Shown here: one piece after another, positions 1-64,000 of the stretch | Layout: each line of letters begins with the position of its first letter | How positions within the stretch are numbered: the first letter of the stretch is position 1 | DNA from: Nodosilinea sp. FACHB-141 | Lineage (GTDB): Bacteria > Cyanobacteriota > Cyanobacteriia > Phormidesmidales > Phormidesmidaceae | DNA: 64,000 nt | NCBI RefSeq assembly: GCF_014696135.1 | Contig: NZ_JACJPP010000007.1 | Location: forward strand, 682,001 to 746,000 | Direction: 5' to 3' | Translations under genes and position numbers: made by a program | The notes under the pieces: generated by a model | Databases searched by the model: none | Seen by the model: only the letters and a program-made list of their open reading frames with translations | What the model was told of the DNA's origin: nothing

Positions 1-1238
1 CTGCCAATGGTAATAGGGGCGACGAGTACGCTGTTGCTGCCGGTTTTGGTGCGATCGCCAATCACGGTTGGGTGCTTTTTATAACCGTCGTAGTTCGCTG
101 TAATCGTCCCCGCTCCCACATTCACCTTATTGCCTAAGGTAGCGTCGCCTAGGTAAGAGAGGTGGGCTACATTGGTGCCCATTCCCAAGGTCGATTTCTT
201 AATCTCTACAAAGTTGCCAATGCGACAGTTGTCGCCCACCACCGCTGCGCCCCGCAGGTGGGTGTAGGGGCCAACCCGCGTACCATAGCCTACGGTGCTG
301 TCGCTAACTACCGAAAAGGCGACAGTAGCGTAGGCTCCAATCTGGCTGTTTTCGACCAGGCTGCCGGGGCCGATGCGGCTGCCGGTGCCCACCACGGTTT
401 TGCCCCGCAGATGGGTCTGGGGCTCGATGATCACATCGGGTTCGAGCTGAACTGTGGTGTCGATGGTGGTGCTGTCGGGATCGATCAGGGTGACTCCTGC
501 TGCCATCCAGTGGTCTTTGATGCGGTCTTGCAGAATGGCGTAGGCCTCGGCCAGCTGCTTGCGGCTGTTGATGCCGAAGATCTCCTGGCAGTCTTCCACA
601 TCCACCGCCATAGCTGGGGTCATGTCTTTGACGACGTCGGTGAGGTAGTACTCCTGCTGGTCGTTGTCGGCGCTGAGGTGGGGCAGCACCGTCATTAGCT
701 GGGCCCAGTTAAAGCAGTAGACTCCGGCATTGATGCGTGGGTTTTGGCGCTGGGCGGGGCTACAGTCGCGGTGCTCAACAATCTCGGTAATCAGGTTTTG
801 CTCGGTGCAAAACACTCGCCCGTAGCCCGTCGGGTCGGTGAACTGGGCCGTGAGCAGGGTGGCGGCGTTGCCCTTATCTTGATGGGTTTTGACCAGGGTT
901 TGAATGGTTTCGGGCCGCAGCAGGGGTACATCGCCATTGAGCACCAACAGATCGCCGTCAAATCCCTCTAGGTGGGGGATCACCTGCTGCACGGCGTGGC
1001 CGGTGCCGAGTTGTTCGGTCTGTTCTACAAAGGTGAGGCCGGGGATGTGGGCTAAGGCCGCTTTCACTTGGTCTTGACCAAAGCCGACAACGATGATGGT
1101 ATGGCTGGGGTTGAGATCGGCTAGCCCATCTAGCACGCGCTCGACCATCGATTTGCCCCCCACTGAGTGCAGCACCTTAGGCAGGCTCGATTTCATGCGG
1201 GTGCCGCGCCCGGCGGCAAGAATGGCGACAGCGACCAT
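1..1238 (-). CDS. glmU: Bifunctional GlmU (UDP-GlcNAc pyrophosphorylase / GlcN-1-P acetyltransferase), 3' part cut by window edge
   Basis: The enzyme acetylates glucosamine-1-phosphate and then uridylylates it to UDP-GlcNAc, the precursor of peptidoglycan and lipid A. Reverse-strand translation starts [17 protein letters not shown], which is the nucleotidyltransferase signature LAAGxGTRMxS. It continues through QLGTGHA and LNGDVPLL to the left-handed beta-helix repeats of the acetyltransferase half ([27 protein letters not shown]). About 412 codons are visible. The remaining C-terminal residues, roughly 40 given the usual length near 455, lie outside the window. The ATG at 1238 has AAGGA about 9 nt upstream. 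The 5' side is a G-rich spacer shared with the 3' end of the FTR1 permease gene, which is on the same strand. Confidence 0.95.
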
Positions 1239-1348
1239 GGGTGATGTCCTTAGTGGGGATGGCTCGAAGGAGTATATCGCGGTTTGGGGAGGGGTGGGGA
1301 GGAGGTGAGTGGATAGGGGGATGGATGGATGGGTAAGGGGGCAGGGGT

Positions 1349-2278
1349 TTAGGGGGGGGGGGATGGAGTAGTGGTGGGTAGAGAGGGGGTGAGGCTGCGG
1401 AAGTAGCGGCTGCCGACGAGGGCTAAGAAGCCCAAGTAGGCGATGATTTGAAGTAGATACAGGTGATCGCGGTAGCCGAGCAGGGTTTTGAGGACGACGC
1501 CGGGGAATTGGCGATCGGGCAGAATGATACTGCCATCCCACACCAGCGGGCCGAGGATACAGGAGCTTTGGGCGAAGCAGAGGTCGGCGGTGGGGTTGAT
1601 TTGGCTAATGGCTGCTAGGGCGGCATCCAAATTCTTAAAGACTGAAACCACTAGGCCGCCGACGATGAGCAGCAGCAGTACACCCATCACCTGAAAAAAG
1701 CGCTTGAGGTTGATGCGCAGGCCCCAGCGAAACAGGGCTAGGCCAATGAGTACGGCACCGAGCAGTCCACCCACAGCCCCTGCTATGGCGGATACGCTGG
1801 TTTCGACGTTGGTGAAAATAAACAGTACCGTTTCAAATCCCTCGCGCAGCACGGCAATGCAGACCAGGCTAAAGACGCTCCAGCCAGCGGTTTGGGCCTC
1901 GTCAAGGGCAGATCGCACCGTACCCTCAATTTCGCCCTTGAGGCTGCGGGCCTGGCGGGTCATCCACAGCAGCATCCAGCTCAGCATGATGACGGCGATC
2001 GCCCCAAACAGCACATTCAACAGCGGCTTGATCACCGTTTGCAGACTGGGCAGCACCTGCTGAATCTGCTGGAGCCCCAACCCTAGGGCAATGCCGAGCA
2101 TGACGCTACCGGCTAGCCCTGCAGCGATGCCAGCGTAGGCCCAGGGGTTGAGGCTTTGGCGGTTGGCCTTGGCCAGGCAGGCCAGCACAATGCCGACGAC
2201 CAGGGCGGCTTCAACCCCTTCGCGCAGAGTGATAAAAAACGTGGGCAGGGCAGCGGTGAGATCCATGCTTGGGGCCAT
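1349..2278 (-). CDS. FTR1 family iron permease
   Basis: This 309-residue protein is a multi-pass membrane protein of the FTR1/EfeU family, which imports ferric iron, in many bacteria with EfeO/EfeB-type partners. The two diagnostic iron-coordinating REGxE motifs are present: REGVE at residues 19-23 and REGFE at about 145-149, each inside a predicted membrane helix. At least six hydrophobic segments can be seen. No EfeO, EfeB or multicopper oxidase lies next to it, so its partner, if any, is elsewhere. The gene ends in a proline tail encoded over an 11-base G run (1352-1362), a likely slippage-prone homopolymer. Downstream of gamma-glutamyltransferase on the same strand (gap 109 bp). An alternative start is the ATG four codons in. 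Confidence 0.88.
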
Positions 2279-2387
2279 GCTTAGGTTGGGAGAGCTATTG
2301 GTATTGTGTCAAACAACCCCGCCCTTTGCTGGAAATCTGGGGCTGCAACGGTCAGAAGGCGTGTCGGAATGGAGACGAGCGAGTTCC

Positions 2388-3971
2388 TTAACCATCGACC
2401 ACAACCCAGGCTCCGCCCCGTCGGCCGTCGCCCACGCCCGAGAGGGTGCCATCGGCATCAACCGCTACGGCATGGACGCCGCCAAAAAACATGCTGGGGG
2501 CCTGCCACCAGGTGCAAACGTCATTGCCGGTAATGGCTTGGGCCGCGATCGCCGCCTGCTCATAACCCGGCTCTAAATGCAGTGCGCCCCGTTCCCAGTG
2601 GAGCCGGGGCGCACTGACGGCGGCTTCGATATCCATGCCAAAGTCGAGTACGTTCGACACCACCTGCAAAATCGCGGTGCGAATGCGGTTTGAGCCGCCC
2701 GACCCCAGCACCAGACGGGGCTTGCCGTCTTGCAGCACCAGGCTGGGGGCCATCATCGACGACATCCGCTGGTTGGTCGGCCACTGGTGAAAGCCTTGGG
2801 GGTTGAGGTCTTCTTCGCCCAGCATGTTGTTCATCATGATGCCAGTGCCGGGGATGACGTAGGCCGAGCCTTCGCCGTTAGAGGTGGTGAGGCTAGCGGC
2901 GTTGCCCTCGCCATCGATCGCGCTGATGTGGGTGGTGCTGCCCCACTTGCTGCCCCCCCGGTTGAGAACGGCCTGAAACTGCTCTAAGTAGGGAGTTAGA
3001 TGGGTCACACCTAAGAATTCTTGAGCGATCTCGCTACGGTAAAGGTGATCGTCGTAGCCCTTTTGGCGAGCCAGGTTGGTGAGGCCCATCACCTCTCGCA
3101 GAATGGCGACGTGGCGCGGGCTACCGTGAGCCGTCAGGGCAGGGGAAGACTGGGCCAACAGGTGCAGGGCAAAGGCAATCAGCGTGCCGCCAGAGCTGGG
3201 GGGCGGGTTGGTGAGCAGGGTGGCGCTGCCGTAGGGCACCGCTAGCGGTTCGCGCTCGACGACCTGGTAGGTTTGCAGATCCTCTAGGCTGAGGTAGCCG
3301 CCGTGGGCCTGGCAGTTTTGGGCGATCGCATGGGCCAAATCTCCCCGATAAAACAGGTCAGCTCCCTGCTGCACCAGGTCGTCCAAAAATGCGGCAAAGT
3401 CAGATAGATAAAAGCGATCGCCCGCTGTTAGCAACGTGCCTCCCGGCGCATAGATCGCCCTGGCCTCGGCGGTTGCCGTGAGAATGGAGCCCAAAATTTG
3501 AAAGCAGCCAGCGCGAAACGGCTCTACTGCAGTCCCCTGGGTAGCCCAATGTTGGGCAGGGGCTACGATCTGCTGAAGCGGCAAGCGACCTAGCTTTTGG
3601 TGAACGTGGAGCAGCCCAGCGATCGCCCCCGGCACTGCTATCGACCCCAGGCCAATGTGAAACTCCTGGATGGTGTCGCCAAAGTTGGCGTGGATGGGGT
3701 AGAAGTCGGGCGATCGCCCCGTTTCCCTTGATCGAGGCGTTTGGCAAAAAAAGTCGAACAGTCGGTTCTCGCCTGCCGCCGTGTGGGTCAGCAAAAATCC
3801 GCCCCCTGCCAGGGAGGTTAAAGACGATTCCACCACGCAGGCGGTGAAAGCGGCGGCGATCGCGGCGTCAAAGGCATTGCCGCCCTGGCGGAGCATCTCA
3901 GCCCCAGCTTCGGCGGTGAGGGCGTGGCCTGCCGCAACTGCGCCTCGATTGGTTTTAGGAGGAATACTCAT
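2388..3971 (-). CDS. ggt: Gamma-glutamyltransferase (Ntn hydrolase)
   Basis: The enzyme cleaves gamma-glutamyl bonds, for example of glutathione, and transfers or hydrolyses the glutamyl group. It matures by self-cleavage. The 527-residue product has the N-terminal hallmark GGNAFDAAIAAAF and LAGGGFLL. The processing/catalytic threonine is T346 in TTHISAIDGEGNA, which would release a small subunit of about 182 residues. The glycine-rich GSGGSNRIRTAI pocket is in that subunit. No obvious signal peptide is seen at MSIPPKTNRGAVAAGHALTA, so a cytosolic location is inferred. That differs from the periplasmic E. coli enzyme. The start is the only upstream ATG; its ribosome binding site is weak. Confidence 0.93.
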   Translation of the reverse strand: MSIPPKTNRGAVAAGHALTAEAGAEMLRQGGNAFDAAIAAAFTACVVESSLTSLAGGGFLLTHTAAGENRLFDFFCQTPRSRETGRSPDFYPIHANFGDTIQEFHIGLGSIAVPGAIAGLLHVHQKLGRLPLQQIVAPAQHWATQGTAVEPFRAGCFQILGSILTATAEARAIYAPGGTLLTAGDRFYLSDFAAFLDDLVQQGADLFYRGDLAHAIAQNCQAHGGYLSLEDLQTYQVVEREPLAVPYGSATLLTNPPPSSGGTLIAFALHLLAQSSPALTAHGSPRHVAILREVMGLTNLARQKGYDDHLYRSEIAQEFLGVTHLTPYLEQFQAVLNRGGSKWGSTTHISAIDGEGNAASLTTSNGEGSAYVIPGTGIMMNNMLGEEDLNPQGFHQWPTNQRMSSMMAPSLVLQDGKPRLVLGSGGSNRIRTAILQVVSNVLDFGMDIEAAVSAPRLHWERGALHLEPGYEQAAIAAQAITGNDVCTWWQAPSMFFGGVHAVAVDADGTLSGVGDGRRGGAWVVVDG

Positions 3972-3997
3972 AGCTGAGTAGTATATCCCTCGCGCTG

Positions 3998-4573
3998 CTA
4001 AGGCAGATTGCCCGCCGCCAAAATCTGCTCCACTGACAGCGACAGCTCAGGAAATGTGGGCGACACCAGGAGCTGATCCCCAAAAAATACGGCTTCGTCG
4101 TAGAGCCCTTCATTGAAGGTCAGCACCGTCACTTTAGACTCCAGCGGATCGACAATCCAGTATTCGGGAATCTCTAGGGCAGCGTATTCTGTGCGCTTGT
4201 AACGATAGTCGCGGGTAATGGAGTCGGGGCTAACGACTTCTACAGCGAGCAACGGAGGCGTTTGGGCGATCGCCGCCCGATTCACCAGTTCACCAACTTG
4301 TTCTGGTGTTAACACATAGACATCCGTCAACCGCGATTTTCGCACCCCAGTACGCACTCCGGCTTCCCGAAAGCAGAACCAACCCAGACCCAGGCGAGCG
4401 ATTTCTGCATCCAGGCACTGCTCAATGAACTTGGCAATCAGCATGTGCCGAAAAGTCGGCGGAGTCATGGCAACCAGCTCTCCATCCGCCAGTTCATAAC
4501 GGTTTTCAGTGCCGTCATCGTAGGCAATGTAGTCTTCAAAGCTAAGAAGAGCTGCTGTGGTGGAGGGGATCAT
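3998..4573 (-). CDS. Uma2 family protein (PD-(D/E)XK nuclease fold)
   Basis: This is one of the many Uma2 proteins typical of cyanobacteria. They have a restriction-endonuclease-like fold, and their function is unknown. Visible landmarks are the N-terminal SFEDYIAYDDGTENRYELADG, then a LTDVYVLTPEQ strand with the conserved Asp, and LLAVEVVSPDSITRDYRYKRTEYA, where E, the S/D pair and YKRxEYA form the family core. I start it at the ATG 4573 because GGAG sits 6 nt upstream on the minus strand. A longer reading from GTG 4603 only adds ten unconvincing residues. It lies between ggt and DUF3288 on the same strand. Nothing suggests an intact restriction system around it. Confidence 0.9.
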   Translation of the reverse strand: MIPSTTAALLSFEDYIAYDDGTENRYELADGELVAMTPPTFRHMLIAKFIEQCLDAEIARLGLGWFCFREAGVRTGVRKSRLTDVYVLTPEQVGELVNRAAIAQTPPLLAVEVVSPDSITRDYRYKRTEYAALEIPEYWIVDPLESKVTVLTFNEGLYDEAVFFGDQLLVSPTFPELSLSVEQILAAGNLP

Positions 4574-4639
4574 GGGTTGCTCCGCTTTCCCTAATTGTGC
4601 CACGGCTCTAAGAAGGGTAAGAATGCCTGATCGCTATCT

Positions 4640-4927
4640 CTAGCTCCAGTCTTCGCGGCCCCGGCCTAACCCCTTATAGACCTCGCCCTGCTGGTGGATG
4701 GCGCGGGTTTTTTCGAACAGTTCGGCTTCGGTGAGCTGCCAGCGGTTGAGGGCCTTTTTGAGGTCGGTCTGAATGTCGCGGGCACCGGGAAAGCCTTCGT
4801 AGCGAGTCATCAGCCGGGCCAGCTCGACTAGGTTGAAATCGGTGGCTTCACCCGCCAAAAGCTGGTTTACCACCTGGCGATCGGTCTTGTACTGGGGGTG
4901 TTGCTGGTCTTTAGTGATATCAGCCAT
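4640..4927 (-). CDS. DUF3288 family protein
   Basis: This is a 95-residue soluble protein of a family confined largely to cyanobacteria and with no assigned function. The N-terminal KDQQHPQYKTDRQVV segment and the central RYEGFPGARDIQTDL segment are what I recognise. It is predominantly helical and charged, with no membrane segment. It is on the same strand as its neighbours but separated from the upstream DUF5615 gene by about 54 bp. It may be co-transcribed, though nothing links it functionally to them. Confidence 0.85.
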   Translation of the reverse strand: MADITKDQQHPQYKTDRQVVNQLLAGEATDFNLVELARLMTRYEGFPGARDIQTDLKKALNRWQLTEAELFEKTRAIHQQGEVYKGLGRGREDWS

Positions 4928-4981
4928 AGGACAGTGACCTGGTTCGATCAGTTTTGTAATAACGTTATGCGCCTGAAACCG

Positions 4982-5314
4982 CTATCCAGAACGACTAACT
5001 CGCAGCAGCTTACCTTGGAGCGACGTCTCATTGCAGATAGCATCGTTAATCCGCTGGGCTAGTCCGAGAAAGTCTCGATTCTCGGAGCAAACAATGATTC
5101 CGGCATGGTGAGAATTTAGCTGGTGTAGCTTAATAAAATCACGACGGTTTTGAGTTACAACAGTGAGCTGATTGGCGATCGCATAGACCAAAACGTTAGG
5201 ATCAGTCGCTCCTGCTTGCCCGGCTTCTTGAACGGTCACGACGTTGTGGCCAAATCTACGCAGTGCTTCTACAACGGGACGAGGAAACTGCTCATCAGCA
5301 TATAGCCCAGCCAT
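4982..5314 (-). CDS. DUF5615 family PIN-like protein (putative toxin), copy 1
   Basis: The 110-residue product opens with LYADEQFP, the D/E pair that begins PIN-like DUF5615 nucleases. It has the second acidic site in VVTQNRRDF and ends with HAGIIVCSENRDFLGLAQRI. PIN-like folds usually cleave RNA, so a toxin role is inferred, not shown. The ATG lies 2 nt after the stop of the DUF433 gene, which implies translational coupling of a two-gene module. A second pair with the same order and the same 2-nt gap is at 26696-27369. The two proteins are clearly paralogous but diverged. Confidence 0.88.
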   Translation of the reverse strand: MAGLYADEQFPRPVVEALRRFGHNVVTVQEAGQAGATDPNVLVYAIANQLTVVTQNRRDFIKLHQLNSHHAGIIVCSENRDFLGLAQRINDAICNETSLQGKLLRVSRSG

Positions 5315-5316
5315 AG

Positions 5317-5664
5317 CTAAAGTTTAGGGGTGCCGTCCGCAGCGTTTTCCTGCTCTTGAAGGGCGATCGCAATTTCCTCCGGGTGGGCATCGGCGTAGGC
5401 CCAAACATTGACCAAATCTGCCGCTGTTAGGTGAGGGTAAGACTCTAGCAGTTCTGCATCCGTAGCGCCCTGCTGCCGCAGGCTGATAAATAGCCAAACG
5501 GGTAAGCGAGTATTGGCAATGCAAGCATCACCACCCATTACCTCAGGGATTTTGGTAACGCCCAGGGAAGGCCGACTTAAGGTTTCAGTCAGAATCTGTA
5601 TGGCGTCTCCCTTTTCTGCAGCGGTGAGGGTTTGAAGCTGAGTTTTCAGCGATTGAGAAGTCAT
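5317..5664 (-). CDS. DUF433 domain protein (putative antitoxin), copy 1
   Basis: DUF433 proteins are small winged-helix-like proteins commonly paired with DUF5615 PIN-like partners. Here the core is IPEVMGGDACIANTRLPVWL followed by LRQQGATDAELLESYPHLT and ADLVNVWAYADAHPEEI. I take ATG 5664 as the start (115 residues). A TTG at 5676 would instead overlap the mnmA stop by 2 nt. The N-terminal helix TLTAAEKGDAIQILTETL resembles the Antitox/addiction-module helix seen in copy 2 (LSPQEKAQVIQLLVSSL). It probably shares a transcript with mnmA upstream, since only 8 nt separate them. Confidence 0.88.
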   Translation of the reverse strand: MTSQSLKTQLQTLTAAEKGDAIQILTETLSRPSLGVTKIPEVMGGDACIANTRLPVWLFISLRQQGATDAELLESYPHLTAADLVNVWAYADAHPEEIAIALQEQENAADGTPKL

Positions 5665-5672
5665 AGGAGCGC

Positions 5673-6788
5673 TCAATAGCTAAGGGCTTCAGCTTCGGTC
5701 ACAGGGGCAGATATCTCGGGGACAGCGGCTTCAATTAACCCGCCGCCCAGAACCCGATCGCCGTCGTACCACACTGCCGCCTGACCGGGGGTAACACCAA
5801 ACTGGGGCTCGTCAAACACAATGCGCACCCGATCGCCCGTGCCATCGACCGCCGGCAGGGGAACCAGCGTTGCTCCCACCGCCTCACTGCGGTAGCGAAT
5901 TTGCACTGACACCTTCATCGGCTCCTGGGGGGCGGCGATCGACACCCAGTTCACCCGCTGCACAGTGCAATCGGGCAGATGGGCATCGCTGCGATCGGCG
6001 ACAATCACATGGTTTTTACCCATGTCAAAGCCCACCACGTAGAGCGGGTTAGCGGCGGCAATGCCCAGGCCCTTGCGCTGGCCAATGGTGTAGTGGTGAA
6101 TGCCGGTGTGCTGGCCGAGCATGCGGCCTTCGGTATCGACAATGTCGCCGGGCTTGGGAGCCAGATATTTATCCAAAAAGGTCTGCATCGAGCCGTGGTG
6201 CTCGATCAGGCAGAGGTCTTGGCTGTCGGGTTTGGCGGCGGTGTGCAGGCCCAACTCAGCGGCCATACGACGGGTTTCGGTCTTAGTCTGGTGACCCAGG
6301 GGAAAGTCGCAGGCGGCCAGCAAATCTTGGGTGAGGTCGTAGAGAAAGTAGGACTGATCTTTGGCCGGGTCGACGGCGCGGCGCAGCTCATAGCGGCCCG
6401 TCTCAGTGTTTTGGGTGATGCGGGCATAGTGGCCGGTGGCGATGCGATCGCACCCCAGCTCCTCATTGGCATACTGCAGCATCGGCCCAAACTTGACCGC
6501 CCGGTTGCACTGCGAACAGGGCAGGGGCGTAATGCCGCTGCCGTAGCCTTCTACTAAATAATTAATTATTTCTCGCTCAAACACCTCGCGGCTATCGACC
6601 ACGTGGTACTCAATGCCCAAATCTTCGCAGAGCTTGGCAGCATCGACCATGCCCTCAGAGCAGCACTGACCCTTACCCTTCATCAACCACAGGGTGAGGC
6701 CCACTACGTCGTACCCCTGCTGGTGCAGGGTTGCCGCCGCTACAGAGCTATCTACGCCTCCGGAGAGCCCGACTACAATCCTTTCCAT
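5673..6788 (-). CDS. mnmA: tRNA-specific 2-thiouridylase MnmA
   Basis: MnmA installs the 2-thio group on U34 of tRNAs for Lys, Glu and Gln. The PP-loop ATP-binding motif GLSGGVDSS is at residues 7-15. The first catalytic Cys is in [15 protein letters not shown], and the second is in SQDLCLIEH. The tRNA-binding beta-barrel follows ([12 protein letters not shown]). The frame stays open up to 6839, but I choose ATG 6788 because [11 protein letters not shown] matches the usual N-terminus, giving 371 residues. The stop lies only 8 nt before the DUF433 start, so the toxin-antitoxin-like pair appears to ride on the mnmA transcript. Confidence 0.95.
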
Positions 6789-6915
6789 GGCTGAAATGCT
6801 GCGCCTAAATTGCGAGAGAGTGCAGGGGTGAGATCTCACCCGTAAGGGTGATTGATCCAGCTTCCCATTCTAGCTCACGGTCTTTAGCCTTACGGAGAGT
6901 TCGCCGTCGTTGGGG

Positions 6916-7338
6916 CTAAACTGCCAGCGGCACGGTTTCGATCAGCGGGCAAATATCCCCCGGTTGTGGGTGAGGTTGTGACTCGGCCCAGCGATCGCGA
7001 TAGTCCTCTAAATCGGCCTTAAATGCCGTCATCTGTTGAATCTGGTCTTCTAGCTGTTGAATCTTGTCTTGCAGCAGCGATTGCACAAACCCACAGGGCA
7101 CATCCCCCCGCTGATGCACGTTGAGCACATCTCCCACATCCTCTAAAGAAAAGCCCAACGCCTGAGCCTTTTTGATGAACTGCACCTGGTGTACCGCTGT
7201 AGGCGAATAGTAGCGATAGCCGTTATCGCCGCGCTCCGAGTGCAGCAGGCCTAAACTTTCGTAATAGCGCAGTGCCCCCACCGCAATACCGGTTTGTTTA
7301 GCAACATCGCCAATTTTTAGCCGGGTTGCCACAGTCAT
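6916..7338 (-). CDS. MerR family metal/thiol-type transcriptional regulator
   Basis: The 140-residue product has the MerR winged helix-turn-helix (KIGDVAKQTGIAVGALRYYESLGLL, then YRYYSPTAVHQVQFIKKAQALGFSL). A dimerisation helix from about residue 80 to 110 follows. Cys82 (PCGF) and Cys130 (DICPLIE) sit where ZntR/CadR-like sensors hold metal ligands, so a metal ion or thiol-reactive signal is likely. The identity of the signal cannot be read. The divergent gene (DUF3105) is 205 bp away. No metal transporter is adjacent, so the regulated target may be only itself or lie elsewhere. See the promoter at 7365-7396. Confidence 0.9.
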   Translation of the reverse strand: MTVATRLKIGDVAKQTGIAVGALRYYESLGLLHSERGDNGYRYYSPTAVHQVQFIKKAQALGFSLEDVGDVLNVHQRGDVPCGFVQSLLQDKIQQLEDQIQQMTAFKADLEDYRDRWAESQPHPQPGDICPLIETVPLAV

Positions 7339-7364
7339 AGCGAGCCTCCGATATCAACATCCCT

Positions 7365-7396
7365 ATCCTAAACTCTCTAGCTCCCTAGAGGGTCAA
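7365..7396 (-). promoter_or_regulatory. MerR-type promoter/operator of the regulator gene
   Basis: Read on the minus strand: -35 TTGACC (7391-7396), a 20-bp spacer, then -10 TAGGAT (7365-7370), about 27 nt before the merR ATG. The spacer holds a 9-bp dyad, ACCCTCTAG and CTAGAGAGT, separated by 4 bp with one mismatch (7372-7393). An over-long 19-20 bp spacer with a dyad between the boxes is the standard MerR-family arrangement. It points toward the merR gene itself, so autoregulation is inferred. Confidence 0.75.
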
Positions 7397-7543
7397 GGCT
7401 TCCCCTCCTCCGTTACTAACCACTTTCCTCTGTGAAAACGGCTACCGACGCCACTGGCAACTTAGCCATCTCTAGCCCACCCACCATCTGCCGCCGCTAC
7501 ACTGGTCAACGAGACCTATGTTGATAGTTTTGCCCTGAGATTT

Positions 7544-8134
7544 ATGACTCGGACTGCACGATCTAAGCGCCGCCGTACCTCTTCTAAAACGCTGTCGTTG
7601 ATCCTTGGGCCTCTGGGGATCGCGGCGCTCATGGTCGCCCTGCTCGGCGGGCTATGGTACCGCAACCGCCCTCAGTCAGTGGCTTTTGAACCCAATACCA
7701 CCGTTGGCGCAGCGGCGATGGCGGCGATCGAAACCTTTCCCGACCAGGGGCAGGCCCACGTTAGTCCTGGTGAGGCGGTCAACTACGACAGCGACTTCCC
7801 CACCTCTGGCCCCCACGATCCCAATCCTGTTTTGCCGGGGGTCTACACCCAAGAGCAGCGGTTAGAAGAACTGGTGCACTCCATTGAGCATGGCAACATC
7901 GTGATCTATGTTGACCAGCCTGGCCAAGCTGCGATGGACACGCTCACGGCTTGGGCCAAAGACTTTCCAGGCCTCTGGGATGGACTGGTAGTGGTGCCCA
8001 AGGCCGGTCTGGGCAAAGAAGTCGTGCTCACTGCCTGGACGAAGAAGCTAATTTTGCCCGAATTTGAGCCAGAAGCCGCCGCCACCTTTATCGACGCCTA
8101 CCGCGGGCGGGGCCCTGAGAACCCAGTGCGGTAG
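7544..8134 (+). CDS. DUF3105 domain protein, membrane anchored
   Basis: The 196-residue product has a basic N-terminus and then one membrane segment at about residues 18-40 (LILGPLGIAALMVALLGGLW). The rest is predicted to be extracytoplasmic and carries DUF3105 signatures: TSGPHDPNPVLPGVY, EELVHSIEHGNIVIYVDQP and a closing WTKKLILPEF. The conserved histidines (GPHDP, SIEHGN) suggest a metal or ligand site, but the family has no assigned function. It precedes the ArsA-like ATPase on the same strand, separated by about 196 bp. Confidence 0.85.
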   Translation: MTRTARSKRRRTSSKTLSLILGPLGIAALMVALLGGLWYRNRPQSVAFEPNTTVGAAAMAAIETFPDQGQAHVSPGEAVNYDSDFPTSGPHDPNPVLPGVYTQEQRLEELVHSIEHGNIVIYVDQPGQAAMDTLTAWAKDFPGLWDGLVVVPKAGLGKEVVLTAWTKKLILPEFEPEAAATFIDAYRGRGPENPVR

Positions 8135-8330
8135 ATAGGGGAAGGGGTAAAGATTGGGGAAGTTGCGAACCGAGAAAATCTCCCTGTGATCGGTGATCCC
8201 AACGGGAGCAAGCGGTTGTCTGCCTGATGCAGGAGGGTCTTCCCGAGCCACGTCCTTAAGTTTCATGCTGCGGCCAGCGTTGGCCGATGGCCCTGGGCAC
8301 CCTAGGCTCAATAGTCTGTAAGGTTAGCCA

Positions 8331-10226
8331 ATGCTGACATCATCGCCCCATCAATTGTTTATGGTTAGCGGCAAGGGCGGCGTGGGCAAAACCACTCTTT
8401 CCTGCGGATTCGCGCGGCAGCTGGCCCAGCAGCACCCCGACGAAACGGTGCTGCTGCTCTCCACCGACCCGGCCCATTCCCTCGGGGACGTGTTGCAACT
8501 GACAGTGGATAACACGCCCACCCCTCTGCCCGATCTGCTGAATGTACAGGTGCGCGCCCTGGATGCGGCAGCGTTGCTAGAGCAGTTTCGGGCCGACTAT
8601 GGCACCGTGCTAGAGCTGCTGGTCGAGCGGGGCAGTTTTGTGGAGGGCAATGACCTCAGCCCCGTGTGGGACATGGGCTGGCCCGGCCTTGATGAGCTGA
8701 TGGCCCTACTGGAAATTCAGCGGATTTTGCGCGATCGCGAAGCCGATCGTGTCGTCGTCGATATGGCCCCCAGCGGCCACACCCTCAGCCTGTTTGCCCT
8801 GATGGATTTTCTCGATACCCTGCTAGAGGCACTGGGGCAATTTCAGCAAAAGCACCGCACCCTAACCGAAACCCTGGCGGGTCGTTACACCCCTGACCAT
8901 GCCGATCAGTTCATCGCCGACATGCGCCACGATTTAGAGCAGGGCCGGGCGTTGATTCAAGATAGCGATCGCACTGCCTGCTGGGTAATTGGTATTCCTG
9001 AGCCGATGAGCTGGGCCGAGAGCGATCGCTTCATCACTGCCTTAGGACGGTTGGGAGTTCCCATCGGCGGTCTAGTGATTAACCGCGTGCTGCAAGAATC
9101 GGGCCAAGTTTTAGACAGCCATCGCCGGGTGCTGGCCGAGTTTGAGGCGATCGCTCAAGGGCAGCCGGTGCTGTGGGTGCCGGCTCAAACTCAGGAACCT
9201 TTAGGCGGCGTCGCCCTCGATGCCCTCATGCCCCAGCTCATGCCCCTAACCTCAGCGCAGACGCTAGCCGATCCTGCCGCCGAGATCTCCCCCATACTCC
9301 AATGGCCGCAGCCGATTTCCCCAGGCGTGGAGGACTTTGTCTCAGCAGGGCGACGGCTGATTGTGGTGGGCGGCAAGGGCGGCGTGGGCAAAACCACCGT
9401 GTCGGCGGCGCTGAGCTGGGGGTTGGCCGAGCGCCATCCCGAGGCCAACCTGCGGGTCATGTCCATCGACCCAGCCCACTCCTTGGGCGATGCCTTTGGC
9501 CAGCCCCTCGGTCACGAACCCACCCTGCTGTTGTCCAACCTCCAGGTCCAGGAGGTCAGCGCCGACATGGTGCTCGACCAGTTTCGCACCGACTACCTGT
9601 GGGAATTGGCCGACATGATGGCGGGTGATGGCGACATTGCTAGCGGCATTCAGATGGCCTACGGTCCCGCCGCCTGGCGGCAGATCGTCGCTCAGGCCCT
9701 ACCTGGCATTGACGAAATGCTCTCGCTGATTACCGTGATGGATTTGCTAGAGCGCAACGAGCAGCAGCTGATTGTGCTCGACACCGCTCCCACTGGCCAT
9801 CTACTGCGGTTTCTGGAGATGCCTACGGCTTTGGGCGATTGGCTAGGGTGGATCTTCAAGCTCTGGATTAAGTACAAGGATGTGGTGGGCCGGGTGGAGT
9901 TTATGGGCCGCCTGCGCACCTTGCGCCAGCGGGTGCTGACTGCCCAAGATAAGCTCAAAGACCCCCAGCACACCGAGTTTATTGGCGTCGTACAAAACCA
10001 GACGGCGATTTTGGCCGAGGCCAGTCGGCTAAACCACACCCTGGGCGATCGCGGCATTGCCCAGCGCTACATTGTCCACAACCGCTATCAAGTCGGTAGC
10101 GACCTGCCCGCTGAGCTATTTCCTCACCAGTGTGTGGTGCGGCTACCGGCACTGGTACCCAGCCCTAGTCCGTTTGGCCAGGTGAAGCAGGCGGCCCATC
10201 TGCTGATTGCTCCAGAGTCTCCCTAG
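8331..10226 (+). CDS. ArsA/GET3 (TRC40) family ATPase, two tandem domains
   Basis: This is a 631-residue fusion of two homologous ATPase halves. Each opens with the deviant Walker A (S/G)GKGGVGKTT, at about residues 13-22 and 346-355. Each has STDPAHSLGD/SIDPAHSLGD switch motifs and a DxAPSGH/DTAPTGH motif (DMAPSGHTL, DTAPTGHLL). ArsA energises arsenite efflux, whereas GET3 inserts tail-anchored proteins. No arsB, acr3 or arsR is nearby, and no GET3 CxxC is evident. The substrate is therefore open. The duplicated form resembles ArsA, while the context does not support arsenic resistance. The ATG at 8331 starts just before the P-loop, as is typical. Confidence 0.88.
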   Translation: MLTSSPHQLFMVSGKGGVGKTTLSCGFARQLAQQHPDETVLLLSTDPAHSLGDVLQLTVDNTPTPLPDLLNVQVRALDAAALLEQFRADYGTVLELLVERGSFVEGNDLSPVWDMGWPGLDELMALLEIQRILRDREADRVVVDMAPSGHTLSLFALMDFLDTLLEALGQFQQKHRTLTETLAGRYTPDHADQFIADMRHDLEQGRALIQDSDRTACWVIGIPEPMSWAESDRFITALGRLGVPIGGLVINRVLQESGQVLDSHRRVLAEFEAIAQGQPVLWVPAQTQEPLGGVALDALMPQLMPLTSAQTLADPAAEISPILQWPQPISPGVEDFVSAGRRLIVVGGKGGVGKTTVSAALSWGLAERHPEANLRVMSIDPAHSLGDAFGQPLGHEPTLLLSNLQVQEVSADMVLDQFRTDYLWELADMMAGDGDIASGIQMAYGPAAWRQIVAQALPGIDEMLSLITVMDLLERNEQQLIVLDTAPTGHLLRFLEMPTALGDWLGWIFKLWIKYKDVVGRVEFMGRLRTLRQRVLTAQDKLKDPQHTEFIGVVQNQTAILAEASRLNHTLGDRGIAQRYIVHNRYQVGSDLPAELFPHQCVVRLPALVPSPSPFGQVKQAAHLLIAPESP

Positions 10227-10448
10227 GCTTAAGGCGGCTAAATTTAGCCCAGTTTCTAGGCCGCCGCTGTCAGTTTTGAAGCCCAGCGGGGCATACTAAA
10301 GCCAGTTCTGGGCTAGATTGGGCGGGCATTCAAACCCACACTCGGCGATCGCTATATTCTTCAGCCCTAGCACAGACTTTCCGAAAACCTGAACTATACT
10401 TAATGGCACCGCCTACCATGGCCTTCGACACCGCGAGAGGAATCAACT

Positions 10449-11012
10449 GTGGCAAATCATAGGATTTTGGTCATCGATGATAGCCGGGTGATTCGCATGC
10501 GGGTGCGCGACATGCTTCCCCAGGGCAATTTTGAAGTCATTGAAGCCCAAGATGGTGTAGAAGGCATGGATGCCATTCGCAGCCAACGCCCCAACCTGAT
10601 CATGCTCGACTTCTTGCTGCCCCGCATGAGCGGCTGGGAAGTCTTCCAAGAAATTCAGGCGAATCCAGACCTCCAGAACATTCCCCTGGTGCTGATGTCT
10701 GGCCGCAAAGAAGAAGTCACCGAAAAAATTACCGAGCCCTTCGAGTACTTCGAGTTTATTCAAAAGCCCTTTGAGCAAAAAGAACTGATCGAAGCAATCA
10801 AAGCGTCGATGGTTAAGGCTCGCAAGCCACGTCGTACCCCCATGACCGCCCCCGCCGCCACGGCTGCAGCGGCGTCATCCGGTGGCGGCGATGTGAGTGC
10901 CGCCGAATTCCAAGCTCTTCAGGCTCAGGTGACACAGCTGCAAGGCGAGGTGGCCCAGCTCAAAGGCCAGCTAGGCAAAATGCTGGCCTACATTAAGCAA
11001 AAGCTGAAGTAG
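10449..11012 (+). CDS. Response regulator with C-terminal coiled coil
   Basis: The 187-residue product has a CheY-like receiver domain (about residues 4-120) with the acidic pair D10/D11, phospho-acceptor D54 in IMLDFLLP, the S/T in LMSGRKEE and the conserved Lys in FIQKPFEQ. An Ala/Gly-rich linker leads to a C-terminal heptad-like coiled coil (FQALQAQVTQLQGEVAQLK). There is no DNA-binding output domain, so it probably acts by protein contact. The GTG start at 10449 is preceded by GAGAGG about 8 nt upstream. There is no cognate kinase next to it. Confidence 0.9.
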   Translation: MANHRILVIDDSRVIRMRVRDMLPQGNFEVIEAQDGVEGMDAIRSQRPNLIMLDFLLPRMSGWEVFQEIQANPDLQNIPLVLMSGRKEEVTEKITEPFEYFEFIQKPFEQKELIEAIKASMVKARKPRRTPMTAPAATAAAASSGGGDVSAAEFQALQAQVTQLQGEVAQLKGQLGKMLAYIKQKLK

Positions 11013-11114
11013 AGCAGTTAGGGCAGCGGCGATCGCAACAGGCGTTGCGTTGGCGCAGCCGACCGAGACTGGCATTGCACCCTAAGCCTACTCAACTTTC
11101 AAGTCATACAACCG

Positions 11115-12926
11115 TCAGCGGGGTTCAACAGCCCCGCTTTTTGCTGTGCTATGGGCGGCGCCATTGTTGTGGTTATGGTGTTCTGTGTCGTCAGGCAGCT
11201 CTGTGAATGCCTGCTGCGGCACCCCGATGGCAATGCCCGCCTTGTCAAAGGCAATACGCAGGCGGCGGCGAAATTCACGCGCCACCAAAAACTGCTTGAG
11301 GGGTCGAGTACGGATCCAAATCAAAAGAGTGAGGCCGGCGTGGGTTATGCTCTCAACCCCCAACATTTCGACCGGGTTGAGAATGGCATAGCGCCACTCG
11401 GGGTCGCTGGCCATAATCTGGGCAGTTTCGTGTAGAACCCACAGAGCTTCATCGACGTTGGTTCCATAGGCCACATCGACGAGGATGTTGGCCCGCGACC
11501 AGCCGCGGCTGAGGTTTTCGACTTGGGCAATGAGGCTGTTGGGCAGGGTGACCAGACGGCCATCTTCGCCGCGAATTTGGGTGATCCGCAGATTCAAGTT
11601 TTCCACAATGCCGGTGGTGGTGCCGGTGGTCACCAGGTCGCCGATGGCGTACTGGTCTTCTAGCAAAATCAAAAAGCCGTTGACCAGGTCTTTAACCAAA
11701 TTCTGAGCGGCAAAGGAAATGGCCAGGGCAGAAATTGCCCCAAAGGCCAGCAGTGACGCTGGGGCAATTCTCAGGGTTTGTAGCACTAGCAGGGTGGCTA
11801 GGGCATAGATGACGGCCGTCTTTAGTCCTTTGAGGGCACCAATAATGGTCGAAATGCGCATCGATTTGCGCTGAATGTCGTCCAGATCGCCTAGCTCGTT
11901 TTTGCTCCAGGCCTGGGCTACTCGCTCAATGGCCAGGTTGGTCACGCGGTTGAGCAACCCGGTGAAAAACCAGGTCAGCAGCAGCAGCACCGGAATTGAG
12001 AACAACCCAAAGGCATAGCTGCGGGTTTGCGGAAAAATGTAGAGCCCGCTGGCGATGCCTGTAACCCACACGAAGGCGATGCCCCAAAACATTAGCCAGC
12101 GCAAGAAGGCTACGACCTGAAGCCGCTGGGCCAGGGTGAGCTGGTAGCTAAACACCTGCAAGAGCTGCTGCTCGGGGACATCGGCTCCGGGGGGAATGGG
12201 GAGATTATTTTGGTCAGTTTGCTTTTGCTCTAGCTCGCTCTTGCGCCTGCCCAGCACTCGCCAGATGCCGGTTAGCACAAGGGTGAGCAGCAGGCTGGCC
12301 AGCAAAATCCAGACGGTGCGGCGAATCTGCCGCCGACGAGCTTCGGGCAGGCGGCTGTCGACTGCCTGCCGTAGCGAGTCGCGCAGCACGACCTGCCAAC
12401 GATCGGCCAGATCGAGCTGCGACGCCCCGTTGTACTGAGCATCGGTGTCGGTAATGGTGAGCAGGACCCTCGGTTCGACCAAGCCTGCTCCGATCGCAAA
12501 TAGCACGGGCTGGCCGCTAATGGTTTCAATGCTCACATTAAGGGAGGAGCTATTGACGGCGTTGTCGTCAGATATGGGCGTCAGGGTGCGGTCGACCACC
12601 TGGCTGAGATTGGTCTCGATTTGCCGCGCGCGCACTTCAACGGGCACCTCCGCGCCCGATTCATTGCGGTTAAATACCGCTGGGGAGGCAATATCGAAGA
12701 GGGGATCGCCATCGAGGGCGACTACGGTGGTCTCAAGCAGGCCAATGCGCTCGACCCCAGCTGGGGGTAGGGTGCTGTTGCCGCCGAAGGGGTTGGAGAT
12801 TTGGGCCACGGCTGGGGACAGACCCCAGCTTAGGGTGAGCAGCAGTCCCAGCAGCGCTAGCAGCAGCTGCATCCACCGTTGGGGACGGCTAAACCTAGTC
12901 GTCGGTTTGGGTGTGGGTCTGGGCAT
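11115..12926 (-). CDS. Mechanosensitive ion channel family protein (MscS-like)
   Basis: An N-terminal hydrophobic segment (LLLALLGLLLTLSWGLSPAVA) looks like a signal peptide. A roughly 160-residue extracytoplasmic region precedes the membrane helices. The MscS core is clear: ALAISFAAQNLVKDLVNGFLILLEDQYAIGD covers the pore-lining TM3 and the start of the beta domain, followed by LNLRITQIRGEDGRLVTLPN. MscS channels open on membrane tension during hypo-osmotic shock. I start at ATG 12926 (603 residues) and not at the TTG 12944. The 3' end overlaps the terminator of the convergent response regulator gene. Confidence 0.9.
   Translation of the reverse strand: MPRPTPKPTTRFSRPQRWMQLLLALLGLLLTLSWGLSPAVAQISNPFGGNSTLPPAGVERIGLLETTVVALDGDPLFDIASPAVFNRNESGAEVPVEVRARQIETNLSQVVDRTLTPISDDNAVNSSSLNVSIETISGQPVLFAIGAGLVEPRVLLTITDTDAQYNGASQLDLADRWQVVLRDSLRQAVDSRLPEARRRQIRRTVWILLASLLLTLVLTGIWRVLGRRKSELEQKQTDQNNLPIPPGADVPEQQLLQVFSYQLTLAQRLQVVAFLRWLMFWGIAFVWVTGIASGLYIFPQTRSYAFGLFSIPVLLLLTWFFTGLLNRVTNLAIERVAQAWSKNELGDLDDIQRKSMRISTIIGALKGLKTAVIYALATLLVLQTLRIAPASLLAFGAISALAISFAAQNLVKDLVNGFLILLEDQYAIGDLVTTGTTTGIVENLNLRITQIRGEDGRLVTLPNSLIAQVENLSRGWSRANILVDVAYGTNVDEALWVLHETAQIMASDPEWRYAILNPVEMLGVESITHAGLTLLIWIRTRPLKQFLVAREFRRRLRIAFDKAGIAIGVPQQAFTELPDDTEHHNHNNGAAHSTAKSGAVEPR
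11117..11142 (+). terminator. Rho-independent terminator after the response regulator gene
   Basis: A stem AGCGGGG / CCCCGCT (11117-11123 and 11132-11138) is followed directly by TTTTT. It lies about 100 nt downstream of the response regulator. It overlaps the last codons and stop of the convergent MscS gene, so the two genes share it. Confidence 0.75.
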
Positions 12927-13166
12927 AGAAGAACGCGATCGCAACGACAGTGCAGGGTAGGTTTACCCCTGGGTTGTTTTAGCATTCTGACAACCTCAGT
13001 TGCACAGCCTAGTCCAGAACCCTGTCAAACGTGAACCCCACTTTCCTCGCAAATTTGGATCCAAAACGCGGAAAATAGGGCTCCAGCAATGCTTGAAACC
13101 GTTGGCACAGTGTGCACGATGCGATTAAAAAATTGCAGCGGTAAATTCGGCTTAGGAGCGGCGACG

Positions 13167-14153
13167 TTAGAAAAACCAGCCGTAGCTGTGTAGCCCCTTG
13201 CCCAGAATATTGACCCCCAGGTAGCACACCCACACCACCACAAACCCGGTGGCGGCAAGGATGGCCGGGCGACGCCCCTGCCAGCCCTTAGTGATGCGGG
13301 CGTGGAGATAGGCGGCAAACACCAGCCAGGTAATCAGCGCCCAGGTCTCTTTAGGGTCCCAGCTCCAGTAGGAGCCCCAGGCTTCATTAGCCCACACTGC
13401 CCCAGCAATGATGCCGATGGTGAGCAGCGGAAAGCCCAGACCAATCATGCGGTAGCTGATGTTGTCGAGGGTGTCGGCCAAGGTCAGCCGCTGGGGTGAG
13501 AGAGTGACGGTAGCGGGTTTTTCGAGCACCGCCGCGCCCCCGGTGGACATGGTCATCACCGCGGCGGCCTCGGCGGCGTCATCCTCAGCTCGGCGCAGCT
13601 TGACGTTGCGAAAGCCGCCGGTGCCGACGGAACTGCCTTTGAGTTCTACCGCCTGGCCACGGGTGACGAGGAGAAATGCGATCGCTAGCAATGCTCCTAC
13701 CAGCAGCGCCGCGTAGCTCAGCAGCATGACGCTGACGTGCATCATTAGCCAGTTCGACTTGAGAGCGGGCACCAAAGGCTCTGAGCCCTGCATGGTGTCG
13801 GGCAGGGTCAAAGTGGCAAAGGCGGCGATCGCCATAGCAATGGGCGCGGTGACGGCCCCCACCAGCGAGCTGCGGCTCATGCGCTCGGCCACCAGGTGCA
13901 TGGCGGTGATGCCCCAGGCCAAGGCAAACAGCGATTCGTAGAGGTTGCTCATGGGGAAGTAGCCCCCCTCAATCCATCGGGCACCGAGCAGGGCGGCGAT
14001 GGTGAGGTTGCCTACGGCCATGGCGGCGGTGCCCAACGATGGCAGAACGGTGGCCTTGGGAAACGCCACGCCGCACCAGTAGAGCAGCATTGCCGCAAAC
14101 AGCACCGCAAAGGATGCATTGTCGAGCCAGCCCTGGAACGCAATCAGATCCAT
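13167..14153 (-). CDS. ccsA: System II cytochrome c biogenesis protein CcsA (also annotated CcsB, TIGR03144)
   Basis: This 328-residue multi-pass membrane protein carries haem across the membrane and attaches it to apocytochromes c, together with the Ccs1 protein. The tryptophan-rich WWD-type signature [19 protein letters not shown] is near the C-terminus. Conserved histidines in AAYLHARI and GLHSYGWFF provide haem ligands. It is homologous to chloroplast ycf5. Lineages with psbV and cytochrome f need this system. Ccs1 is not in the window. It lies downstream of the DUF3352 gene on the same strand with an 86-bp gap. Confidence 0.93.
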
Positions 14154-14239
14154 GTTCGGTAGCCATGAGGAGTCTTTCCTATCGTACCGATTTTTTGGGC
14201 CGACTTTTGCGGGTTGAATTGCCGAGGCAACGATGGGAG

Positions 14240-16078
14240 TTACTGAGGAGTGGATGGGGCAGTATCGGGAGCCGCCTCGGGGGAGCCTTCTGGCGTAGGA
14301 GTGGCTTGGGGCTCGGCTCCGCTAGGTAGGGGACCGGGGCGATCGCCTCGCTTGAGCGCCGCCGTAATGTCGTAGCGCACCTGGCGATCGCTGAGCACCG
14401 TCGCCGTTACACCAATCGCCTCAATGGCTTCAGAACTCAGCAGCCCGTCCTGGGGCAGGGGCGGCAGCAGCAGGTTGTTTTCCACCCCGGTGAGGGTCTC
14501 TAAATTGATAAAAAAGTGGCCGTTGTTGGGGCGCGGTGCGTTGCCGGTAGTGGTCTGAAAGAGGTCATTTTCGCCCAGGCTGCGGTTGGGGATTGGGGCC
14601 ACCTGCTCGGCAATGCCCTGACCCACGGTAAAGAAAGTAATGTCGCCGTCGAGCCAGCCGTGAGCCATCACCAACGAGTCGAAAGGCGAGGTCCAGCGGG
14701 TGACGGGCACGCCGCCCAGCTCCGTAGTCTCGATCGCAAAGCGGTAGCGGCTCTCCATCACGGCGTCGAGCTGTTCAAAGGTGGCAGTGGCGGCTTCGCG
14801 ATCGTTGGTTTTGACCATCAGCACCAGCGCTGGATTCGGCAGCGGTGGTGCACTGCCATCGCCGGCTGGTGGGGGTGGGTTGAGCACCCCCAGGGCAAAT
14901 TCTCCAGCCATCCAGGGCAGCAGGTTTTCTTGCAGACTTAGGCCAGTAGCGGTTTGCAGCCCTAGGGATAAATCGCTGGCTCGTACTGGCAGCAGGGCTG
15001 AGAGCTGCTCGCCAGCCTCAAAGTCTTCCCAGAATTGTTGAAAATCGCCCCCTGACACCGCTACCAGAGTACCTGTGGGCAGTCGCTGGGGCATCTGGTC
15101 AGCCTTGTTGCCGGTGGCCAAGGCCTGGGGGCCGGGCTCTAGCCAGCTAATGCCCTGGAGACCAACGCCGCGGCTTTGCAGCGCAATCGCCCCCACCAGC
15201 CCCCGTGGTGTCTGAAACGCCCGCAGCCGCTCGGGGGCAATGGGTGGGTCAGCGGCCGCAGCTATGGTTTGCGACAGGGCCGGCACATCCACATAAAAGC
15301 GGGCTAGAGGCCGGGTTTCGGTAAGTTGCTCGAAGGCTTTGCCCACCCCAGGGCGAGTGACCAGCGATTCGCCCCCCCGGTAGGTGTCGATCGCCCGCTT
15401 TAGCAGGGGCAACTGAGGACTGAGCACCGCCGTCTCGGCGTCAAGCACGGCGGCGTAGAGGGGAGTCTCTGCCTCACTATTGAGCTGCTGTAGAGTAACG
15501 CCGCGGTAGGGGGCATCTTCTACCGATTCAGCTTTTCCCAGCCGCTCGCCCAGGTCGTTTTGGGCGCGGTTAGCATCAGCAATGGGGATCACCACCAGCA
15601 GGTTTGAGGCCAGGGCCAGTTCAGGGGCGGGCAGTGACGGGGGCAAGTCGCTGGGGCTGGTCTCGACGGGTAGCACCGCCAGGCTAATCTCGGGGCCAAC
15701 CCAGGGCTGAATGTCGCGGGCAAAATCGAGGTCTTGCTCGGCCAGCAGGCGATCGCGCCACTGCACTAGCTGCTGGTCAAACTGGGCCTGGGTGGCCTCG
15801 GTACCAAACTGCCGCAGTCGTCGCCACTGAGCCTCATCGCTGCTCAGGGCCACCACCGCCAGCGCATCAGCCGGAATGGCACTGGCCCCAGCGGGCAGCG
15901 TTTTGGCTAATTGCCCGTGCCGAGAGGTGGCCCAAAAAGTCAGCGCACCGCCGCCAATAAAGAGTAGAGCTGCGCCCAGGGGCAACAGCAGCGGAGGCTT
16001 TTTCTGCAGCAGCTTAGAATGCAACACGATAGTAGCCTGGCCAATTTGCCCTGCCACTCTAGCAAAGAACTTCGCCAA
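14240..16078 (-). CDS. DUF3352 domain protein, membrane anchored
   Basis: This is a long cyanobacterial-type protein of unknown function (up to 612 residues). One membrane segment at about residues 30-50 ([20 protein letters not shown]) is followed by a large predicted periplasmic domain and a disordered Pro/Ala/Thr tail. Family landmarks are [17 protein letters not shown] near the start and repeated [16 protein letters not shown] / [18 protein letters not shown] modules. The frame opens at a TTG (16078). A GTG seven codons later is the other option, and there is no ATG, so the start is uncertain. It follows the hypothetical gene at 16102 by 23 nt and is probably co-transcribed. Confidence 0.82.
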
Positions 16079-16101
16079 CGAACCACGGATTGCGGCGCGC
16101 C

Positions 16102-16668
16102 CTAGCGAAAGCGAAAGTCGTATCCGGCATAGCGATCGCCCTCATAGAGCACCACCAGCCAGGTTTGCGGGTCAAACTCTAGAGGATAGGCCTCGCGCTC
16201 AGCAGGTAGCCCCGACTCAGTTTTGCCCGGCGACAGCACGCAGTAGGGCACTTGAAGAAACTCTTGCACCGTGGCCTTAGGCGCTTGCAGCTCGGTTTCT
16301 AGAAGTTTTTTGATTTGGTCGCGCGAGACTAGCGCCTTGGGCTGTTCTTGCCGAATGCAGGTAAAGGCCTCGGCCTCTTGCACCTTGGCCTGATCGGGGT
16401 TGGGCGAAATCAGCAGGGCGGCCAAAGCGAGCATTGAACCCCCCGCCATGCCTCCAGCCATGAGCACCTGGCGGGGCTGAGGTTGGTCTGGAAAGGCTCC
16501 AGGAGCAGTCCGCCGAGGGTGGGGAGCATGGGCATAGGGGCCAGGCTGAGGTCGCACCGATCGCGGCGGCATCGATTGGGGATTCACCGGGTGAGGATGC
16601 ATCGGCTGGGGTTGGGGCTGGGGAGGCTGATAGTGGGCCGACACAGGGTAAGAAGAACGTTGAACCAT
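16102..16668 (-). CDS. Hypothetical protein, proline-rich N-terminus and one membrane segment
   Basis: I do not recognise this 188-residue protein. Residues 1-65 are rich in Pro, Gln and His (YQPPQPQPQPMHPHPVNPQ) and likely disordered. Residues about 68-88 form a membrane helix (LMAGGMAGGSMLALAALLI). The folded C-terminal part holds two cysteines (FTCIRQEQPKAL and VPYCVLSPGK) and ends LVVLYEGDRYAGYDFRFR, a compact beta-rich domain. Membrane anchoring with the two Cys outside could allow a disulfide. It is upstream of the DUF3352 gene in the same apparent operon, so both may act at the cell envelope. Confidence 0.7.
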   Translation of the reverse strand: MVQRSSYPVSAHYQPPQPQPQPMHPHPVNPQSMPPRSVRPQPGPYAHAPHPRRTAPGAFPDQPQPRQVLMAGGMAGGSMLALAALLISPNPDQAKVQEAEAFTCIRQEQPKALVSRDQIKKLLETELQAPKATVQEFLQVPYCVLSPGKTESGLPAEREAYPLEFDPQTWLVVLYEGDRYAGYDFRFR

Positions 16669-17037
16669 GGCGTTGACCTTTGCTGTCTACCGTTTGAAAT
16701 CTAAGGGGGTGCCCAACTTTGCCGAGTGGCCAAAGTAAAGACTCTAGCCATCCCGGCTTCGCTCAATGCGAAACACCAGCACTGGGGATGCTTGAGCACA
16801 GCTCTATGCCAGCAATGGGGTGCCATTGAGGCTAGAACGAGATTAGCCGCCGGGGATATCGCTCCCAAAGGGAGCAGCCGTGAGCAGCGCAAGCGAGTAG
16901 GGAATTGCTAAAATCAAGTATAGTACAAGAATACTATTTGGCAAATAGATGGGCCAGTTGTTTTTTGTTACGGTTTGAGAGTTGACTTTTCTTGCTATCG
17001 CTTCCCTGGGGATCGCCGTGGCTGAGTATGGAACGCC
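16669..17037. other. Intergenic region upstream of the photolyase gene and the divergent hypothetical gene
   Basis: There is no credible ORF. It separates two divergent genes and so should hold both promoters. The only notable element is AT-rich sequence at about 16912-16947 with TATAGT (16919-16924), a possible -10, overlapping a LexA-like box. Confidence 0.5.
16922..16935 (+). promoter_or_regulatory. Candidate LexA/SOS-type box upstream of photolyase
   Basis: AGTACAAGAATACT matches the Anabaena LexA consensus as I recall it (RGTAC-N3-DGTWCB) at all but one defined position (A in place of G at position 10). It overlaps TATAGT, a possible -10. It lies about 103 nt before the photolyase ATG. 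Regulation by LexA is inference. Confidence 0.35.
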
Positions 17038-18699
17038 ATGAACAGAACCCTTGTCTGGTTTCGCCGCGACCTGCGCATCTCTGACCATGAACCGCTGCTG
17101 CGGGCGGCTGGGCGAGGGCTGGTGGTGCCGGTGTTTGTGTTCGATCGCGCCCTGCTGCACCACCCTGAAACCGGTGCGGCGCGGGTGGCGTTTTTGCTGG
17201 CCGCCCTGCACGCTCTGGATGCAGACCTGAAAGCCTTGGGCGGGCGTCTGATTGTGCGATCGGGCGACCCAGTTCAGGTATTGCCCGATCTAATTAAAGA
17301 AACTGACGCCGATGGCATCTATGCCTACACCGACGTCGAACGCATTTATGGCCGGGTGCGCGATGCTCGCCTCAACCAGGCCCTAGACCGGCGGGGGATG
17401 AAAATCCGCTGGTTTGAGCCCGTCGCCAGCGCCGCCGATCTCATCCCCTACCCCCAGTACCGTGAGCTGTGGTATCGGGAAATGGGCCAACCCCTGGTGC
17501 CTACACCCCAACAGGTTTCCGTACCGCCAGAGATCCCGAGCGATCCGTTACCGGCCCTAGACGCCTTGGGCCACTGGGCTGACGAAAAGCCCATTCCCCC
17601 CGCCAGCACCGCCGCTGCCCGCGCCCTGCTGCAAGGCTTTTTGGCCGACAAGGCCGATCGCTACTATTGGCAGCTGTCGTACCCTAGCGCCGAGGCCACC
17701 ACGGGCCTCAGCCCCCACATTAAATTTGGCGTGATCTCGGTGCGGGAGTGTGTGCAGACCATTCGCAACACTCCCGATTTCGGCGACAACCGAGTGCGCC
17801 GCAGCCACCAGCAGCTGATTTCGCGTCTGCGGTGGGGCAACGGGTTTACCCAGCGGTTTCGGTATCTGCCGCAGCTAGAGCTGCGATCGCTCTACCGAAC
17901 CTTTGACGACGATGGCTGGGCCTTTGACCCCGATCTCTACCAAGCCTGGCAGACCGGCCACACCGGCTTCCCGATTGTGGATGCCGCGGCTCGCTGTTTG
18001 CAGGCGACCGGAGGCTATCTGGCGCTGAACTTTCGCACCCGCGCCATCTATGCAAGCTTTCTCAGCAACCTGTGCGGCATCGACTGGCGCTACGGAGCGC
18101 TGCATTTTATGCGCCACTTAATAGATGGTGACTGCCCCATCGACCATTACCAGTGGGCGATGCAGTCGGGGGTGACCCACTGCGTCGATAAAACCTGGAC
18201 GCGCATCTATAACCCTGGCCAAACGGCGGTCGATCGCTGCGACCCCGAGGGCGAGTTTATCAAGCGCTGGCTGCCAGAGCTGGCGGATGTACCCCCAGGG
18301 CAGCTCGGCAGTCCGCCGACTCTCTCGGGCTACCCAGCCCCAATTTTGAACTATAAAGCGGCTCGCCAGCGTCGGGTCAAACTGCTCGAAGCCCAGCGGG
18401 GTAAGTTTCTCAACGCTAGAAATCTGCTGCCTCACCTGGCGCAGATGCCCAAGGATTTAACGCCCTTTGGTACGGAGGTCTATGGGGGTGAAGTGGCTTG
18501 GGCTGAGGATGCGATCGCCGATCTCTTCCCCGCCGCGCTGCCGTTAGCTGATCTGGATGTAGCGCAAGCGGCGGCTCTGCGCACCTGGTTTGTAGCCCGT
18601 GTCAATGTGCTGCCGCCGAAGTCGCGGCGACGAAAGCCGCAGGTCCCAGCTACAGATCCCAATATTCGCCAGCTCACGTTGCTGGGGGACATCAAATAG
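17038..18699 (+). CDS. Cryptochrome/photolyase family protein (FAD-binding)
   Basis: The 553-residue product has the N-terminal Rossmann-like antenna domain (LVWFRRDLRISDHEPLLRAA) and the C-terminal FAD domain. Visible FAD-domain motifs are TTGLSPHIKFGVISVRE, GFPIVDAAARCLQATGGYL and the RIYNPGQTAVDRCDPEGEFI phosphate/adenine loop. Photolyases repair UV cyclobutane dimers with blue light, whereas cryptochromes signal. The segment that in E. coli PhrB reads NNGGWQW near flavin N5 is here two residues shorter and reads CPIDHYQWAMQSG, so I call the family only, not a repair activity. It converges on the GH10 gene with an 8-bp overlap at the stops. Confidence 0.88.
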   Translation: MNRTLVWFRRDLRISDHEPLLRAAGRGLVVPVFVFDRALLHHPETGAARVAFLLAALHALDADLKALGGRLIVRSGDPVQVLPDLIKETDADGIYAYTDVERIYGRVRDARLNQALDRRGMKIRWFEPVASAADLIPYPQYRELWYREMGQPLVPTPQQVSVPPEIPSDPLPALDALGHWADEKPIPPASTAAARALLQGFLADKADRYYWQLSYPSAEATTGLSPHIKFGVISVRECVQTIRNTPDFGDNRVRRSHQQLISRLRWGNGFTQRFRYLPQLELRSLYRTFDDDGWAFDPDLYQAWQTGHTGFPIVDAAARCLQATGGYLALNFRTRAIYASFLSNLCGIDWRYGALHFMRHLIDGDCPIDHYQWAMQSGVTHCVDKTWTRIYNPGQTAVDRCDPEGEFIKRWLPELADVPPGQLGSPPTLSGYPAPILNYKAARQRRVKLLEAQRGKFLNARNLLPHLAQMPKDLTPFGTEVYGGEVAWAEDAIADLFPAALPLADLDVAQAAALRTWFVARVNVLPPKSRRRKPQVPATDPNIRQLTLLGDIK

Positions 18700-20257
18700 C
18701 CCAGGCTTTTTTGAGCCCTTGGAGCCGGTAGTAGGCAGCTTTAGGCTGGTTTTCGCGGTTTAGCAGCCCGCCAAAGGGCCAGAAAACGGCTTGGTCTGAC
18801 AAATCCCACCAGGAGACCACTTCAATCTCGGGCCTGCTGTAGCCCAGAGTGTAGATTTGCTCGACCCAGTCGGCCTGAACCTGCTCGCTCCAGGGGGCGT
18901 GCCACAGGCCCAAAGCTTCGCCCATGATGGAATTTTCATCGGTGCCAGTGTTGGAAGAACAGCCCATTTCGGTGATATGGATGGGCTTGCCCAGGCCGAC
19001 GAAGCGATCGAGCAGGCGATCGATTTCGAACATATCCTGGTCGGGATAGTAGAGCTGTAGGCCAATAACCTCAAAATCGATAGCAGTGGCCAAACAGGCT
19101 TTGAGGTACTGATAGGGGCTACGCTGGGGCGGGCCGTAGATCGCCACATTGCGAGCCCACGGGCAGCAGCTATTGACCACCCGCTTCACTTTGGGATTGC
19201 CCTCTTTGGCGGCCTCGCAGGCCATGCGGGTGAGGTCGAGAAATTGCGCTTGGTCGTAGCCGAGGGCGTTGGCCCAAGGGGCACCGTGGGCTTCGTTGAT
19301 GACATCGTAGGCAGGAATGCGATCGCCGTAGCGCTGCGTAATTGCTAAAACTCGCTGCCGCAGGGTGGCTTTGATCTCCTCATAGGGCAGCGAGCTTACC
19401 CAGTCGGGCACAATGCCGTCGAAGAACCACACCAGGGGATGCCCCTTCGCCGGAATGCCAACGCTTTGAAGCCAGGCCACCTGGGTATCGGCTTCGGCGT
19501 AGTCGGGCTGACCACGCTCGGGTTCCATCGGTTTCCAGTAAAACGGTACGGTGGCGGTGGTGAAAAGGGCCTCGAAGTGGCGATCGTACTCCGCTCCCAA
19601 GCCAGGGTGGGCAAAAGCATTGCAGCCGAGTTTGAAATTTTGGCGCGGTGGGGTGCGGGCAATGCGCTGGCGGGCGCGGCTGAGGGTGGCTTCTTCTCCA
19701 GCCCATAGCCCTTCCACCAGGGCGTTGTTCCACAGCGGAATCTGGGTTTGTAGGTCGGGGGCTTGGCTAGCCTGGGTGAGGTAGGCCTGAGCGCGGTGGA
19801 GGCGATCGCGCACGCTCTGAGGAATACCGTAGCCCTGGCGCTGCCAGCGATCGCACGCTTGGCTAACTCGGTAAAGGCGATCGCGCGCAAATGCCCCATT
19901 CAGCACCAGCGGAAAATCCGTTGGTGTAAAGCCGCGCCCCTGGTTGTCAGCGTAGAGAGTGACGTCGCCAAAGCCCTCGACGGGGAGCTGAAGGGCGATC
20001 GCGAAGCGACCCGCTGGCGGCTGGGTGGTGAGAATGCCGTCCTCTACGGTGCGATCGGGGTGGGGAATGGGTTCGTCGTCTAGACCCAGAAAGTAGAGGC
20101 GGCTGAGTTCAAACTTGGGTAGCGGATCACTGTTGGGCAGGTAGGCATGCAGGGTGAGCGGCGGTGGACTGGCGAGAAGTTTCTCTTCTGCTTGGCCGAG
20201 CCAGTATGAAGTGGCAAGCGTGCTGGTGGTGTAGCGAATAAAGTGGCGACGTCTCAC
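18692..20257 (-). CDS. Glycoside hydrolase family 10 protein (endo-beta-1,4-xylanase-like)
   Basis: The 521-residue secreted-type protein has an N-terminal RRRHFIRYTT that resembles a twin-arginine signal. A beta-rich region of about 190 residues follows, then a GH10 TIM barrel. The catalytic pair is visible: acid/base E322 in YDVINEAHG and nucleophile E430 in IHITEMGCSS, a spacing normal for GH10. FAHPGLG and GHPLVWF fit the barrel start, with WDLSDQAVFWPFGG near the end. The start is GTG 20257, overlapping the upstream stop as GTGA, which suggests translational coupling. Xylan or a mixed-linkage sheath/extracellular polysaccharide could be the substrate; that is not readable from sequence. 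Confidence 0.88.
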   Translation of the reverse strand: MRRRHFIRYTTSTLATSYWLGQAEEKLLASPPPLTLHAYLPNSDPLPKFELSRLYFLGLDDEPIPHPDRTVEDGILTTQPPAGRFAIALQLPVEGFGDVTLYADNQGRGFTPTDFPLVLNGAFARDRLYRVSQACDRWQRQGYGIPQSVRDRLHRAQAYLTQASQAPDLQTQIPLWNNALVEGLWAGEEATLSRARQRIARTPPRQNFKLGCNAFAHPGLGAEYDRHFEALFTTATVPFYWKPMEPERGQPDYAEADTQVAWLQSVGIPAKGHPLVWFFDGIVPDWVSSLPYEEIKATLRQRVLAITQRYGDRIPAYDVINEAHGAPWANALGYDQAQFLDLTRMACEAAKEGNPKVKRVVNSCCPWARNVAIYGPPQRSPYQYLKACLATAIDFEVIGLQLYYPDQDMFEIDRLLDRFVGLGKPIHITEMGCSSNTGTDENSIMGEALGLWHAPWSEQVQADWVEQIYTLGYSRPEIEVVSWWDLSDQAVFWPFGGLLNRENQPKAAYYRLQGLKKAWAI

Positions 20258-20880
20258 TGAAGCACCTGACCGAGATATTTCAAGATTTGCAGAACTCCGT
20301 CGAGTTCTTGGTTGGAGGTCAATGCCGCAAAAACCCTTGATAGGTTGTATCGTCGACCCTGGTTTGCCTCTAGCTTCACAAAAACTGAGTCATCCCCGTT
20401 GGTCATGAGGGCGAACCTAGGTTGCTCATGATTAGGGGTCGCCATTAAGTAGGCCAGGGTCTGGGGTAGAGCAGACCAGACCGAAATAGCTGTTTTTTTT
20501 GATTCAAACACCACCACCCAAAGCTGGTCTTTTAAGACCAATACTTCGAGCCGCCCTTGCAAAATTTCCTCTGGATCTTGCAGGGTAAGCTGAACCGATT
20601 CTTCTGCTTTCACCCTAAAGGGTGGGTCATAGAACCCAGCTAGGGTAAGCAGGGGAGAGGCAAATAGCAATAAAACCGTGCTTTCGAGCAGGTGTCCTTG
20701 CGATCGCTGATATAGATAGCGCTGCCGCAGGTCAGCCAGTCCCGCTTTTTCGGTGTCACTGAGGCTGGGCAGGTCAGAGCTCCATTCCCAAAAGAATGTT
20801 TCATCTTCTGTGCGGGTCAGCTGAAACCGCTGCTCGGCCTCTGCCAGGGTTGTAATCGCCTCTGTGATGGCAACCGACAT
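20254..20880 (-). CDS. PD-(D/E)XK-like protein related to type I restriction HsdR N-terminus, copy 1
   Basis: About 208 residues. It is commonly annotated as restriction endonuclease subunit R, but no helicase or HsdM/HsdS is present. The nuclease-fold core reads ILQGRLEVLVLKDQLWVVVFESKK, where the usual Asp of the motif is Glu and the ExK is present as ESK. It is paralogous to 39085-39711 (shared LLDLAGFYEPPFR-like and LPQTLAYLM segments). I start at ATG 20880, with GGGTGA just upstream; a GTG three codons earlier is possible. It overlaps the GH10 start by 4 nt. Cellular role unknown. Confidence 0.78.
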   Translation of the reverse strand: MSVAITEAITTLAEAEQRFQLTRTEDETFFWEWSSDLPSLSDTEKAGLADLRQRYLYQRSQGHLLESTVLLLFASPLLTLAGFYDPPFRVKAEESVQLTLQDPEEILQGRLEVLVLKDQLWVVVFESKKTAISVWSALPQTLAYLMATPNHEQPRFALMTNGDDSVFVKLEANQGRRYNLSRVFAALTSNQELDGVLQILKYLGQVLQ

Positions 20881-21019
20881 CGCTTTCACCCGCTAGTGTG
20901 CCTCTATTTTACTGGCCTAACCGCTACCGGCGCGGCTCAGCAGCTGTCATGACGGGGTTGTGAAATAGCAGTATCAGCTTGTTCCGAGGCATGGTTTTTA
21001 TCATCTAGGTTTGGCCTCG

Positions 21020-21059
21020 TTGCAGGTAAAGCCGATCAGATTCAAACTTTTATCTGCAA
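21020..21059 (-). terminator. Possible terminator hairpin after the GH1 gene
   Basis: TTGCAGGTAAA (21020-21030) and TTTATCTGCAA (21049-21059) pair with one G-T wobble. The hairpin lies just beyond the GH1 stop. No clear U-tract follows, so the call is weak. Confidence 0.4.
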
Positions 21060-21063
21060 CTGA

Positions 21064-22428
21064 CTACACCACGCGATTTTCTTCAATGCAGCGGGCGTAC
21101 CAGTGGTAGCTGGCTTTGGGAATGCGCTGCTGAGTGGCAAAGTCCACATAAGTGACGCCAAAGCGGCGATCGCGTCCATAGGCCCACTCAAAGTTATCCA
21201 TAAAGGTCCAGAGGAAATAGCCCATCAGTGGATAGCCCTCTTGCACGGCGCGGTGGGCCGATCGCAGGTACTGTTGCAAATACTGAATGCGATCGAGATC
21301 CAGTACTTCTCCGGCGGGCGTGAGTTCATCCTGGGCAGCGCAGCCATTCTCGCTGATGAAAACGCGTAGCTCGGGGCGCTGAAGGGTATCGCTGATGTGG
21401 CGCACGCCCCAGTAGAGGCTGTCGGGCAAGATATGCAGCCAGGGCATGTGCATGCGCGGGTAGCTCTGGGGAAAGGGCAGGCTTTCAAAGCCCCTGGCAT
21501 TGTCAGCCGCTCTCATATAGACTCCCGTGTAGACATTGAACCCGAGAGAATCCAGCGGTTGGTGAATGGTGGCTAGGTCGCCGGGCAGAATGTCGGGGGC
21601 ATTCTTGCCCAAGTCTGCCAGCAGTTGGGGATTGTATTCCCCGGTTAGGGCCGGGTAGAGAATGCCGCCGTTGGTGCCCGTCAGGGGAAAGGCCGCCTGG
21701 GCAGCGGCGATATCCGCTGGGGTATCGGTGAGGGGGACGGTGGCGAGGTAGTTATCGACTAGCGCTACTTGGCAGGGCTGAGGCGAGGCGGCACGAATGG
21801 CCTGGCAGCCCAGGCCGTGGGCCAGCAGGGCGTGGTGGGAGGTTTGCCAGACTTCTTTGCTAGTTTTGACTACGGTGCCGGGGGCCATTTCGGGAACGTG
21901 GCCGACGCCGTAGCCGATGTGGGTAAAGCAAAAGATTTCGTTCAGGGTCATCCAGTGGGTGATGCGATCGCCCAGCTTCTTCACCACCACCGTGACGTAG
22001 TCGGCAAAGTCTTGCGCCATCTGGCGACTGCGCCACGAGCCGTACTCGTCTTCGAGGGCTTGAGGACTATCCCAGTGAAACAGGGTGGCGTGGGGAGTAA
22101 TGCCAAACTCCAGCAGGGTATCGACCAGCTCGCTATAGAAAGCTAAACCGGCATCATTCACCGCGCCGCGCCCCTGGGGCATAACGCGGGGCCAGGAGAT
22201 GCTGAAGCGGTAGTGGCGCACACCCAAGTCAGCCATCAGGGCGATGTCGTCGCGGAAGCGGTGGAAATGGTCGCAGGCGATCGCCCCGGTGTCGCCATAG
22301 AGCACCCGCCCTGGAGTTTGGCTAAAGACATCCCACACGCTGGGGCCTCGGGCCTCGGCAGCACCTTCAATCTGGTATGACGCAGTCGCTACCCCCCACT
22401 GAAACCCTGGCGGAAATGTGTATACCAT
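21064..22428 (-). CDS. Glycoside hydrolase family 1 beta-glucosidase
   Basis: The 454-residue cytosolic enzyme is of normal GH1 length. The N-terminal signature FPPGFQWGVATASYQIEGA is the classic GH1 opening. The acid/base is E164 in MTLNEIFCF and the nucleophile is E360 in FISENGCAA. The C-terminal WTFMDNFEWAYGRDRRFG lines the glycone pocket. It hydrolyses beta-glucosides such as cellobiose. It follows the GH10/PD-(D/E)XK genes on the same strand but is upstream of them with a 183-bp gap, so a joint role in beta-glycan turnover is plausible but unproven. There is no signal peptide. Confidence 0.95.
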   Translation of the reverse strand: MVYTFPPGFQWGVATASYQIEGAAEARGPSVWDVFSQTPGRVLYGDTGAIACDHFHRFRDDIALMADLGVRHYRFSISWPRVMPQGRGAVNDAGLAFYSELVDTLLEFGITPHATLFHWDSPQALEDEYGSWRSRQMAQDFADYVTVVVKKLGDRITHWMTLNEIFCFTHIGYGVGHVPEMAPGTVVKTSKEVWQTSHHALLAHGLGCQAIRAASPQPCQVALVDNYLATVPLTDTPADIAAAQAAFPLTGTNGGILYPALTGEYNPQLLADLGKNAPDILPGDLATIHQPLDSLGFNVYTGVYMRAADNARGFESLPFPQSYPRMHMPWLHILPDSLYWGVRHISDTLQRPELRVFISENGCAAQDELTPAGEVLDLDRIQYLQQYLRSAHRAVQEGYPLMGYFLWTFMDNFEWAYGRDRRFGVTYVDFATQQRIPKASYHWYARCIEENRVV

Positions 22429-22859
22429 CGCTTTGTCCTAATACTGTTTTGTACGCCGCATTACTCAATTGAAGAACGCTTTAAAGAGCTTGGGTAATAG
22501 CTTGTTCCCTGTGAACAAGGACACAGAATTTTCTTTAAAGCAGAATTGGGGAACTAAAATCCTGCAAAAAACGTCTCCTCAAAAATTCTCAAAGCCAGTC
22601 TCTCTCGCCTAAGTAAATACTACCTAGGGCTGATTTTCATCAAGTTTTATTGCATGTATTCTGATCGATATGTTACGCTCGCTGCTGCTTGCGCGATCGG
22701 TAGGTTTTTCTCAATTGATGGCTATGCCCGAGCGACAGCTTTCCCATGGGTCGTGCCTGTGGGCATAGCGGTGTTTACTGGTTTAACCCACTCTAGTAAC
22801 CCTTGTATAGATGAGGGTTCAGAGCGCTTCGAGGCCAAACTTACTGAAGCCGTCGGTTT
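22429..22859. other. Intergenic region between GH1 and the acyltransferase gene
   Basis: This divergent spacer of about 430 bp must contain both promoters. An 87-codon frame at 22654-22917 lacks family resemblance and runs into the acyltransferase gene. I see no convincing hairpin, operator or RNA gene. The middle is AT-richer than the rest of the window. Confidence 0.5.
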
Positions 22860-24305
22860 ATGTCTCAATTCAATTCTAAGCATTATCAGCCTTCAAAACA
22901 ACGGCTTAATTGGCTAGAAGGTATTCGGCTATTAGCAGCCGTTGGCATTCTGCTCTATCATGCCCAGCTGCTGTTTACGAAGTACGCTTACACTCCCCAG
23001 CCCACTGGGCTGCGAAGCAACTGGGCCACCATTGCTGAGGCCAACGCTCATCTCGGCCAAAATGTGCTGGCTTCTGCGATCGCTTTACCGGTTTGGTTTG
23101 GCTTTCAGGCGGTCGATATTTTTATTTTAATTGCTGGCTTTGTGCTGGTTTTGTCGCTGCGCAGCAAAGCCCAGGCTGTCGGTGCAGGCGAGTTTATTCA
23201 AAGTCGCCTGCTGCGAATTCTCTGGCCATTTTGGACCGTAGCCTGGCTGGCCTATCCCATTCTTTGGCTGATTGGTATTGCCAACAACAGCTATCGACCG
23301 TCGCCATGGGATACCTTTGCTGGGGCTACATTTCCGTTGCTATTTGGCTTTGACGGCGAACGTTTGTTGGCGACTAGCGGCCCCTGGTGGTTTATTCCCC
23401 TAATTATTAGTTTCACGCTAATTTCTCCTATCCTCTGGCAACTTCTAAACCGCTGGGGAACCCGCAATTTGCTGCTGGTGAGTTTAGTGGTCACGTTGCT
23501 CTATCGCTACGCAGCGGTCTACCACTTTGGCGGGCATCTGACCTACTCTATGCTCGACACGCCCAACAACTGGTTGCCCTTTGTCTCATTTGTGGCCAAG
23601 CTGAGCACATTTGTCGTCGGCATGGCTATGGCAGAGGCCTATTGCCAGCACCGTGGCCCCTTGTTTTGGCGGCCTCAGCGGCTGCTTTGGATTGGGCTAG
23701 TGGTCTACGCTGCGGGTTTTATAGCGCAGTTTTATCGAATGGGCTGGGTGGTCTGCGATCTGCTGTTACCCATCGGTTTTGTCATGATTGCGGCGGTGGT
23801 ACTGCGATCGCTGAGCAATGTGCCGGCGCTATCAGCGGCTATGGGGCGGCTGGGTGTCCATAGCTATAGCTACTTCTTAATTCACGGCTTTGTAATCGAT
23901 CGCACGATCAATCTGTGGGTGCAAGATAGCGTTTGGCGCTACTGGGTTGCTCTACCGCTAATGGTCGTTGGCACCCTAGCGTTGGCCATGATTGCCGATG
24001 CGGCGTGCCCCTTTATCCAGCGCAGCGCTGTACAGCTATGGCGCGACATTGACTATTTGCTGATGCAAGACCCAACGGCTGAAGGTGCTAGCTGGTGTCC
24101 GGTGGTGGGCGATCGCGTCAGCTACAAGGGCAGCCGAGACTGGATTGTGCAGAAGATTGAAACTCTGCTCGACGAAGGCGAATCCTATCTTTGCCAAATT
24201 TCAGAGGGTCGCCGCACAATCTGGGTCAACGCCAACCATTTAAGCCTGGTTGAAGCTACGTCGAGGGTGCACAGCCCCTACGCGCCAATTAAAACTGTTG
24301 TTTAA
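22860..24305 (+). CDS. Acyltransferase family 3 membrane protein with C-terminal SH3-like tail
   Basis: The 481-residue OafA/YrhL-type protein O-acylates surface glycans. It has NWLEGIRLLAAVGILLYHAQL with the catalytic His in the first helix, about ten membrane helices and the SYSYFLIHGFVID motif near the end. After the last helix, residues about 405-470 form a soluble tail (GDRVSYKGSRDWIVQKIET, ending in IWVNANHLSLVEA) that looks like a small SH3/KOW-type beta-barrel, an uncommon addition. It is followed 18 nt later by the glycosyltransferase gene, so both probably make and decorate one exopolysaccharide. Confidence 0.88.
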   Translation: MSQFNSKHYQPSKQRLNWLEGIRLLAAVGILLYHAQLLFTKYAYTPQPTGLRSNWATIAEANAHLGQNVLASAIALPVWFGFQAVDIFILIAGFVLVLSLRSKAQAVGAGEFIQSRLLRILWPFWTVAWLAYPILWLIGIANNSYRPSPWDTFAGATFPLLFGFDGERLLATSGPWWFIPLIISFTLISPILWQLLNRWGTRNLLLVSLVVTLLYRYAAVYHFGGHLTYSMLDTPNNWLPFVSFVAKLSTFVVGMAMAEAYCQHRGPLFWRPQRLLWIGLVVYAAGFIAQFYRMGWVVCDLLLPIGFVMIAAVVLRSLSNVPALSAAMGRLGVHSYSYFLIHGFVIDRTINLWVQDSVWRYWVALPLMVVGTLALAMIADAACPFIQRSAVQLWRDIDYLLMQDPTAEGASWCPVVGDRVSYKGSRDWIVQKIETLLDEGESYLCQISEGRRTIWVNANHLSLVEATSRVHSPYAPIKTVV

Positions 24306-24323
24306 GCCAGGAGTTGCACTGTA

Positions 24324-25760
24324 GTGACCAAAACGTGGTCTAGCGAAATTCAAAAGGTCATCTTTACCCACGTGCTGCTGATTGGCCTGCCCACCGTTTT
24401 TTATGGATATTTGCTGCTTAGCGGCTGGGGTTTGATGGGGCCACGGGCTGTGGTATTGACGCTTTTTTTGTTCAATGCGGTGATTATCATCGTCGAGTCG
24501 AGCAATGCGTTATTTCGCCGGTTTGCAACCCATCGCCATCGGCTTAGCCCTCCGTCAGAGCAGACCCGAAACCAGGTCAAAGCCTGGATGGGAGTGCGAG
24601 GGGCTGAGTACCCCTCTCCCCTCGATCCGGTGCCCCGCTGCTCATTTTTAGTGGCCGCCTACTTGCCCAACGAGCAGAACATTATCGTTGAGACTCTGCA
24701 CCATTTGCTCACTCACATCGAGCGACCGGCGGACGGGTTAGAAATTATTTTGGCCTACAACACGCCTGTGGATTTGCCCATTGAGGCTGAGCTACATCAG
24801 CTGGCCAGGCAGCATGATGAGCTGATCATTTTGCGGGTCGAAGGCAGCCGATCTAAGGCCGAAAATATGAATGCCGCCCTCGACATTGCGACGGGAGAAG
24901 TCACCTGTGTTCTCGATGCCGATCACCATCCCAGTGCCGACTGTTTTAGGCGGGCGTGGCACTGGATTGCTCAGGGGTACGATGTTATTCAAGGCCGCAA
25001 CGTCATTCGCAACCATGACGAAAACTTTCTGGCTCAAAACGTGGCGATCGAGTTTGAGCAGATGTACGGCATTAGTCACGCGGCGAAGTCGTTTCTGACT
25101 GACACCAGCATCTTTGGTGGCTCGAACGGCTACTGGCGAACCTCGGTGCTCAAACAAATTCGCTTCAACCCCAACCGATTGACTGAAGATATTGACGCCT
25201 CTTTGAGAACGCTGCTTAACGGCTACAAAATTTTGCACGATCGCAGTATCGTAACCAGTGAGCTAGCGCCCGCCTCGCTCAAAACACTTTGGTTTCAGCG
25301 CAAACGCTGGGCCCACGGCTGGCTAGAAGTGTCGCTGCTCTATCAGCGCCGGTTGTGGCGATCGCCTCACTTCAACAACTGGCAAAAATTCTACTGGACG
25401 TATCTGCTCTACTACTGCGAATCTTTCGCCCTAATTTCGCTACAGCTCTTGCCGGTGCTGCTGGCCTTTTTGCTGGTGCCCGGTGCGGTGTCGGGCCAGA
25501 TGCAAGTTTATTTTTGGGTTGCCGGTGGCCTGTCGCTTTTCAGCGGGGTTTACCAAATTCTAGCAACGGCAAAGGTTGCGTCTAGGCGTTATCCGCTGAC
25601 TTACTACATTAAGCATGTGCTGTTTTTGCCTTTCTACGTCACCCTCAAAAACTCGATCGCGATCGTCGCTATCTACGACTACCTCAATGGAGAAAATACC
25701 TGGGTTGTGACCCCTCGCGATACGCGATCGCAGAAGCGGTATCGCCTTAAGCAGGGGTAA
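24324..25760 (+). CDS. Processive family 2 glycosyltransferase (cellulose/PNAG synthase-like)
   Basis: The 478-residue membrane protein has a GT-A domain between membrane helices. Two N-terminal helices are followed by SFLVAAYLPNEQNIIVETL, the DxD-type CVLDADHHPS, then SIFGGSNGYWRTS, the catalytic TEDIDASLR and the QxxRW-equivalent QRKRWAHGW, then several C-terminal helices. This D,D,D,QxxRW set marks processive beta-glycan synthases. The start is GTG 24324. Coupling to the acyltransferase suggests an acylated extracellular glycan. The sugar is not predictable. There is no PilZ domain at the C-terminus. Confidence 0.9.
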   Translation: MTKTWSSEIQKVIFTHVLLIGLPTVFYGYLLLSGWGLMGPRAVVLTLFLFNAVIIIVESSNALFRRFATHRHRLSPPSEQTRNQVKAWMGVRGAEYPSPLDPVPRCSFLVAAYLPNEQNIIVETLHHLLTHIERPADGLEIILAYNTPVDLPIEAELHQLARQHDELIILRVEGSRSKAENMNAALDIATGEVTCVLDADHHPSADCFRRAWHWIAQGYDVIQGRNVIRNHDENFLAQNVAIEFEQMYGISHAAKSFLTDTSIFGGSNGYWRTSVLKQIRFNPNRLTEDIDASLRTLLNGYKILHDRSIVTSELAPASLKTLWFQRKRWAHGWLEVSLLYQRRLWRSPHFNNWQKFYWTYLLYYCESFALISLQLLPVLLAFLLVPGAVSGQMQVYFWVAGGLSLFSGVYQILATAKVASRRYPLTYYIKHVLFLPFYVTLKNSIAIVAIYDYLNGENTWVVTPRDTRSQKRYRLKQG

Positions 25761-25841
25761 GGGTTTCGGTTGGTTTCGCGCCATGTATCTGGGGCATACT
25801 CTCAGCGTGCCTAGCAGCTCGCCCCAGGAAGTTTATCAACT

Positions 25842-26624
25842 ATGAAGCTAAACGCCCGTAGGCAACGGGTATCCCCCCTAAAAGACAAACCTTTGCGGAA
25901 CCCAGGGCAATCCCTTGATGAAGAGCTACAGCGTTTGTGGGATGAAGACCTCAACACGTGGCTGAGCCTGTTTTTGCTGCCCATCATCTTTACCGCATAC
26001 GAGTGGTGGCGTGCAGTGAGCAACACCCCGCCGCAGCCTTTAGGAGCCCTCATAGTCACCATCCCAATTTCGAGCTGTGCCTGCTTTCGGCTCTACCGAT
26101 TGAGACTACAGCTCAGGCGCCTGAGGATGGCGCGAGATGGAGAGAAGGCGGTTGGACAATACCTGTCAGATTTGAGAGAAAAAGGCTATCGAGTCTTCCA
26201 CGACATTGTGGGAAAGGGGTTCAACGTCGATCACGTGGTGATTTGCGATCGCGGCATTTTCACCATCGAAACTAAAACCTACAGCAAACCATCGTCTGGA
26301 AAATCCACTATTCACTTCGATGGCGAAACCATTCAAGTTAACGGCCAGATGATGGAGCGCAATGCGGTTGAGCAAGCCAAGGCACAGGCTTACTGGGTCG
26401 CAGAAGTACTGAAGGAAAGTACCGGCAGATCTTTTGCTGTTAAGCCAGTGGTGGTTTTCCCAGGATGGTTTGTGGAGTCGTCTAAGACAAAAGGGCCCTC
26501 TGACCTCTGGGTGCTGAACCCCAAAGCTCTGCCCAGTTTTATCGACAACGAACCGCAGCGGGTTACCCCAGAAGATGTCAAGCTCGCGGCTTACCATCTA
26601 TCTCGCTACATTCGTACCTCTTAA
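25842..26624 (+). CDS. NERD domain protein (nuclease-related)
   Basis: The 260-residue product has an N-terminal charged helix, two adjacent hydrophobic segments (about residues 42-55 and 65-85, WLSLFLLPIIFTAYEWW and LIVTIPISSCACF), then a NERD domain from about residue 100. The nuclease-fold core reads FNVDHVVICDRGIFTIETKTYSK, with the Asp and ExK. NERD proteins are thought to act in DNA or RNA processing, and membrane-tethered versions are common. It stands alone about 80 bp after the glycosyltransferase gene and before the second DUF433/DUF5615 pair. Confidence 0.86.
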   Translation: MKLNARRQRVSPLKDKPLRNPGQSLDEELQRLWDEDLNTWLSLFLLPIIFTAYEWWRAVSNTPPQPLGALIVTIPISSCACFRLYRLRLQLRRLRMARDGEKAVGQYLSDLREKGYRVFHDIVGKGFNVDHVVICDRGIFTIETKTYSKPSSGKSTIHFDGETIQVNGQMMERNAVEQAKAQAYWVAEVLKESTGRSFAVKPVVVFPGWFVESSKTKGPSDLWVLNPKALPSFIDNEPQRVTPEDVKLAAYHLSRYIRTS

Positions 26625-26695
26625 AGCTGGAGTTAGTTCAAACTCCAGCGGCTCTCAACTAGCATCTTTTACAATTTGATGGTGTAGAGCCAACG

Positions 26696-27025
26696 ATGAT
26701 GACCCTCGACCAACTTCAAACCGAACTGCTAGCGCTTTCACCCCAAGAAAAAGCGCAAGTCATTCAACTGCTGGTCTCTAGCCTCAGCGGTACCTGGGTT
26801 GGCATTGAGAAAACCCCTGGCGTTATGGGCGGTGATGCCTGCATTCGCCAAACCCGCATTCCAATCTGGCTGCTAGTTAGCCTTCGTCAGCAGGGCGCAA
26901 CGGAAGCCTTTCTTCTAGAAGACTATCCCGACCTCACTGCCGCAGACCTCACCAATGCTTGGCTTTACGCCAGCACCCACCAATCCGAAATTGAAGCTGC
27001 CCTTCAACGGCAAGCGGCAGCCTGA
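26696..27025 (+). CDS. DUF433 domain protein (putative antitoxin), copy 2
   Basis: The 109-residue paralogue of the 5317-5664 product shares GVMGGDACIRQTRIPIWLLV and LRQQGATEAFLLEDYP, and then ADLTNAWLYA. The N-terminal helix LSPQEKAQVIQLLVSSL resembles addiction-module antitoxins. Two consecutive ATGs (26696 and 26699) leave the exact start open. It is followed after 2 nt by the DUF5615 gene. Confidence 0.88.
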   Translation: MMTLDQLQTELLALSPQEKAQVIQLLVSSLSGTWVGIEKTPGVMGGDACIRQTRIPIWLLVSLRQQGATEAFLLEDYPDLTAADLTNAWLYASTHQSEIEAALQRQAAA

Positions 27026-27027
27026 GC

Positions 27028-27369
27028 ATGGCTCGACTCTACGCCGATGAGGGTTATCCTCGCCAAGTCAGCCGACTGCTCAAAGACCTAGGGCATGACG
27101 TGCTGACCGTTCAAGAGGCAGGACAAGGGAATAAACGCATCCCCGATGAAACAGTGTTAGCTTTCGCTATCAGTCAAAATCGAGCTGTGCTAACCGTTAA
27201 CCGAGGTGACTTCATTCGGCTGCACAACCAAAATTCTGGTCACGCTGGCATTATCGTTTGTACAGAAGACATCGATCGCCAGGGGCTTGCTAACCGAGTA
27301 CACCAAGCGATTCTTGAAGCAGGAACTTTGGCAGGACAATTGATTCGCGTAAATCGTCCCAATTCCTGA
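27028..27369 (+). CDS. DUF5615 family PIN-like protein (putative toxin), copy 2
   Basis: The 113-residue paralogue of 4982-5314 has LYADEGYPRQVSRLLKDLGH, VLTVNRGDFIRLH and HAGIIVCTEDIDRQGL. The acidic residues of the PIN-like site are kept. It has an insertion (GNKRIPDE) not found in copy 1. Toxicity and RNase activity are inferred from the fold. Confidence 0.88.
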   Translation: MARLYADEGYPRQVSRLLKDLGHDVLTVQEAGQGNKRIPDETVLAFAISQNRAVLTVNRGDFIRLHNQNSGHAGIIVCTEDIDRQGLANRVHQAILEAGTLAGQLIRVNRPNS

Positions 27370-27398
27370 ATTGTGGCTACGACATTCTGACGCTGTGG

Positions 27399-27854
27399 CT
27401 AAAGGCTTTTCTCCATAAAGGAGCTGTTGGGGTCGGCGGTGTAGTCGCCAAAGGGGCCTCGGTACTCAAAGCCGTAACGCTCGTACAGGGTGCGGGCCGG
27501 GGCAAAAGCAGGGAAAGAGCCCGTTTCTAGATACAGGTGGGTGTAGCCCCGCTGCCGAGCAACATCAATAATGTGTTCCAAAATGCTAGAGGCGATGCCC
27601 TTGCGGCGATGGGCAGCAGGGGTACGCATCGACTTAACTTCGCCGCTGGTGGAGTCGAGTTCCTTCAGCGCGCCGCAGCCCAGGAGGTCATTGCCATCCC
27701 AGGCCGTCCAGAAGGTGATGTTTGGTGCTCTCAGCTGCTCCAAATCCAGTGCGTGAACGCTGCCGGAGGGCGTAATCTCGTGCATGTTTTCCAGATGCTC
27801 GCGCAGCAGGGCGATAATCTGAGGTCCGGTCAGATCGTCTTCGCGGATGTGCAT
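27399..27854 (-). CDS. GNAT family N-acetyltransferase
   Basis: A 151-residue acetyl-CoA-dependent transferase. Motif A is clear (SMRTPAAHRRKGIASSILEHI, the R/Q-x-x-G-x-G/A loop), and YTHLYLETG plus ARTLYERYGFEYRGPF form the C-terminal part. The frame is open to 27992, but I set the start at ATG 27854, because GGGAGGTGA lies 6-7 nt upstream and the longer reading overlaps the neighbouring gene. It resembles PhnO/YjdJ-type acetyltransferases. The substrate is unknown. It follows the 2OG oxygenase by 31 nt on the same strand. Confidence 0.88.
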   Translation of the reverse strand: MHIREDDLTGPQIIALLREHLENMHEITPSGSVHALDLEQLRAPNITFWTAWDGNDLLGCGALKELDSTSGEVKSMRTPAAHRRKGIASSILEHIIDVARQRGYTHLYLETGSFPAFAPARTLYERYGFEYRGPFGDYTADPNSSFMEKSL

Positions 27855-27885
27855 TTGGCTCACCTCCCTAACGTGTTGGGAAATT

Positions 27886-28602
27886 TTACCGTTGGGAAAT
27901 CTGACCAAACCGTTGCCACTGAACCGGGGGCGGCATGAGAAATTCGTAAGCCCCTGCCGCCTGCCCCGGCGCGGCGGTGAGCACAATGTCAAACGAGAGC
28001 GACAGGCGCAGCTCGTCGGTATGGTTGGGCGTTACCCCATGGCGCTGTTTGGCGGGGAAGACAATCAGCCGTCCTTCAGTGGGTAAGTAGAGAGCCTGGT
28101 CTTGGTTGAGGTAGTTCCAGGTAGAAATGATGTCGGTGTTTTCGCTGCCCAAGCCGGGGCTGACCTCGTTGGGGCGGGCATCGTCTAAAAAGGTGAGACA
28201 GCCCGCCGCATCGGTGCCCGACTCGGGCACGGCGACGTAATACACAGCGCTGACGTGGGCGGTGTTGTGGCAGTGGGCACCGACCTCCTGCTGGGGGCGC
28301 GACACCACGGGCCAGGCCCGCTGAATGTAGAGATCGATCTGGCTGAGGTCGAGGCCAAGCTCGGTTAGGTAGTTCACCACATGGGTTTCGACCTGGGCGA
28401 CTACCCAGGCAAAGCGGGGATCGGTGTGCACTTTTTCGACGCCGTGCAGATCGCCCGTCCAGGCCATTTCGGGAAAGTTGCGGGGTTCGCTGCCGTTGGC
28501 TTCTAGGTCAAGAATGGCCTCGGAGAGAGCCGCTTTGTGCTGGGCTGCATCGGGCAGGTCGTTGTAGTAGACGGCAAGGGGAAACCAGGTATCGACGGGC
28601 AT
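27886..28602 (-). CDS. Putative 2OG-Fe(II) oxygenase (TIGR02466-like)
   Basis: The 238-residue product fits the TIGR02466 family of putative 2-oxoglutarate/iron oxygenases. The iron-binding region reads VGAHCHNTAHVSAVYYV, and the distal His and 2OG-binding Arg are in FPAKQRHGVTPN and RLSLSFDI. A double-stranded beta-helix is expected. Its substrate is unknown. The downstream GNAT is probably co-transcribed. The ATG at 28602 sits next to a G-rich spacer. Confidence 0.82.
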   Translation of the reverse strand: MPVDTWFPLAVYYNDLPDAAQHKAALSEAILDLEANGSEPRNFPEMAWTGDLHGVEKVHTDPRFAWVVAQVETHVVNYLTELGLDLSQIDLYIQRAWPVVSRPQQEVGAHCHNTAHVSAVYYVAVPESGTDAAGCLTFLDDARPNEVSPGLGSENTDIISTWNYLNQDQALYLPTEGRLIVFPAKQRHGVTPNHTDELRLSLSFDIVLTAAPGQAAGAYEFLMPPPVQWQRFGQISQR

Positions 28603-28768
28603 TGGTGAGATGGGGGGGTTAGGGAGATGAGGGAGTGAAAAGGGAAGCCTTCAGCGAGGGCAAACGGGGTTGGCGCGGGTCTCTGCTGGATTGTAGTGTT
28701 TAGTCTGATATAGCTCGACCGACCAGTTTAAGACATTGCTCAGCTTATCAGCCTAGGAGAGGCCAGCG

Positions 28769-29458
28769 ATGGAGTGGATTACGACCCGACCCATTGCCCA
28801 CCGGGGCCTGCACCAGGGGACAGCGGTGCCCGAGAATTCGCTGGCAGCCTTTGAGGCGGCGATCGCGGCCCACCACCCCATCGAACTCGATGTGCAGCTA
28901 CTGGCCGATGGTAATCTAGTTGTGTTTCACGATCGCGACCTGAAGCGACTGACGGGTCACAAGGGCCGTATCGCCCACCACAATCTCCAGAGCCTCAAGC
29001 AGTTTCGCCTCTATGACACCGAGCAGACCATCCCCTCGCTGGCCGAAATGCTGGCCTGTGTCAATGGTCGAGTGCCCCTGCTAATTGAGATTAAGAATGA
29101 GAAAAAGGTTGGCCGCCCTGAGCAGGCCTTGGTAAAAACTCTGGCGGGCTACCGGGGAGAGTTTGCGGTGCAGTCGTTTAACCCGCGATCGCTCCAGTGG
29201 TTTAAGCGCCATGCTCCCGACATTATCCGAGGGCAGCTGGCCAGCAAACCGCAGCAGTTTTTGCGCAGCAATCTGCTGCTCACCTGGGCCAGTTCGCCGC
29301 ATTTTATTTCTTATAACGTTAAGGCACTGCCAACCCTACCCACCACCCTGGCCCGCCGCTACTTTAATCTGCCTCTGCTGGCCTGGACGGTGCGCAGCCA
29401 GGACGAATGCGATCGCGCCATTCAGTACGCCGACAACTACATTTTTGACCAGTTTTAG
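28769..29458 (+). CDS. Glycerophosphodiester phosphodiesterase
   Basis: The 229-residue enzyme hydrolyses glycerophosphodiesters to glycerol-3-phosphate and an alcohol. The catalytic motif is HRG at residues 11-13 with PENSLAAF, then the metal ligands in IELDVQLLADGNLVVFHDRD and LIEIKNEKK. No signal peptide is seen, so it is cytosolic and UgpQ-like. GGAGAGG lies about 6 nt before the ATG. It is followed by a glycosyltransferase gene after 154 bp. Confidence 0.92.
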   Translation: MEWITTRPIAHRGLHQGTAVPENSLAAFEAAIAAHHPIELDVQLLADGNLVVFHDRDLKRLTGHKGRIAHHNLQSLKQFRLYDTEQTIPSLAEMLACVNGRVPLLIEIKNEKKVGRPEQALVKTLAGYRGEFAVQSFNPRSLQWFKRHAPDIIRGQLASKPQQFLRSNLLLTWASSPHFISYNVKALPTLPTTLARRYFNLPLLAWTVRSQDECDRAIQYADNYIFDQF

Positions 29459-29612
29459 CCCGGCCTCGACAGACATCAACTTGCCCCTTATTCCCGCTAG
29501 GGGCAGGCTGAGTAAATTATCGAAACGCTCCTGGTATTGCGGTATGCCCCTCTCGATCAAAGGTTTATGGGCTGTGGCCAAGGTTCAGATGCACCTGGCG
29601 CTAGGGTTACTC

Positions 29613-30401
29613 ATGTCTCGTCAAGCCGTCTGTCCCTTAACCCAAGCGTTGAGCCTGGCGGAGCGTTATCCTGGCTCCGTGGTCTCAAGCACCGATGAAA
29701 CCCTATTGCAGCCCGCAATCTCTGTCGTGATCCCAGCTTTGAATGAGGCGAGACAGTTGCCAGCGGTGCTAAACACGATCCAACCGGCCAACCCGGTGGA
29801 GGTGATTGTGGTGGATGGCGGCAGTGTAGATGGTACTGCCGAAGTGGCCGAGGCACTGGGGGCCAAGGTGGTCAGGTCGGTTCCGGGGCGATCGCACCAG
29901 CTCAACTGTGGGGCTGCCGCCGCTACCGGCCCCCTGCTGCTGTTTCTCCACGCCGACACCCGTCTGCCCGCAGGGTTCGATCGCACCATTTGCCAAACCC
30001 TGGCCCAGCCTGGAGTGTTTGCCGGAGCCTTTCGCCTCGCCATCGACGGCCCTAGCCGAGGTCTGCGCTGGGTGGAATGGGGGGTGAATTTGCGATCGCG
30101 CCTTCTGCAAATGCCCTACGGCGACCAGGCGATCTTTCTCAAAGCCGAGGTCTTTCACAATATGGATGGCTTCCCCAACCTGCCGATGATGGAAGACTTT
30201 GAGCTGATGCGGCGGCTGCGCAAAGTGGGGAAGGTGGCGATCGCGCCTGCTGCCGTGGTGACGAGCGATCGTCGCTGGCGCACCCTCGGCATTCTCCGTA
30301 CTACCCTGGCGAATCAGGCAATGATTGCTGGCTACCTACTCGGCGTTGATCCCCACCAACTCGCCCGCTGGTACCGCAGCTTGGGGAAGCCTAAGCACTG
30401 A
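29613..30401 (+). CDS. TIGR04283-like family 2 glycosyltransferase
   Basis: About 262 residues with ISVVIPALNEARQLPAVL, VIVVDGGSVDGTAEVA, the DxD region LLFLHADTRLPAG, and MPYGDQAIFLKAEVF followed by MMEDFELMRRLRKVG. These are the signatures of the TIGR04283 subfamily, often named for arsenosugar biosynthesis. Neither arsenic genes nor the usual partner is adjacent, so that role is only a family label. Start choice is uncertain: ATGs at 29544, 29589 and 29613 are in frame. The longest open frame (from 29163) overlaps the phosphodiesterase gene and is not believable. Confidence 0.85.
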   Translation: MSRQAVCPLTQALSLAERYPGSVVSSTDETLLQPAISVVIPALNEARQLPAVLNTIQPANPVEVIVVDGGSVDGTAEVAEALGAKVVRSVPGRSHQLNCGAAAATGPLLLFLHADTRLPAGFDRTICQTLAQPGVFAGAFRLAIDGPSRGLRWVEWGVNLRSRLLQMPYGDQAIFLKAEVFHNMDGFPNLPMMEDFELMRRLRKVGKVAIAPAAVVTSDRRWRTLGILRTTLANQAMIAGYLLGVDPHQLARWYRSLGKPKH

Positions 30402-30418
30402 GCGACACAAGTTAAGTC

Positions 30419-30727
30419 TTAGGAATCGCTCAGCTCATTGGCCACAGGTTTAATCACTTCTTGCAGAGCTGCTTGCAGCACGTCATCACTGACACCATGC
30501 CGTCTCAAGCTTGCAATTAGCTCAGATACATGATCCTCTTCAAGTCGCTCTAAATCGACTCGCAACCCTTGACCAATATAGGCCCGAGCTAAAGGTTGAT
30601 ACCCAGAGAAGCCGAGTAGAGGGGCAATCCGCTTAAGGTCTTCAATCACGTCTTCAGGCATGCGAATGGTGATTGTTGTCATAGGCCGATTTCTGTCTAG
30701 CCGTTTCTTCAAAGCATCAGCTTTCAT
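30419..30727 (-). CDS. brnA: BrnA-like ribbon-helix-helix antitoxin
   Basis: About 102 residues. The DNA-binding core is MTTITIRMPEDVIEDLKRIA, a CopG/RHH fold. An acidic helical C-terminus should wrap the toxin. I start at ATG 30727, which lies inside the last codons of brnT (11-bp overlap); ATG 30682 is an alternative beginning at the RHH strand. It is probably autorepressive with the toxin, as in known BrnTA pairs. Confidence 0.82.
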   Translation of the reverse strand: MKADALKKRLDRNRPMTTITIRMPEDVIEDLKRIAPLLGFSGYQPLARAYIGQGLRVDLERLEEDHVSELIASLRRHGVSDDVLQAALQEVIKPVANELSDS

Positions 30728-31013
30728 AGTATTCACGCTCCTGGCGGGTTGCCCTTCGGGCCGAAATAATCCGAATGGTGTCGCTTTCTCGCTCAATGTA
30801 GACAACGTATAGAAGGTTCCAACGCGTATCTAAACCGATGACGGCATCACGTGCTTCATCGTTACGGCTGGCATCAACCACCACCAGCAAGGGGTCAAAG
30901 AATACTTGCGCAGCCTGCTGAAACGTTACACCGTCGTGCTTTTGAGGGTTGAGCTGAGCCTTTTCATCATTCCAGACAAAGGAGACTCCATTGAGTACGA
31001 AGTAAACGTCCAT
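30717..31013 (-). CDS. brnT: BrnT family toxin
   Basis: A 98-residue RelE-fold ribonuclease-like toxin. Recognisable parts are VSFVWNDEKAQLNPQKHDGV, FFDPLLVVVDASRNDEARDAVIG and IRIISARRATRQEREYYES, the usual BrnT ending. The toxin gene precedes and overlaps the antitoxin gene, the normal BrnTA order. Both genes look intact. Confidence 0.9.
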   Translation of the reverse strand: MDVYFVLNGVSFVWNDEKAQLNPQKHDGVTFQQAAQVFFDPLLVVVDASRNDEARDAVIGLDTRWNLLYVVYIERESDTIRIISARRATRQEREYYES

Positions 31014-31084
31014 ACCTTGAAATCGTAGCTAGGTCGTAATGACAACGTCAATACGTCTCAGTTAAGCAAGCTCTACCCACCCAT

Positions 31085-32203
31085 CTACCCCGATAACAAC
31101 CCGCCGCTTAGTCGCTTCATCACCCGGCCGGCAATATCGGCGTAGCGCACCTCGCCAGCCAAAATTTGACCCAAACGTTGGGTGGCTGTGGGTCGCTTAA
31201 TGCCCACTCGGTAACCAATCCCCGGCACTCGAAAGAATAACCCAGCAATGCGCTTGGCCCAGGGCATATCTTCGCCCCAGGTAGCGTGCATGGTGGCGGT
31301 GTAGTTGGCTAGGGCTTGGGGATCGCCGCCCAAGGCCGCATGAATCGCTTCGGCGGCCCGCACGCCGCTAATCATGCCGGGGCGAATGCCTTCGGCACTG
31401 AGCGGATCGACAATGGCAGCGGCTTCGCCCACTAGCACCGCTCGATGGGTGTGCAAAGGATGGTTGCCATCCCACAGCTTCAGCGGGTGGCTGTAGACCG
31501 TACCCTGATCGAGGCTTATCCCAAAAGACTGGCTGTATTTTTCCAAGGCCTTTCTGTAGTCTGCCGGGGCTTGGCCTAAGAAGGTCGCCGCCCCAATTGA
31601 GTAACCGTGTGCTTTGGGAAAGTTCCAGGCGCAGCCCTGCTTAACGAGGCCAAACTCAAAGTTGATGGCGCAGTCATCCCCCAGAGGGGCAAGCACTTCT
31701 AACACGCTGGCGGTGCGCAGGGCCAAATCAGGAAAGCCTAGCCATTTGGCCATGGGGCCGGTGGCCCCGTCAGCGGCTACGAGGTAAGCCGCTTCCAGCA
31801 TGCCAGCCGTAGTGGTTACTTGCCAGTAGTCGCCCTTATTCTCAATGCTAGTAACAGCCGTACCATCCTTTAGCTGTGCCCCCAGCTTTTGCGCCTGCTG
31901 CACTAAAAAGTGGTCAAACACCTCGCGCTTCACCATCCAGATTGGGTCGGCGGTGGCGAGTTCGGCTTCAATGGGGTCGCCCAGCTTGTAGGTGTAGCGC
32001 ACCCGGCGCATGGGGCGATCGATCGCTGGGGTAAAGTCGAAATCAAAGAACTCCGCCACGCTGGGTGACACTGCACCGCTACAGGGTTTGTAGCGGGGTA
32101 GCGAATCCTTTTCTACGATCAGCACCGAGTGCCCCTGCTTGGCCAGGTAGTAGGCAGTAGATGCTCCGGCAGGGCCGGCCCCTACAACAATAACGTCGTA
32201 CAT
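31085..32203 (-). CDS. Geranylgeranyl reductase family FAD-dependent oxidoreductase
   Basis: The 372-residue product opens with the FAD Rossmann motif VIVVGAGPAGASTAYYLA and has PCSGAVSP, a substrate-side motif of the family, VAADGATGPMAKW and the second FAD motif LVGEAAAIVDPLSAEGIRPG. The family reduces isoprenoid chains of chlorophyll, tocopherol, menaquinone or archaeal lipids. It looks like a relative, not clearly ChlP. I set the start at ATG 32203, since residues before MYDVIVVGAG in the longer frame have no family match. A 52-bp palindrome sits 7 bp upstream of its start codon. Confidence 0.88.
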   Translation of the reverse strand: MYDVIVVGAGPAGASTAYYLAKQGHSVLIVEKDSLPRYKPCSGAVSPSVAEFFDFDFTPAIDRPMRRVRYTYKLGDPIEAELATADPIWMVKREVFDHFLVQQAQKLGAQLKDGTAVTSIENKGDYWQVTTTAGMLEAAYLVAADGATGPMAKWLGFPDLALRTASVLEVLAPLGDDCAINFEFGLVKQGCAWNFPKAHGYSIGAATFLGQAPADYRKALEKYSQSFGISLDQGTVYSHPLKLWDGNHPLHTHRAVLVGEAAAIVDPLSAEGIRPGMISGVRAAEAIHAALGGDPQALANYTATMHATWGEDMPWAKRIAGLFFRVPGIGYRVGIKRPTATQRLGQILAGEVRYADIAGRVMKRLSGGLLSG

Positions 32204-32210
32204 CGGGTTC

Positions 32211-32262
32211 CTAAAACGGTAGATGGGGCACAAGGGGGCTTGCCCTCATCCTACCGTTTTAG
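32211..32262. repeat. 52-bp near-perfect palindrome in the 5' region of the GG-reductase-like gene
   Basis: Arms CTAAAACGGTAG (32211-32222) and CTACCGTTTTAG (32251-32262) are perfect over 12 bp. The stem continues inward (ATGGGGCA against TGCCCTCAT with two single-base bulges), leaving a loop of about 10 nt. It lies between divergent genes, 8 bp before the ATG at 32203, so it would sit in that mRNA's leader. Confidence 0.8.
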
Positions 32263-32417
32263 CGGTTTGGGAAAACCAGCCTTAAAAATAGGTGCCCCCC
32301 CTGGGCATTGCGCGTTTAGGAAGCTCGGGGTTAAGTAAACAGGTTGAGACGTAGTGAGATAAAGCCTAACTTTCGACGACTGCCCCCTAGCGCTGAGCCA
32401 TTTACTTTTTAGGTACT

Positions 32418-33299
32418 ATGCAACGCAATTTCTTTAAAGCTCTCAAGGTTAGTGCGTTGGGCTGTTTGGCCTTAGGCGTGCTGGCTAGCTGCGGTGGCGG
32501 AACCCCCACCGCCACGGCCCCTGAGGCCGAACCCACCGAACCTACCGAAACCGCCAGCGCCGAGGGCGAAACCGGCACGTTGGTGATTCGCGCCAATGGC
32601 GAAGATTTTGTGCGCCAGGGATTCACTACTAAAGACGGCTGGGAAATCGAGTTTGACAACCTCTACGTGTCTTTGGCCGATATCACTGCTGCCCAGACCG
32701 ATCCTCCCTTTGACCCTGAGGTGAACGATACCTTGGAGGCCAAAGCCGAAGTCAAGGTCGACGGTACCCAAGTGGTTGATCTGGCCGAGGGCGATGAAGC
32801 GGCTGAGCCCGTGGCCGTGGGTGAAGTAGAGGCTCCGGCGGGGCGCTTTAATGCCTTGGCTTGGCGCATGGTGCCTGCCGAGAGCGGCCCTTCAGAGGGC
32901 TACTCGATCTGGATGCAGGGCACAGCTACCAAAGAGGGCGAAGAGATTCCGTTTACCGTCAAGGTGAATGAAGAGCTGGCCTTTACCTGCGGCGATTTCG
33001 TGGGCGACAATCGCAAGGGCATTCTCACCGCTGGAGAAGAAGCTGACCTAGAAGCTACCTTCCACTTTGACCACCTGTTTGGCGACGGCAGTGCCCCCGC
33101 TGACGACGGCATCAATACCGGTGCCCTAGGCTTTGAGCCCCTGGCGGCCCTGGCCGAAAACGGTGTGGTCGATGTCGATAGCTCTGCTCTCCAAGCAGAG
33201 CTATCAGAGGCCGATTACACCACATTCCTCTCGATCTTGCCCAGCCTGGGCCACGTGGGCGAAGGCCACTGTGCAGAAACTAAGCTGGCTACCCTATGA
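32418..33299 (+). CDS. Lipoprotein of an ECF nickel/cobalt uptake operon, function unknown
   Basis: The 293-residue product has a lipoprotein signal (LGCLALGVLASC, lipidated Cys about residue 26), then a Thr/Glu/Pro/Ala linker and a beta-rich domain of about 230 residues. HFDHLFGD, two further cysteines (LAFTCGDF and EGHCAETK) and strong acidity hint at metal binding. I do not recognise the family with certainty. It overlaps the next gene by 4 nt (ATGA), heading the CbiMQO operon. An extracytoplasmic accessory or metal-scavenging role analogous to NikK is inferred from position. Confidence 0.75.
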   Translation: MQRNFFKALKVSALGCLALGVLASCGGGTPTATAPEAEPTEPTETASAEGETGTLVIRANGEDFVRQGFTTKDGWEIEFDNLYVSLADITAAQTDPPFDPEVNDTLEAKAEVKVDGTQVVDLAEGDEAAEPVAVGEVEAPAGRFNALAWRMVPAESGPSEGYSIWMQGTATKEGEEIPFTVKVNEELAFTCGDFVGDNRKGILTAGEEADLEATFHFDHLFGDGSAPADDGINTGALGFEPLAALAENGVVDVDSSALQAELSEADYTTFLSILPSLGHVGEGHCAETKLATL

Positions 33300-33784
33300 A
33301 ACTAAACCTGACGTTGGCACTAACTGTAGGATTGGCTGGCTGGGCGTTGCCGGCGATCGCCCATGGCGTCACGGTGGAGCATCGCCAGATCAGCAGCGTT
33401 GAGATCAACGCTCAATTTGAGACTGGAGAGCCGATGGCCAACGCCCAGGTGCTGGTCTATGCTCCCGATCAGCCCGCCGAACCCTGGCAACAGGGCACCA
33501 CCGACGACCAAGGAAAGTTCAGCTTTACACCAGACGCAGCCCAGCCCGGCAGCTGGGAAGTCATGGTGCGCCAGGCGGGGCACGGGGTGGTGACCACCAT
33601 TCCGGTGGGGAATTCCTCTCCTGAGAACTCCACTTCTGACCCTGGGACAGAGGCGGCAGACGAGCCCAATTCTTTAATCTCTCGTAGTACTGGCCTATCT
33701 CCAGTGCAGCAGGGTATTACTATTGGCTCTGTAATCTGGGGCTTTATCGGCACCGCTCTATTTTTTGCCAGAGGCAAGCGCTAG
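33296..33784 (+). CDS. NikL/CbiL-like accessory membrane protein
   Basis: The 162-residue product has a signal peptide (LTLALTVGLAGWALPAIAHG) and a carboxypeptidase-regulatory-like beta-sandwich (residues about 25-105, with NAQVLVYAPDQPAEPWQQGT and KFSFTPDAA). A short disordered stretch leads to a C-terminal membrane helix (ITIGSVIWGFIGTALFFARG). That layout matches the NikL type of extra subunit in nickel ECF transporters. The mature N-terminus begins near HGV, a possible metal ligand. Its stop overlaps the cbiM GTG start. Confidence 0.8.
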   Translation: MKLNLTLALTVGLAGWALPAIAHGVTVEHRQISSVEINAQFETGEPMANAQVLVYAPDQPAEPWQQGTTDDQGKFSFTPDAAQPGSWEVMVRQAGHGVVTTIPVGNSSPENSTSDPGTEAADEPNSLISRSTGLSPVQQGITIGSVIWGFIGTALFFARGKR

Positions 33785-34428
33785 TGCACATTCCCGACGG
33801 AATCTTACCAGCCCAGGTCTGCGCGGCTGGGTACGCCATGACTGGAGTAGCAACCTGGTATTCCCTGCGGCAGATTAACCGGAAGCCCGACCCCGCTGCC
33901 GAAATTCCAAAGGCGTCGCTGTTGACGGCGGCGTTTTTTGTAGCCTCTTCTATTTATATTCCGGTGCCGCCCGCTAGCGTCCACCTGATTTTGAACGGGC
34001 TACTGGGAGTGGTGCTGGGCTATTTTGCTTTTCCGGCTATTCTGATTGGCCTATTTTTTCAAGCGCTGGTGATTGGCCACGGGGGCATCACCACCCTGGG
34101 GGTGAATGCGGCGATGATGGGCATTCCGGCATTGCTGGCATACCACATTTTTCAGGGCCGTAACACGGTGGGCAAGATGCTCAAAGAGCCGACCCGCACG
34201 GGGGTGTTTTCTTTTTTGGGCGGTGCCCTGGGCCTGGGGATCGCGGCCCTGATCTTTCTGGCGCTGATTATTTTCAACATTCCCGCTGAGCTCAATGCGG
34301 GGGCGGAGCGGGCGGCGGTGCTGACGCTGTCGGTGGGCCACGTGCCCCTGGCCGTGATCGAAGGCATATTTACGACCATGCTGGTGCTGTTTTTGCGTCG
34401 GGTAAAGCCCGAGCTGCTGGAGGGTTAG
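33784..34428 (+). CDS. cbiM: ECF transporter substrate-binding subunit CbiM/NikM
   Basis: The 214-residue integral membrane S-component begins MHIPDGILP. The Met-His N-terminus coordinates Co(II) or Ni(II), and the GTG start at 33784 preserves exactly this N-terminus. Other family motifs are PVPPASVHLILNGLLG, QALVIGHGGITTLGVNA, and LSVGHVPLAVIEGIFT. It overlaps the NikL-like stop by 1 nt. There is no separate CbiN. A NikL partner is usual for nickel, while CbiN is usual for cobalt, so nickel is as likely as cobalt. Confidence 0.93.
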   Translation: MHIPDGILPAQVCAAGYAMTGVATWYSLRQINRKPDPAAEIPKASLLTAAFFVASSIYIPVPPASVHLILNGLLGVVLGYFAFPAILIGLFFQALVIGHGGITTLGVNAAMMGIPALLAYHIFQGRNTVGKMLKEPTRTGVFSFLGGALGLGIAALIFLALIIFNIPAELNAGAERAAVLTLSVGHVPLAVIEGIFTTMLVLFLRRVKPELLEG

Positions 34429-34434
34429 GCCACC

Positions 34435-35232
34435 ATGGGAGCTGCTAGTCTCGATACCTATGTACACCGTGAGTCGGTGATCCACCGCTGGTCGCCCCGG
34501 CTGAAACTGGTTAGCCTGGTGGCGCTGATGTTTGCCTTTGCCATGGTGCGTCAGCTGACCCTGGTGCCCTGGATGCTGGGGTTGGCAGCTGCGCTCTACG
34601 GGCTCTCGGGGCTGCCGGTGTCGTTTTTGCGGCAGCGGCTGAGCTATCCGGGGCTGTTTATTCTGTCGCTGGTGGTGGTGCTGCCGCTGACGGTGGGCGA
34701 TACGGTGCTGGGTCAGTGGGGCTGGCTGACTCTGCGCCAAGAGGGGTTGCAGGCGACGCTGCTAATTGTGGGGCGGTTTTTGTCGATTTTGACCCTGGGG
34801 TTTATTTTGCTGGGGACGACGCCGTTTTTGACGCTGCTACACGCGATGCGATCGCTCGGTTTGCCCACCATCTTGGCGGATATGACGCTGCTCTCGTACC
34901 GCTATCTGTTTGAAATTGCCGCCATGCTAGCCACCATGCAGCAGGCCATGCGGCTGCGGGGCTTTGGCCAGCGGCGGCAGCGCTGGCTGCGAATAAACGG
35001 TCAGATGATGCAGCAGCTAGCCATGCTGGCCGGCAATCTGCTGATTCGCAGCTATGAGCAGTCAGACCGGGTCTACCGGGCTATGCGCCTGCGGGGCTAC
35101 GGCTACGGAGGCAAGATAGCGGTGGGGCAGAGCGCTGCGGCGCAGCCCAGCACCCTAAGCTGGGGGCTGGCGGCGGCGGTGCTGACAGCAGCGGTCAGCC
35201 TAGTAATCGCTGAAGGACTTTTGCGCCTGTGA
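34435..35232 (+). CDS. cbiQ: ECF transporter T component CbiQ
   Basis: The 265-residue membrane protein couples ATPase movement to CbiM. It has RESVIHRWSPRLKLVSLVAL near the start and the two coupling motifs typical of CbiQ: MRLRGFGQR at about residue 175 and MRLRGYGYGG at about 220. Both carry the A-R-G-like loop that contacts CbiO. It starts 6 nt after cbiM and overlaps cbiO by 4 nt. Confidence 0.93.
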   Translation: MGAASLDTYVHRESVIHRWSPRLKLVSLVALMFAFAMVRQLTLVPWMLGLAAALYGLSGLPVSFLRQRLSYPGLFILSLVVVLPLTVGDTVLGQWGWLTLRQEGLQATLLIVGRFLSILTLGFILLGTTPFLTLLHAMRSLGLPTILADMTLLSYRYLFEIAAMLATMQQAMRLRGFGQRRQRWLRINGQMMQQLAMLAGNLLIRSYEQSDRVYRAMRLRGYGYGGKIAVGQSAAAQPSTLSWGLAAAVLTAAVSLVIAEGLLRL

Positions 35233-36041
35233 GGGATACGCCAATGATGAATTCAATCTCGACTGGGTTTGACCCCTTAGCCATGGCTCAAAAGCCTCAG
35301 CGAGAGGCGATCGCGGCCCGCGATCTCAGCTTTGGCTACCCCGACCAGCCCGAGGTGCTGGGGAATATTTCGCTGACCATTGGCCAGGGCGATCGCGTCG
35401 GCATTATTGGCCACAACGGCTGCGGCAAGACCACTCTATTTATGCTGCTGTGCGGCGTGTTCACCCCTGCTGCTGGGGAAATTTACCTGTTTGGTGAACC
35501 GCTCAAGCCCGGCCAGTTTCGCCCCGAAGTCGGCCTGTTGTTTCAAGACCCAGACGACCAACTGTTTTCTGCCTCGGTGCGCGACGACATCGCCTTTGGC
35601 CCCCAAAACATGGGCCTCGACTCGGCAGAGGTAGAGGCGCGGGTTGCCCAGGCTGCCGATATGGCGGGCATCACCCACTTGCTCGATCGCCTGCCCCACC
35701 ACCTGTCGGGCGGCGAAAAACAGATGGTGGCGATCGCCGGTCTTCTGGCCATGACCCCCCAGATCATTCTCTATGACGAACCCACCGCCAGCCTTGATCT
35801 GCGCACCCGCCGCCGCCTGATTCGCTTCTTGCAAAACTCCACCGAGACCGTGCTGATCTCCTCCCACGATCTAGAATTTGTGCTGGAGGTGTGCGATCGC
35901 GTCATTCTGATCGACGAAGGCCGCATCATCGCCGACGGCTGCCCTCGCAAAATCATGGGCGATCGGGCGCTAATGGAAGCCCACGGCCTGGAGAAGCCCC
36001 ATTCGCTGATTCCCCACATTGATCCCCACCACGGGGGGTAG
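35229..36041 (+). CDS. cbiO: ECF transporter ATPase CbiO
   Basis: The 270-residue ABC ATPase has Walker A GHNGCGKTT, Q-loop FQDPDDQLFSASV (the PDDQ variant typical of ECF ATPases), signature LSGGEKQ and Walker B IILYDEPT. The switch His is in SSHDLEF. The frame begins at GTG 35229 overlapping cbiQ; an ATG at 35244 is possible. The C-terminus PHIDPHHGG is His-rich. It completes a single-ATPase Co/Ni importer with cbiM and cbiQ, and its gene converges on the B12-dependent nrdJ. Confidence 0.93.
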   Translation: MRDTPMMNSISTGFDPLAMAQKPQREAIAARDLSFGYPDQPEVLGNISLTIGQGDRVGIIGHNGCGKTTLFMLLCGVFTPAAGEIYLFGEPLKPGQFRPEVGLLFQDPDDQLFSASVRDDIAFGPQNMGLDSAEVEARVAQAADMAGITHLLDRLPHHLSGGEKQMVAIAGLLAMTPQIILYDEPTASLDLRTRRRLIRFLQNSTETVLISSHDLEFVLEVCDRVILIDEGRIIADGCPRKIMGDRALMEAHGLEKPHSLIPHIDPHHGG

Positions 36042-36080
36042 CGAGTAGGGAGTTTTGAATCAGCATTCTTGAGAACCGTA

Positions 36081-36146
36081 GGGTGCATTCGCGGCCATAC
36101 CCCTATCCAGCAACGCCCTGATCGCTTTGATGGACCGCAATGCACC
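36081..36146. repeat. Inverted repeat GGTGCATT...AATGCACC, dispersed-repeat remnant
   Basis: GGTGCATTCGCGG on the left (36082-36094) pairs with CCGCAATGCACC (36135-36146) with a single bulge and a loop of about 40 nt. Similar GTAGGGTGC... elements recur between genes in many cyanobacteria, so it may belong to such a family. Other copies cannot be seen here. Confidence 0.45.
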
Positions 36147-36291
36147 TCTGGAGAATCGTGCATAGATAAGCAGGATTTGCCTTAAGAATAGATTTTTGTC
36201 GTTGGGGCTGCCGCGCTAGCGACGTGGACGATTGGTGTCCAAGGCGAGGGCGGCGCTCCAGGCTTCTTTCACTGCTGCCCGAACTAAGAAA

Positions 36292-36324
36292 AAAGGGGTT
36301 CCTGACTTGTGCAGGAACCCCTTT
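36292..36324 (-). terminator. Strong (possibly bidirectional) rho-independent terminator
   Basis: The 13-bp perfect stem AAAGGGGTTCCTG / CAGGAACCCCTTT has a 7-nt loop (36305-36311). In the minus direction it runs into a run of six Ts, so it serves nrdJ. For cbiO the downstream side is CGCTATCTCTCTC, which is less typical. Confidence 0.85.
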
Positions 36325-36368
36325 CGCTATCTCTCTCTCTCTCGTCTCAACTGGCTAACAGGCTCGAT

Positions 36369-38552
36369 CTAGTCGGGCTTTTTCTCCGGCATCATGCACT
36401 TATCGGAGTCGCAGCCAGCGGGGCCAGCTTCAATTACCTCGCCCGCGTCGTAGCGCGACAGGGCAGCGTGGAAGTTTTCGGTGCCGCGCCGCGCCTCTAC
36501 CTGCTGCTTGAGAGCCTCAAAAGTGACTTTGTCGATGGGCTCAAAGGGTAGGCGAGGGAAGGTTTGCAGGTCGTCGAACCGGGCCAGCAGAGCAGCGGAA
36601 ATGTAGCCTTCGTCGTTTTGGATGGTTTGGTAGATGCGCTCGGCCAGATCCTCCAGCTCGGGTTCGCGAAACTCGATGGTGGCCGAGGTGTTGTGGGTGG
36701 TGTAGTGCTTCTGCACCTGCATGTAGAAGTCAAACTGAGCCGCCGCCGAGAATTTCTCGATAGCGATTTCGTCCGCCCCTGGCACATTCGCCCAAGGCAC
36801 CTCAACCGGAATTTCCACCAGCCACTCGGTGCAGCGGGGATCAAAGGGATCGTTGAGCAAACCACCGTTCTCGTCCTTGTCGGACTGGGAGGGCACGATG
36901 GAGTAGCCGTAGTCGATGCAGGCCATCGCCACGGGATCATTCTTGCGGAAGGTGATGCGGCGAATGAAGCGCTGGGCCTTAGGGGGGTGCCAGCCGGGGC
37001 TAGCGCCCGTGAGCAGCGACTTAGTGCCTGCGGGCTGTACGGTAGTGCAGCGGTTGGGGCGCACCAGGCCGTGGCGATCGCAATATTCCCCCACCACCCG
37101 ATGCACAGTATCCTTCCAGCGGGTCAGGTACTCTTGCTCTTTGGCCTTGAAGTCCAGCCCCTGCATGGTGTTGGGGCGACCCGCCTCCCACCAGCGCAGC
37201 CACTCGACTCCAAAGGCGATCACGAAAAAGTCAAACAGCCCAGTGAAGGAGACGCCGACGATTGGATCCTCTAGGCGCGACTTCTGGTAGCGAGGTTCCT
37301 GAAACTGGTGATTCAGAAGCACCGCGACGGAAAGGGCGGCGGCGGTGAAGGCGTCTTCCTGATCCTTTAGGTTCTTTGGGTCGAGCTGGTTGAGGTGTAC
37401 TTCCGCCAGGTTGCAGTGGAAGTTGGCCCCCAGGATCTCGCCGCAGGGGTTAAGACCGTAGCGATCGTCAGCTCCGGCCCGGCGCTTGGCTTCCCCGGCC
37501 CACTGGATTGCGCCTTCGCCAGAGTAAAACTGCTTGCGAACCGAATCGACGCAGTCTTGCAGGCTGGGCTTGGTGTGGAAGACGCGGGTGTGGTTAGCCA
37601 TGCGCAGCACGTCGCGCTCGGGGTCGATGCGCCAGTTGCCCTCGGCGTCTTGCTGCCAAAGGTTGTCTTTGGCGCTAGCGGCCAGTTCGTCGTTGCTGTC
37701 AAACTGGCGCATGCCCGCGCTGCGGCGGATGTTGCCCGCCACCACGCAAGCGGCGGCTTCGTCGATTAGCAGGCAGCACTCGACCGAGTTGAGCTGGCGG
37801 CGCAGCGCCTTGTTGAGAATGCTGGCGCAGCGGTCGTAGAGCAGCGATAAACGGACGGGGTTGGCCACGCCGCCAAAGCCCTTGAGTTTTTCGCCAGCGG
37901 GGCGCACGTCGCGTAGGTCGATGGTGACGCTAACATCCCCCGTGAAGCGATCGTCGGTAGACAGCTCCAACAGGGTTTCATAAGACTTGACCCAACCCTG
38001 GCGGCTGTCGCCGACGCGAATGGTGACTTGGTTACCCTCGATGGTGATCTCAGTGACTTCGCGGCGATCGGCCACGGGGGTTTCACCAATATCGCCCGCC
38101 ATGGTGACAATCAGGCGGTTGCGAATGACGGGAATTTGATTGATGTACTTGGGTTCGAGGATTGCTCCAGTGCCGCAGCCCATCATGGCCAGATCCATCA
38201 TCAGGCCGAAGGCGCGCCAGTCAACCACATCGGTGCTGGTGCAGTTATAGGCCCCAGAAAAGTTTTCGGGCTGCTTGCTCCAGTCGGTGCCGCCTACCCA
38301 CAGCCAGCGGCCCGAGGGCAGGGCTTTGACCTGGCGCTGCATGCGGTTGAGTAGTGCCGTCTCTTCATCGGTGAGGTTGCCGAGTTCGACTAGACCGGCC
38401 AGGGTGCGATCGCACACCTGATCCCAGGTTTCGCGCTGCCCCTCTACCACCTCGCCCCGACGGCTGTAGGTACGATAGAACACAGGAAACGCCGCCGGAG
38501 CTGCCTCAGGGAAAGGCCCCTGTGACCGGGTACGGGGAAGTTCTTGAACCAT
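36369..38552 (-). CDS. nrdJ: Adenosylcobalamin-dependent ribonucleoside-triphosphate reductase (class II)
   Basis: This 727-residue monomeric enzyme reduces NTPs to dNTPs using a B12-derived thiyl radical, with no separate NrdB. Visible motifs: AYNCTSTDVVDW (redox Cys), MGCGTGAILEPK, CCLLIDEAAACVVAGNIRRSA, the NPCGEILGANFHCNLAEVHL active-site segment carrying the radical Cys and Glu, PAGTKSLLTGASPGWHP, and the C-terminal Cys pair (GCDSDKCMMPEKKPD) that accepts electrons from thioredoxin. The neighbouring cobalt/nickel importer on the opposite strand makes functional sense. No intein insertion disturbs the motifs. Confidence 0.94.
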   Translation of the reverse strand: MVQELPRTRSQGPFPEAAPAAFPVFYRTYSRRGEVVEGQRETWDQVCDRTLAGLVELGNLTDEETALLNRMQRQVKALPSGRWLWVGGTDWSKQPENFSGAYNCTSTDVVDWRAFGLMMDLAMMGCGTGAILEPKYINQIPVIRNRLIVTMAGDIGETPVADRREVTEITIEGNQVTIRVGDSRQGWVKSYETLLELSTDDRFTGDVSVTIDLRDVRPAGEKLKGFGGVANPVRLSLLYDRCASILNKALRRQLNSVECCLLIDEAAACVVAGNIRRSAGMRQFDSNDELAASAKDNLWQQDAEGNWRIDPERDVLRMANHTRVFHTKPSLQDCVDSVRKQFYSGEGAIQWAGEAKRRAGADDRYGLNPCGEILGANFHCNLAEVHLNQLDPKNLKDQEDAFTAAALSVAVLLNHQFQEPRYQKSRLEDPIVGVSFTGLFDFFVIAFGVEWLRWWEAGRPNTMQGLDFKAKEQEYLTRWKDTVHRVVGEYCDRHGLVRPNRCTTVQPAGTKSLLTGASPGWHPPKAQRFIRRITFRKNDPVAMACIDYGYSIVPSQSDKDENGGLLNDPFDPRCTEWLVEIPVEVPWANVPGADEIAIEKFSAAAQFDFYMQVQKHYTTHNTSATIEFREPELEDLAERIYQTIQNDEGYISAALLARFDDLQTFPRLPFEPIDKVTFEALKQQVEARRGTENFHAALSRYDAGEVIEAGPAGCDSDKCMMPEKKPD

Positions 38553-38885
38553 GGGATCAGCCTTTTGCTAGCGAGAGAGTACGTAGACCGGCGCATCGCT
38601 CATACCCAGAGGTAAAAACCCACATGTATCGGTAGATTCTCGTCTGAGCCGAGTAAAGCGCCCCAATGGTCGATCATCATACCCGATTATTTTCAGATGT
38701 AGTGTCTAACAGTCACCTTTCTCCAGAAATAGCGCTAAATCTAGAGGCACCTAGCTGCATAGAGTTCAATTTATTAGGATCTCAAGTTGTGTTGCAAGGT
38801 CAACCCTGATCCCCAGGTTTTTGGCATTATTAAATTAGGATCCAAAACTTTCTATACAAGCCGTTTCTAAACAATGAGAGGCCCC
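38553..38885. other. Intergenic region upstream of nrdJ
   Basis: The region has about 330 bp between divergent genes. I looked for a cobalamin riboswitch on both strands and found no B12-box-like core. The 38700-38870 part is AT-rich. No convincing promoter boxes or hairpins. Confidence 0.45.
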
Positions 38886-39035
38886 ATGGAAAAAGTTTGC
38901 TGGGAGCAGTTTAAGCACCGCTACGACGGCCCCGACGGCCAGCTTAAAGCTTGGGCTGACTATCAACGGGCCTATCAGCAGTGGCGGCGATCGTGCCTGA
39001 CAGATGCGGCGTCGCTAGGGCCGAGCCATCGCTAA
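38886..39035 (+). CDS. Small tryptophan-rich soluble protein, 49 residues
   Basis: The short frame begins MEKVCWEQFKHRYDGPDGQ and ends ASLGPSHR. GAGAGG lies about 4-5 nt before the ATG. The composition is protein-like: three Trp, aromatic YDGPDGQL and helical AWADYQRAYQQWRRS, with no hydrophobic stretch. I do not know its function. It is 49 nt upstream of the PD-(D/E)XK-like gene on the same strand and could be its partner or leader gene. It is too short for routine ORF calling. Confidence 0.55.
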   Translation: MEKVCWEQFKHRYDGPDGQLKAWADYQRAYQQWRRSCLTDAASLGPSHR

Positions 39036-39084
39036 CCTCTTCTTCCCTTTAAGATGGAGACACTTGTCATCCTAGAGCGTTGCT

Positions 39085-39711
39085 ATGGCGCAAACAATTG
39101 CAGCCCGAAAAGTCAAACTCCACGATCTCAAGACAAAGTTTGGTCTGCAACAGGTGCACGATGATGCCTTTTTTACAGAATGGCAGCACGACTTACCCGA
39201 ATTAACGGTTTCAGAGCAGCGATCGCTGGATCGAATTAAGCAGAACTATCTCTATCTGCTTGAATATCCTGTGATGGAAAGCATTGTCAAAATGGTGGTG
39301 CTTTCTCCCCTGCTAGATTTGGCTGGATTTTATGAGCCGCCGTTTCGAGTAGATGGTGAAACCTCCATCCAAGTTGCGGCAGAGGATGAAGGGGATATCA
39401 TCCAAGGCGCCATTGATGTCGTAGTGATTCAAGGGCAGCTGTGGGTCACAGTCATCGAGGCAAAAAACTCCGAGTTTTCGATCACGAAAGCTATTCCCCA
39501 GGCTTTGGCTTACATGCTGGCGGCACCCAACTCAGAGAAACCAGCGTTTGGCGTTGTCCTGAATGGTAGCGAGTTTCTATTCCTCAAGCTTGTGCCAGGA
39601 GAGGCGCCTCGATATGCCGCGTTTGACTTATTTTCCTTACTCAATCGGGGCAATAACCTGTACTCTGTTTTGCGCTGCTTGAAACGGTTCAGGAGTTTGC
39701 TCGAGACTTAA
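39085..39711 (+). CDS. PD-(D/E)XK-like protein related to HsdR N-terminus, copy 2
   Basis: The 208-residue paralogue of 20254-20880. The nuclease-fold core is IIQGAIDVVVIQGQLWVTVIEAKN: Asp in AIDVVV and E-x-K in IEAK, so the classic triad is intact here, unlike copy 1. SPLLDLAGFYEPPFRVDGE and IPQALAYMLAAPN are shared. No helicase, methylase or specificity subunit lies nearby, so it is an orphan. Its role is unknown. Confidence 0.8.
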   Translation: MAQTIAARKVKLHDLKTKFGLQQVHDDAFFTEWQHDLPELTVSEQRSLDRIKQNYLYLLEYPVMESIVKMVVLSPLLDLAGFYEPPFRVDGETSIQVAAEDEGDIIQGAIDVVVIQGQLWVTVIEAKNSEFSITKAIPQALAYMLAAPNSEKPAFGVVLNGSEFLFLKLVPGEAPRYAAFDLFSLLNRGNNLYSVLRCLKRFRSLLET

Positions 39712-39852
39712 CGTCACCCCGTTGGAACGAGCCTTGATGCGTTGGAGACATGGCGCTTTTAGGGCAACTCAACGATGCGTCCAAAAAGATAGCCGAGAAA
39801 TCTAAAGTCCCTCGGCCATTATGACTTTACTGGTGCGGCGCTAGGGCTAAAT

Positions 39853-41475
39853 CTAGCTGACAGGCATAGCAACAGATTCAACCGATGCGGTCGTTGCCGC
39901 TGTCTGATCGGTGAGCTTTTTGGCTTCCAGGTAAGCCGCCAGCTGCTCTTCAATATTCTGCCGCACGAGCTGGCGAAAGTCGATGAAGTGCTCGGCCTGG
40001 GCACACACCGATATGTAGTTGGCGGCCACCGCCGGGTAACGCCACAGCATAATGGCCAGGTTGATCCAAAATCGCAGGCGGGTTTTGCGCAGCACGCCCT
40101 GCCGCCACACCACAATTAAAAAGGCGCGAATGGTGACCCAGTTGACATCGGGGGCACCGGCAGAAGTAGTGCGGTTTTTGTAGTTGCGCTTTTGGGCCTC
40201 CCCCAGCATCAAGAAGTGGCGGAAAGTGCGGTTAAGCACCGTCAGCGGGTCGTAGAGATCCCAAAACACCTGGATATATTCTTCGGTGATTTCTTCGATG
40301 GGCCGGGTGGGCACGAAGTTCATCAGGGTAGTCTGGTTGATGTCGGCGCTCTTGCTCAGCAGGCGACCTTCTTTCTCTAAGCGGTGAGAAAGAGCGGTGT
40401 CGGGCAGGGCTTGCAGCATGCTCACCAGCGCGGTGGGGATGGCGGTCTGCTCAACGAATTCGTAGATGCGCCGACCGGCCCCAGACTTTTCGCCGTCGAA
40501 ACCAACGATCAGCCCGGCCATGACCCGCAGCCCCGCCTGGGCGATGGAGATCACCGACTCCGAGAGGGGGTCGCGCATGTTCTGAAACTTTTTGGTCATG
40601 TTGAGGCTTTCGTCATCAGGGGTTTCAATGCCCAAAAAGACGGTGCCGAAGTTGCAATCGACCATCATCTGCATCAGTTCTGGATCTTGGGCCAGGTCTA
40701 CCGAGGCCTCGGTGGCAAAGGAGAAGGGATAGCCGTGCTCCTCCATCCAAGGTTTCATGGCTTTGAGCAGCAGTTTGACGTTGCGCTTGTTGCCGATAAA
40801 ATTGTCGTCGACCATGAAAATGCTGCGCCGCCAGCCCAGGTCGTAGAGGCATTGCAGCTCGGCTAGCAACTGCTCGGGGTCTTTGGTGCGGGGCTTGCGG
40901 CCGTAGAGCACGATGATGTCGCAAAACTCGCACTGGAAGGGGCAGCCGCGAGAGAACTGCACCGACATCTCGGCGTAGGCGTCCATCTCGAGCAGGTCAT
41001 AGCGGGGCACGGGGGTGCTGGTGACATCGGGCTTCTCGCCGCCAGAGCGGAAGGTGCCGCTGCGATCGCCTCGTTCCACTGCCTCCACAAACATGGGCAG
41101 AGTAATTTCCCCTTCGTCGAGCACCAGAAAATCAGCTCCGGCGGCTTCAGATTCTTGGGGAATGGCGGTGGGGTAAGGGCCGCCCACCGCCACCAGCTTG
41201 CCGTAGCGCTTAGCGGTCTGTACGGCGTCTAAAAAATCTACGCGGTGGACGATCATCGCCGAGATGATGACAATGTCGGCCCAGCGCCACTCGTCGTCGC
41301 GCACTTCCCGCACGTTGCGGTCTACCAGCTTGTAGTCCCAGGTTTGGGGCAAAATCGCCGCTACGGTCACTAGCCCTAAGGGGGGCAACTGCGCTTTCAG
41401 CCCAACCAGCTCTAGCGTTTTGTCAAACGACCAAAAGCTTTGAGGAAAGCGTGGATAAACCAAAAGAATATTCAT
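39853..41475 (-). CDS. B12-binding domain radical SAM protein (DUF4070 type)
   Basis: The 540-residue product has an N-terminal cobalamin-binding-like Rossmann domain (residues 1-140: MNILLVYPRFPQSFWSFDKT, LPPLGLVTVAAILP and VAVGGPYPTAIP). The radical SAM cluster motif is CPFQCEFC, followed by SIFMVDDNFIGNKRN and FATEASVDLAQDPELMQMM. The C-terminal DUF4070-like region is helical. The canonical DxHxxG for base-on cobalamin is not evident, so cobalamin binding is family inference. Such proteins methylate or rearrange unreactive carbons. The substrate cannot be predicted. Confidence 0.88.
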   Translation of the reverse strand: MNILLVYPRFPQSFWSFDKTLELVGLKAQLPPLGLVTVAAILPQTWDYKLVDRNVREVRDDEWRWADIVIISAMIVHRVDFLDAVQTAKRYGKLVAVGGPYPTAIPQESEAAGADFLVLDEGEITLPMFVEAVERGDRSGTFRSGGEKPDVTSTPVPRYDLLEMDAYAEMSVQFSRGCPFQCEFCDIIVLYGRKPRTKDPEQLLAELQCLYDLGWRRSIFMVDDNFIGNKRNVKLLLKAMKPWMEEHGYPFSFATEASVDLAQDPELMQMMVDCNFGTVFLGIETPDDESLNMTKKFQNMRDPLSESVISIAQAGLRVMAGLIVGFDGEKSGAGRRIYEFVEQTAIPTALVSMLQALPDTALSHRLEKEGRLLSKSADINQTTLMNFVPTRPIEEITEEYIQVFWDLYDPLTVLNRTFRHFLMLGEAQKRNYKNRTTSAGAPDVNWVTIRAFLIVVWRQGVLRKTRLRFWINLAIMLWRYPAVAANYISVCAQAEHFIDFRQLVRQNIEEQLAAYLEAKKLTDQTAATTASVESVAMPVS

Positions 41476-41673
41476 AGAGACCGTATGGGTATCCTCGCCA
41501 TGCTACGGGAGTTATCTGAAATAATCAAACGCAAAACTTGAGAATGTGATACCTAACGGTAACAAAAACTTTAGAAAAACCTGAGGTATGGATCCTCAAT
41601 TTGTCGATCTTACTGACCGCGATCGAATGTGGGTATCGGTTTGTGCATCACTTAAAGACGGGGAAACTCGCGA

Positions 41674-43146
41674 TTAGTTCGCTGACGACCGACGAGTTTT
41701 GGCCGGAGAATGACAGTTGTCGCAATGTCCACACCCCCCTAAGCGCTGCGCCTCGCTGCGAAAACCAAAGGCTACGAGCAGAGCCTGCCAGCGACATTGA
41801 CGGCTGTGGAGGAATTGATGCATCTGCTGGCTGGCTGACTCCTGCGATCGCACCGGTTGCTCTGCCCGGCCAATGAGCTGGTACTGAAACGGGCTCACCC
41901 ACTCTAACTGGCCGACGCTGTGCAGCCACGATAGGGAAATGGCCCCGTGCTCAAACTGCTGGCTAATGTCGCGCACGTCTCCCTCAAGCGGAATTTGGGT
42001 CACCAGGCGCTGGGCTTTTTGCTGTAGGGCCTGGGTTTGAGCCTCAAAGAATTTCGCCCGTTGGCGATCGCCCGGCTCCAGCCAGCCCGTCGGCTCGCTC
42101 ACCAGGGTCAGGGCCTCGGCGGCGTTGCCATCGCGTCCGGCTCTTCCTACTTCCTGCACGTACTCGGTAATGGTGCAAGGAGCTTGGTAGTGGACAACCC
42201 AGCGAGTTGACTGTTTGTTAACGCCCATGCCAAAGGCCGAGGTGCAGACCACAAATTGAAGTTTGTCAGCCATCCAGTCGGCCTCAATTTGGCGGCGATC
42301 GCGGCTGCTCAACCCGGCGTGGTATGGCGCTACCCGATAGCGATCGCCCAACTGCTGGGCGATCGCCTCGCTATCTTTGCGAGTGCGCACATAGACTAAC
42401 CCCGCCTGGTTGGAGTGCTGCTGAAGGTAGCGCTTTAACACGCCCTTGCGCTGGCCCTCGCTGACCACAGCCTTCACTCGCAGATTTAAATTAGGACGGT
42501 GGGGATTAAGCCGCACCACCTGAGGCGACTGAAGCTGTAGCACCTCGCGTAAAACGGTTTGGGCCACAGGGTCGGCGGTGGCAGTAAAGGCCGCAATGGG
42601 CAGGGTGCTACCATCTGGGCGGCAGTCCAGCAGCGCTTTTCTCACCGTCCCCAAGCGGCGATAGGCGGGGCGAAAAGTTTCACCCCATTGCACCAGGCAG
42701 TGGGCTTCATCCAAAATTATGCCATTGAGCCGGAGTTTCGGTTGGCAGAGCCGTTCCCAGACGGGTGGGCTGAGCAAGGTCTCAGGCGAAACGTAGAGCA
42801 GCCGCAATTCTTGACGTTCTAGCGCCCTGAGGGTGCGGTGGCGAACGGGCGGTGGCAGCTGACTGTGGAGGGTGGCAGCGGGCAGGGCTTTGTCGTGCAG
42901 CTCTTGCACCTGGTTTTCCATGAGCGCTACCAGGGGCGAAACCACCAGCGTCAGGCCCGACTGCAGCAGCGCCGGTAATTGAAAGCAAACCGATTTTCCG
43001 CCACCGGTGGGCAGCACGACCAAAATATCTTGACGATTGAGCAATGCCTTGACGATCGCATCTTGGGGTGGGCGAAAGTCGCTATAGCCCCAAATCTGCT
43101 GAAACGCCTGGAGCACCCTGGCCCAGGCCACGGACTGTTCTGCCAT
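41674..43146 (-). CDS. recQ: ATP-dependent DNA helicase RecQ, short form
   Basis: A 490-residue superfamily 2 helicase. Motif 0/I includes FRPPQDAIV and Walker A TGGGKS (residues 47-52); the DEAH box is ILDEAHCLVQWG; motif VI is YVQEVGRAGRDG. The aromatic-rich loop FRPAYRRLG is between II and III. A C-terminal Cys cluster (GGCGHCDNCH, plus CRWQ) gives the zinc-binding region. The winged-helix part is short and there is no HRDC domain, so it is compact compared with E. coli RecQ. I start at ATG 43146, two codons inside a GTG. Confidence 0.92.
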   Translation of the reverse strand: MAEQSVAWARVLQAFQQIWGYSDFRPPQDAIVKALLNRQDILVVLPTGGGKSVCFQLPALLQSGLTLVVSPLVALMENQVQELHDKALPAATLHSQLPPPVRHRTLRALERQELRLLYVSPETLLSPPVWERLCQPKLRLNGIILDEAHCLVQWGETFRPAYRRLGTVRKALLDCRPDGSTLPIAAFTATADPVAQTVLREVLQLQSPQVVRLNPHRPNLNLRVKAVVSEGQRKGVLKRYLQQHSNQAGLVYVRTRKDSEAIAQQLGDRYRVAPYHAGLSSRDRRQIEADWMADKLQFVVCTSAFGMGVNKQSTRWVVHYQAPCTITEYVQEVGRAGRDGNAAEALTLVSEPTGWLEPGDRQRAKFFEAQTQALQQKAQRLVTQIPLEGDVRDISQQFEHGAISLSWLHSVGQLEWVSPFQYQLIGRAEQPVRSQESASQQMHQFLHSRQCRWQALLVAFGFRSEAQRLGGCGHCDNCHSPAKTRRSSAN

Positions 43147-43223
43147 CGCCACACCCTAAATCGTGCCTTCAGGATGCCCAGCTCAGCCCCACGATTTAGC
43201 CTACAGTTGGCAGCCTGCATACA

Positions 43224-43259
43224 AGAAAGGGGATCGAGCCTAAACACGATCCCCTTTCT
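43224..43259 (-). terminator. Terminator after the outer-membrane-protein gene
   Basis: The 13-bp perfect stem AGAAAGGGGATCG / CGATCCCCTTTCT has a 10-nt loop. On the minus strand it is followed by TTGTAT, a weak T tract. It lies between the barrel-like gene and recQ. Confidence 0.7.
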
Positions 43260-43316
43260 ATAAATGGCTACCTTTGCCTTAGAGGGCATTGGCAAACGGG
43301 TGATTTATCCCCAGTT

Positions 43317-44144
43317 CTATTCAAAGATGAAGGGGAAGTTGTAGCCTACGCCCAGGGAGATGCCCAGGGCAAAGCCGCTGGTGACTCGGAAGTTGCCCAC
43401 GGCGTTAAAGGTAAAGTCGCGGGAGATGGGTACGTCGGCCCCGGCGTTGATCAGCAGACCCACATCGCCACTGGTGGGAATGTCGACCCCAGCCCCAACG
43501 TAGGGCTGAGCGCGGAACCCCTCGTAGCTCAAGGTGCTGAAGTTGTAGGTCACCGGAATGGTGAAGCTCGACCGGTTATTGGTGATGGTAGCCCCAGGCC
43601 GCACCGAGAATCGGGGCCCAAGGGAAATTTTGCTGATGACGTTGAAACCAAAGCTAGACAGCCCACTGTCGCTGCGATTGCCGATGCCGATGTTGCCACC
43701 CACGCCCAGGTAAGCAGGGCTGATCTCGTAGGCCGGGCGAGTGGTGCCCTGGGCCAGATCGATAGAATCGTTGGCGGTGGGAGCGGCCTCAATGGTGGCC
43801 GCCGTCAGAGCCGACTCAATACCAGTGGTGTCGAACGAACCTTGATCAGCGGTAAGCGACTCAGCCTCGGGCAAAGCGAGCAGGCTGGCATCAGACTCCG
43901 CTGGCTCCACCGGGGCGATCGCTTCAACGACGGGCGCTTCAGCCGCTGCAGGCACTTCAGCGGTGGTGGCTTCGTCAGCTACAACAGGTTCAGTGGTTGC
44001 TTCAGTAGAGCTTTCGACTGCTTCAGCTAAGGTATTTTGGGTCGGCTCTAGCTCGGCCAGGTGGTTGTGGGCCAGGGCTGGGGCAGCCATACCGGCTACG
44101 GCCGCCAAGCTGAGAGCCAGAGAAACTTGCTTTAGATACGCCAT
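43317..44144 (-). CDS. Outer-membrane beta-barrel-like protein with acidic linker
   Basis: I start at ATG 44144 (275 residues). Residues 1-25 are a signal peptide (LSLALSLAAVAGMAAPALAHN). Residues about 30-125 are a low-complexity linker rich in Ala, Glu, Pro, Val and Thr. From about 135 on, alternating hydrophobic/Gly-rich strands (LGVGGNIGIGNRSDSGL, FGFNVISKISLGPRFSVRPG, ALGISLGVGYNFPFIFE) look like an eight-to-ten-strand barrel. The C-terminal aromatic end suits BAM insertion. Family unknown to me; likely a cyanobacterial surface or outer membrane protein. Confidence 0.7.
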   Translation of the reverse strand: MAYLKQVSLALSLAAVAGMAAPALAHNHLAELEPTQNTLAEAVESSTEATTEPVVADEATTAEVPAAAEAPVVEAIAPVEPAESDASLLALPEAESLTADQGSFDTTGIESALTAATIEAAPTANDSIDLAQGTTRPAYEISPAYLGVGGNIGIGNRSDSGLSSFGFNVISKISLGPRFSVRPGATITNNRSSFTIPVTYNFSTLSYEGFRAQPYVGAGVDIPTSGDVGLLINAGADVPISRDFTFNAVGNFRVTSGFALGISLGVGYNFPFIFE

Positions 44145-44436
44145 GATTCGTTCACTCCTCAGATTTTTAACAATCAAGTCTCATTGGCTAAATGCCAACG
44201 ATTAATCGCTCTTGAAATCGCAATGTCGTAGTGAGATTCAGGAAAGTTAAAACTATTCCATCGCTACAGATTCACACACCACATGTGCCTCTGAAATTGG
44301 CTGAATTGTACCATCTTCAGCCTAGGGGCGAGGCTATGTTAACAACATTCTGCACCTACTTTGGATAGGCGCGACTCTACATTAGGGCAGATCAATATCG
44401 AAGGGTGACTAGCATTTTGGAACATTTGCCCTAACC

Positions 44437-45372
44437 CTATGGACTGACCATGTGCTGAACTATGAGACTAGCCAACCGAGGTAAAATTTGTCGGTTTTTG
44501 CTGTGCACAGAGCTTTCGATAAAAGTTACTAGCAAACCAGGTTCGCCGCTGGGTAGCTCAAAGTAGGCGGCGTCGTGGCGCACCTTGCTGGTATACCCCG
44601 CCTTTGAATAGAGCCGAGTGCCCCGAGGTAGGCCTTCCCCCAAAAAGCCGGTGAACTGGTCTTCTTCACCGGGTGCTGGCGGGGCAGTGGGTTGATGGCG
44701 TGCCAGCAGAGAGAGCATGGTCTGCGATCGCGCCGCCGACACCGCTACTCCGCCAGCAATGCTGTGAATCAACCGGGCTATGGCGTCGGTGGTGAGCCGA
44801 TTGCGATTCTCGTAGTGCTCGCCCACAAAAGCCCGCTCGCGACCGTAGGGTCCATCGCCCCAGGGCTTTTGATTCATGTTTACCCCAACCAACTCAGGCC
44901 ACGGCAACGACTGAAAGAAGCGGTTGATAATGTTGCGCTGGTAACACCAGGTTTCAAAGGGGCCAGGGGGCAGCTCCGGGCCACTGGTGGTGCCGCTTAG
45001 CAGATCGACAACTAGAGAAGTCGCGTCATTGCTAGAGTCTACAATCATGTCCTTTAGCGCCCGATCTAGCTCCGCCGATGGTGAAATCATTCCCTGCTCC
45101 ACCCACTCATGGGCGGCTACCAAGTAAAACAGCTTCACCACGCTGGCTGGGTAAATCAGCTCAACTCCTCGATAACTGGCCCCCTGAGGGCGGTGTTGCC
45201 AAAAATCATCGGCACTCAAAGCCCCGCCAGTATTGACGATGTAGGGTGGGTCATAGACCACCCAGGTCACGGCAATTTGAGTAGGCGTCAACGCAAACTC
45301 AGCCCGCACCTGCTCTAATACCTGTTCTAAGGTCGCTTGCAGGTCAGGATCGGGGGCGAAAAATGTCGTCAT
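44437..45372 (-). CDS. Class A beta-lactamase-related serine hydrolase
   Basis: The 311-residue serine hydrolase fold shows SxxK at S77-K80 (YPASVVKLFYL), SDN-like SSNDATS and a KTG-equivalent SKAG (LYSKAGYTSKV). No signal peptide is seen, which makes a true secreted beta-lactamase unlikely. Such cyanobacterial proteins are usually of unknown substrate, perhaps a peptidase or esterase. Its 5' end is divergent from the dienelactone hydrolase gene. Confidence 0.85.
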   Translation of the reverse strand: MTTFFAPDPDLQATLEQVLEQVRAEFALTPTQIAVTWVVYDPPYIVNTGGALSADDFWQHRPQGASYRGVELIYPASVVKLFYLVAAHEWVEQGMISPSAELDRALKDMIVDSSNDATSLVVDLLSGTTSGPELPPGPFETWCYQRNIINRFFQSLPWPELVGVNMNQKPWGDGPYGRERAFVGEHYENRNRLTTDAIARLIHSIAGGVAVSAARSQTMLSLLARHQPTAPPAPGEEDQFTGFLGEGLPRGTRLYSKAGYTSKVRHDAAYFELPSGEPGLLVTFIESSVHSKNRQILPRLASLIVQHMVSP

Positions 45373-45564
45373 GCCAGTGCTTGTGTTCTGGGTAACCGCT
45401 TGTTGATTAAATCATCCTTCACCATAGCGGTGGATGGGTGCGGGGGTGGATGGGTACGAGGGCGGAGTGGATTGGTGGGCATGCCGGATCGTCTATGCCC
45501 TAATCCTTACCCTTCTCAAATTCGTCCTGGCTCAGTATATAGATCGTTCTGTTGGAGGTTGGTG

Positions 45565-46320
45565 GTGCAAATCAAACGCCGTGAGGTGGGGTTGACTGTA
45601 GACGACAGCCTGATGCGGCTTTATGTGGTGGAGCCTGTTGTTTCTGGCCAATATCCCGGCATTTTGTTCTACTCAGACATTTACCAACTGGGAGGGCCAA
45701 TTCTGCGTTTAGCCGATCGCCTAGCTGGATATGGCTACGTGGTGGCAGCTCCAGAGATCTTTCATCGACTAGAGCCTATTGGCACTGTGATTGAACCGAA
45801 TGACTTGGGTCGCCTGCGGGGCAACGACGCCGCCAGTCGCACGGAGGTGGCTCAATACGACGCCGATGCAGCGGCAGCGCTGCACTGGCTTCAGACCTCG
45901 GACACCGTCGCCCCCGGTCAGCTCGGGACGGTGGGCTTTTGCATTGGTGGCCATTTGTCCTGTCGCGCGGCGCTAAACCCTATCGTTAAGGCGGCGGTGT
46001 GCTGCTATCCAACTGGCATTCACAGCGGCAAGCTCGGGAAAGACAGAGCCAACACCCTAGAGCGTCTGAGCGAAATTAACGCCCATCTGCTGCTGGTCTT
46101 TGGGGATCAAGATCCTCACGTGCCCGCTGAGGGTCGCGATACGATTCTCAATGCCCTGACCACCGCCAGTGTTGACCATAAAACCCTGATCTACCTGGCC
46201 AACCACACCTTCATGCGCGACGATGGCTACCGCTATGACCCTGCCGCCACTGACGCGGCCTGGGCGGAGGTGGTAACCTTTTTGGCCCACGGTTTTGGCA
46301 CCGCTGCGCCACATTCTTGA
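45565..46320 (+). CDS. Dienelactone hydrolase family protein
   Basis: The 251-residue alpha/beta hydrolase has a Cys nucleophile at about residue 126 in VGFCIGGHLSC, Asp in FGDQDPHVPAEG and His in NHTFMRDDGYRYD. It hydrolyses dienelactones or related esters; the natural substrate here is unknown. The frame opens at 45337, but I choose GTG 45565, since GGAGG lies 6 nt upstream and the protein aligns with the family from there. Confidence 0.9.
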   Translation: MQIKRREVGLTVDDSLMRLYVVEPVVSGQYPGILFYSDIYQLGGPILRLADRLAGYGYVVAAPEIFHRLEPIGTVIEPNDLGRLRGNDAASRTEVAQYDADAAAALHWLQTSDTVAPGQLGTVGFCIGGHLSCRAALNPIVKAAVCCYPTGIHSGKLGKDRANTLERLSEINAHLLLVFGDQDPHVPAEGRDTILNALTTASVDHKTLIYLANHTFMRDDGYRYDPAATDAAWAEVVTFLAHGFGTAAPHS

Positions 46321-46581
46321 GGGCCTGGGTATGTTAGGCCATGGCCAGGGGGCGGGCATTCTGTGCAAATCGCAACTTTCTGTCCTACGACCTAAGGTAT
46401 ACGGTTAGAGTAAGAGGTGTTTAGCGGGTTCACTAATACCTCGGTGAGAGGGTTTTGCGGGGAAGGGTTTCCCTTTCGATTTGCCGCTTTTAGACGATTG
46501 AGCCTGCACAATCCCTCAACTTATCTAGGCGGCTGACTGCGCCCATTGTTTTCCCATCTGCCACGCTTGAATAGGGTTCCC

Positions 46582-49149
46582 ATGGCACCTCAGATCGATG
46601 GCCTTTCCGGGCCGGTCTTCAACCAACGCAGCATGATTACCGCGCTGTCTCTGGCTAACCAAACCAGTTCTCTTACCAACCGGGTGCGCGATCTGCCCAC
46701 CCCACAGTTCATCAGTCTGCTCGACCAAATCACGGCAGAGTTTGAGCATTTTCTGCGCGCCATCGACATGATCAACAACGAGTCGTTGGAGGTTATGCTG
46801 GAGCAGATTTTGGAGGCGTTTACCCTCAAGATCGGCCAAATTCTTCAGGCTGAGCGCACCACTATCTTCATGGTGGATCAGGAAAAGCAGGAGCTGTGGT
46901 CGAAGATTGCCCAGGGAGATGGGGAGCGATCGCTCGAAATTCGCGTGCCTATGGGCAAAGGCATTTCGGGCCACGTGGCTACCCATGTGCTGCCGCTGAA
47001 TATCCCCGACGCCTACGCGGACGATCGCTTCGACCCCACCCACGACAAAAAGACCGGCTACCGCACCCGCAGCATTCTCTGCATGCCGGTACTCAGCAAA
47101 AAGACCGACAACATTGTGGCGGTGGTGCAGCTGCTCAACAAGCTCAACCATGCTCCCTTCGACGAGCAAGACGAGCGCCACTTTAAAGAGTTTGCCGAGT
47201 CCCTGGGGGTGATTCTCGAAAGTTGTAACTCGTTCTACATCGCCGCCCGCAACCAGAAAGGCGTAGCCGCTTTGCTGAAGGCAATCTCGTCGCTAGAGCA
47301 GAGTTTGGATCTGGAGAAAACCCTGCAGTCGGTGATGGGAGAAGCCCGTCAGCTTATGCAGGCCGATCGCAGCACCCTGTGGCTGATCGACGATGAGAGC
47401 GGCGATCTGTGGTCAAAGGTGAAGTCGGGCGACGGCAAATCGCTGGTGGAGCTACGCATTCCTATCAATAGCGGCATTGTGGGCCACGTAGCCACCACGG
47501 GCGAGGTGCTCAACATCCCTGATGCCTACCAAGATCCGCGCTTTAACCCCGATGCTGACAAGCGCACCGGCTACCGCACCCGTAACATCCTCTGCATGCC
47601 CGTGTTTGATTCGGGCGGCAAGCTGATCGCCGTCACCCAGCTGATCAACAAGGCCCAGGGCACCTTCACCACCTCCGACGAAGCCTTCATGCGGGCCTTC
47701 AACATTCAGGCGGGTGTCGCCCTAGAGAACGCCAAGCTGTTTGAGAGCGTCTTGGTCGAAAAACAGTACCAAAAAGACATTCTGCAAAGCCTCTCCGATG
47801 CGGTTATTTCTACCGATATGGAGGGGCGAATCATCACCATTAACGATGCCGCCCTACAGCTAATTGGCTGCCCCGAGGACACTGACCATAGCCGCACCAT
47901 TCGCGATCGCTGGTGCGCTGCCCTGCTCCACCGCCCGGTGTGGGAGGCGATCCCCATTGAGAGCCTGCGGTTTCGCCTCGAAGACAGCCTCGGCCAAGGA
48001 GCGCGCCACTACGTGCCAGAGCAGAGTTTGCGGGTGGCGATCGCCCCTGGTCCCGGCACTGAGCTAGACCCGATCTCAACGCTGGCTCTGCCCGACAGCG
48101 ACAATCCTGCCCTCTACCGACCTTGGGGCGATCCGGCCGCAACCCCGGTACCCCAAGAGGTGGTGCAGATTTTCGAGCGCAGCATCAATCTCACCGTTAA
48201 TCCCTTGACTAACCCCGAGGGCGGCGTGCTGGGCGGCCTGCTCGTGCTCGAAGACATCAGCCAAGAAAAGCGGATGAAGAGCACTCTCTACCGCTACATG
48301 ACCCCCGGTGTTGCCGAGCGGGTCATGGCCCTGGGCGACGATCTGCTGATGAAAGGCGAGCGCAAAGATGTCACCGTGCTCTTCTCCGATATTCGCGGCT
48401 ACACCACCCTGACCGAAGACCTGGAAGCCGACAAAGTCGTCGAAATGCTCAACGCCTACTTCGAAACCATGGTGGAGTCGGTGTTCCATTTCGAGGGCAC
48501 CCTCGATAAGTTCATTGGCGACGCGCTGATGGCGGTATTTGGTGCGCCTTTGCCCCTAACTAACCACGCCTGGGCTGCTGTGCAAAGCGCCCTCGACATG
48601 CGGCGACGGCTGGCCAAGTTTAACAACGAGCGCGGTGCCCTAGGGCAACCCAAAATTCGCATTGGCATTGGCGTCAGCTCCGGCGAAGTTGTCTCGGGCA
48701 ACATTGGCTCCCAGCGCAAAATGGAGTACACCGTGATCGGTGACGGGGTCAATCTCAGCTCCCGCTTAGAGGGGGTGACCAAGGAGTATGGCTGCGACAT
48801 TGTGATCAGCGAGTACACCTATGCCCTCTGCGCCGACAGAATTTGGGCCCGCGAGCTAGACCGCACCCAGGTTAAGGGCAAACAGCGCGCCGTTGGTATC
48901 TACGAACTCATCGACCAGCGCGATGCCCCGCTCACCGCCGATACCGAAGCCTTTCTCGACCTCTATGCCCAGGCCCGCAGCGCCTATACGGCTATGCAGT
49001 TTGAGCAAGCGCTGCGCCTATTTGAGCAGGCCCAGCAGATGCGTCCTAAGGACAAAGCCGTGACTGTGCACCTGAGCCGCGCCCGGCAATACCTAATGCA
49101 GCCGCCCCCCGAAGACTGGGATGGGGTCTATGTCATGACGACAAAGTAG
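46582..49149 (+). CDS. Adenylate cyclase with two GAF domains and PAS (CyaB1/CyaB2-like)
   Basis: The 855-residue multi-domain cyclase makes cAMP. GAF-A is about residues 67-215 and GAF-B about 240-395, each with an NKFDE-type motif (NKLNHAPFDEQDE; NKAQGTFTTSDE) that marks cyclic-nucleotide-binding GAFs. A PAS domain follows at about 405-560. The class III catalytic domain is about 596-780: FSDIRGYTTL and the substrate-recognition Lys in KFIGDALMAVFG. A Thr in EYTVIGDGVNLSSR suits adenine specificity, and a short TPR-like tail follows. Architecture and length match Anabaena CyaB1 (as I recall, 859 residues). The start is ATG 46582, 12 codons inside a longer TTG frame. Confidence 0.92.
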   Translation: MAPQIDGLSGPVFNQRSMITALSLANQTSSLTNRVRDLPTPQFISLLDQITAEFEHFLRAIDMINNESLEVMLEQILEAFTLKIGQILQAERTTIFMVDQEKQELWSKIAQGDGERSLEIRVPMGKGISGHVATHVLPLNIPDAYADDRFDPTHDKKTGYRTRSILCMPVLSKKTDNIVAVVQLLNKLNHAPFDEQDERHFKEFAESLGVILESCNSFYIAARNQKGVAALLKAISSLEQSLDLEKTLQSVMGEARQLMQADRSTLWLIDDESGDLWSKVKSGDGKSLVELRIPINSGIVGHVATTGEVLNIPDAYQDPRFNPDADKRTGYRTRNILCMPVFDSGGKLIAVTQLINKAQGTFTTSDEAFMRAFNIQAGVALENAKLFESVLVEKQYQKDILQSLSDAVISTDMEGRIITINDAALQLIGCPEDTDHSRTIRDRWCAALLHRPVWEAIPIESLRFRLEDSLGQGARHYVPEQSLRVAIAPGPGTELDPISTLALPDSDNPALYRPWGDPAATPVPQEVVQIFERSINLTVNPLTNPEGGVLGGLLVLEDISQEKRMKSTLYRYMTPGVAERVMALGDDLLMKGERKDVTVLFSDIRGYTTLTEDLEADKVVEMLNAYFETMVESVFHFEGTLDKFIGDALMAVFGAPLPLTNHAWAAVQSALDMRRRLAKFNNERGALGQPKIRIGIGVSSGEVVSGNIGSQRKMEYTVIGDGVNLSSRLEGVTKEYGCDIVISEYTYALCADRIWARELDRTQVKGKQRAVGIYELIDQRDAPLTADTEAFLDLYAQARSAYTAMQFEQALRLFEQAQQMRPKDKAVTVHLSRARQYLMQPPPEDWDGVYVMTTK

Positions 49150-49155
49150 CGAACA

Positions 49156-49217
49156 GGCCGTCGGTGCATCGGTTTGAGCCATGGTAGAACCAGGGCCAAA
49201 CCGATGCACCGACGGCC
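49156..49217. repeat. 62-bp near-perfect palindrome, possible terminator or hairpin
   Basis: The outer arms 49156-49176 and 49197-49217 are perfect over 21 bp. Inward, AGCCATGGT (49177-49185) pairs with ACCAGGGC (49189-49196) except for one mismatch and one bulge, leaving a 3-nt loop (AGA). It starts 6 bp after the cyclase stop. No T-tract follows. Confidence 0.85.
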
Positions 49218-49344
49218 ATCACCCGGCATCTGACTCAGCCCATCTATGGGAGCCTATCTATCGAAGAAGGAGCAAACCCGGTAGGATGGGGGTTGTGTTC
49301 AAAACGAACACTTTTAGGTCGTTCTGTCGCCGATGAGCCCACGC

Positions 49345-50289
49345 ATGTCTCTGTTCGACTGGTTTGCCAATCGCCGTAAGTCAGGTCCCATTAGCGAAGA
49401 CCGCCAGGAGCGAGAAATTGCCGATGGTCTCTGGACGAAGTGTGAGCACTGCGACGTCCTCACCTACACCAAAGATTTGCGCACCAACCAGTGGGTCTGT
49501 AGCGACTGTGGTCACCACCACCGCATCTTCAGCGACGAGCGCATTCGCCAGCTAATCGACGCTAACACCTGGCAGCCCCTCGACACCCACATTCAGCCTC
49601 AAGATCCGCTCAAGTTTAAGGATCGCAAGGGCTACGGCGATCGCCTGCGCGATACCCAGGCCAAAACCAAACTCACCGACGCTGTGCAAACCGGCCTAGG
49701 CGAGCTAGATGGCCTGCCCGTCGCCCTCGGCGTCATGGACTTTCGCTTTATGGGCGGCAGCATGGGCTCGGTAGTCGGCGAAAAACTCACCCGCATGATC
49801 GAGCGCGGCACCGCCACTAACCGACCGGTGATCATCGTCTGTGCCTCCGGTGGAGCCCGTATGCAGGAGGGCATGCTTAGCCTGATGCAGATGGCCAAAA
49901 TTTCGGGCGCGCTCCAGCAGCACCAGGCCGCTAAACTGCTCTACATGCCGGTGCTCACCCACCCCACCACTGGGGGCGTCACCGCCAGCTTTGCCATGCT
50001 GGGCGACATCATTTTGGCTGAGCCTAAGGCCACCATCGGCTTTGCCGGTCGCCGCGTCGTCGAGCAAACCCTGCGTGAAAAACTGCCCGACAATTTTCAA
50101 ACTGCCGAATACCTGCGCGAACACGGCTTTGTCGACTCGATTGTGCCGCGCACCCAGCTCAAGCAGACCTTGGCTCAGTTGATTCGTCTGCACCAGCCGG
50201 TTGCTGCCCCCGCTGCTGTTGAGAACCATACCCCCTGGACCAATGGCCTCAATGCCGCAGAGCCAACCCATATTGGCGTCGATTTATAA
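49345..50289 (+). CDS. accD: Acetyl-CoA carboxylase carboxyltransferase subunit beta
   Basis: AccD transfers the carboxyl group from biotin to acetyl-CoA with AccA, the first step of fatty acid synthesis. The 314-residue product has an N-terminal four-Cys zinc finger (C33, C36, C52 and C55), then [24 protein letters not shown] and [18 protein letters not shown] of the crotonase-type oxyanion site. I start at ATG 49345, giving [12 protein letters not shown], the usual cyanobacterial N-terminus; the frame opens four codons earlier. Confidence 0.95.
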
Positions 50290-50488
50290 CGGCGAGCATT
50301 GGGAATGGCCCCCTTCGGTGGCATGATAGACATTACGTGAATAATTTAATGGGGAAAACTCCGTTGAATTACATCTAAATCCAAGCCCAGGCGTGGAGTT
50401 TTGCCTGATGGAAAACTTCAGAACCTGAGTTGGACTTAACATAGCTGTGTTGATTTCATACCCAAGCCCTATACATTCGAGGAGAACC

Positions 50489-50995
50489 ATGTTGAAGAGA
50501 TGCATTTGGCTAGTTGCGGTCGCACTCTTCTTTGTCAGCCACCTGGTCATGGGAGACGCTGTCGCGGCTGAGCTAGATGAAGCCACCCGCACCGTACAGC
50601 TCAATCCCGATGGAGACACCTATGTGTTGTCTCTGGAGCAGGTGACCCGTGGCCGTCGCCAGTTTAACTACGCCTGTGGCACCTGCCACGTCGGGGGGAT
50701 TACCAAAACCAACCCCACCGTTGGCCTCGATCCGGACTCCCTAGCCGGTTCCTTGCCTCCCCGCGATAACCTTGAATCCCTGGTGGCCTACCTGAAAGAG
50801 CCGATGACCTACGACGGTCTGACCGATATTTCTCAGGTACACCCCAGCAAAAAGAGTGCTGATATCTTCCCCAAAATGCGTAGTTTGACCGAGGAAGATC
50901 TCGTGGCGATTTCAGGCCATATTCTGCTTCAGCCCAAGGTGATTGGCGACATGTGGGGAGCTGGCAAAACCCGCTTCTCTGCTCCTCAAGTCTAG
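50489..50995 (+). CDS. psbV: Photosystem II extrinsic cytochrome c-550
   Basis: The 168-residue lumenal haem protein stabilises the oxygen-evolving Mn4Ca cluster. Residues 1-27 are the signal peptide (LVAVALFFVSHLVMGDAVAA). The haem motif is C63-G-T-C-H67 in YACGTCHVGG. The remaining PsbV landmarks are TKTNPTVGLDPDSLAGSLPP, SLVAYLKEPMTYDGLTDISQ and DMWGAGKTRFSAPQV. I place the start at ATG 50489, with GAGGAG 4-5 nt upstream. The gene appears monocistronic. Confidence 0.95.
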   Translation: MLKRCIWLVAVALFFVSHLVMGDAVAAELDEATRTVQLNPDGDTYVLSLEQVTRGRRQFNYACGTCHVGGITKTNPTVGLDPDSLAGSLPPRDNLESLVAYLKEPMTYDGLTDISQVHPSKKSADIFPKMRSLTEEDLVAISGHILLQPKVIGDMWGAGKTRFSAPQV

Positions 50996-51156
50996 GGACA
51001 GTTAGTTTGCTTGGGGTCTCTTCCCATCGTTTTGATGGATCAAACTCTGGAGATTGCACCTGAAATTTCTGTCCGCAGGGTTTCGCAGGTGTTAGAGACG
51101 GCAATTACTCCAGTGCTGAGGCCCCAAGTGACCACGCAAAGCAGGTAATATGCCAT

Positions 51157-51180
51157 AGGAAGGCTGTTCAACAGCCTCCT
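51157..51180. promoter_or_regulatory. Inverted repeat upstream of petE
   Basis: AGGCTGTT and AACAGCCT flank a single central base (51161-51177), with outer AGGA/TCCT pairs (one bulge). It lies about 40 bp before petE and 160 bp after psbV, so it may be an operator or a weak terminator. Nothing decides between these. Confidence 0.35.
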
Positions 51181-51218
51181 GACTGATTGAACTAGAGATA
51201 CGAGCTTTAGAGGTAGTT

Positions 51219-51635
51219 ATGCAACGTGTATTTCGCGCCGCCCAGCGTTTGGGCTTGGTTATTCTGTCTGCTCTGTTAGTAGTGGGTACTCTCACCCTGG
51301 CCTCTGCCCCCGCTGCGGCCACCAACTACGACGTAAAAATGGGTTCCGATGCAGGTCTGCTGGTGTTTGAACCTAGCACCGTCACCGTTAAGCCTGGCGA
51401 CACCGTGACCTGGGTTAACAACAAAATGGCCCCCCACAACGTCGTGTTTGATGCTGCTGGTGTGCCCGGCGACAAGGCTCTGGCCGACAGCATTTCCCAC
51501 ACTCAGCTGACCTTTGCCCCCGGCGAAAACTACGCCACCACCTTTACCAGCGACATGCCTGCTGGTACCTACACCTACTACTGCGCTCCCCACCGTGGAG
51601 CTGGCATGGTAGCCAAGGTTATTCTAGAGAACTAG
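51219..51635 (+). CDS. petE: Plastocyanin
   Basis: The 138-residue copper protein carries electrons from cytochrome b6f to photosystem I in the thylakoid lumen. Residues about 1-34 are the signal peptide, and the mature chain begins near TNYDVKMGS. The copper ligands are His in MAPHNVVFD, Cys in YYCAPHRG, the second His two residues after it, and Met in GAGMVAKV. The PHNV and YYCxPHxGxGM signatures are intact. A terminator follows at 51684-51714. Confidence 0.96.
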
Positions 51636-51683
51636 TTTTCTAACTCTGAGGTGCTTAGAGCCTCAGAGTCAACAGTAGCTGTG

Positions 51684-51714
51684 AAAAAGGGTGTCCCATG
51701 GGATGCCCTTTTTT
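51684..51714 (+). terminator. Terminator downstream of petE
   Basis: AAAAAGGG pairs with CCCTTTTTT, with an inner TCCCATGGGA palindrome and a run of six Ts at the 3' side. A second GC-poor hairpin, ACTCTGAGG / CCTCAGAGT (51643-51669), precedes it. Together they end the petE transcript. Confidence 0.85.
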
Positions 51715-51789
51715 GCTAAGGGACGTCCTAATGAGTTTTTCTTCACGTTTGCTGTGTACACTACTAGCCCACAAACGCTTGTATAGACT

Positions 51790-52239
51790 ATGCAGGTAAA
51801 AGACCTCACCCCAGCAGAATGGCCCTGGCTTCTGCTGCTGGATGCCGATCCGTCGCGAGAGCTAGTCGATGCCTACATCCATCAATCGACGGTGATGGGG
51901 TTGCTGGAGGGGGATGCTGTGATTGCAGTGGTCGTGCTACTACCGCGCGATCGCCAGGTCATCGAAGTAATGAACATTGCCGTTGCCACCAGCCACCAAG
52001 GTAAAAAGCTGGGGAAACTGTTGCTGGCGGCGGCTATTGAGCGATCGCGCCAACTGGGCGCCAAGCGCATGGTTGTGGGCACCGGCAACTCTGGTATTGC
52101 TCAGCTAGCGTTTTACCAAAAGATGGGCTTTCGGCTAGAGTCGATCGATCGTGACTATTTTGTGCGCACCTATCCAGAACCGATTTATGAAAACGGCATT
52201 TGGTGCCGCGATCGTGTCATTCTTACCTTAGATTTTTAG
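51790..52239 (+). CDS. GNAT family N-acetyltransferase
   Basis: A 149-residue acetyltransferase. Motif A reads VMNIAVATSHQGKKLGKLLLAAAI, with the Q/R-x-x-G-x-G/A acetyl-CoA loop, followed by GTGNSGIAQLAFYQKMGFRLES. Substrate unknown. The start ATG 51790 is 150 bp downstream of the petE stop and after its terminator, so it has its own promoter. Confidence 0.88.
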   Translation: MQVKDLTPAEWPWLLLLDADPSRELVDAYIHQSTVMGLLEGDAVIAVVVLLPRDRQVIEVMNIAVATSHQGKKLGKLLLAAAIERSRQLGAKRMVVGTGNSGIAQLAFYQKMGFRLESIDRDYFVRTYPEPIYENGIWCRDRVILTLDF

Positions 52240-52265
52240 CCTGCCTTAATTTCTAGAGGATTAGG

Positions 52266-52745
52266 ATGACCAAATCAAAGCCCCACCTCTATCGGGTAGA
52301 AGTAATATGGACGGGCAACACCGGGTCGGGCACCCAGAGCTACGGCACCTACGATCGCGCCCACACCATTACCGTTGACGACAAACCGGCGATCGCGGCC
52401 TCTGCCGACCCAGTCTTTCGGGGCGACAAAACTAAATACAATCCCGAAGAGCTGCTGGTTGCCTCGCTGTCAAGCTGCCACATGCTGTGGTATCTGCATT
52501 TGTGTGCTGAGGCCAAGGTGATCGTCACCCGCTATGTTGACTATCCGATTGGCACGATGATGGAATCGGGGGACGGCGGCGGGCAGTTTTCTAAGGTTTT
52601 GCTCAGGCCCATTATCACCATTACGCCGGAGAGCGACTCAGAGCTGGCGACACAACTTCATGGGCCGGCTCATCAAAAGTGCTTTATTGCTAATTCGGTG
52701 AACTTTCCGGTGCAGTGCGAACCGTCGGTGCAGCTTGAGCCCTAG
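52266..52745 (+). CDS. OsmC family protein
   Basis: The 159-residue OsmC/Ohr-fold protein shows the conserved NPEELLVASLSSCHMLWYLH motif with its Cys. A second Cys appears in HLCAEAKV and others near the end (HQKCFIANSVNFPVQC). OsmC/Ohr proteins reduce organic hydroperoxides through a Cys pair. The spacing here fits the broad OsmC family, and peroxidase activity is not assured. It lies 26 nt after the GNAT gene in the same direction, probably one transcript. The ATG is preceded by AGAGGATTAGG. Confidence 0.88.
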   Translation: MTKSKPHLYRVEVIWTGNTGSGTQSYGTYDRAHTITVDDKPAIAASADPVFRGDKTKYNPEELLVASLSSCHMLWYLHLCAEAKVIVTRYVDYPIGTMMESGDGGGQFSKVLLRPIITITPESDSELATQLHGPAHQKCFIANSVNFPVQCEPSVQLEP

Positions 52746-52778
52746 GTAACTTTCCAATGGCTGCACTCTGAGGAGGGG

Positions 52779-53792
52779 TTATTGATTTAAAAGCTCTGCG
52801 ATCGCTTCCCGAATAAACGCCTCATCCTCCGGGTTTTGGTAGGGGTTGCCCGCTCGATGGCCCCAGATCGACGGGATAGGCCGGTACTCCGCGTTGGGAA
52901 TCAGCTCTGCCTCGGCTTTGCAATCCTCGGGAGTGAAGTACAGATCGGTAGTGGCGGGCATAACCAAAGTTTTAGCGGTGATTAACCCCATCGCTTTGGC
53001 ATAGTCGCCTTGGTAAACCGGGTTATCGCCCACATCGCAGCGCAGCCAAGTGTCGATCATAGCCAGCAGATTGTGAGGGTCGCGCTGGCGGTAGCCCGCC
53101 TCCCAGCCCCGCAAAATATAGTCTTCAAGGGAGTCGTAGCCCCAGGCCAGGTAGGGCTTAGCTCGGTAATAGGCCTGGGAGGCGGCCCAGCTAGCGTAGA
53201 TTTGGGCAAAGGTGTGAAAGCCGCGATCGGGAGTGCCCTCAAACCGTTCGCCGTTCCAGGTGGGATCACTGGTGAGGGCGGCCCGCAGGCTATAGAGAAA
53301 GATTTTGTTGTGGTCGGTGGTTTTGGCGGTGCCGCAGAGGGCGGCCAGGCGCTGCACGCGATTGGGGTAGAGCGCGCCCCAGTGGTAGCCCTGCTGCGCC
53401 CCCATCGACCAGCCGTAGACTAGGGCCAGCTGGTCGATGCCCAACTCTTGCGTAACTAGAGCTTGCTGGGCGCGCACGTTGTCGTAGTGGGTGAAGTAGA
53501 CGCCGGGCTGGGCCACGACGGGGCAGTTGCTAGGCGAGGTCGAGAGGCCATTGCCCAACATGTTGACCATCACCACACACCAGCGGCTAGGGTCGAGAAT
53601 GCCGCCAGGGCGCACCAACCAATCAACATCGGTGTGCTGGGCTCCGTAGGACGTGGGGTAGAGGATGGCGTTGCTGTGATGACTGTTCAGCTCTCCATAA
53701 ACCTGATACACCACTTCCACTTGGGGCAGTACAACACCGCACTGGAGGGGAAATTCCTGAAGCGTAAACCGCCCCGATGTGACCATACTCAT
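52779..53792 (-). CDS. Alpha/beta hydrolase of the homoserine O-acetyltransferase (MetX)-like family
   Basis: A 337-residue MetX-fold hydrolase. The oxyanion-side NAILYPTSYGA, the nucleophile elbow YGWSMGAQQGYHWG with its Ser, and the His in SIWGHRAGNPYQNP are clear. Asp is likely in TTDLYFTPEDC. The cap region FAQIYASWAASQAYYRAKPY is helical. True MetX acetylates homoserine; homologues outside met operons hydrolyse other esters, so the acceptor is uncertain. The desaturase stop overlaps its ATG by 1 nt, so the two genes form an operon. Confidence 0.85.
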   Translation of the reverse strand: MSMVTSGRFTLQEFPLQCGVVLPQVEVVYQVYGELNSHHSNAILYPTSYGAQHTDVDWLVRPGGILDPSRWCVVMVNMLGNGLSTSPSNCPVVAQPGVYFTHYDNVRAQQALVTQELGIDQLALVYGWSMGAQQGYHWGALYPNRVQRLAALCGTAKTTDHNKIFLYSLRAALTSDPTWNGERFEGTPDRGFHTFAQIYASWAASQAYYRAKPYLAWGYDSLEDYILRGWEAGYRQRDPHNLLAMIDTWLRCDVGDNPVYQGDYAKAMGLITAKTLVMPATTDLYFTPEDCKAEAELIPNAEYRPIPSIWGHRAGNPYQNPEDEAFIREAIAELLNQ

Positions 53793-54727
53793 TAGCTAAA
53801 ATCTGCCGCAATGCTGCGATGGGCTCGCACATAGCCAGCATCTATGCAGGCGAAGTAGGGCTTGAGCTGCCCGTGGGCCGCTGGCAGCGCCTGAAACGGA
53901 ATTGATGGGTAGAGGTGGTGCTCAGCGTGGTAGGGCATGTTCCACATCAGCCAACGTAGAGGCCAGAGGGTGAGCGTGGTGCGGGTGTTGATCAGCGGGT
54001 TGGCATCGTTGGGGCAGCCGGTGTGCTCAGCCAGTAGCACAACCCGCAGTAGGGGTTGACCCACCGCCAGCGGTAGCACCCAGTAGGTGAACAAAAACCA
54101 CGGCTGGCCCAGCAGGGTAGAGACTACCACCACCGCCGCATAGGTCAGCAGCTGAAGTTGCACCGAACGAACCACCTCAGCGTGGGAGCTTTCGGGTAGA
54201 TAATATAGACCGTCTAGTTGCCTAAGGGCGACTTTGCTGTGGCTGCGCACCTTGCCGATCCACCAGGAAATGCCGCTCATCTGCCAGGCGTAGTTGCTTA
54301 AGCTGGTAGGCTTGTCGTCTTCTAGCTCAGGGTCTTTGCCGGGGATTTGGGTGTAGCGATGGTGCCACTTGTGGTAGCGCCGGTAAAACGTACTGTTATA
54401 AAACGACAGCAGCCCTGCTAGCCAGGCTGCTCCGTCATTGAGACGGGGATTAGCGAAGGCGGTGCGGTGGCAGCACTCGTGCATGGCACAAAACATTAGC
54501 GCTAGGCTGGCCCCGTAGATGACCAGGGCGGGCAGCGCCAGCCCCAAGGGAGCAGTGGCCCAAAGGTAGCCGCTGATGGACATCACTGCTAAGTGGCCCA
54601 AAAATTGCCTGGCCCCAGCCCAGTTCGATCGCTGGTTGAGGGTGGCCAAGGCCGCCGCTGATAAGATCTGGCGTGGCTGACGAGGTAATGGTCTGACTTC
54701 GACGGCAGGGGTAGTATTCGTAAGCAT
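53792..54727 (-). CDS. Fatty acid desaturase-like membrane protein
   Basis: The 311-residue protein has the three His boxes of membrane di-iron enzymes: HECCH, HKWHH and HAEHH, with an EHTGCP segment before the last. Four membrane helices (ALPALVIYGASLALMFCAM, TYAAVVVVSTLLG, FLFTYWVLPLAVG and others) are visible. It could desaturate or hydroxylate acyl chains or carotenoids. It is first in the operon with the MetX-like hydrolase, and both are divergent from the GntR regulator. Confidence 0.86.
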   Translation of the reverse strand: MLTNTTPAVEVRPLPRQPRQILSAAALATLNQRSNWAGARQFLGHLAVMSISGYLWATAPLGLALPALVIYGASLALMFCAMHECCHRTAFANPRLNDGAAWLAGLLSFYNSTFYRRYHKWHHRYTQIPGKDPELEDDKPTSLSNYAWQMSGISWWIGKVRSHSKVALRQLDGLYYLPESSHAEVVRSVQLQLLTYAAVVVVSTLLGQPWFLFTYWVLPLAVGQPLLRVVLLAEHTGCPNDANPLINTRTTLTLWPLRWLMWNMPYHAEHHLYPSIPFQALPAAHGQLKPYFACIDAGYVRAHRSIAADFS

Positions 54728-54874
54728 GGTTAACGTTCGGGTAGAAAATGTCTGGGCAACGTCAGATAATTAAAAAATTGGGAAGCAGCCTAGCTGCGAA
54801 ATGCTCGGTTGCTCAAACCACTGTTCCCACAACGACCTACTAACTAAATCGGCCATCACAACAATTCTCTTTCA

Positions 54875-54890
54875 ACTTGTTATGACAAGT
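54875..54890. promoter_or_regulatory. Candidate GntR/HutC-type operator
   Basis: ACTTGT-TATG-ACAAGT is a perfect 6-bp dyad with a 4-bp centre in the region divergent between the desaturase operon and the gntR gene. It has the GT...AC half-site layout of UTRA-type regulators. It lies 75 bp before the gntR ATG and 148 bp before the desaturase ATG. The role is inferred. Confidence 0.45.
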
Positions 54891-54964
54891 GAGCTTAGCA
54901 CAATTATTCGGGGTGACAAAGCCGTTTTGAGGAATGTCTGCCGTCTGTCGATGGTTTCTTGACC

Positions 54965-55681
54965 ATGGCTACTCCGCTACATATCAGCATTTCTGAAAAG
55001 CTGCGCCACCAGATCGAATCGGGGGTGTACAAGTCTGGCGATCGCCTGCCCAGTGAGCACCAGCTGATGGAAACCTTTAGCGTCAGCCGCATTACGGCCC
55101 GCCAGGCGGTAGCGAATTTGGTTAGCCAGGGATTGGCGATCGCCTATCGGGGCAAGGGCGTCTTTGTCACCCCGCAGAAAAAGGTCACCTACTCTCTCTC
55201 CAGCCCGCTGGTGTTTTTAGAGCAAGACATGGCCCGCCAGGAGGTCGCCTTTTCCTTTGAAAGCCTGATATTTGAGCCTACCCCGGCTCCGGCTGAGGTG
55301 GCGGCGGTGCTGGGCATTGCTCCTGAGTCTCGCGTTTACCAGCAAAAAAAACTCTTTCGCATGGATGGGGCCGCTGGAGCGGTTGATCTGTCGTATCTGA
55401 TCGCTGATCTGGGCAAGCGGTTGGCCCCCCTGCTCGAACAGCAGATGAGTTTCCCCACCCTCGCCCAAAACGGCATTCCCATCGAGCGTATAGACGGCGT
55501 AATTGAGTGCACCCATGCCGACTACGACCTAAGCGGTTACCTGGAAGTGCCCCTAGGCCACGCTCTCATGGTTTACCGCTACACGGCCTACAGCAGTGAC
55601 CAGCAGCCGGTGCTGCATGGGTCTACCATCTCCCGCGCCGATCGCTTTTGCTATTCTCTCAGCACGCGATCGGGTCGTTAG
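54965..55681 (+). CDS. GntR family regulator with UTRA domain
   Basis: The 238-residue product has an N-terminal GntR winged helix (residues about 5-68: LHISISEKLRHQIESGVYKSGDRLPSEHQLMETF, then VSRITARQAVANLVSQGLAI) and a C-terminal UTRA ligand-binding domain (FLEQDMARQEVAFS, DLSYLIADL, GVIECTHADYDL). Such repressors bind small acids, amino-sugars or acyl groups. It is divergent from a desaturase/MetX-like operon, its likely target. Start at ATG 54965; a TTG two codons upstream is the only alternative. Confidence 0.9.
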   Translation: MATPLHISISEKLRHQIESGVYKSGDRLPSEHQLMETFSVSRITARQAVANLVSQGLAIAYRGKGVFVTPQKKVTYSLSSPLVFLEQDMARQEVAFSFESLIFEPTPAPAEVAAVLGIAPESRVYQQKKLFRMDGAAGAVDLSYLIADLGKRLAPLLEQQMSFPTLAQNGIPIERIDGVIECTHADYDLSGYLEVPLGHALMVYRYTAYSSDQQPVLHGSTISRADRFCYSLSTRSGR

Positions 55682-55831
55682 AACCAGTGAACCAGCACCG
55701 TGTGCCCAGTCTCTGATCTAGCCTAGAGCAACTGGGCGACTCAGCTAGCCTCGTTATACTGATCACACGCGCCAAGGCCGCAACCTTTGGGGAAGCCGTG
55801 ACGTCAGCAGATAAATCGGTAGGAGGTCACG

Positions 55832-56359
55832 ATGCAACATCGAACCCATCAAGTTATAACGGCAGTAGCGTTAACCGGCTTGGGCCTAGGAGCTTTGGTT
55901 GCTCCAGCGGGGGCGGCTGAGTCAGTGCGTCTCAACTACCGAGGGTTTAGCCGCACGGTGCCCGTGGCGTTATTGACTGCCCTAGCAGAAACCGGTGACT
56001 CCTCCGGCTCGCTTGCCGGGCTGCTCAACCAGGCGGGGCAGAACCCAGCGGAGCTGCGATCGCTACTAACTCGCCCTCTACCCGTCAACTCAGTTGTGCT
56101 CGATCGCTCTCTCAACAGCGGCCCCGGAGAGTGGGCCCTCGATCAGCTCGGCGACTCTATCCATACCAGTAAAGGCGAGGCCGATCGCCAGGCGCTGCGA
56201 GCGGCCTTGGTGCTATCCGCTAGCGACGATAGCCACATCACCCTGCTAGAGGTGCTGCAAAAGTACCCCACTGAAGAAGTGGTGCTGGAGGGCGATCGCA
56301 TTCAGGATGCCTACAATAGTCTGGCCAGTTTTCTGCGGCCCCTGTCAATTTTTCTATAG
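55832..56359 (+). CDS. Stand-alone DUF1400 protein with signal peptide
   Basis: A 175-residue protein of the DUF1400 kind, usually found as an N-terminal domain on cyanobacterial alpha/beta hydrolases. Residues 1-29 are a signal peptide (ITAVALTGLGLGALVAPAGA). The core is VRLNYRGFSRTVPVALLTAL, AELRSLLTRPLPVNSVVLD and ALDQLGDSIHTSKGEADRQA. Here the hydrolase part is absent, so the gene encodes the domain alone. AGGAGGT lies 6-7 nt before the ATG. The domain probably works in the periplasm; its function is unknown. Confidence 0.85.
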   Translation: MQHRTHQVITAVALTGLGLGALVAPAGAAESVRLNYRGFSRTVPVALLTALAETGDSSGSLAGLLNQAGQNPAELRSLLTRPLPVNSVVLDRSLNSGPGEWALDQLGDSIHTSKGEADRQALRAALVLSASDDSHITLLEVLQKYPTEEVVLEGDRIQDAYNSLASFLRPLSIFL

Positions 56360-56384
56360 CCGCTGCTTGAGAACCCCTAGCAGC

Positions 56385-56546
56385 TCAACGGTTCAAAAGC
56401 GAAACCGCTACCATCCCTACCACAATCGCTACCACCAATAGCGTCAGTGGCTCCAGCTTGAACTCTGAGCCTTTGCTAGAGCCCGTGGCGTAAAAGAATG
56501 CGGCAAACACCAGCAATATCACAACCAGATCTAGGCCAGTAAACAC
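56385..56546 (-). CDS. Small two-helix membrane protein, 53 residues
   Basis: GTG start, with GGAG 8 nt upstream. The product begins MFTGLDLVVILLVFAAFF and has a hydrophobic helix at about 5-20, a polar loop (TGSSKGSEFKLEP), and a second helix at about 34-51 (LTLLVVAIVVGMVAVSLL). Such two-helix proteins without charge in the helices are common among uncharacterised cyanobacterial membrane micro-proteins. It is convergent with the DUF1400 gene. Function unknown. Too short for normal ORF calling. Confidence 0.6.
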   Translation of the reverse strand: MFTGLDLVVILLVFAAFFYATGSSKGSEFKLEPLTLLVVAIVVGMVAVSLLNR

Positions 56547-57940
<1,394 letters not shown>

Positions 57941-58030
57941 ATCAACAAAATACAGCGGTGGCCCCTGCGCTTAGGATACAAATCCTGACTACTGGCAAAA
58001 ACTGAGGCAGCGCCTTGACAGATAGCTATT

Positions 58031-58070
58031 GCTTCAAGGGGTGAGGCTAGATGTCCTCACCCCTTGAAGC
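58031..58070. terminator. Bidirectional hairpin between gap1 and the PPP phosphatase gene
   Basis: The 16-bp perfect inverted repeat has an 8-nt loop (CTAGATGT). It is about 90 bp after gap1 and 65 bp after the end of the convergent phosphatase gene. T-tracts are lacking on both sides, so it is a hairpin with a likely but unproven terminator role. Confidence 0.65.
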
Positions 58071-58135
58071 GGTGGTTATACCTGAGGAAAAGCCCTTTGC
58101 CTATCCTGCCTAGGCTGAGGTCGCGCGGTGTCTCC

Positions 58136-58897
58136 CTAAAACGCGGCGCGGGTGGCCATGTCGCGGGGGCGTTTTTTGATCATTGTGGGGTCGAGATAGG
58201 TGATTGCTTCGGCACACGATCGCACCCGTTCAATCGGCTCAAACACATTAACCTGGTAGACGATTTGGTTGTCCCAGTCGAGGGCGGTGAGCCAGCCGCT
58301 GCGGGGGTGGTAAACGCCGGTATCAATATCAAGCCAGCCGCGCCCGGCGACAATTTGGCCAGGGTCTACGCCGGGGAAGGTAAAGGTGATGGTGTGGCCC
58401 GTAATGATCAGCTTGTCGGAGAAAAAGGGTGTCAGGCTACTGTGGAAGGTTTCGCGGATCCAGCACATTTCGTAGCTGCTCTGCTCGGCAACGGGCAGCA
58501 TGGGGTTGACCCCGGCATGCACCAGCCACAGATCGCCTAGGTCAATGTAGAGGGGCAACTGGCGCAGCCAGTCAAGGTGGTCTTCAAGGGTGGCGGCAGA
58601 CCCGTGGTAGCTGGTCAGGGTGGCCTGGCCACCGCTAAAGATCCAGCCCTGAAGGGTGGGAGGGTTGATTTTGCCGTCGACAAAGGTATCGAGAATCAGC
58701 TGTTCGTGGTTGCCCCGCACGCAGCCAGCGGCGTTACGGCGCACAAAGTCGACTACGTCAGCGCTCTTAGGGCCGCGATCGATTAGGTCGCCGACACAGT
58801 AGACTTTATCGTCGGGTTCTGGGGCGATCGCCTCCCACAGCCGCTGAAGGCCGTCGAAGTGACCGTGAATGTCGCCAATAAAAATGCGTCGGGGCAT
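58136..58897 (-). CDS. PPP-family metallophosphatase (serine/threonine phosphatase-like)
   Basis: The 253-residue protein has the three PPP motifs at its N-terminus: GDIHGHFDGL, GDLIDRGPKS and GNHEQLI. His in ITGHTITF and LVHAGVNP complete the di-metal site. Bacterial PPP enzymes dephosphorylate proteins or small phosphoesters. No kinase is adjacent. The start ATG 58897 gives the normal first strand RIFIGDIHG. Confidence 0.92.
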   Translation of the reverse strand: MPRRIFIGDIHGHFDGLQRLWEAIAPEPDDKVYCVGDLIDRGPKSADVVDFVRRNAAGCVRGNHEQLILDTFVDGKINPPTLQGWIFSGGQATLTSYHGSAATLEDHLDWLRQLPLYIDLGDLWLVHAGVNPMLPVAEQSSYEMCWIRETFHSSLTPFFSDKLIITGHTITFTFPGVDPGQIVAGRGWLDIDTGVYHPRSGWLTALDWDNQIVYQVNVFEPIERVRSCAEAITYLDPTMIKKRPRDMATRAAF

Positions 58898-59115
58898 GGG
58901 GTAGGAAATCCATTACCTTTATTATGCCTTAACCCCCAACTCAACTCCTGGTTTTTCGTAATGCTTAAGTGTTTAAAGGCAATTCAACACAGAGTTTCTA
59001 ACTGAAGTTAGAGATTTGGGATTGTTTAAAGGTAAAACGCTTACTTCTAAGGGCAGATGAGGTTTATTCTCATTGTTCTCAGGCATAATAAAGGCCAGCT
59101 TAAAGCACTTACCCC

Positions 59116-59502
59116 ATGCACCAATCCCGATCTCGTAGCCCGCTGCCTACGTCTTCTGCAAATCGAATGCCTGCTCAGCGGCGACGAGGACGGCGGCCAG
59201 CACAACCCTGGCGGCGCTTAGCTCGTCATACTCCAGTCTTTGAGCTGAGTGCTCGGTTGGGGGTGAACTGTTTTTTGGGGCTGGTAGCAGGCGTGTCGCT
59301 GGTGCGATTGGTGCCCTATCTTCAAACTCAGGTGCAGCAGCTCGAGACAGTGCGCCATGAGCTTGACCAAGCGGAGGTAACCCACGCTCGCCTAAGGGCT
59401 GATTTCGATCGCTACTTTGACCCAACCCAAGCCGGTCGAGTAATTCAAGAGCAAACGGGCTATCGCACTAAGTCAGAACGGCAGGTGGTCTGGACGGATT
59501 AG
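59116..59502 (+). CDS. Small bitopic coiled-coil membrane protein (FtsL/FtsB-like)
   Basis: The 128-residue product has an N-terminal basic stretch with many Arg (RRRGRRPAQPWRRLARH), then one membrane segment at about 54-70 (NCFLGLVAGVSLVRLVPYL). A Gln/Glu-rich coiled coil (LQTQVQQLETVRHELDQAEV) and a short tail (RVIQEQTGYRTKSERQVVW) follow. The layout resembles FtsL/FtsB division proteins. Similarity is structural and not sequence-based, so a division role is only a suggestion. Confidence 0.65.
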   Translation: MHQSRSRSPLPTSSANRMPAQRRRGRRPAQPWRRLARHTPVFELSARLGVNCFLGLVAGVSLVRLVPYLQTQVQQLETVRHELDQAEVTHARLRADFDRYFDPTQAGRVIQEQTGYRTKSERQVVWTD

Positions 59503-59735
59503 GTGAGCCTAGACGGCAAATGCAAGCTCCCGCTGACTGCAATGCTTGCAGTCCTACTTGCCTCACCGATAGCGCTACATCTGATTCCTGAATATATTGG
59601 AATGCTCAATGTCCAGGCCAAAGAGGTAGCAACGGATGAATATGAATCAGTCTGTTTGATTCAAAACATCTCGTGTTGATGACTCACTCACAACCTTTAA
59701 TAAGCAAAAAAAGCTTGGACTAATCTACGGAAAAA

Positions 59736-60068
59736 TTATTTTTGCTGTGATTGCAAATCTGTCATCAATATGTTAATCCGCTCGGCGACATCGGCTTTTG
59801 CATTTGGATCAGAATCATGCAAAAACACATCTAGCACAAACCAACGACACAGCGGCGGGTCAATAAAAATTAATCTTAGAATCAGTTGATTCAAAACCTC
59901 TGTCACGAGCTCATCCGGTAAGCGCCGAATTTCATCTCGAATGGCTAAGGCCGTCTCTAAGTCTCGGCTCTCACCGACTTTTGTTACAGCTTGAACCACA
60001 GCCTCAACCAGTTGGGGTAAATTGATTCCCGACTGACTCAATTCGTTAGATAGGGGTTGATCGTCCAA
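59736..60068 (-). CDS. Hypothetical protein
   Basis: Up to 110 residues, predicted all-helical (LPQLVEAVVQAVTKVGES, ETALAIRDEIRRLPDELVTEVLNQL). Its 5' end depends on a TTG at 60068, as no in-frame ATG exists, so both the start and the call are uncertain. I recognise no family. It lies in a sparse region, divergent from the poly-HAMP gene. Confidence 0.45.
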   Translation of the reverse strand: MDDQPLSNELSQSGINLPQLVEAVVQAVTKVGESRDLETALAIRDEIRRLPDELVTEVLNQLILRLIFIDPPLCRWFVLDVFLHDSDPNAKADVAERINILMTDLQSQQK

Positions 60069-60449
60069 GGGAATTGCGTGTTAGAAGGTGAGATAGTAGA
60101 AAGGCTGGTGTAGGCAATGCTAGCTGGCAGTCGAAAAGGTAATTGCATCCATTGCCAACTACTCGCTGCACAGCCTGCAAGCAAATAATCGTTTCAATAC
60201 GAAGCATAATAGATAACTTACCTAAGTTGAGCTAAGACTGCTGTATTGGCATCTCTCTTTGGGCTGATTTATGAAAATTTGGCCTTCTATCCAAGGTATG
60301 AAGCCGATTCTATCCTTTGAGGTAGATGATTCATAAGGGGAGGTATGTTTGCCCTTTGGAAAAACCTTTCGCCGCAGAAATTTACTACCTCGCTGTCTCA
60401 ACCGTCATCCTTTAACCACCATCCTTACCAAAAGCAGTCGTAGAAGTTT
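60069..60449. other. Upstream region of the poly-HAMP gene
   Basis: About 380 bp with no recognised gene. A 32-codon frame (60345-60443) is preceded by AGGGGAGGT, almost touching the ATG, and ends 7 bp before the poly-HAMP ATG. It could be a leader peptide or chance. There are no obvious promoter boxes. Confidence 0.4.
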
Positions 60450-63400
60450 ATGACAACCGCTCAAACCCTCACTGAGACCAATAGCTTCGACCTGAAGCAA
60501 CTGCTTAAAGTTTTGACTGAAGTGAAGAAAGGAAACTTCTCAGTGCGAATGCCGGTTGATCAGACGGGTATCGCAGGAAAAGTTGCCGATACGCTCAATG
60601 ACATCATTGACAAGAACGAGCAGATCACCACTGAGCTAGAGCGGATCAGTGGAGTGGTGGGGAAAGAGGGTAAGACGAATGAACGAGCTTCGTTGGGTGG
60701 AGCAAAAGGCTCGTGGAAAGCCTGTGAAGGGTCAATCAACACGCTGATTGTGGATTTAGTGCAGCCGATGGCGGCGATTACACGGGTGATTCGATCTGTG
60801 GCCAATGGTGACCTGTCGCAGGCGATCGCAACGGAGATTGAAGGGCGATCGCTGCAAGGGGAGTTTCTGCAAACGGCACAAATCGTTAACACGATGGTGT
60901 CCCAGCTTCAGTCCTTTGCTTCTGAGGTGACGCGGGTAGCGCGGGAAGTGGGAACTGAAGGTAAGTTGGGCGTGCAGGCCGAAGTAAAAGGGGTGGCCGG
61001 CACCTGGAAGGATTTGACCGATAACGTCAACTCGATGGCGGGGAACCTGACGGCGCAGGTGCGGAACATTGCCGAAGTGACGACCGCTGTAGCCAATGGC
61101 GACCTATCCAAGAAAATTACGGTGGATGTTAAAGGCGAAATTCTCGACCTGAAAAGCACCATCAACATCATGGTGGATCAGCTCAACTCCTTTGCCTCTG
61201 AGGTAACGCGGGTAGCGCGTGAGGTGGGAACCGAAGGAAAATTGGGCGTGCAGGCGCAGGTGCCAGGGGTAGCGGGCACCTGGAAGGATTTGACCGACTC
61301 CGTGAACTCCATGGCCGGTAACCTGACGGCGCAGGTGCGGAACATTGCCGAAGTGACGACGGCCGTGGCAAACGGCGACCTATCCAAGAAGATTACGGTA
61401 GACGTAAAAGGTGAAATTCTCGATCTGAAAAGCACCATTAACACAATGGTGGATCAACTCAACTCCTTTGCTTCGGAAGTAACCCGGGTGGCGCGAGAAG
61501 TAGGCGCTGAGGGTAAGTTGGGCGGACAGGCAGAGGTGCGCGGCGTGGCTGGCACCTGGAAAGACTTGACCGACTCAGTAAACTTCATGGCTGGTAACTT
61601 GACTGGCCAGGTGCGAAACATTGCCGAAGTGGCAACGGCGATCGCCAACGGCGACCTATCCCGCAAAATCACGGTCGATGTCAAAGGTGAAATTCTGGAG
61701 CTGAAGAACACCGTCAACACAATGGTGGATCAGCTGAATTCCTTTGCCTCTGAGGTGACGCGGGTGGCGCGGGAGGTGGGCACCGAAGGAAAACTGGGCG
61801 TGCAGGCGGAAGTAAAAGGGGTGGCCGGCACCTGGAAAGACCTGACCGACAACGTGAACCTGATGGCTGGCAATTTGACCGGGCAGGTACGAAACATTGC
61901 TGAGGTGGCAACGGCGATCGCTAACGGCGACCTGTCCCGCAAAATCACGGTCGATGTCAAAGGTGAGATTCTGGAGCTAAAAAACACCGTCAACACGATG
62001 GTGGATCAGCTGAACTCCTTTGCCTCGGAGGTGACACGGGTAGCGCGGGAAGTGGGAGCTGATGGAAAACTGGGCGGGCAGGCGCAAGTGCGTGGGGTTG
62101 CCGGCACCTGGAAGGATTTGACTGACTCGGTAAACTTCATGGCGGGCAGTTTGACCGCGCAGGTGCGGAATATCGCCGAAGTCACAACGGCGGTGGCGAA
62201 CGGTGACCTGTCTAAAAAGATCACGGTGGATGTTAAGGGCGAAATTCTCGACCTGAAAAGCACCATCAACATCATGGTGGATCAACTTAACTCCTTTGCC
62301 TCTGAGGTAACGCGGGTAGCGCGGGAAGTGGGAACCGAAGGAAAACTGGGCGTACAGGCCGAGGTGCGCGGTGTTGCCGGCACCTGGAAGGATTTGACCG
62401 ACTCGGTAAACTCGATGGCGGGTAACCTGACGGCGCAGGTGCGGAATATTGCCGATGTGACAACCGCTGTGGCGAACGGCGATCTGTCTAAGAAGATCAC
62501 GGTGGATGTTAAAGGTGAAATTCTGGAACTGAAGAACACCATCAACACCATGGTGGATCAACTCAGTTCCTTTGCCTCTGAGGTAACACGGGTCGCACGG
62601 GAAGTAGGCACCGAAGGGAAACTGGGCGTGCAGGCGGAAGTTCCTGGCGTTGCCGGCACCTGGAAAGACCTGACCGACAATGTGAACTCGATGGCCGGCA
62701 ACCTGACCGGGCAGGTGCGAAACATTGCTGATGTGGCAACAGCGATCGCCACCGGCGACCTGTCCAAGAAGATTACCGTGCAGGTGAAAGGTGAAATCTT
62801 AGAGCTGAAAAACACCATTAACATCATGGTGGACCAGCTCAGCTCCTTTGCCTCTGAGGTAACGCGGGTGGCACGGGAAGTGGGGGCCGAAGGCAAACTG
62901 GGGGTGCAGGCTGACGTCCGCGGCGTTGCTGGCACCTGGAAAGATCTCACCGATTCTGTAAACTTTATGGCCGGCAGTTTGACGGCGCAGGTGCGGAACA
63001 TCGCGGCCGTGACGACGGCCGTAGCCAATGGCGACCTGTCCAAGAAAATCACGGTGGATGTCAAAGGCGAAATTTTAGAGCTGAAAAACACCGTCAATAC
63101 GATGGTGGATCAGTTAAACTCCTTTGCCTCGGAAGTAACGCGGGTGGCGCGGGAAGTGGGCGCCGAAGGGAAGTTGGGCGTACAGGCGCAAGTTCCTGGT
63201 GTGGCTGGCACCTGGAAAGATCTGACCGACTCGGTAAACTTCATGGCGGGTAGTTTGACGGCGCAGGTGCGGAACATTGCCGAAGTGACAACGGCGGTGG
63301 CAAACGGCGATCTCTCCAAGAAGATCACGGTAGACGTAAAGGGTGAAATTCTCGACCTCAAAAGCACCATCAACATCATGGTGGATCAGCTCAACTCCTT

Positions 63401-64000
63401 CGCCTCTGAGGTAACGCGGGTGGCGCGGGAGGTGGGAACCGAAGGCAAATTGGGTGTACAGGCGCAGGTGTCGGGTGTTGCCGGGACCTGGAAAGATTTG
63501 ACCGATTCGGTAAACTCGATGGCGGGCAATCTGACGGCGCAGGTGCGGAACATTGCCGAAGTCTCGACTGCGATCGCCAACGGCGACCTGTCCAAGAAAA
63601 TTACCGTAGATGTGCGCGGTGAGATCTTTGAACTGAAAAATACCGTCAACACGATGGTGGATCAGCTGAGTTCCTTTGCCTCCGAGGTAACGCGGGTAGC
63701 GCGGGAAGTGGGCACCGAAGGAAAACTGGGCGGTCAAGCCCAGGTGATTGGCGTAGCGGGCATCTGGAAAGACCTGACCGACAACGTAAACTCAATGGCT
63801 GGCAACCTGACGGCGCAGGTCCGAGGTATCGCTAAAGTCGTGACTGCCGTAGCCAACGGCAACCTGAAACAGAAGTTGATGCTGGATGCCAAAGGGGAAA
63901 TTGAAACCCTAGCAGACACGATCAACGAGATGATCGACACTCTGGCAACCTTCGCCGACCAGGTGACAACCGTAGCGCGGGAAGTAGGAATCGAAGGAAA
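60450..64000 (+). CDS. Poly-HAMP signalling protein (likely sensor histidine kinase), 5' part; continues past window
   Basis: At least 1183 codons are open to the window end. There is no signal peptide and no membrane helix at [19 protein letters not shown], so it looks cytosolic. After a leading HAMP-like part come at least eleven near-identical 92-residue units (60912-63947), each with VARVG-like [11 protein letters not shown](T/A)[16 protein letters not shown] and [17 protein letters not shown], the two-HAMP unit known from group III kinases such as Nik1/Os-1. The eleventh unit diverges ([20 protein letters not shown]) as in the last repeat before the output domain. A kinase or receiver is expected downstream but is not visible. 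Confidence 0.82.
60912..63947. repeat. Tandem 276-bp repeats (11 complete units) coding for HAMP modules
   Basis: Units begin at 60912, 61188, 61464, 61740, 62016, 62292, 62568, 62844, 63120, 63396 and 63672, an exact 276-bp period with no indels. A twelfth starts at 63948. Nucleotide identity between units looks high, with variation mainly at third codon positions. Units 3 and 4 share [20 protein letters not shown], while others have [20 protein letters not shown], giving subgroups. Open frames on the opposite strand repeat with the same period and are shadows. Confidence 0.9.

What the first reader, a model, noticed from the sequence alone, without database searches (positions are those of the whole stretch)
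49156..49217. 62-bp hairpin right after the adenylate cyclase gene with no U-tract
The 21-bp perfect outer arms plus an inner stem leave a 3-nt loop, so nearly the whole element folds on itself. That is much longer than needed for termination, and the flanking T tract is absent. It could be an mRNA-stabilising 3' structure, a DNA cruciform site, or a repeat-family member.
Basis: seen in the sequence. Interest (0 to 1): 0.5.

Follow-up and report, generated by a model that had tools for sequence, protein, structure and literature searches.

The report
Hairpin made by replication template switch
A long perfect DNA hairpin behind a cyanobacterial gene is most likely a recent copying accident in which replication jumped between strands, flipped the middle of a weak hairpin and made its two arms identical; loop flips also turn up at other hairpins compared with a sister genome.

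Summary
Window 49156-49217 has 21-bp perfect arms around a 20-nt centre that forms an inner stem with a 3-nt loop; it starts 6 nt after the cyclase stop codon and has no U-tract. It is single copy, not a repeat-family member.

Relatives explain it. In the sister genome (96% identical in the flanking gene sequence used) and in four further relatives whose spacer aligns, the spacer folds only weakly and the 20-nt centre is the reverse complement of the window's: 15-19 of 20 matches inverted, 5-7 direct. The window's left arm is a new copy of its right arm. One inter-strand template switch at an ancestral quasi-palindrome explains both (9 edits against 21 to the sister).

Loop inversion recurs: against the sister, 10 of 66 orientation-informative inverted repeats are flipped, with 0 of 319 control segments. 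Flips are commoner with longer arms, but weakly so once coding repeats are set aside.

The mechanism is known from yeast and rRNA genes, and chloroplast DNA shows similar loop inversions. RNA function is not shown; the hairpin's strength is not conserved. A new member of a known kind.

The parts
49156..49176 (+). left arm (21 nt); derived, a new reverse-complement copy of the right arm
   Evidence: L010, L041, G004 and G017 carry GGCYGCAAMCT-type sequence here instead
49177..49196 (+). 20-nt centre, inverted relative to the five relatives compared; inner stem GCC/GGC + TGGT/ACCA with loop AGA
   Evidence: 19/20 match to the reverse complement of the sister's segment, 7/20 direct
49197..49217 (+). 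right arm (21 nt); colinear with relatives, 4 differences from the sister genome (counted by eye)
49161..49204 (-). stretch best explained as copied from the opposite strand (44 nt, against the sister); switch order 1-3-4-2
   Evidence: 4 edits in the inverted piece, 9 in all, against 21 for linear alignment
46546..49149 (+). upstream gene: GAF-GAF-PAS-nucleotide cyclase
49333..50289 (+). downstream gene with carboxyl transferase domain; accD (acetyl-CoA carboxylase beta) is my naming
49263..49332 (+). conserved stretch before accD (promoter/leader by position), not touched by the event
   Evidence: 94-100% identity in 5 relatives

Best explanation
The hairpin is the scar of one replication template switch. 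The ancestor had a weak quasi-palindrome in this spacer. On the window's branch the polymerase, having copied up to the left arm, jumped to the complementary strand at the right arm, copied back through the right arm, the centre and the inner edge of the left arm, then returned to its own template in the right arm, where CAAAYC-type sequence fits both places. This rewrote the left arm as a perfect partner of the right arm and inverted the 20-nt centre in one step. The copied template lies ahead of the departure point, read from either direction, so the switch was between strands rather than a snap-back on the nascent strand. Shown: the window's state, the relatives' state and the branch of the change. 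Inferred: the switch itself, its being one step, and the strand. The resulting RNA hairpin is tolerated and may protect the cyclase mRNA 3' end, but nothing tested says it was selected.
For: Orthologous spacers in the sister (L010), L041, G004, G017 and G019 hold the centre in the opposite orientation (inverted 19, 18, 18, 15, 15 of 20; direct 7, 6, 7, 5, 5). Tree: window and L010 are sisters (100/99) in a 100/100 clade with G004, G017 and G019, so the change is on the window's branch (L041 not in the tree). BLAST scores the element 67.1 bits inverted and 42.8 direct on the sister spacer. Template-switch alignment 9 edits, linear 21, to the sister; 28/37, 40/49, 27/37 and 32/41 to L041, G017, G004 and G019, with the same point order in 4 of 5. 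0 of 200 dinucleotide shuffles reach 9 edits; best 23. Loop flips are recurrent: 10 of 80 mapped inverted repeats (40 direct, 16 identical and informative, 4 identical uninformative, 10 undecided), against 0 of 319 non-palindromic controls, 219 of them not identical. Decided repeats flipped: 5 of 11 at arms 14+, 3 of 12 at 12-13, 2 of 43 at 10-11 (Fisher p 0.002 for 12+ against 10-11). The yeast REG2 event, arm conversion plus spacer inversion, is of the same kind (PMC8604942 section 6).
Against: The right arm differs from the sister at 4 of 21 sites while the next 45 nt are 98% identical, so extra changes before the switch, or a second event, are needed. The drop in edits (12) is not exceptional by itself: shuffles reach 14 and ordinary orthologous segments 14 when short inverted pieces are allowed. 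The arm-length trend is confounded: the 10 flips are all intergenic and 25 of 56 unflipped repeats are coding by a crude ORF rule; with intergenic repeats only it is 8 of 19 against 2 of 22, p 0.026, and p 0.053 without the focal repeat. In the rRNA study, compensatory change together with loop inversion was not enriched over simulation (6 cases, ns), though loop inversion alone was (PMC8794818). Only assemblies were seen, so an artefact is not formally excluded.
Confidence: 0.8

Rival explanations
1. Two or more separate events: quasi-palindrome correction of the left arm first, then inversion of the centre between the now perfect arms (or the reverse order).
For: Loop flips between good arms are seen at other repeats between these genomes; the right arm's 4 differences ask for more than one change.
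Against: Needs more events; no intermediate among the relatives examined.
Confidence: 0.12
2. A functional RNA element: a 3' barrier to exonucleases or a U-tract-less terminator of the cyclase mRNA, kept by selection. This is about present use and can be true together with the mutational origin.
For: Sits 6 nt after the stop codon with -54.5 kcal/mol; cyanobacteria lack Rho and many 3' ends in S. elongatus are not canonical terminators (PMC13289151 abstract and passages). A weaker inner hairpin exists in L010 and L041.
Against: Strength is not conserved (-29.3 to -13.6 in five relatives); G010 and G020 have spacers of 109 and 117 nt without the segment, against 183 (by eye). In S. elongatus only 75 of 163 U-tract-less defined ends have strong upstream structure.
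Confidence: 0.2
3. A member of a dispersed palindromic repeat family (REP, MITE-like).
For: Long perfect palindromes of this size often are (recalled); a different hairpin follows the homologous cyclase gene in L060 and L061.
Against: No second copy in the 5.9-Mb assembly, nor in 56 other genomes beyond the sister's ortholog, plasmids or phages.
Confidence: 0.02
4. A recombinase-controlled invertible switch (phase variation).
For: The centre is inverted between genomes and flanked by inverted repeats.
Against: The arms are not perfect in the five relatives compared; a 20-bp centre is very short for recombinase synapsis (recalled); flips also occur at other, unlike repeats. No invertase gene was searched for.
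Confidence: 0.02
5. Assembly or amplification artefact (fold-back chimera).
For: Reads were not available.
Against: A simple fold-back chimera would not return to the original strand; nine other flips turn up in the same comparison, and in four of five looked at a third genome also shows the orientation opposite to the window's genome.
Confidence: 0.03

Closest known systems
Inverted-repeat arm homogenisation with spacer inversion by intermolecular template switching, yeast REG2 (PMC8604942)
   Same: Imperfect repeat becomes perfect and its spacer is inverted in one event
   Different: Here bacterial and intergenic, with 21-bp arms and a 20-nt spacer against 16 and 5
Template-switch mutations creating RNA hairpins and loop inversions in rRNA genes (PMC8794818)
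   Same: Makes stems and inverted loops; bacterial rRNA loop inversions are shown
   Different: Here in a 3' intergenic spacer; polarity from outgroups, without full ancestral reconstruction
Hairpin-associated inversions of chloroplast DNA, e.g. trnH-psbA (PMC2903610; Kelchner and Wendel 1996 seen only as a reference there)
   Same: Inversion of the loop between hairpin arms in non-coding DNA, of similar size (25-27 bp with at least 18-bp arms)
   Different: Chloroplast; there the arms are kept while the loop flips, here an arm was converted too
Rho-independent (intrinsic) terminator
   Same: GC-rich hairpin after a gene
   Different: No U-tract, longer stem

Membership tests
Template-switch mutation with arm conversion and spacer inversion | ancestral imperfect inverted repeat at the site | tested here: met
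   imperfect hairpins in L010 and L041, weaker folds in G004, G017, G019
Template-switch mutation with arm conversion and spacer inversion | derived arms perfect, one arm copied from the other | tested here: met
   21/21; left arm replaces the relatives' sequence, right arm colinear
Template-switch mutation with arm conversion and spacer inversion | spacer inverted relative to outgroups | tested here: met
   15-19 of 20 inverted against 5-7 direct in five relatives; tree for four of them
Template-switch mutation with arm conversion and spacer inversion | one event explains the cluster more cheaply than linear change | tested here: met
   9 against 21 edits; the limits of this statistic are
Template-switch mutation with arm conversion and spacer inversion | polymerase strand exchange observed | not testable with these tools
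   needs a reporter experiment
Intrinsic terminator | GC-rich hairpin followed by a U-tract | tested here: not met
   hairpin yes; tails ATCACCCGGC and TGTTCGCTAC; the scan finds none at this site
REP/MITE-like repeat family | several dispersed copies | tested here: not met
   single copy
Known Rfam RNA family | match at gathering score | tested here: not met
   only a sub-threshold miRNA-model match on the - strand, 24.9 against 70 bits
Invertible DNA switch (inverton) | both orientations within one culture, recombinase | not tested
   no reads; no invertase search made

The most novel reading that the evidence does not exclude
In these cyanobacteria inter-strand template switching at intergenic palindromes, many of them at gene 3' ends, is a leading force of intergenic evolution: it flips hairpin loops repeatedly, within about 5% divergence and with reversals, the more so the longer the arms, and now and then turns a weak quasi-palindrome into a long perfect hairpin, so supplying raw 3'-end structures in bacteria without Rho. 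It would be the free-living counterpart of the small hairpin inversions of chloroplast DNA.
Probability: 0.45. Interest if true: 0.6.

Novelty: new member of a known kind. Interest (0 to 1): 0.42.

Why it matters
It shows, with a before and an after state, how a striking RNA-like hairpin can appear without selection, and warns against reading long perfect hairpins as regulatory elements. The rate seen here (10 of 66 informative repeats flipped between two genomes about 95% identical where measured) would make the process measurable in a photosynthetic bacterium, and such flips mislead ordinary alignment of intergenic DNA.

Tried and rejected
Repeat family, plasmid or phage origin: rejected. 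Two of the four weak places in other genomes were read; both lie in long open frames (601 and 1005 codons) and are taken as chance; the other two were not read. Rfam: nothing above threshold. Intrinsic terminator: no U-tract.

The first control for the template-switch alignment used the gain in edits with inverted pieces as short as 8 nt; it did not discriminate (110 ordinary segments reached 14, 60 mono-shuffled hairpins 12, against 12 for the real one). It was replaced by a minimum piece of 30 nt and the absolute cost (focal 9 edits; shuffles 23 or more, though their gain still reaches 14; best gain 9 among the 150 most divergent of 823 real segments). Shuffles destroy homology, so the orientation test of the centre and the non-palindrome controls carry more weight. 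The segments folded were cut by hand.

An earlier survey with a 0.02 margin gave 7 of 55; the final one uses 0.05 and more sequence. In it 15 of 95 repeats could not be mapped and 10 of the mapped were undecided; one flip is weak (598584: 0.81 inverted, 0.73 direct) and two have 4-nt spacers. The reverse direction gave 7 of 77 mapped, controls 0 of 327. The arm-length trend weakens with intergenic repeats only. Third genomes at five other flips: at 677136 G017, G004 and G019 have the orientation opposite to the window's genome, G010 scores slightly the other way (33 direct, 25 inverted), G020 is weak; at 615469 G017 is opposite, G020 scores 32 direct, 24 inverted, the rest undecided; at 452860 G004, G020 and G019 are opposite, G017, G010 and G012 undecided; at 515551 G017 and G004 are opposite, G020 agrees with the window's genome, G019, G010, G012 and G011 undecided; at 740031 only the sister, of 16 loci scanned, has the hairpin.

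Full report
OBSERVATION. The element at 49156-49217 is as described: 21-bp perfect arms, 20-nt centre with an inner stem and a 3-nt loop, 6 nt after the stop of a GAF/PAS nucleotide cyclase, no U-tract on either strand. It is beyond chance: fold z -7.7; no arm above 13 bp in 3 x 464 kb of Markov-1 sequence. It has the longest arms in 464 kb of this genome, though the sister genome has longer ones elsewhere.

NOT A REPEAT. In its own genome the only match with E below 0.4, besides itself, is itself on the other strand. Among 56 other genomes the only strong match is the orthologous spacer of G008; places in three others stay at E 9e-5 to 8e-3, and the two read lie inside long open frames. No match at E 0.01 in plasmid or phage collections.

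WHAT RELATIVES SHOW. Of the 29 relatives' accD loci read (L010-L038), 17 (L010-L026) have the cyclase upstream of accD within the fetched stretch. Only the sister G008, G004, G017, G019 and the named record L041 have a spacer in which I could align the hairpin stretch; the others differ by eye. G008 is colinear, with identities of 93.8-96.4% over 14 of the stretches compared (blocks within the window 91-95%, leaving aside the tandem-repeat self-matches) and 96.0% in the cyclase 3' part plus accD. Its spacer has a 59-nt imperfect palindrome where the window has the 62-nt perfect one. The centre GCCCTGGTTCTGCCATGGCT of G008 is the reverse complement of the window's centre at 19 of 20 positions and matches directly at 7. 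L041, G004, G017 and G019 agree with G008 (18, 18, 15, 15 inverted; 6, 7, 5, 5 direct). The window branches with G008 at 100/99 inside a 100/100 clade with G004, G017 and G019. So the inversion and the replacement of the left arm happened on the window's branch. In L010, L041, G004 and G017 the left arm begins GGCYGCAAMCT; in the window it is an exact complement of the right arm.

MECHANISM. A four-point template-switch alignment to the G008 spacer needs 9 edits (2 before, 4 in a 44-nt inverted piece, 3 after) against 21 for a linear alignment; the points lie in the order 1-3-4-2, as they do for L041, G017 and G019 but not for G004. By the rule given in PMC7954356 (passages), a point 2 ahead of point 1 excludes a switch within the nascent strand; I find the same when the order is read from the other direction, so an inter-strand switch is inferred. 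PMC8604942 (abstract, sections 3 and 6, passages) describes this for yeast: spacer inversion arises when the first switch is intermolecular, and in REG2 arm conversion and spacer inversion came together. PMC8794818 (passages) reports template switches that make stems and inverted loops in rRNA genes, bacterial loop inversions included; there loop inversion alone was enriched over simulation, loop inversion with compensatory change (6 cases) was not.

HOW GENERAL. In 612 kb of this genome against 579 kb of the sister, 95 inverted repeats with arms of 10 or more and spacers up to 40 were found; 80 mapped. Of these 20 were identical (16 informative for orientation), 40 matched better directly, 10 better inverted, 10 were undecided. 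Of 319 mapped control segments of the same sizes, 219 not identical, none matched better inverted (Fisher p 1e-7 for 10 of 60 non-identical repeats against 0 of 219). The reverse direction gave 7 inverted of 77 mapped, controls 0 of 327. Decided repeats flipped in 5 of 11 with arms 14+, 3 of 12 with 12-13, 2 of 43 with 10-11. The 10 flips are intergenic by a crude ORF rule, and 25 of the 56 unflipped repeats are coding; among intergenic repeats alone the trend is 8 of 19 (arms 12+) against 2 of 22 (p 0.026; p 0.053 without the focal repeat). At four of five other flips examined in further genomes at least one relative has the orientation opposite to the window's genome; at one (515551) another relative shares it, which suggests reversal. 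Chloroplast spacers show similar hairpin-loop inversions (PMC2903610 passages: 25-27 bp between arms of at least 18 bp).

FUNCTION. The hairpin's fold energy is -54.5 kcal/mol against -29.3, -20.0, -15.2, -15.5 and -13.6 in L010, L041, G004, G017 and G019. By linear alignment the hairpin stretch is 39-60% identical to theirs, while the 70 nt before accD are 94-100% identical. Nothing here points to selection on the hairpin. A passive effect on the mRNA end is possible: PMC13289151 (abstract and passages) reports that most transcription units in S. elongatus do not end at known terminators and that 75 of 163 U-tract-less defined ends have strong upstream structure.

NOVELTY. The kind of event is known. 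Of my searches of the open library, two name cyanobacteria together with template switching and hairpins; they list 2 and 1 papers, of general subject by title, which I did not read. PMC8604942 mentions an earlier proteobacterial study, which I did not read either. Subscription papers are not held, so absence from print is not established. I file this as a new member of a known kind, with a recurrence rate that deserves a proper survey.

Noticed in passing
window 58031-58070: A second hairpin in the window (16-bp arms, 8-nt spacer), 90 nt after a gene that looks like GAPDH by eye, has its loop exactly inverted in the sister genome.
   Followed up: partly
L139:15551-15587 (G000:C7:515551): Loop orientation agrees with G020 but is opposite in G008, G017 and G004, suggesting flip and flip-back within the genus.
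   Followed up: partly
window 49295-49311: A GTGTTC-N5-GAACAC palindrome in the accD leader, followed by TTTT and preceded by a TAGGAT box, is kept (with variants such as GTGTTC/GGACAC that still pair as RNA) in 17 of 18 loci; operator or leader hairpin unknown.
   Followed up: partly
window 57948-58061: Part of a dispersed repeat of about 110 bp (70-80% identity) with copies at other places of this genome and of several relatives; it runs into the left part of the 58031 hairpin.
   Followed up: no
window 60450-63998: ORF open at the window edge made of many similar repeats of about 92 aa ([11 protein letters not shown]...[22 protein letters not shown]), HAMP-like by eye.
   Followed up: no
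L060 and L061, just after the cyclase stop: More distant Leptolyngbya relatives carry another perfect hairpin about 10 nt after the homologous cyclase gene; its arms differ between the two (TAGAGGCGTTCC against TGGAGACGTTCC) with both sides changed together.
   Followed up: no
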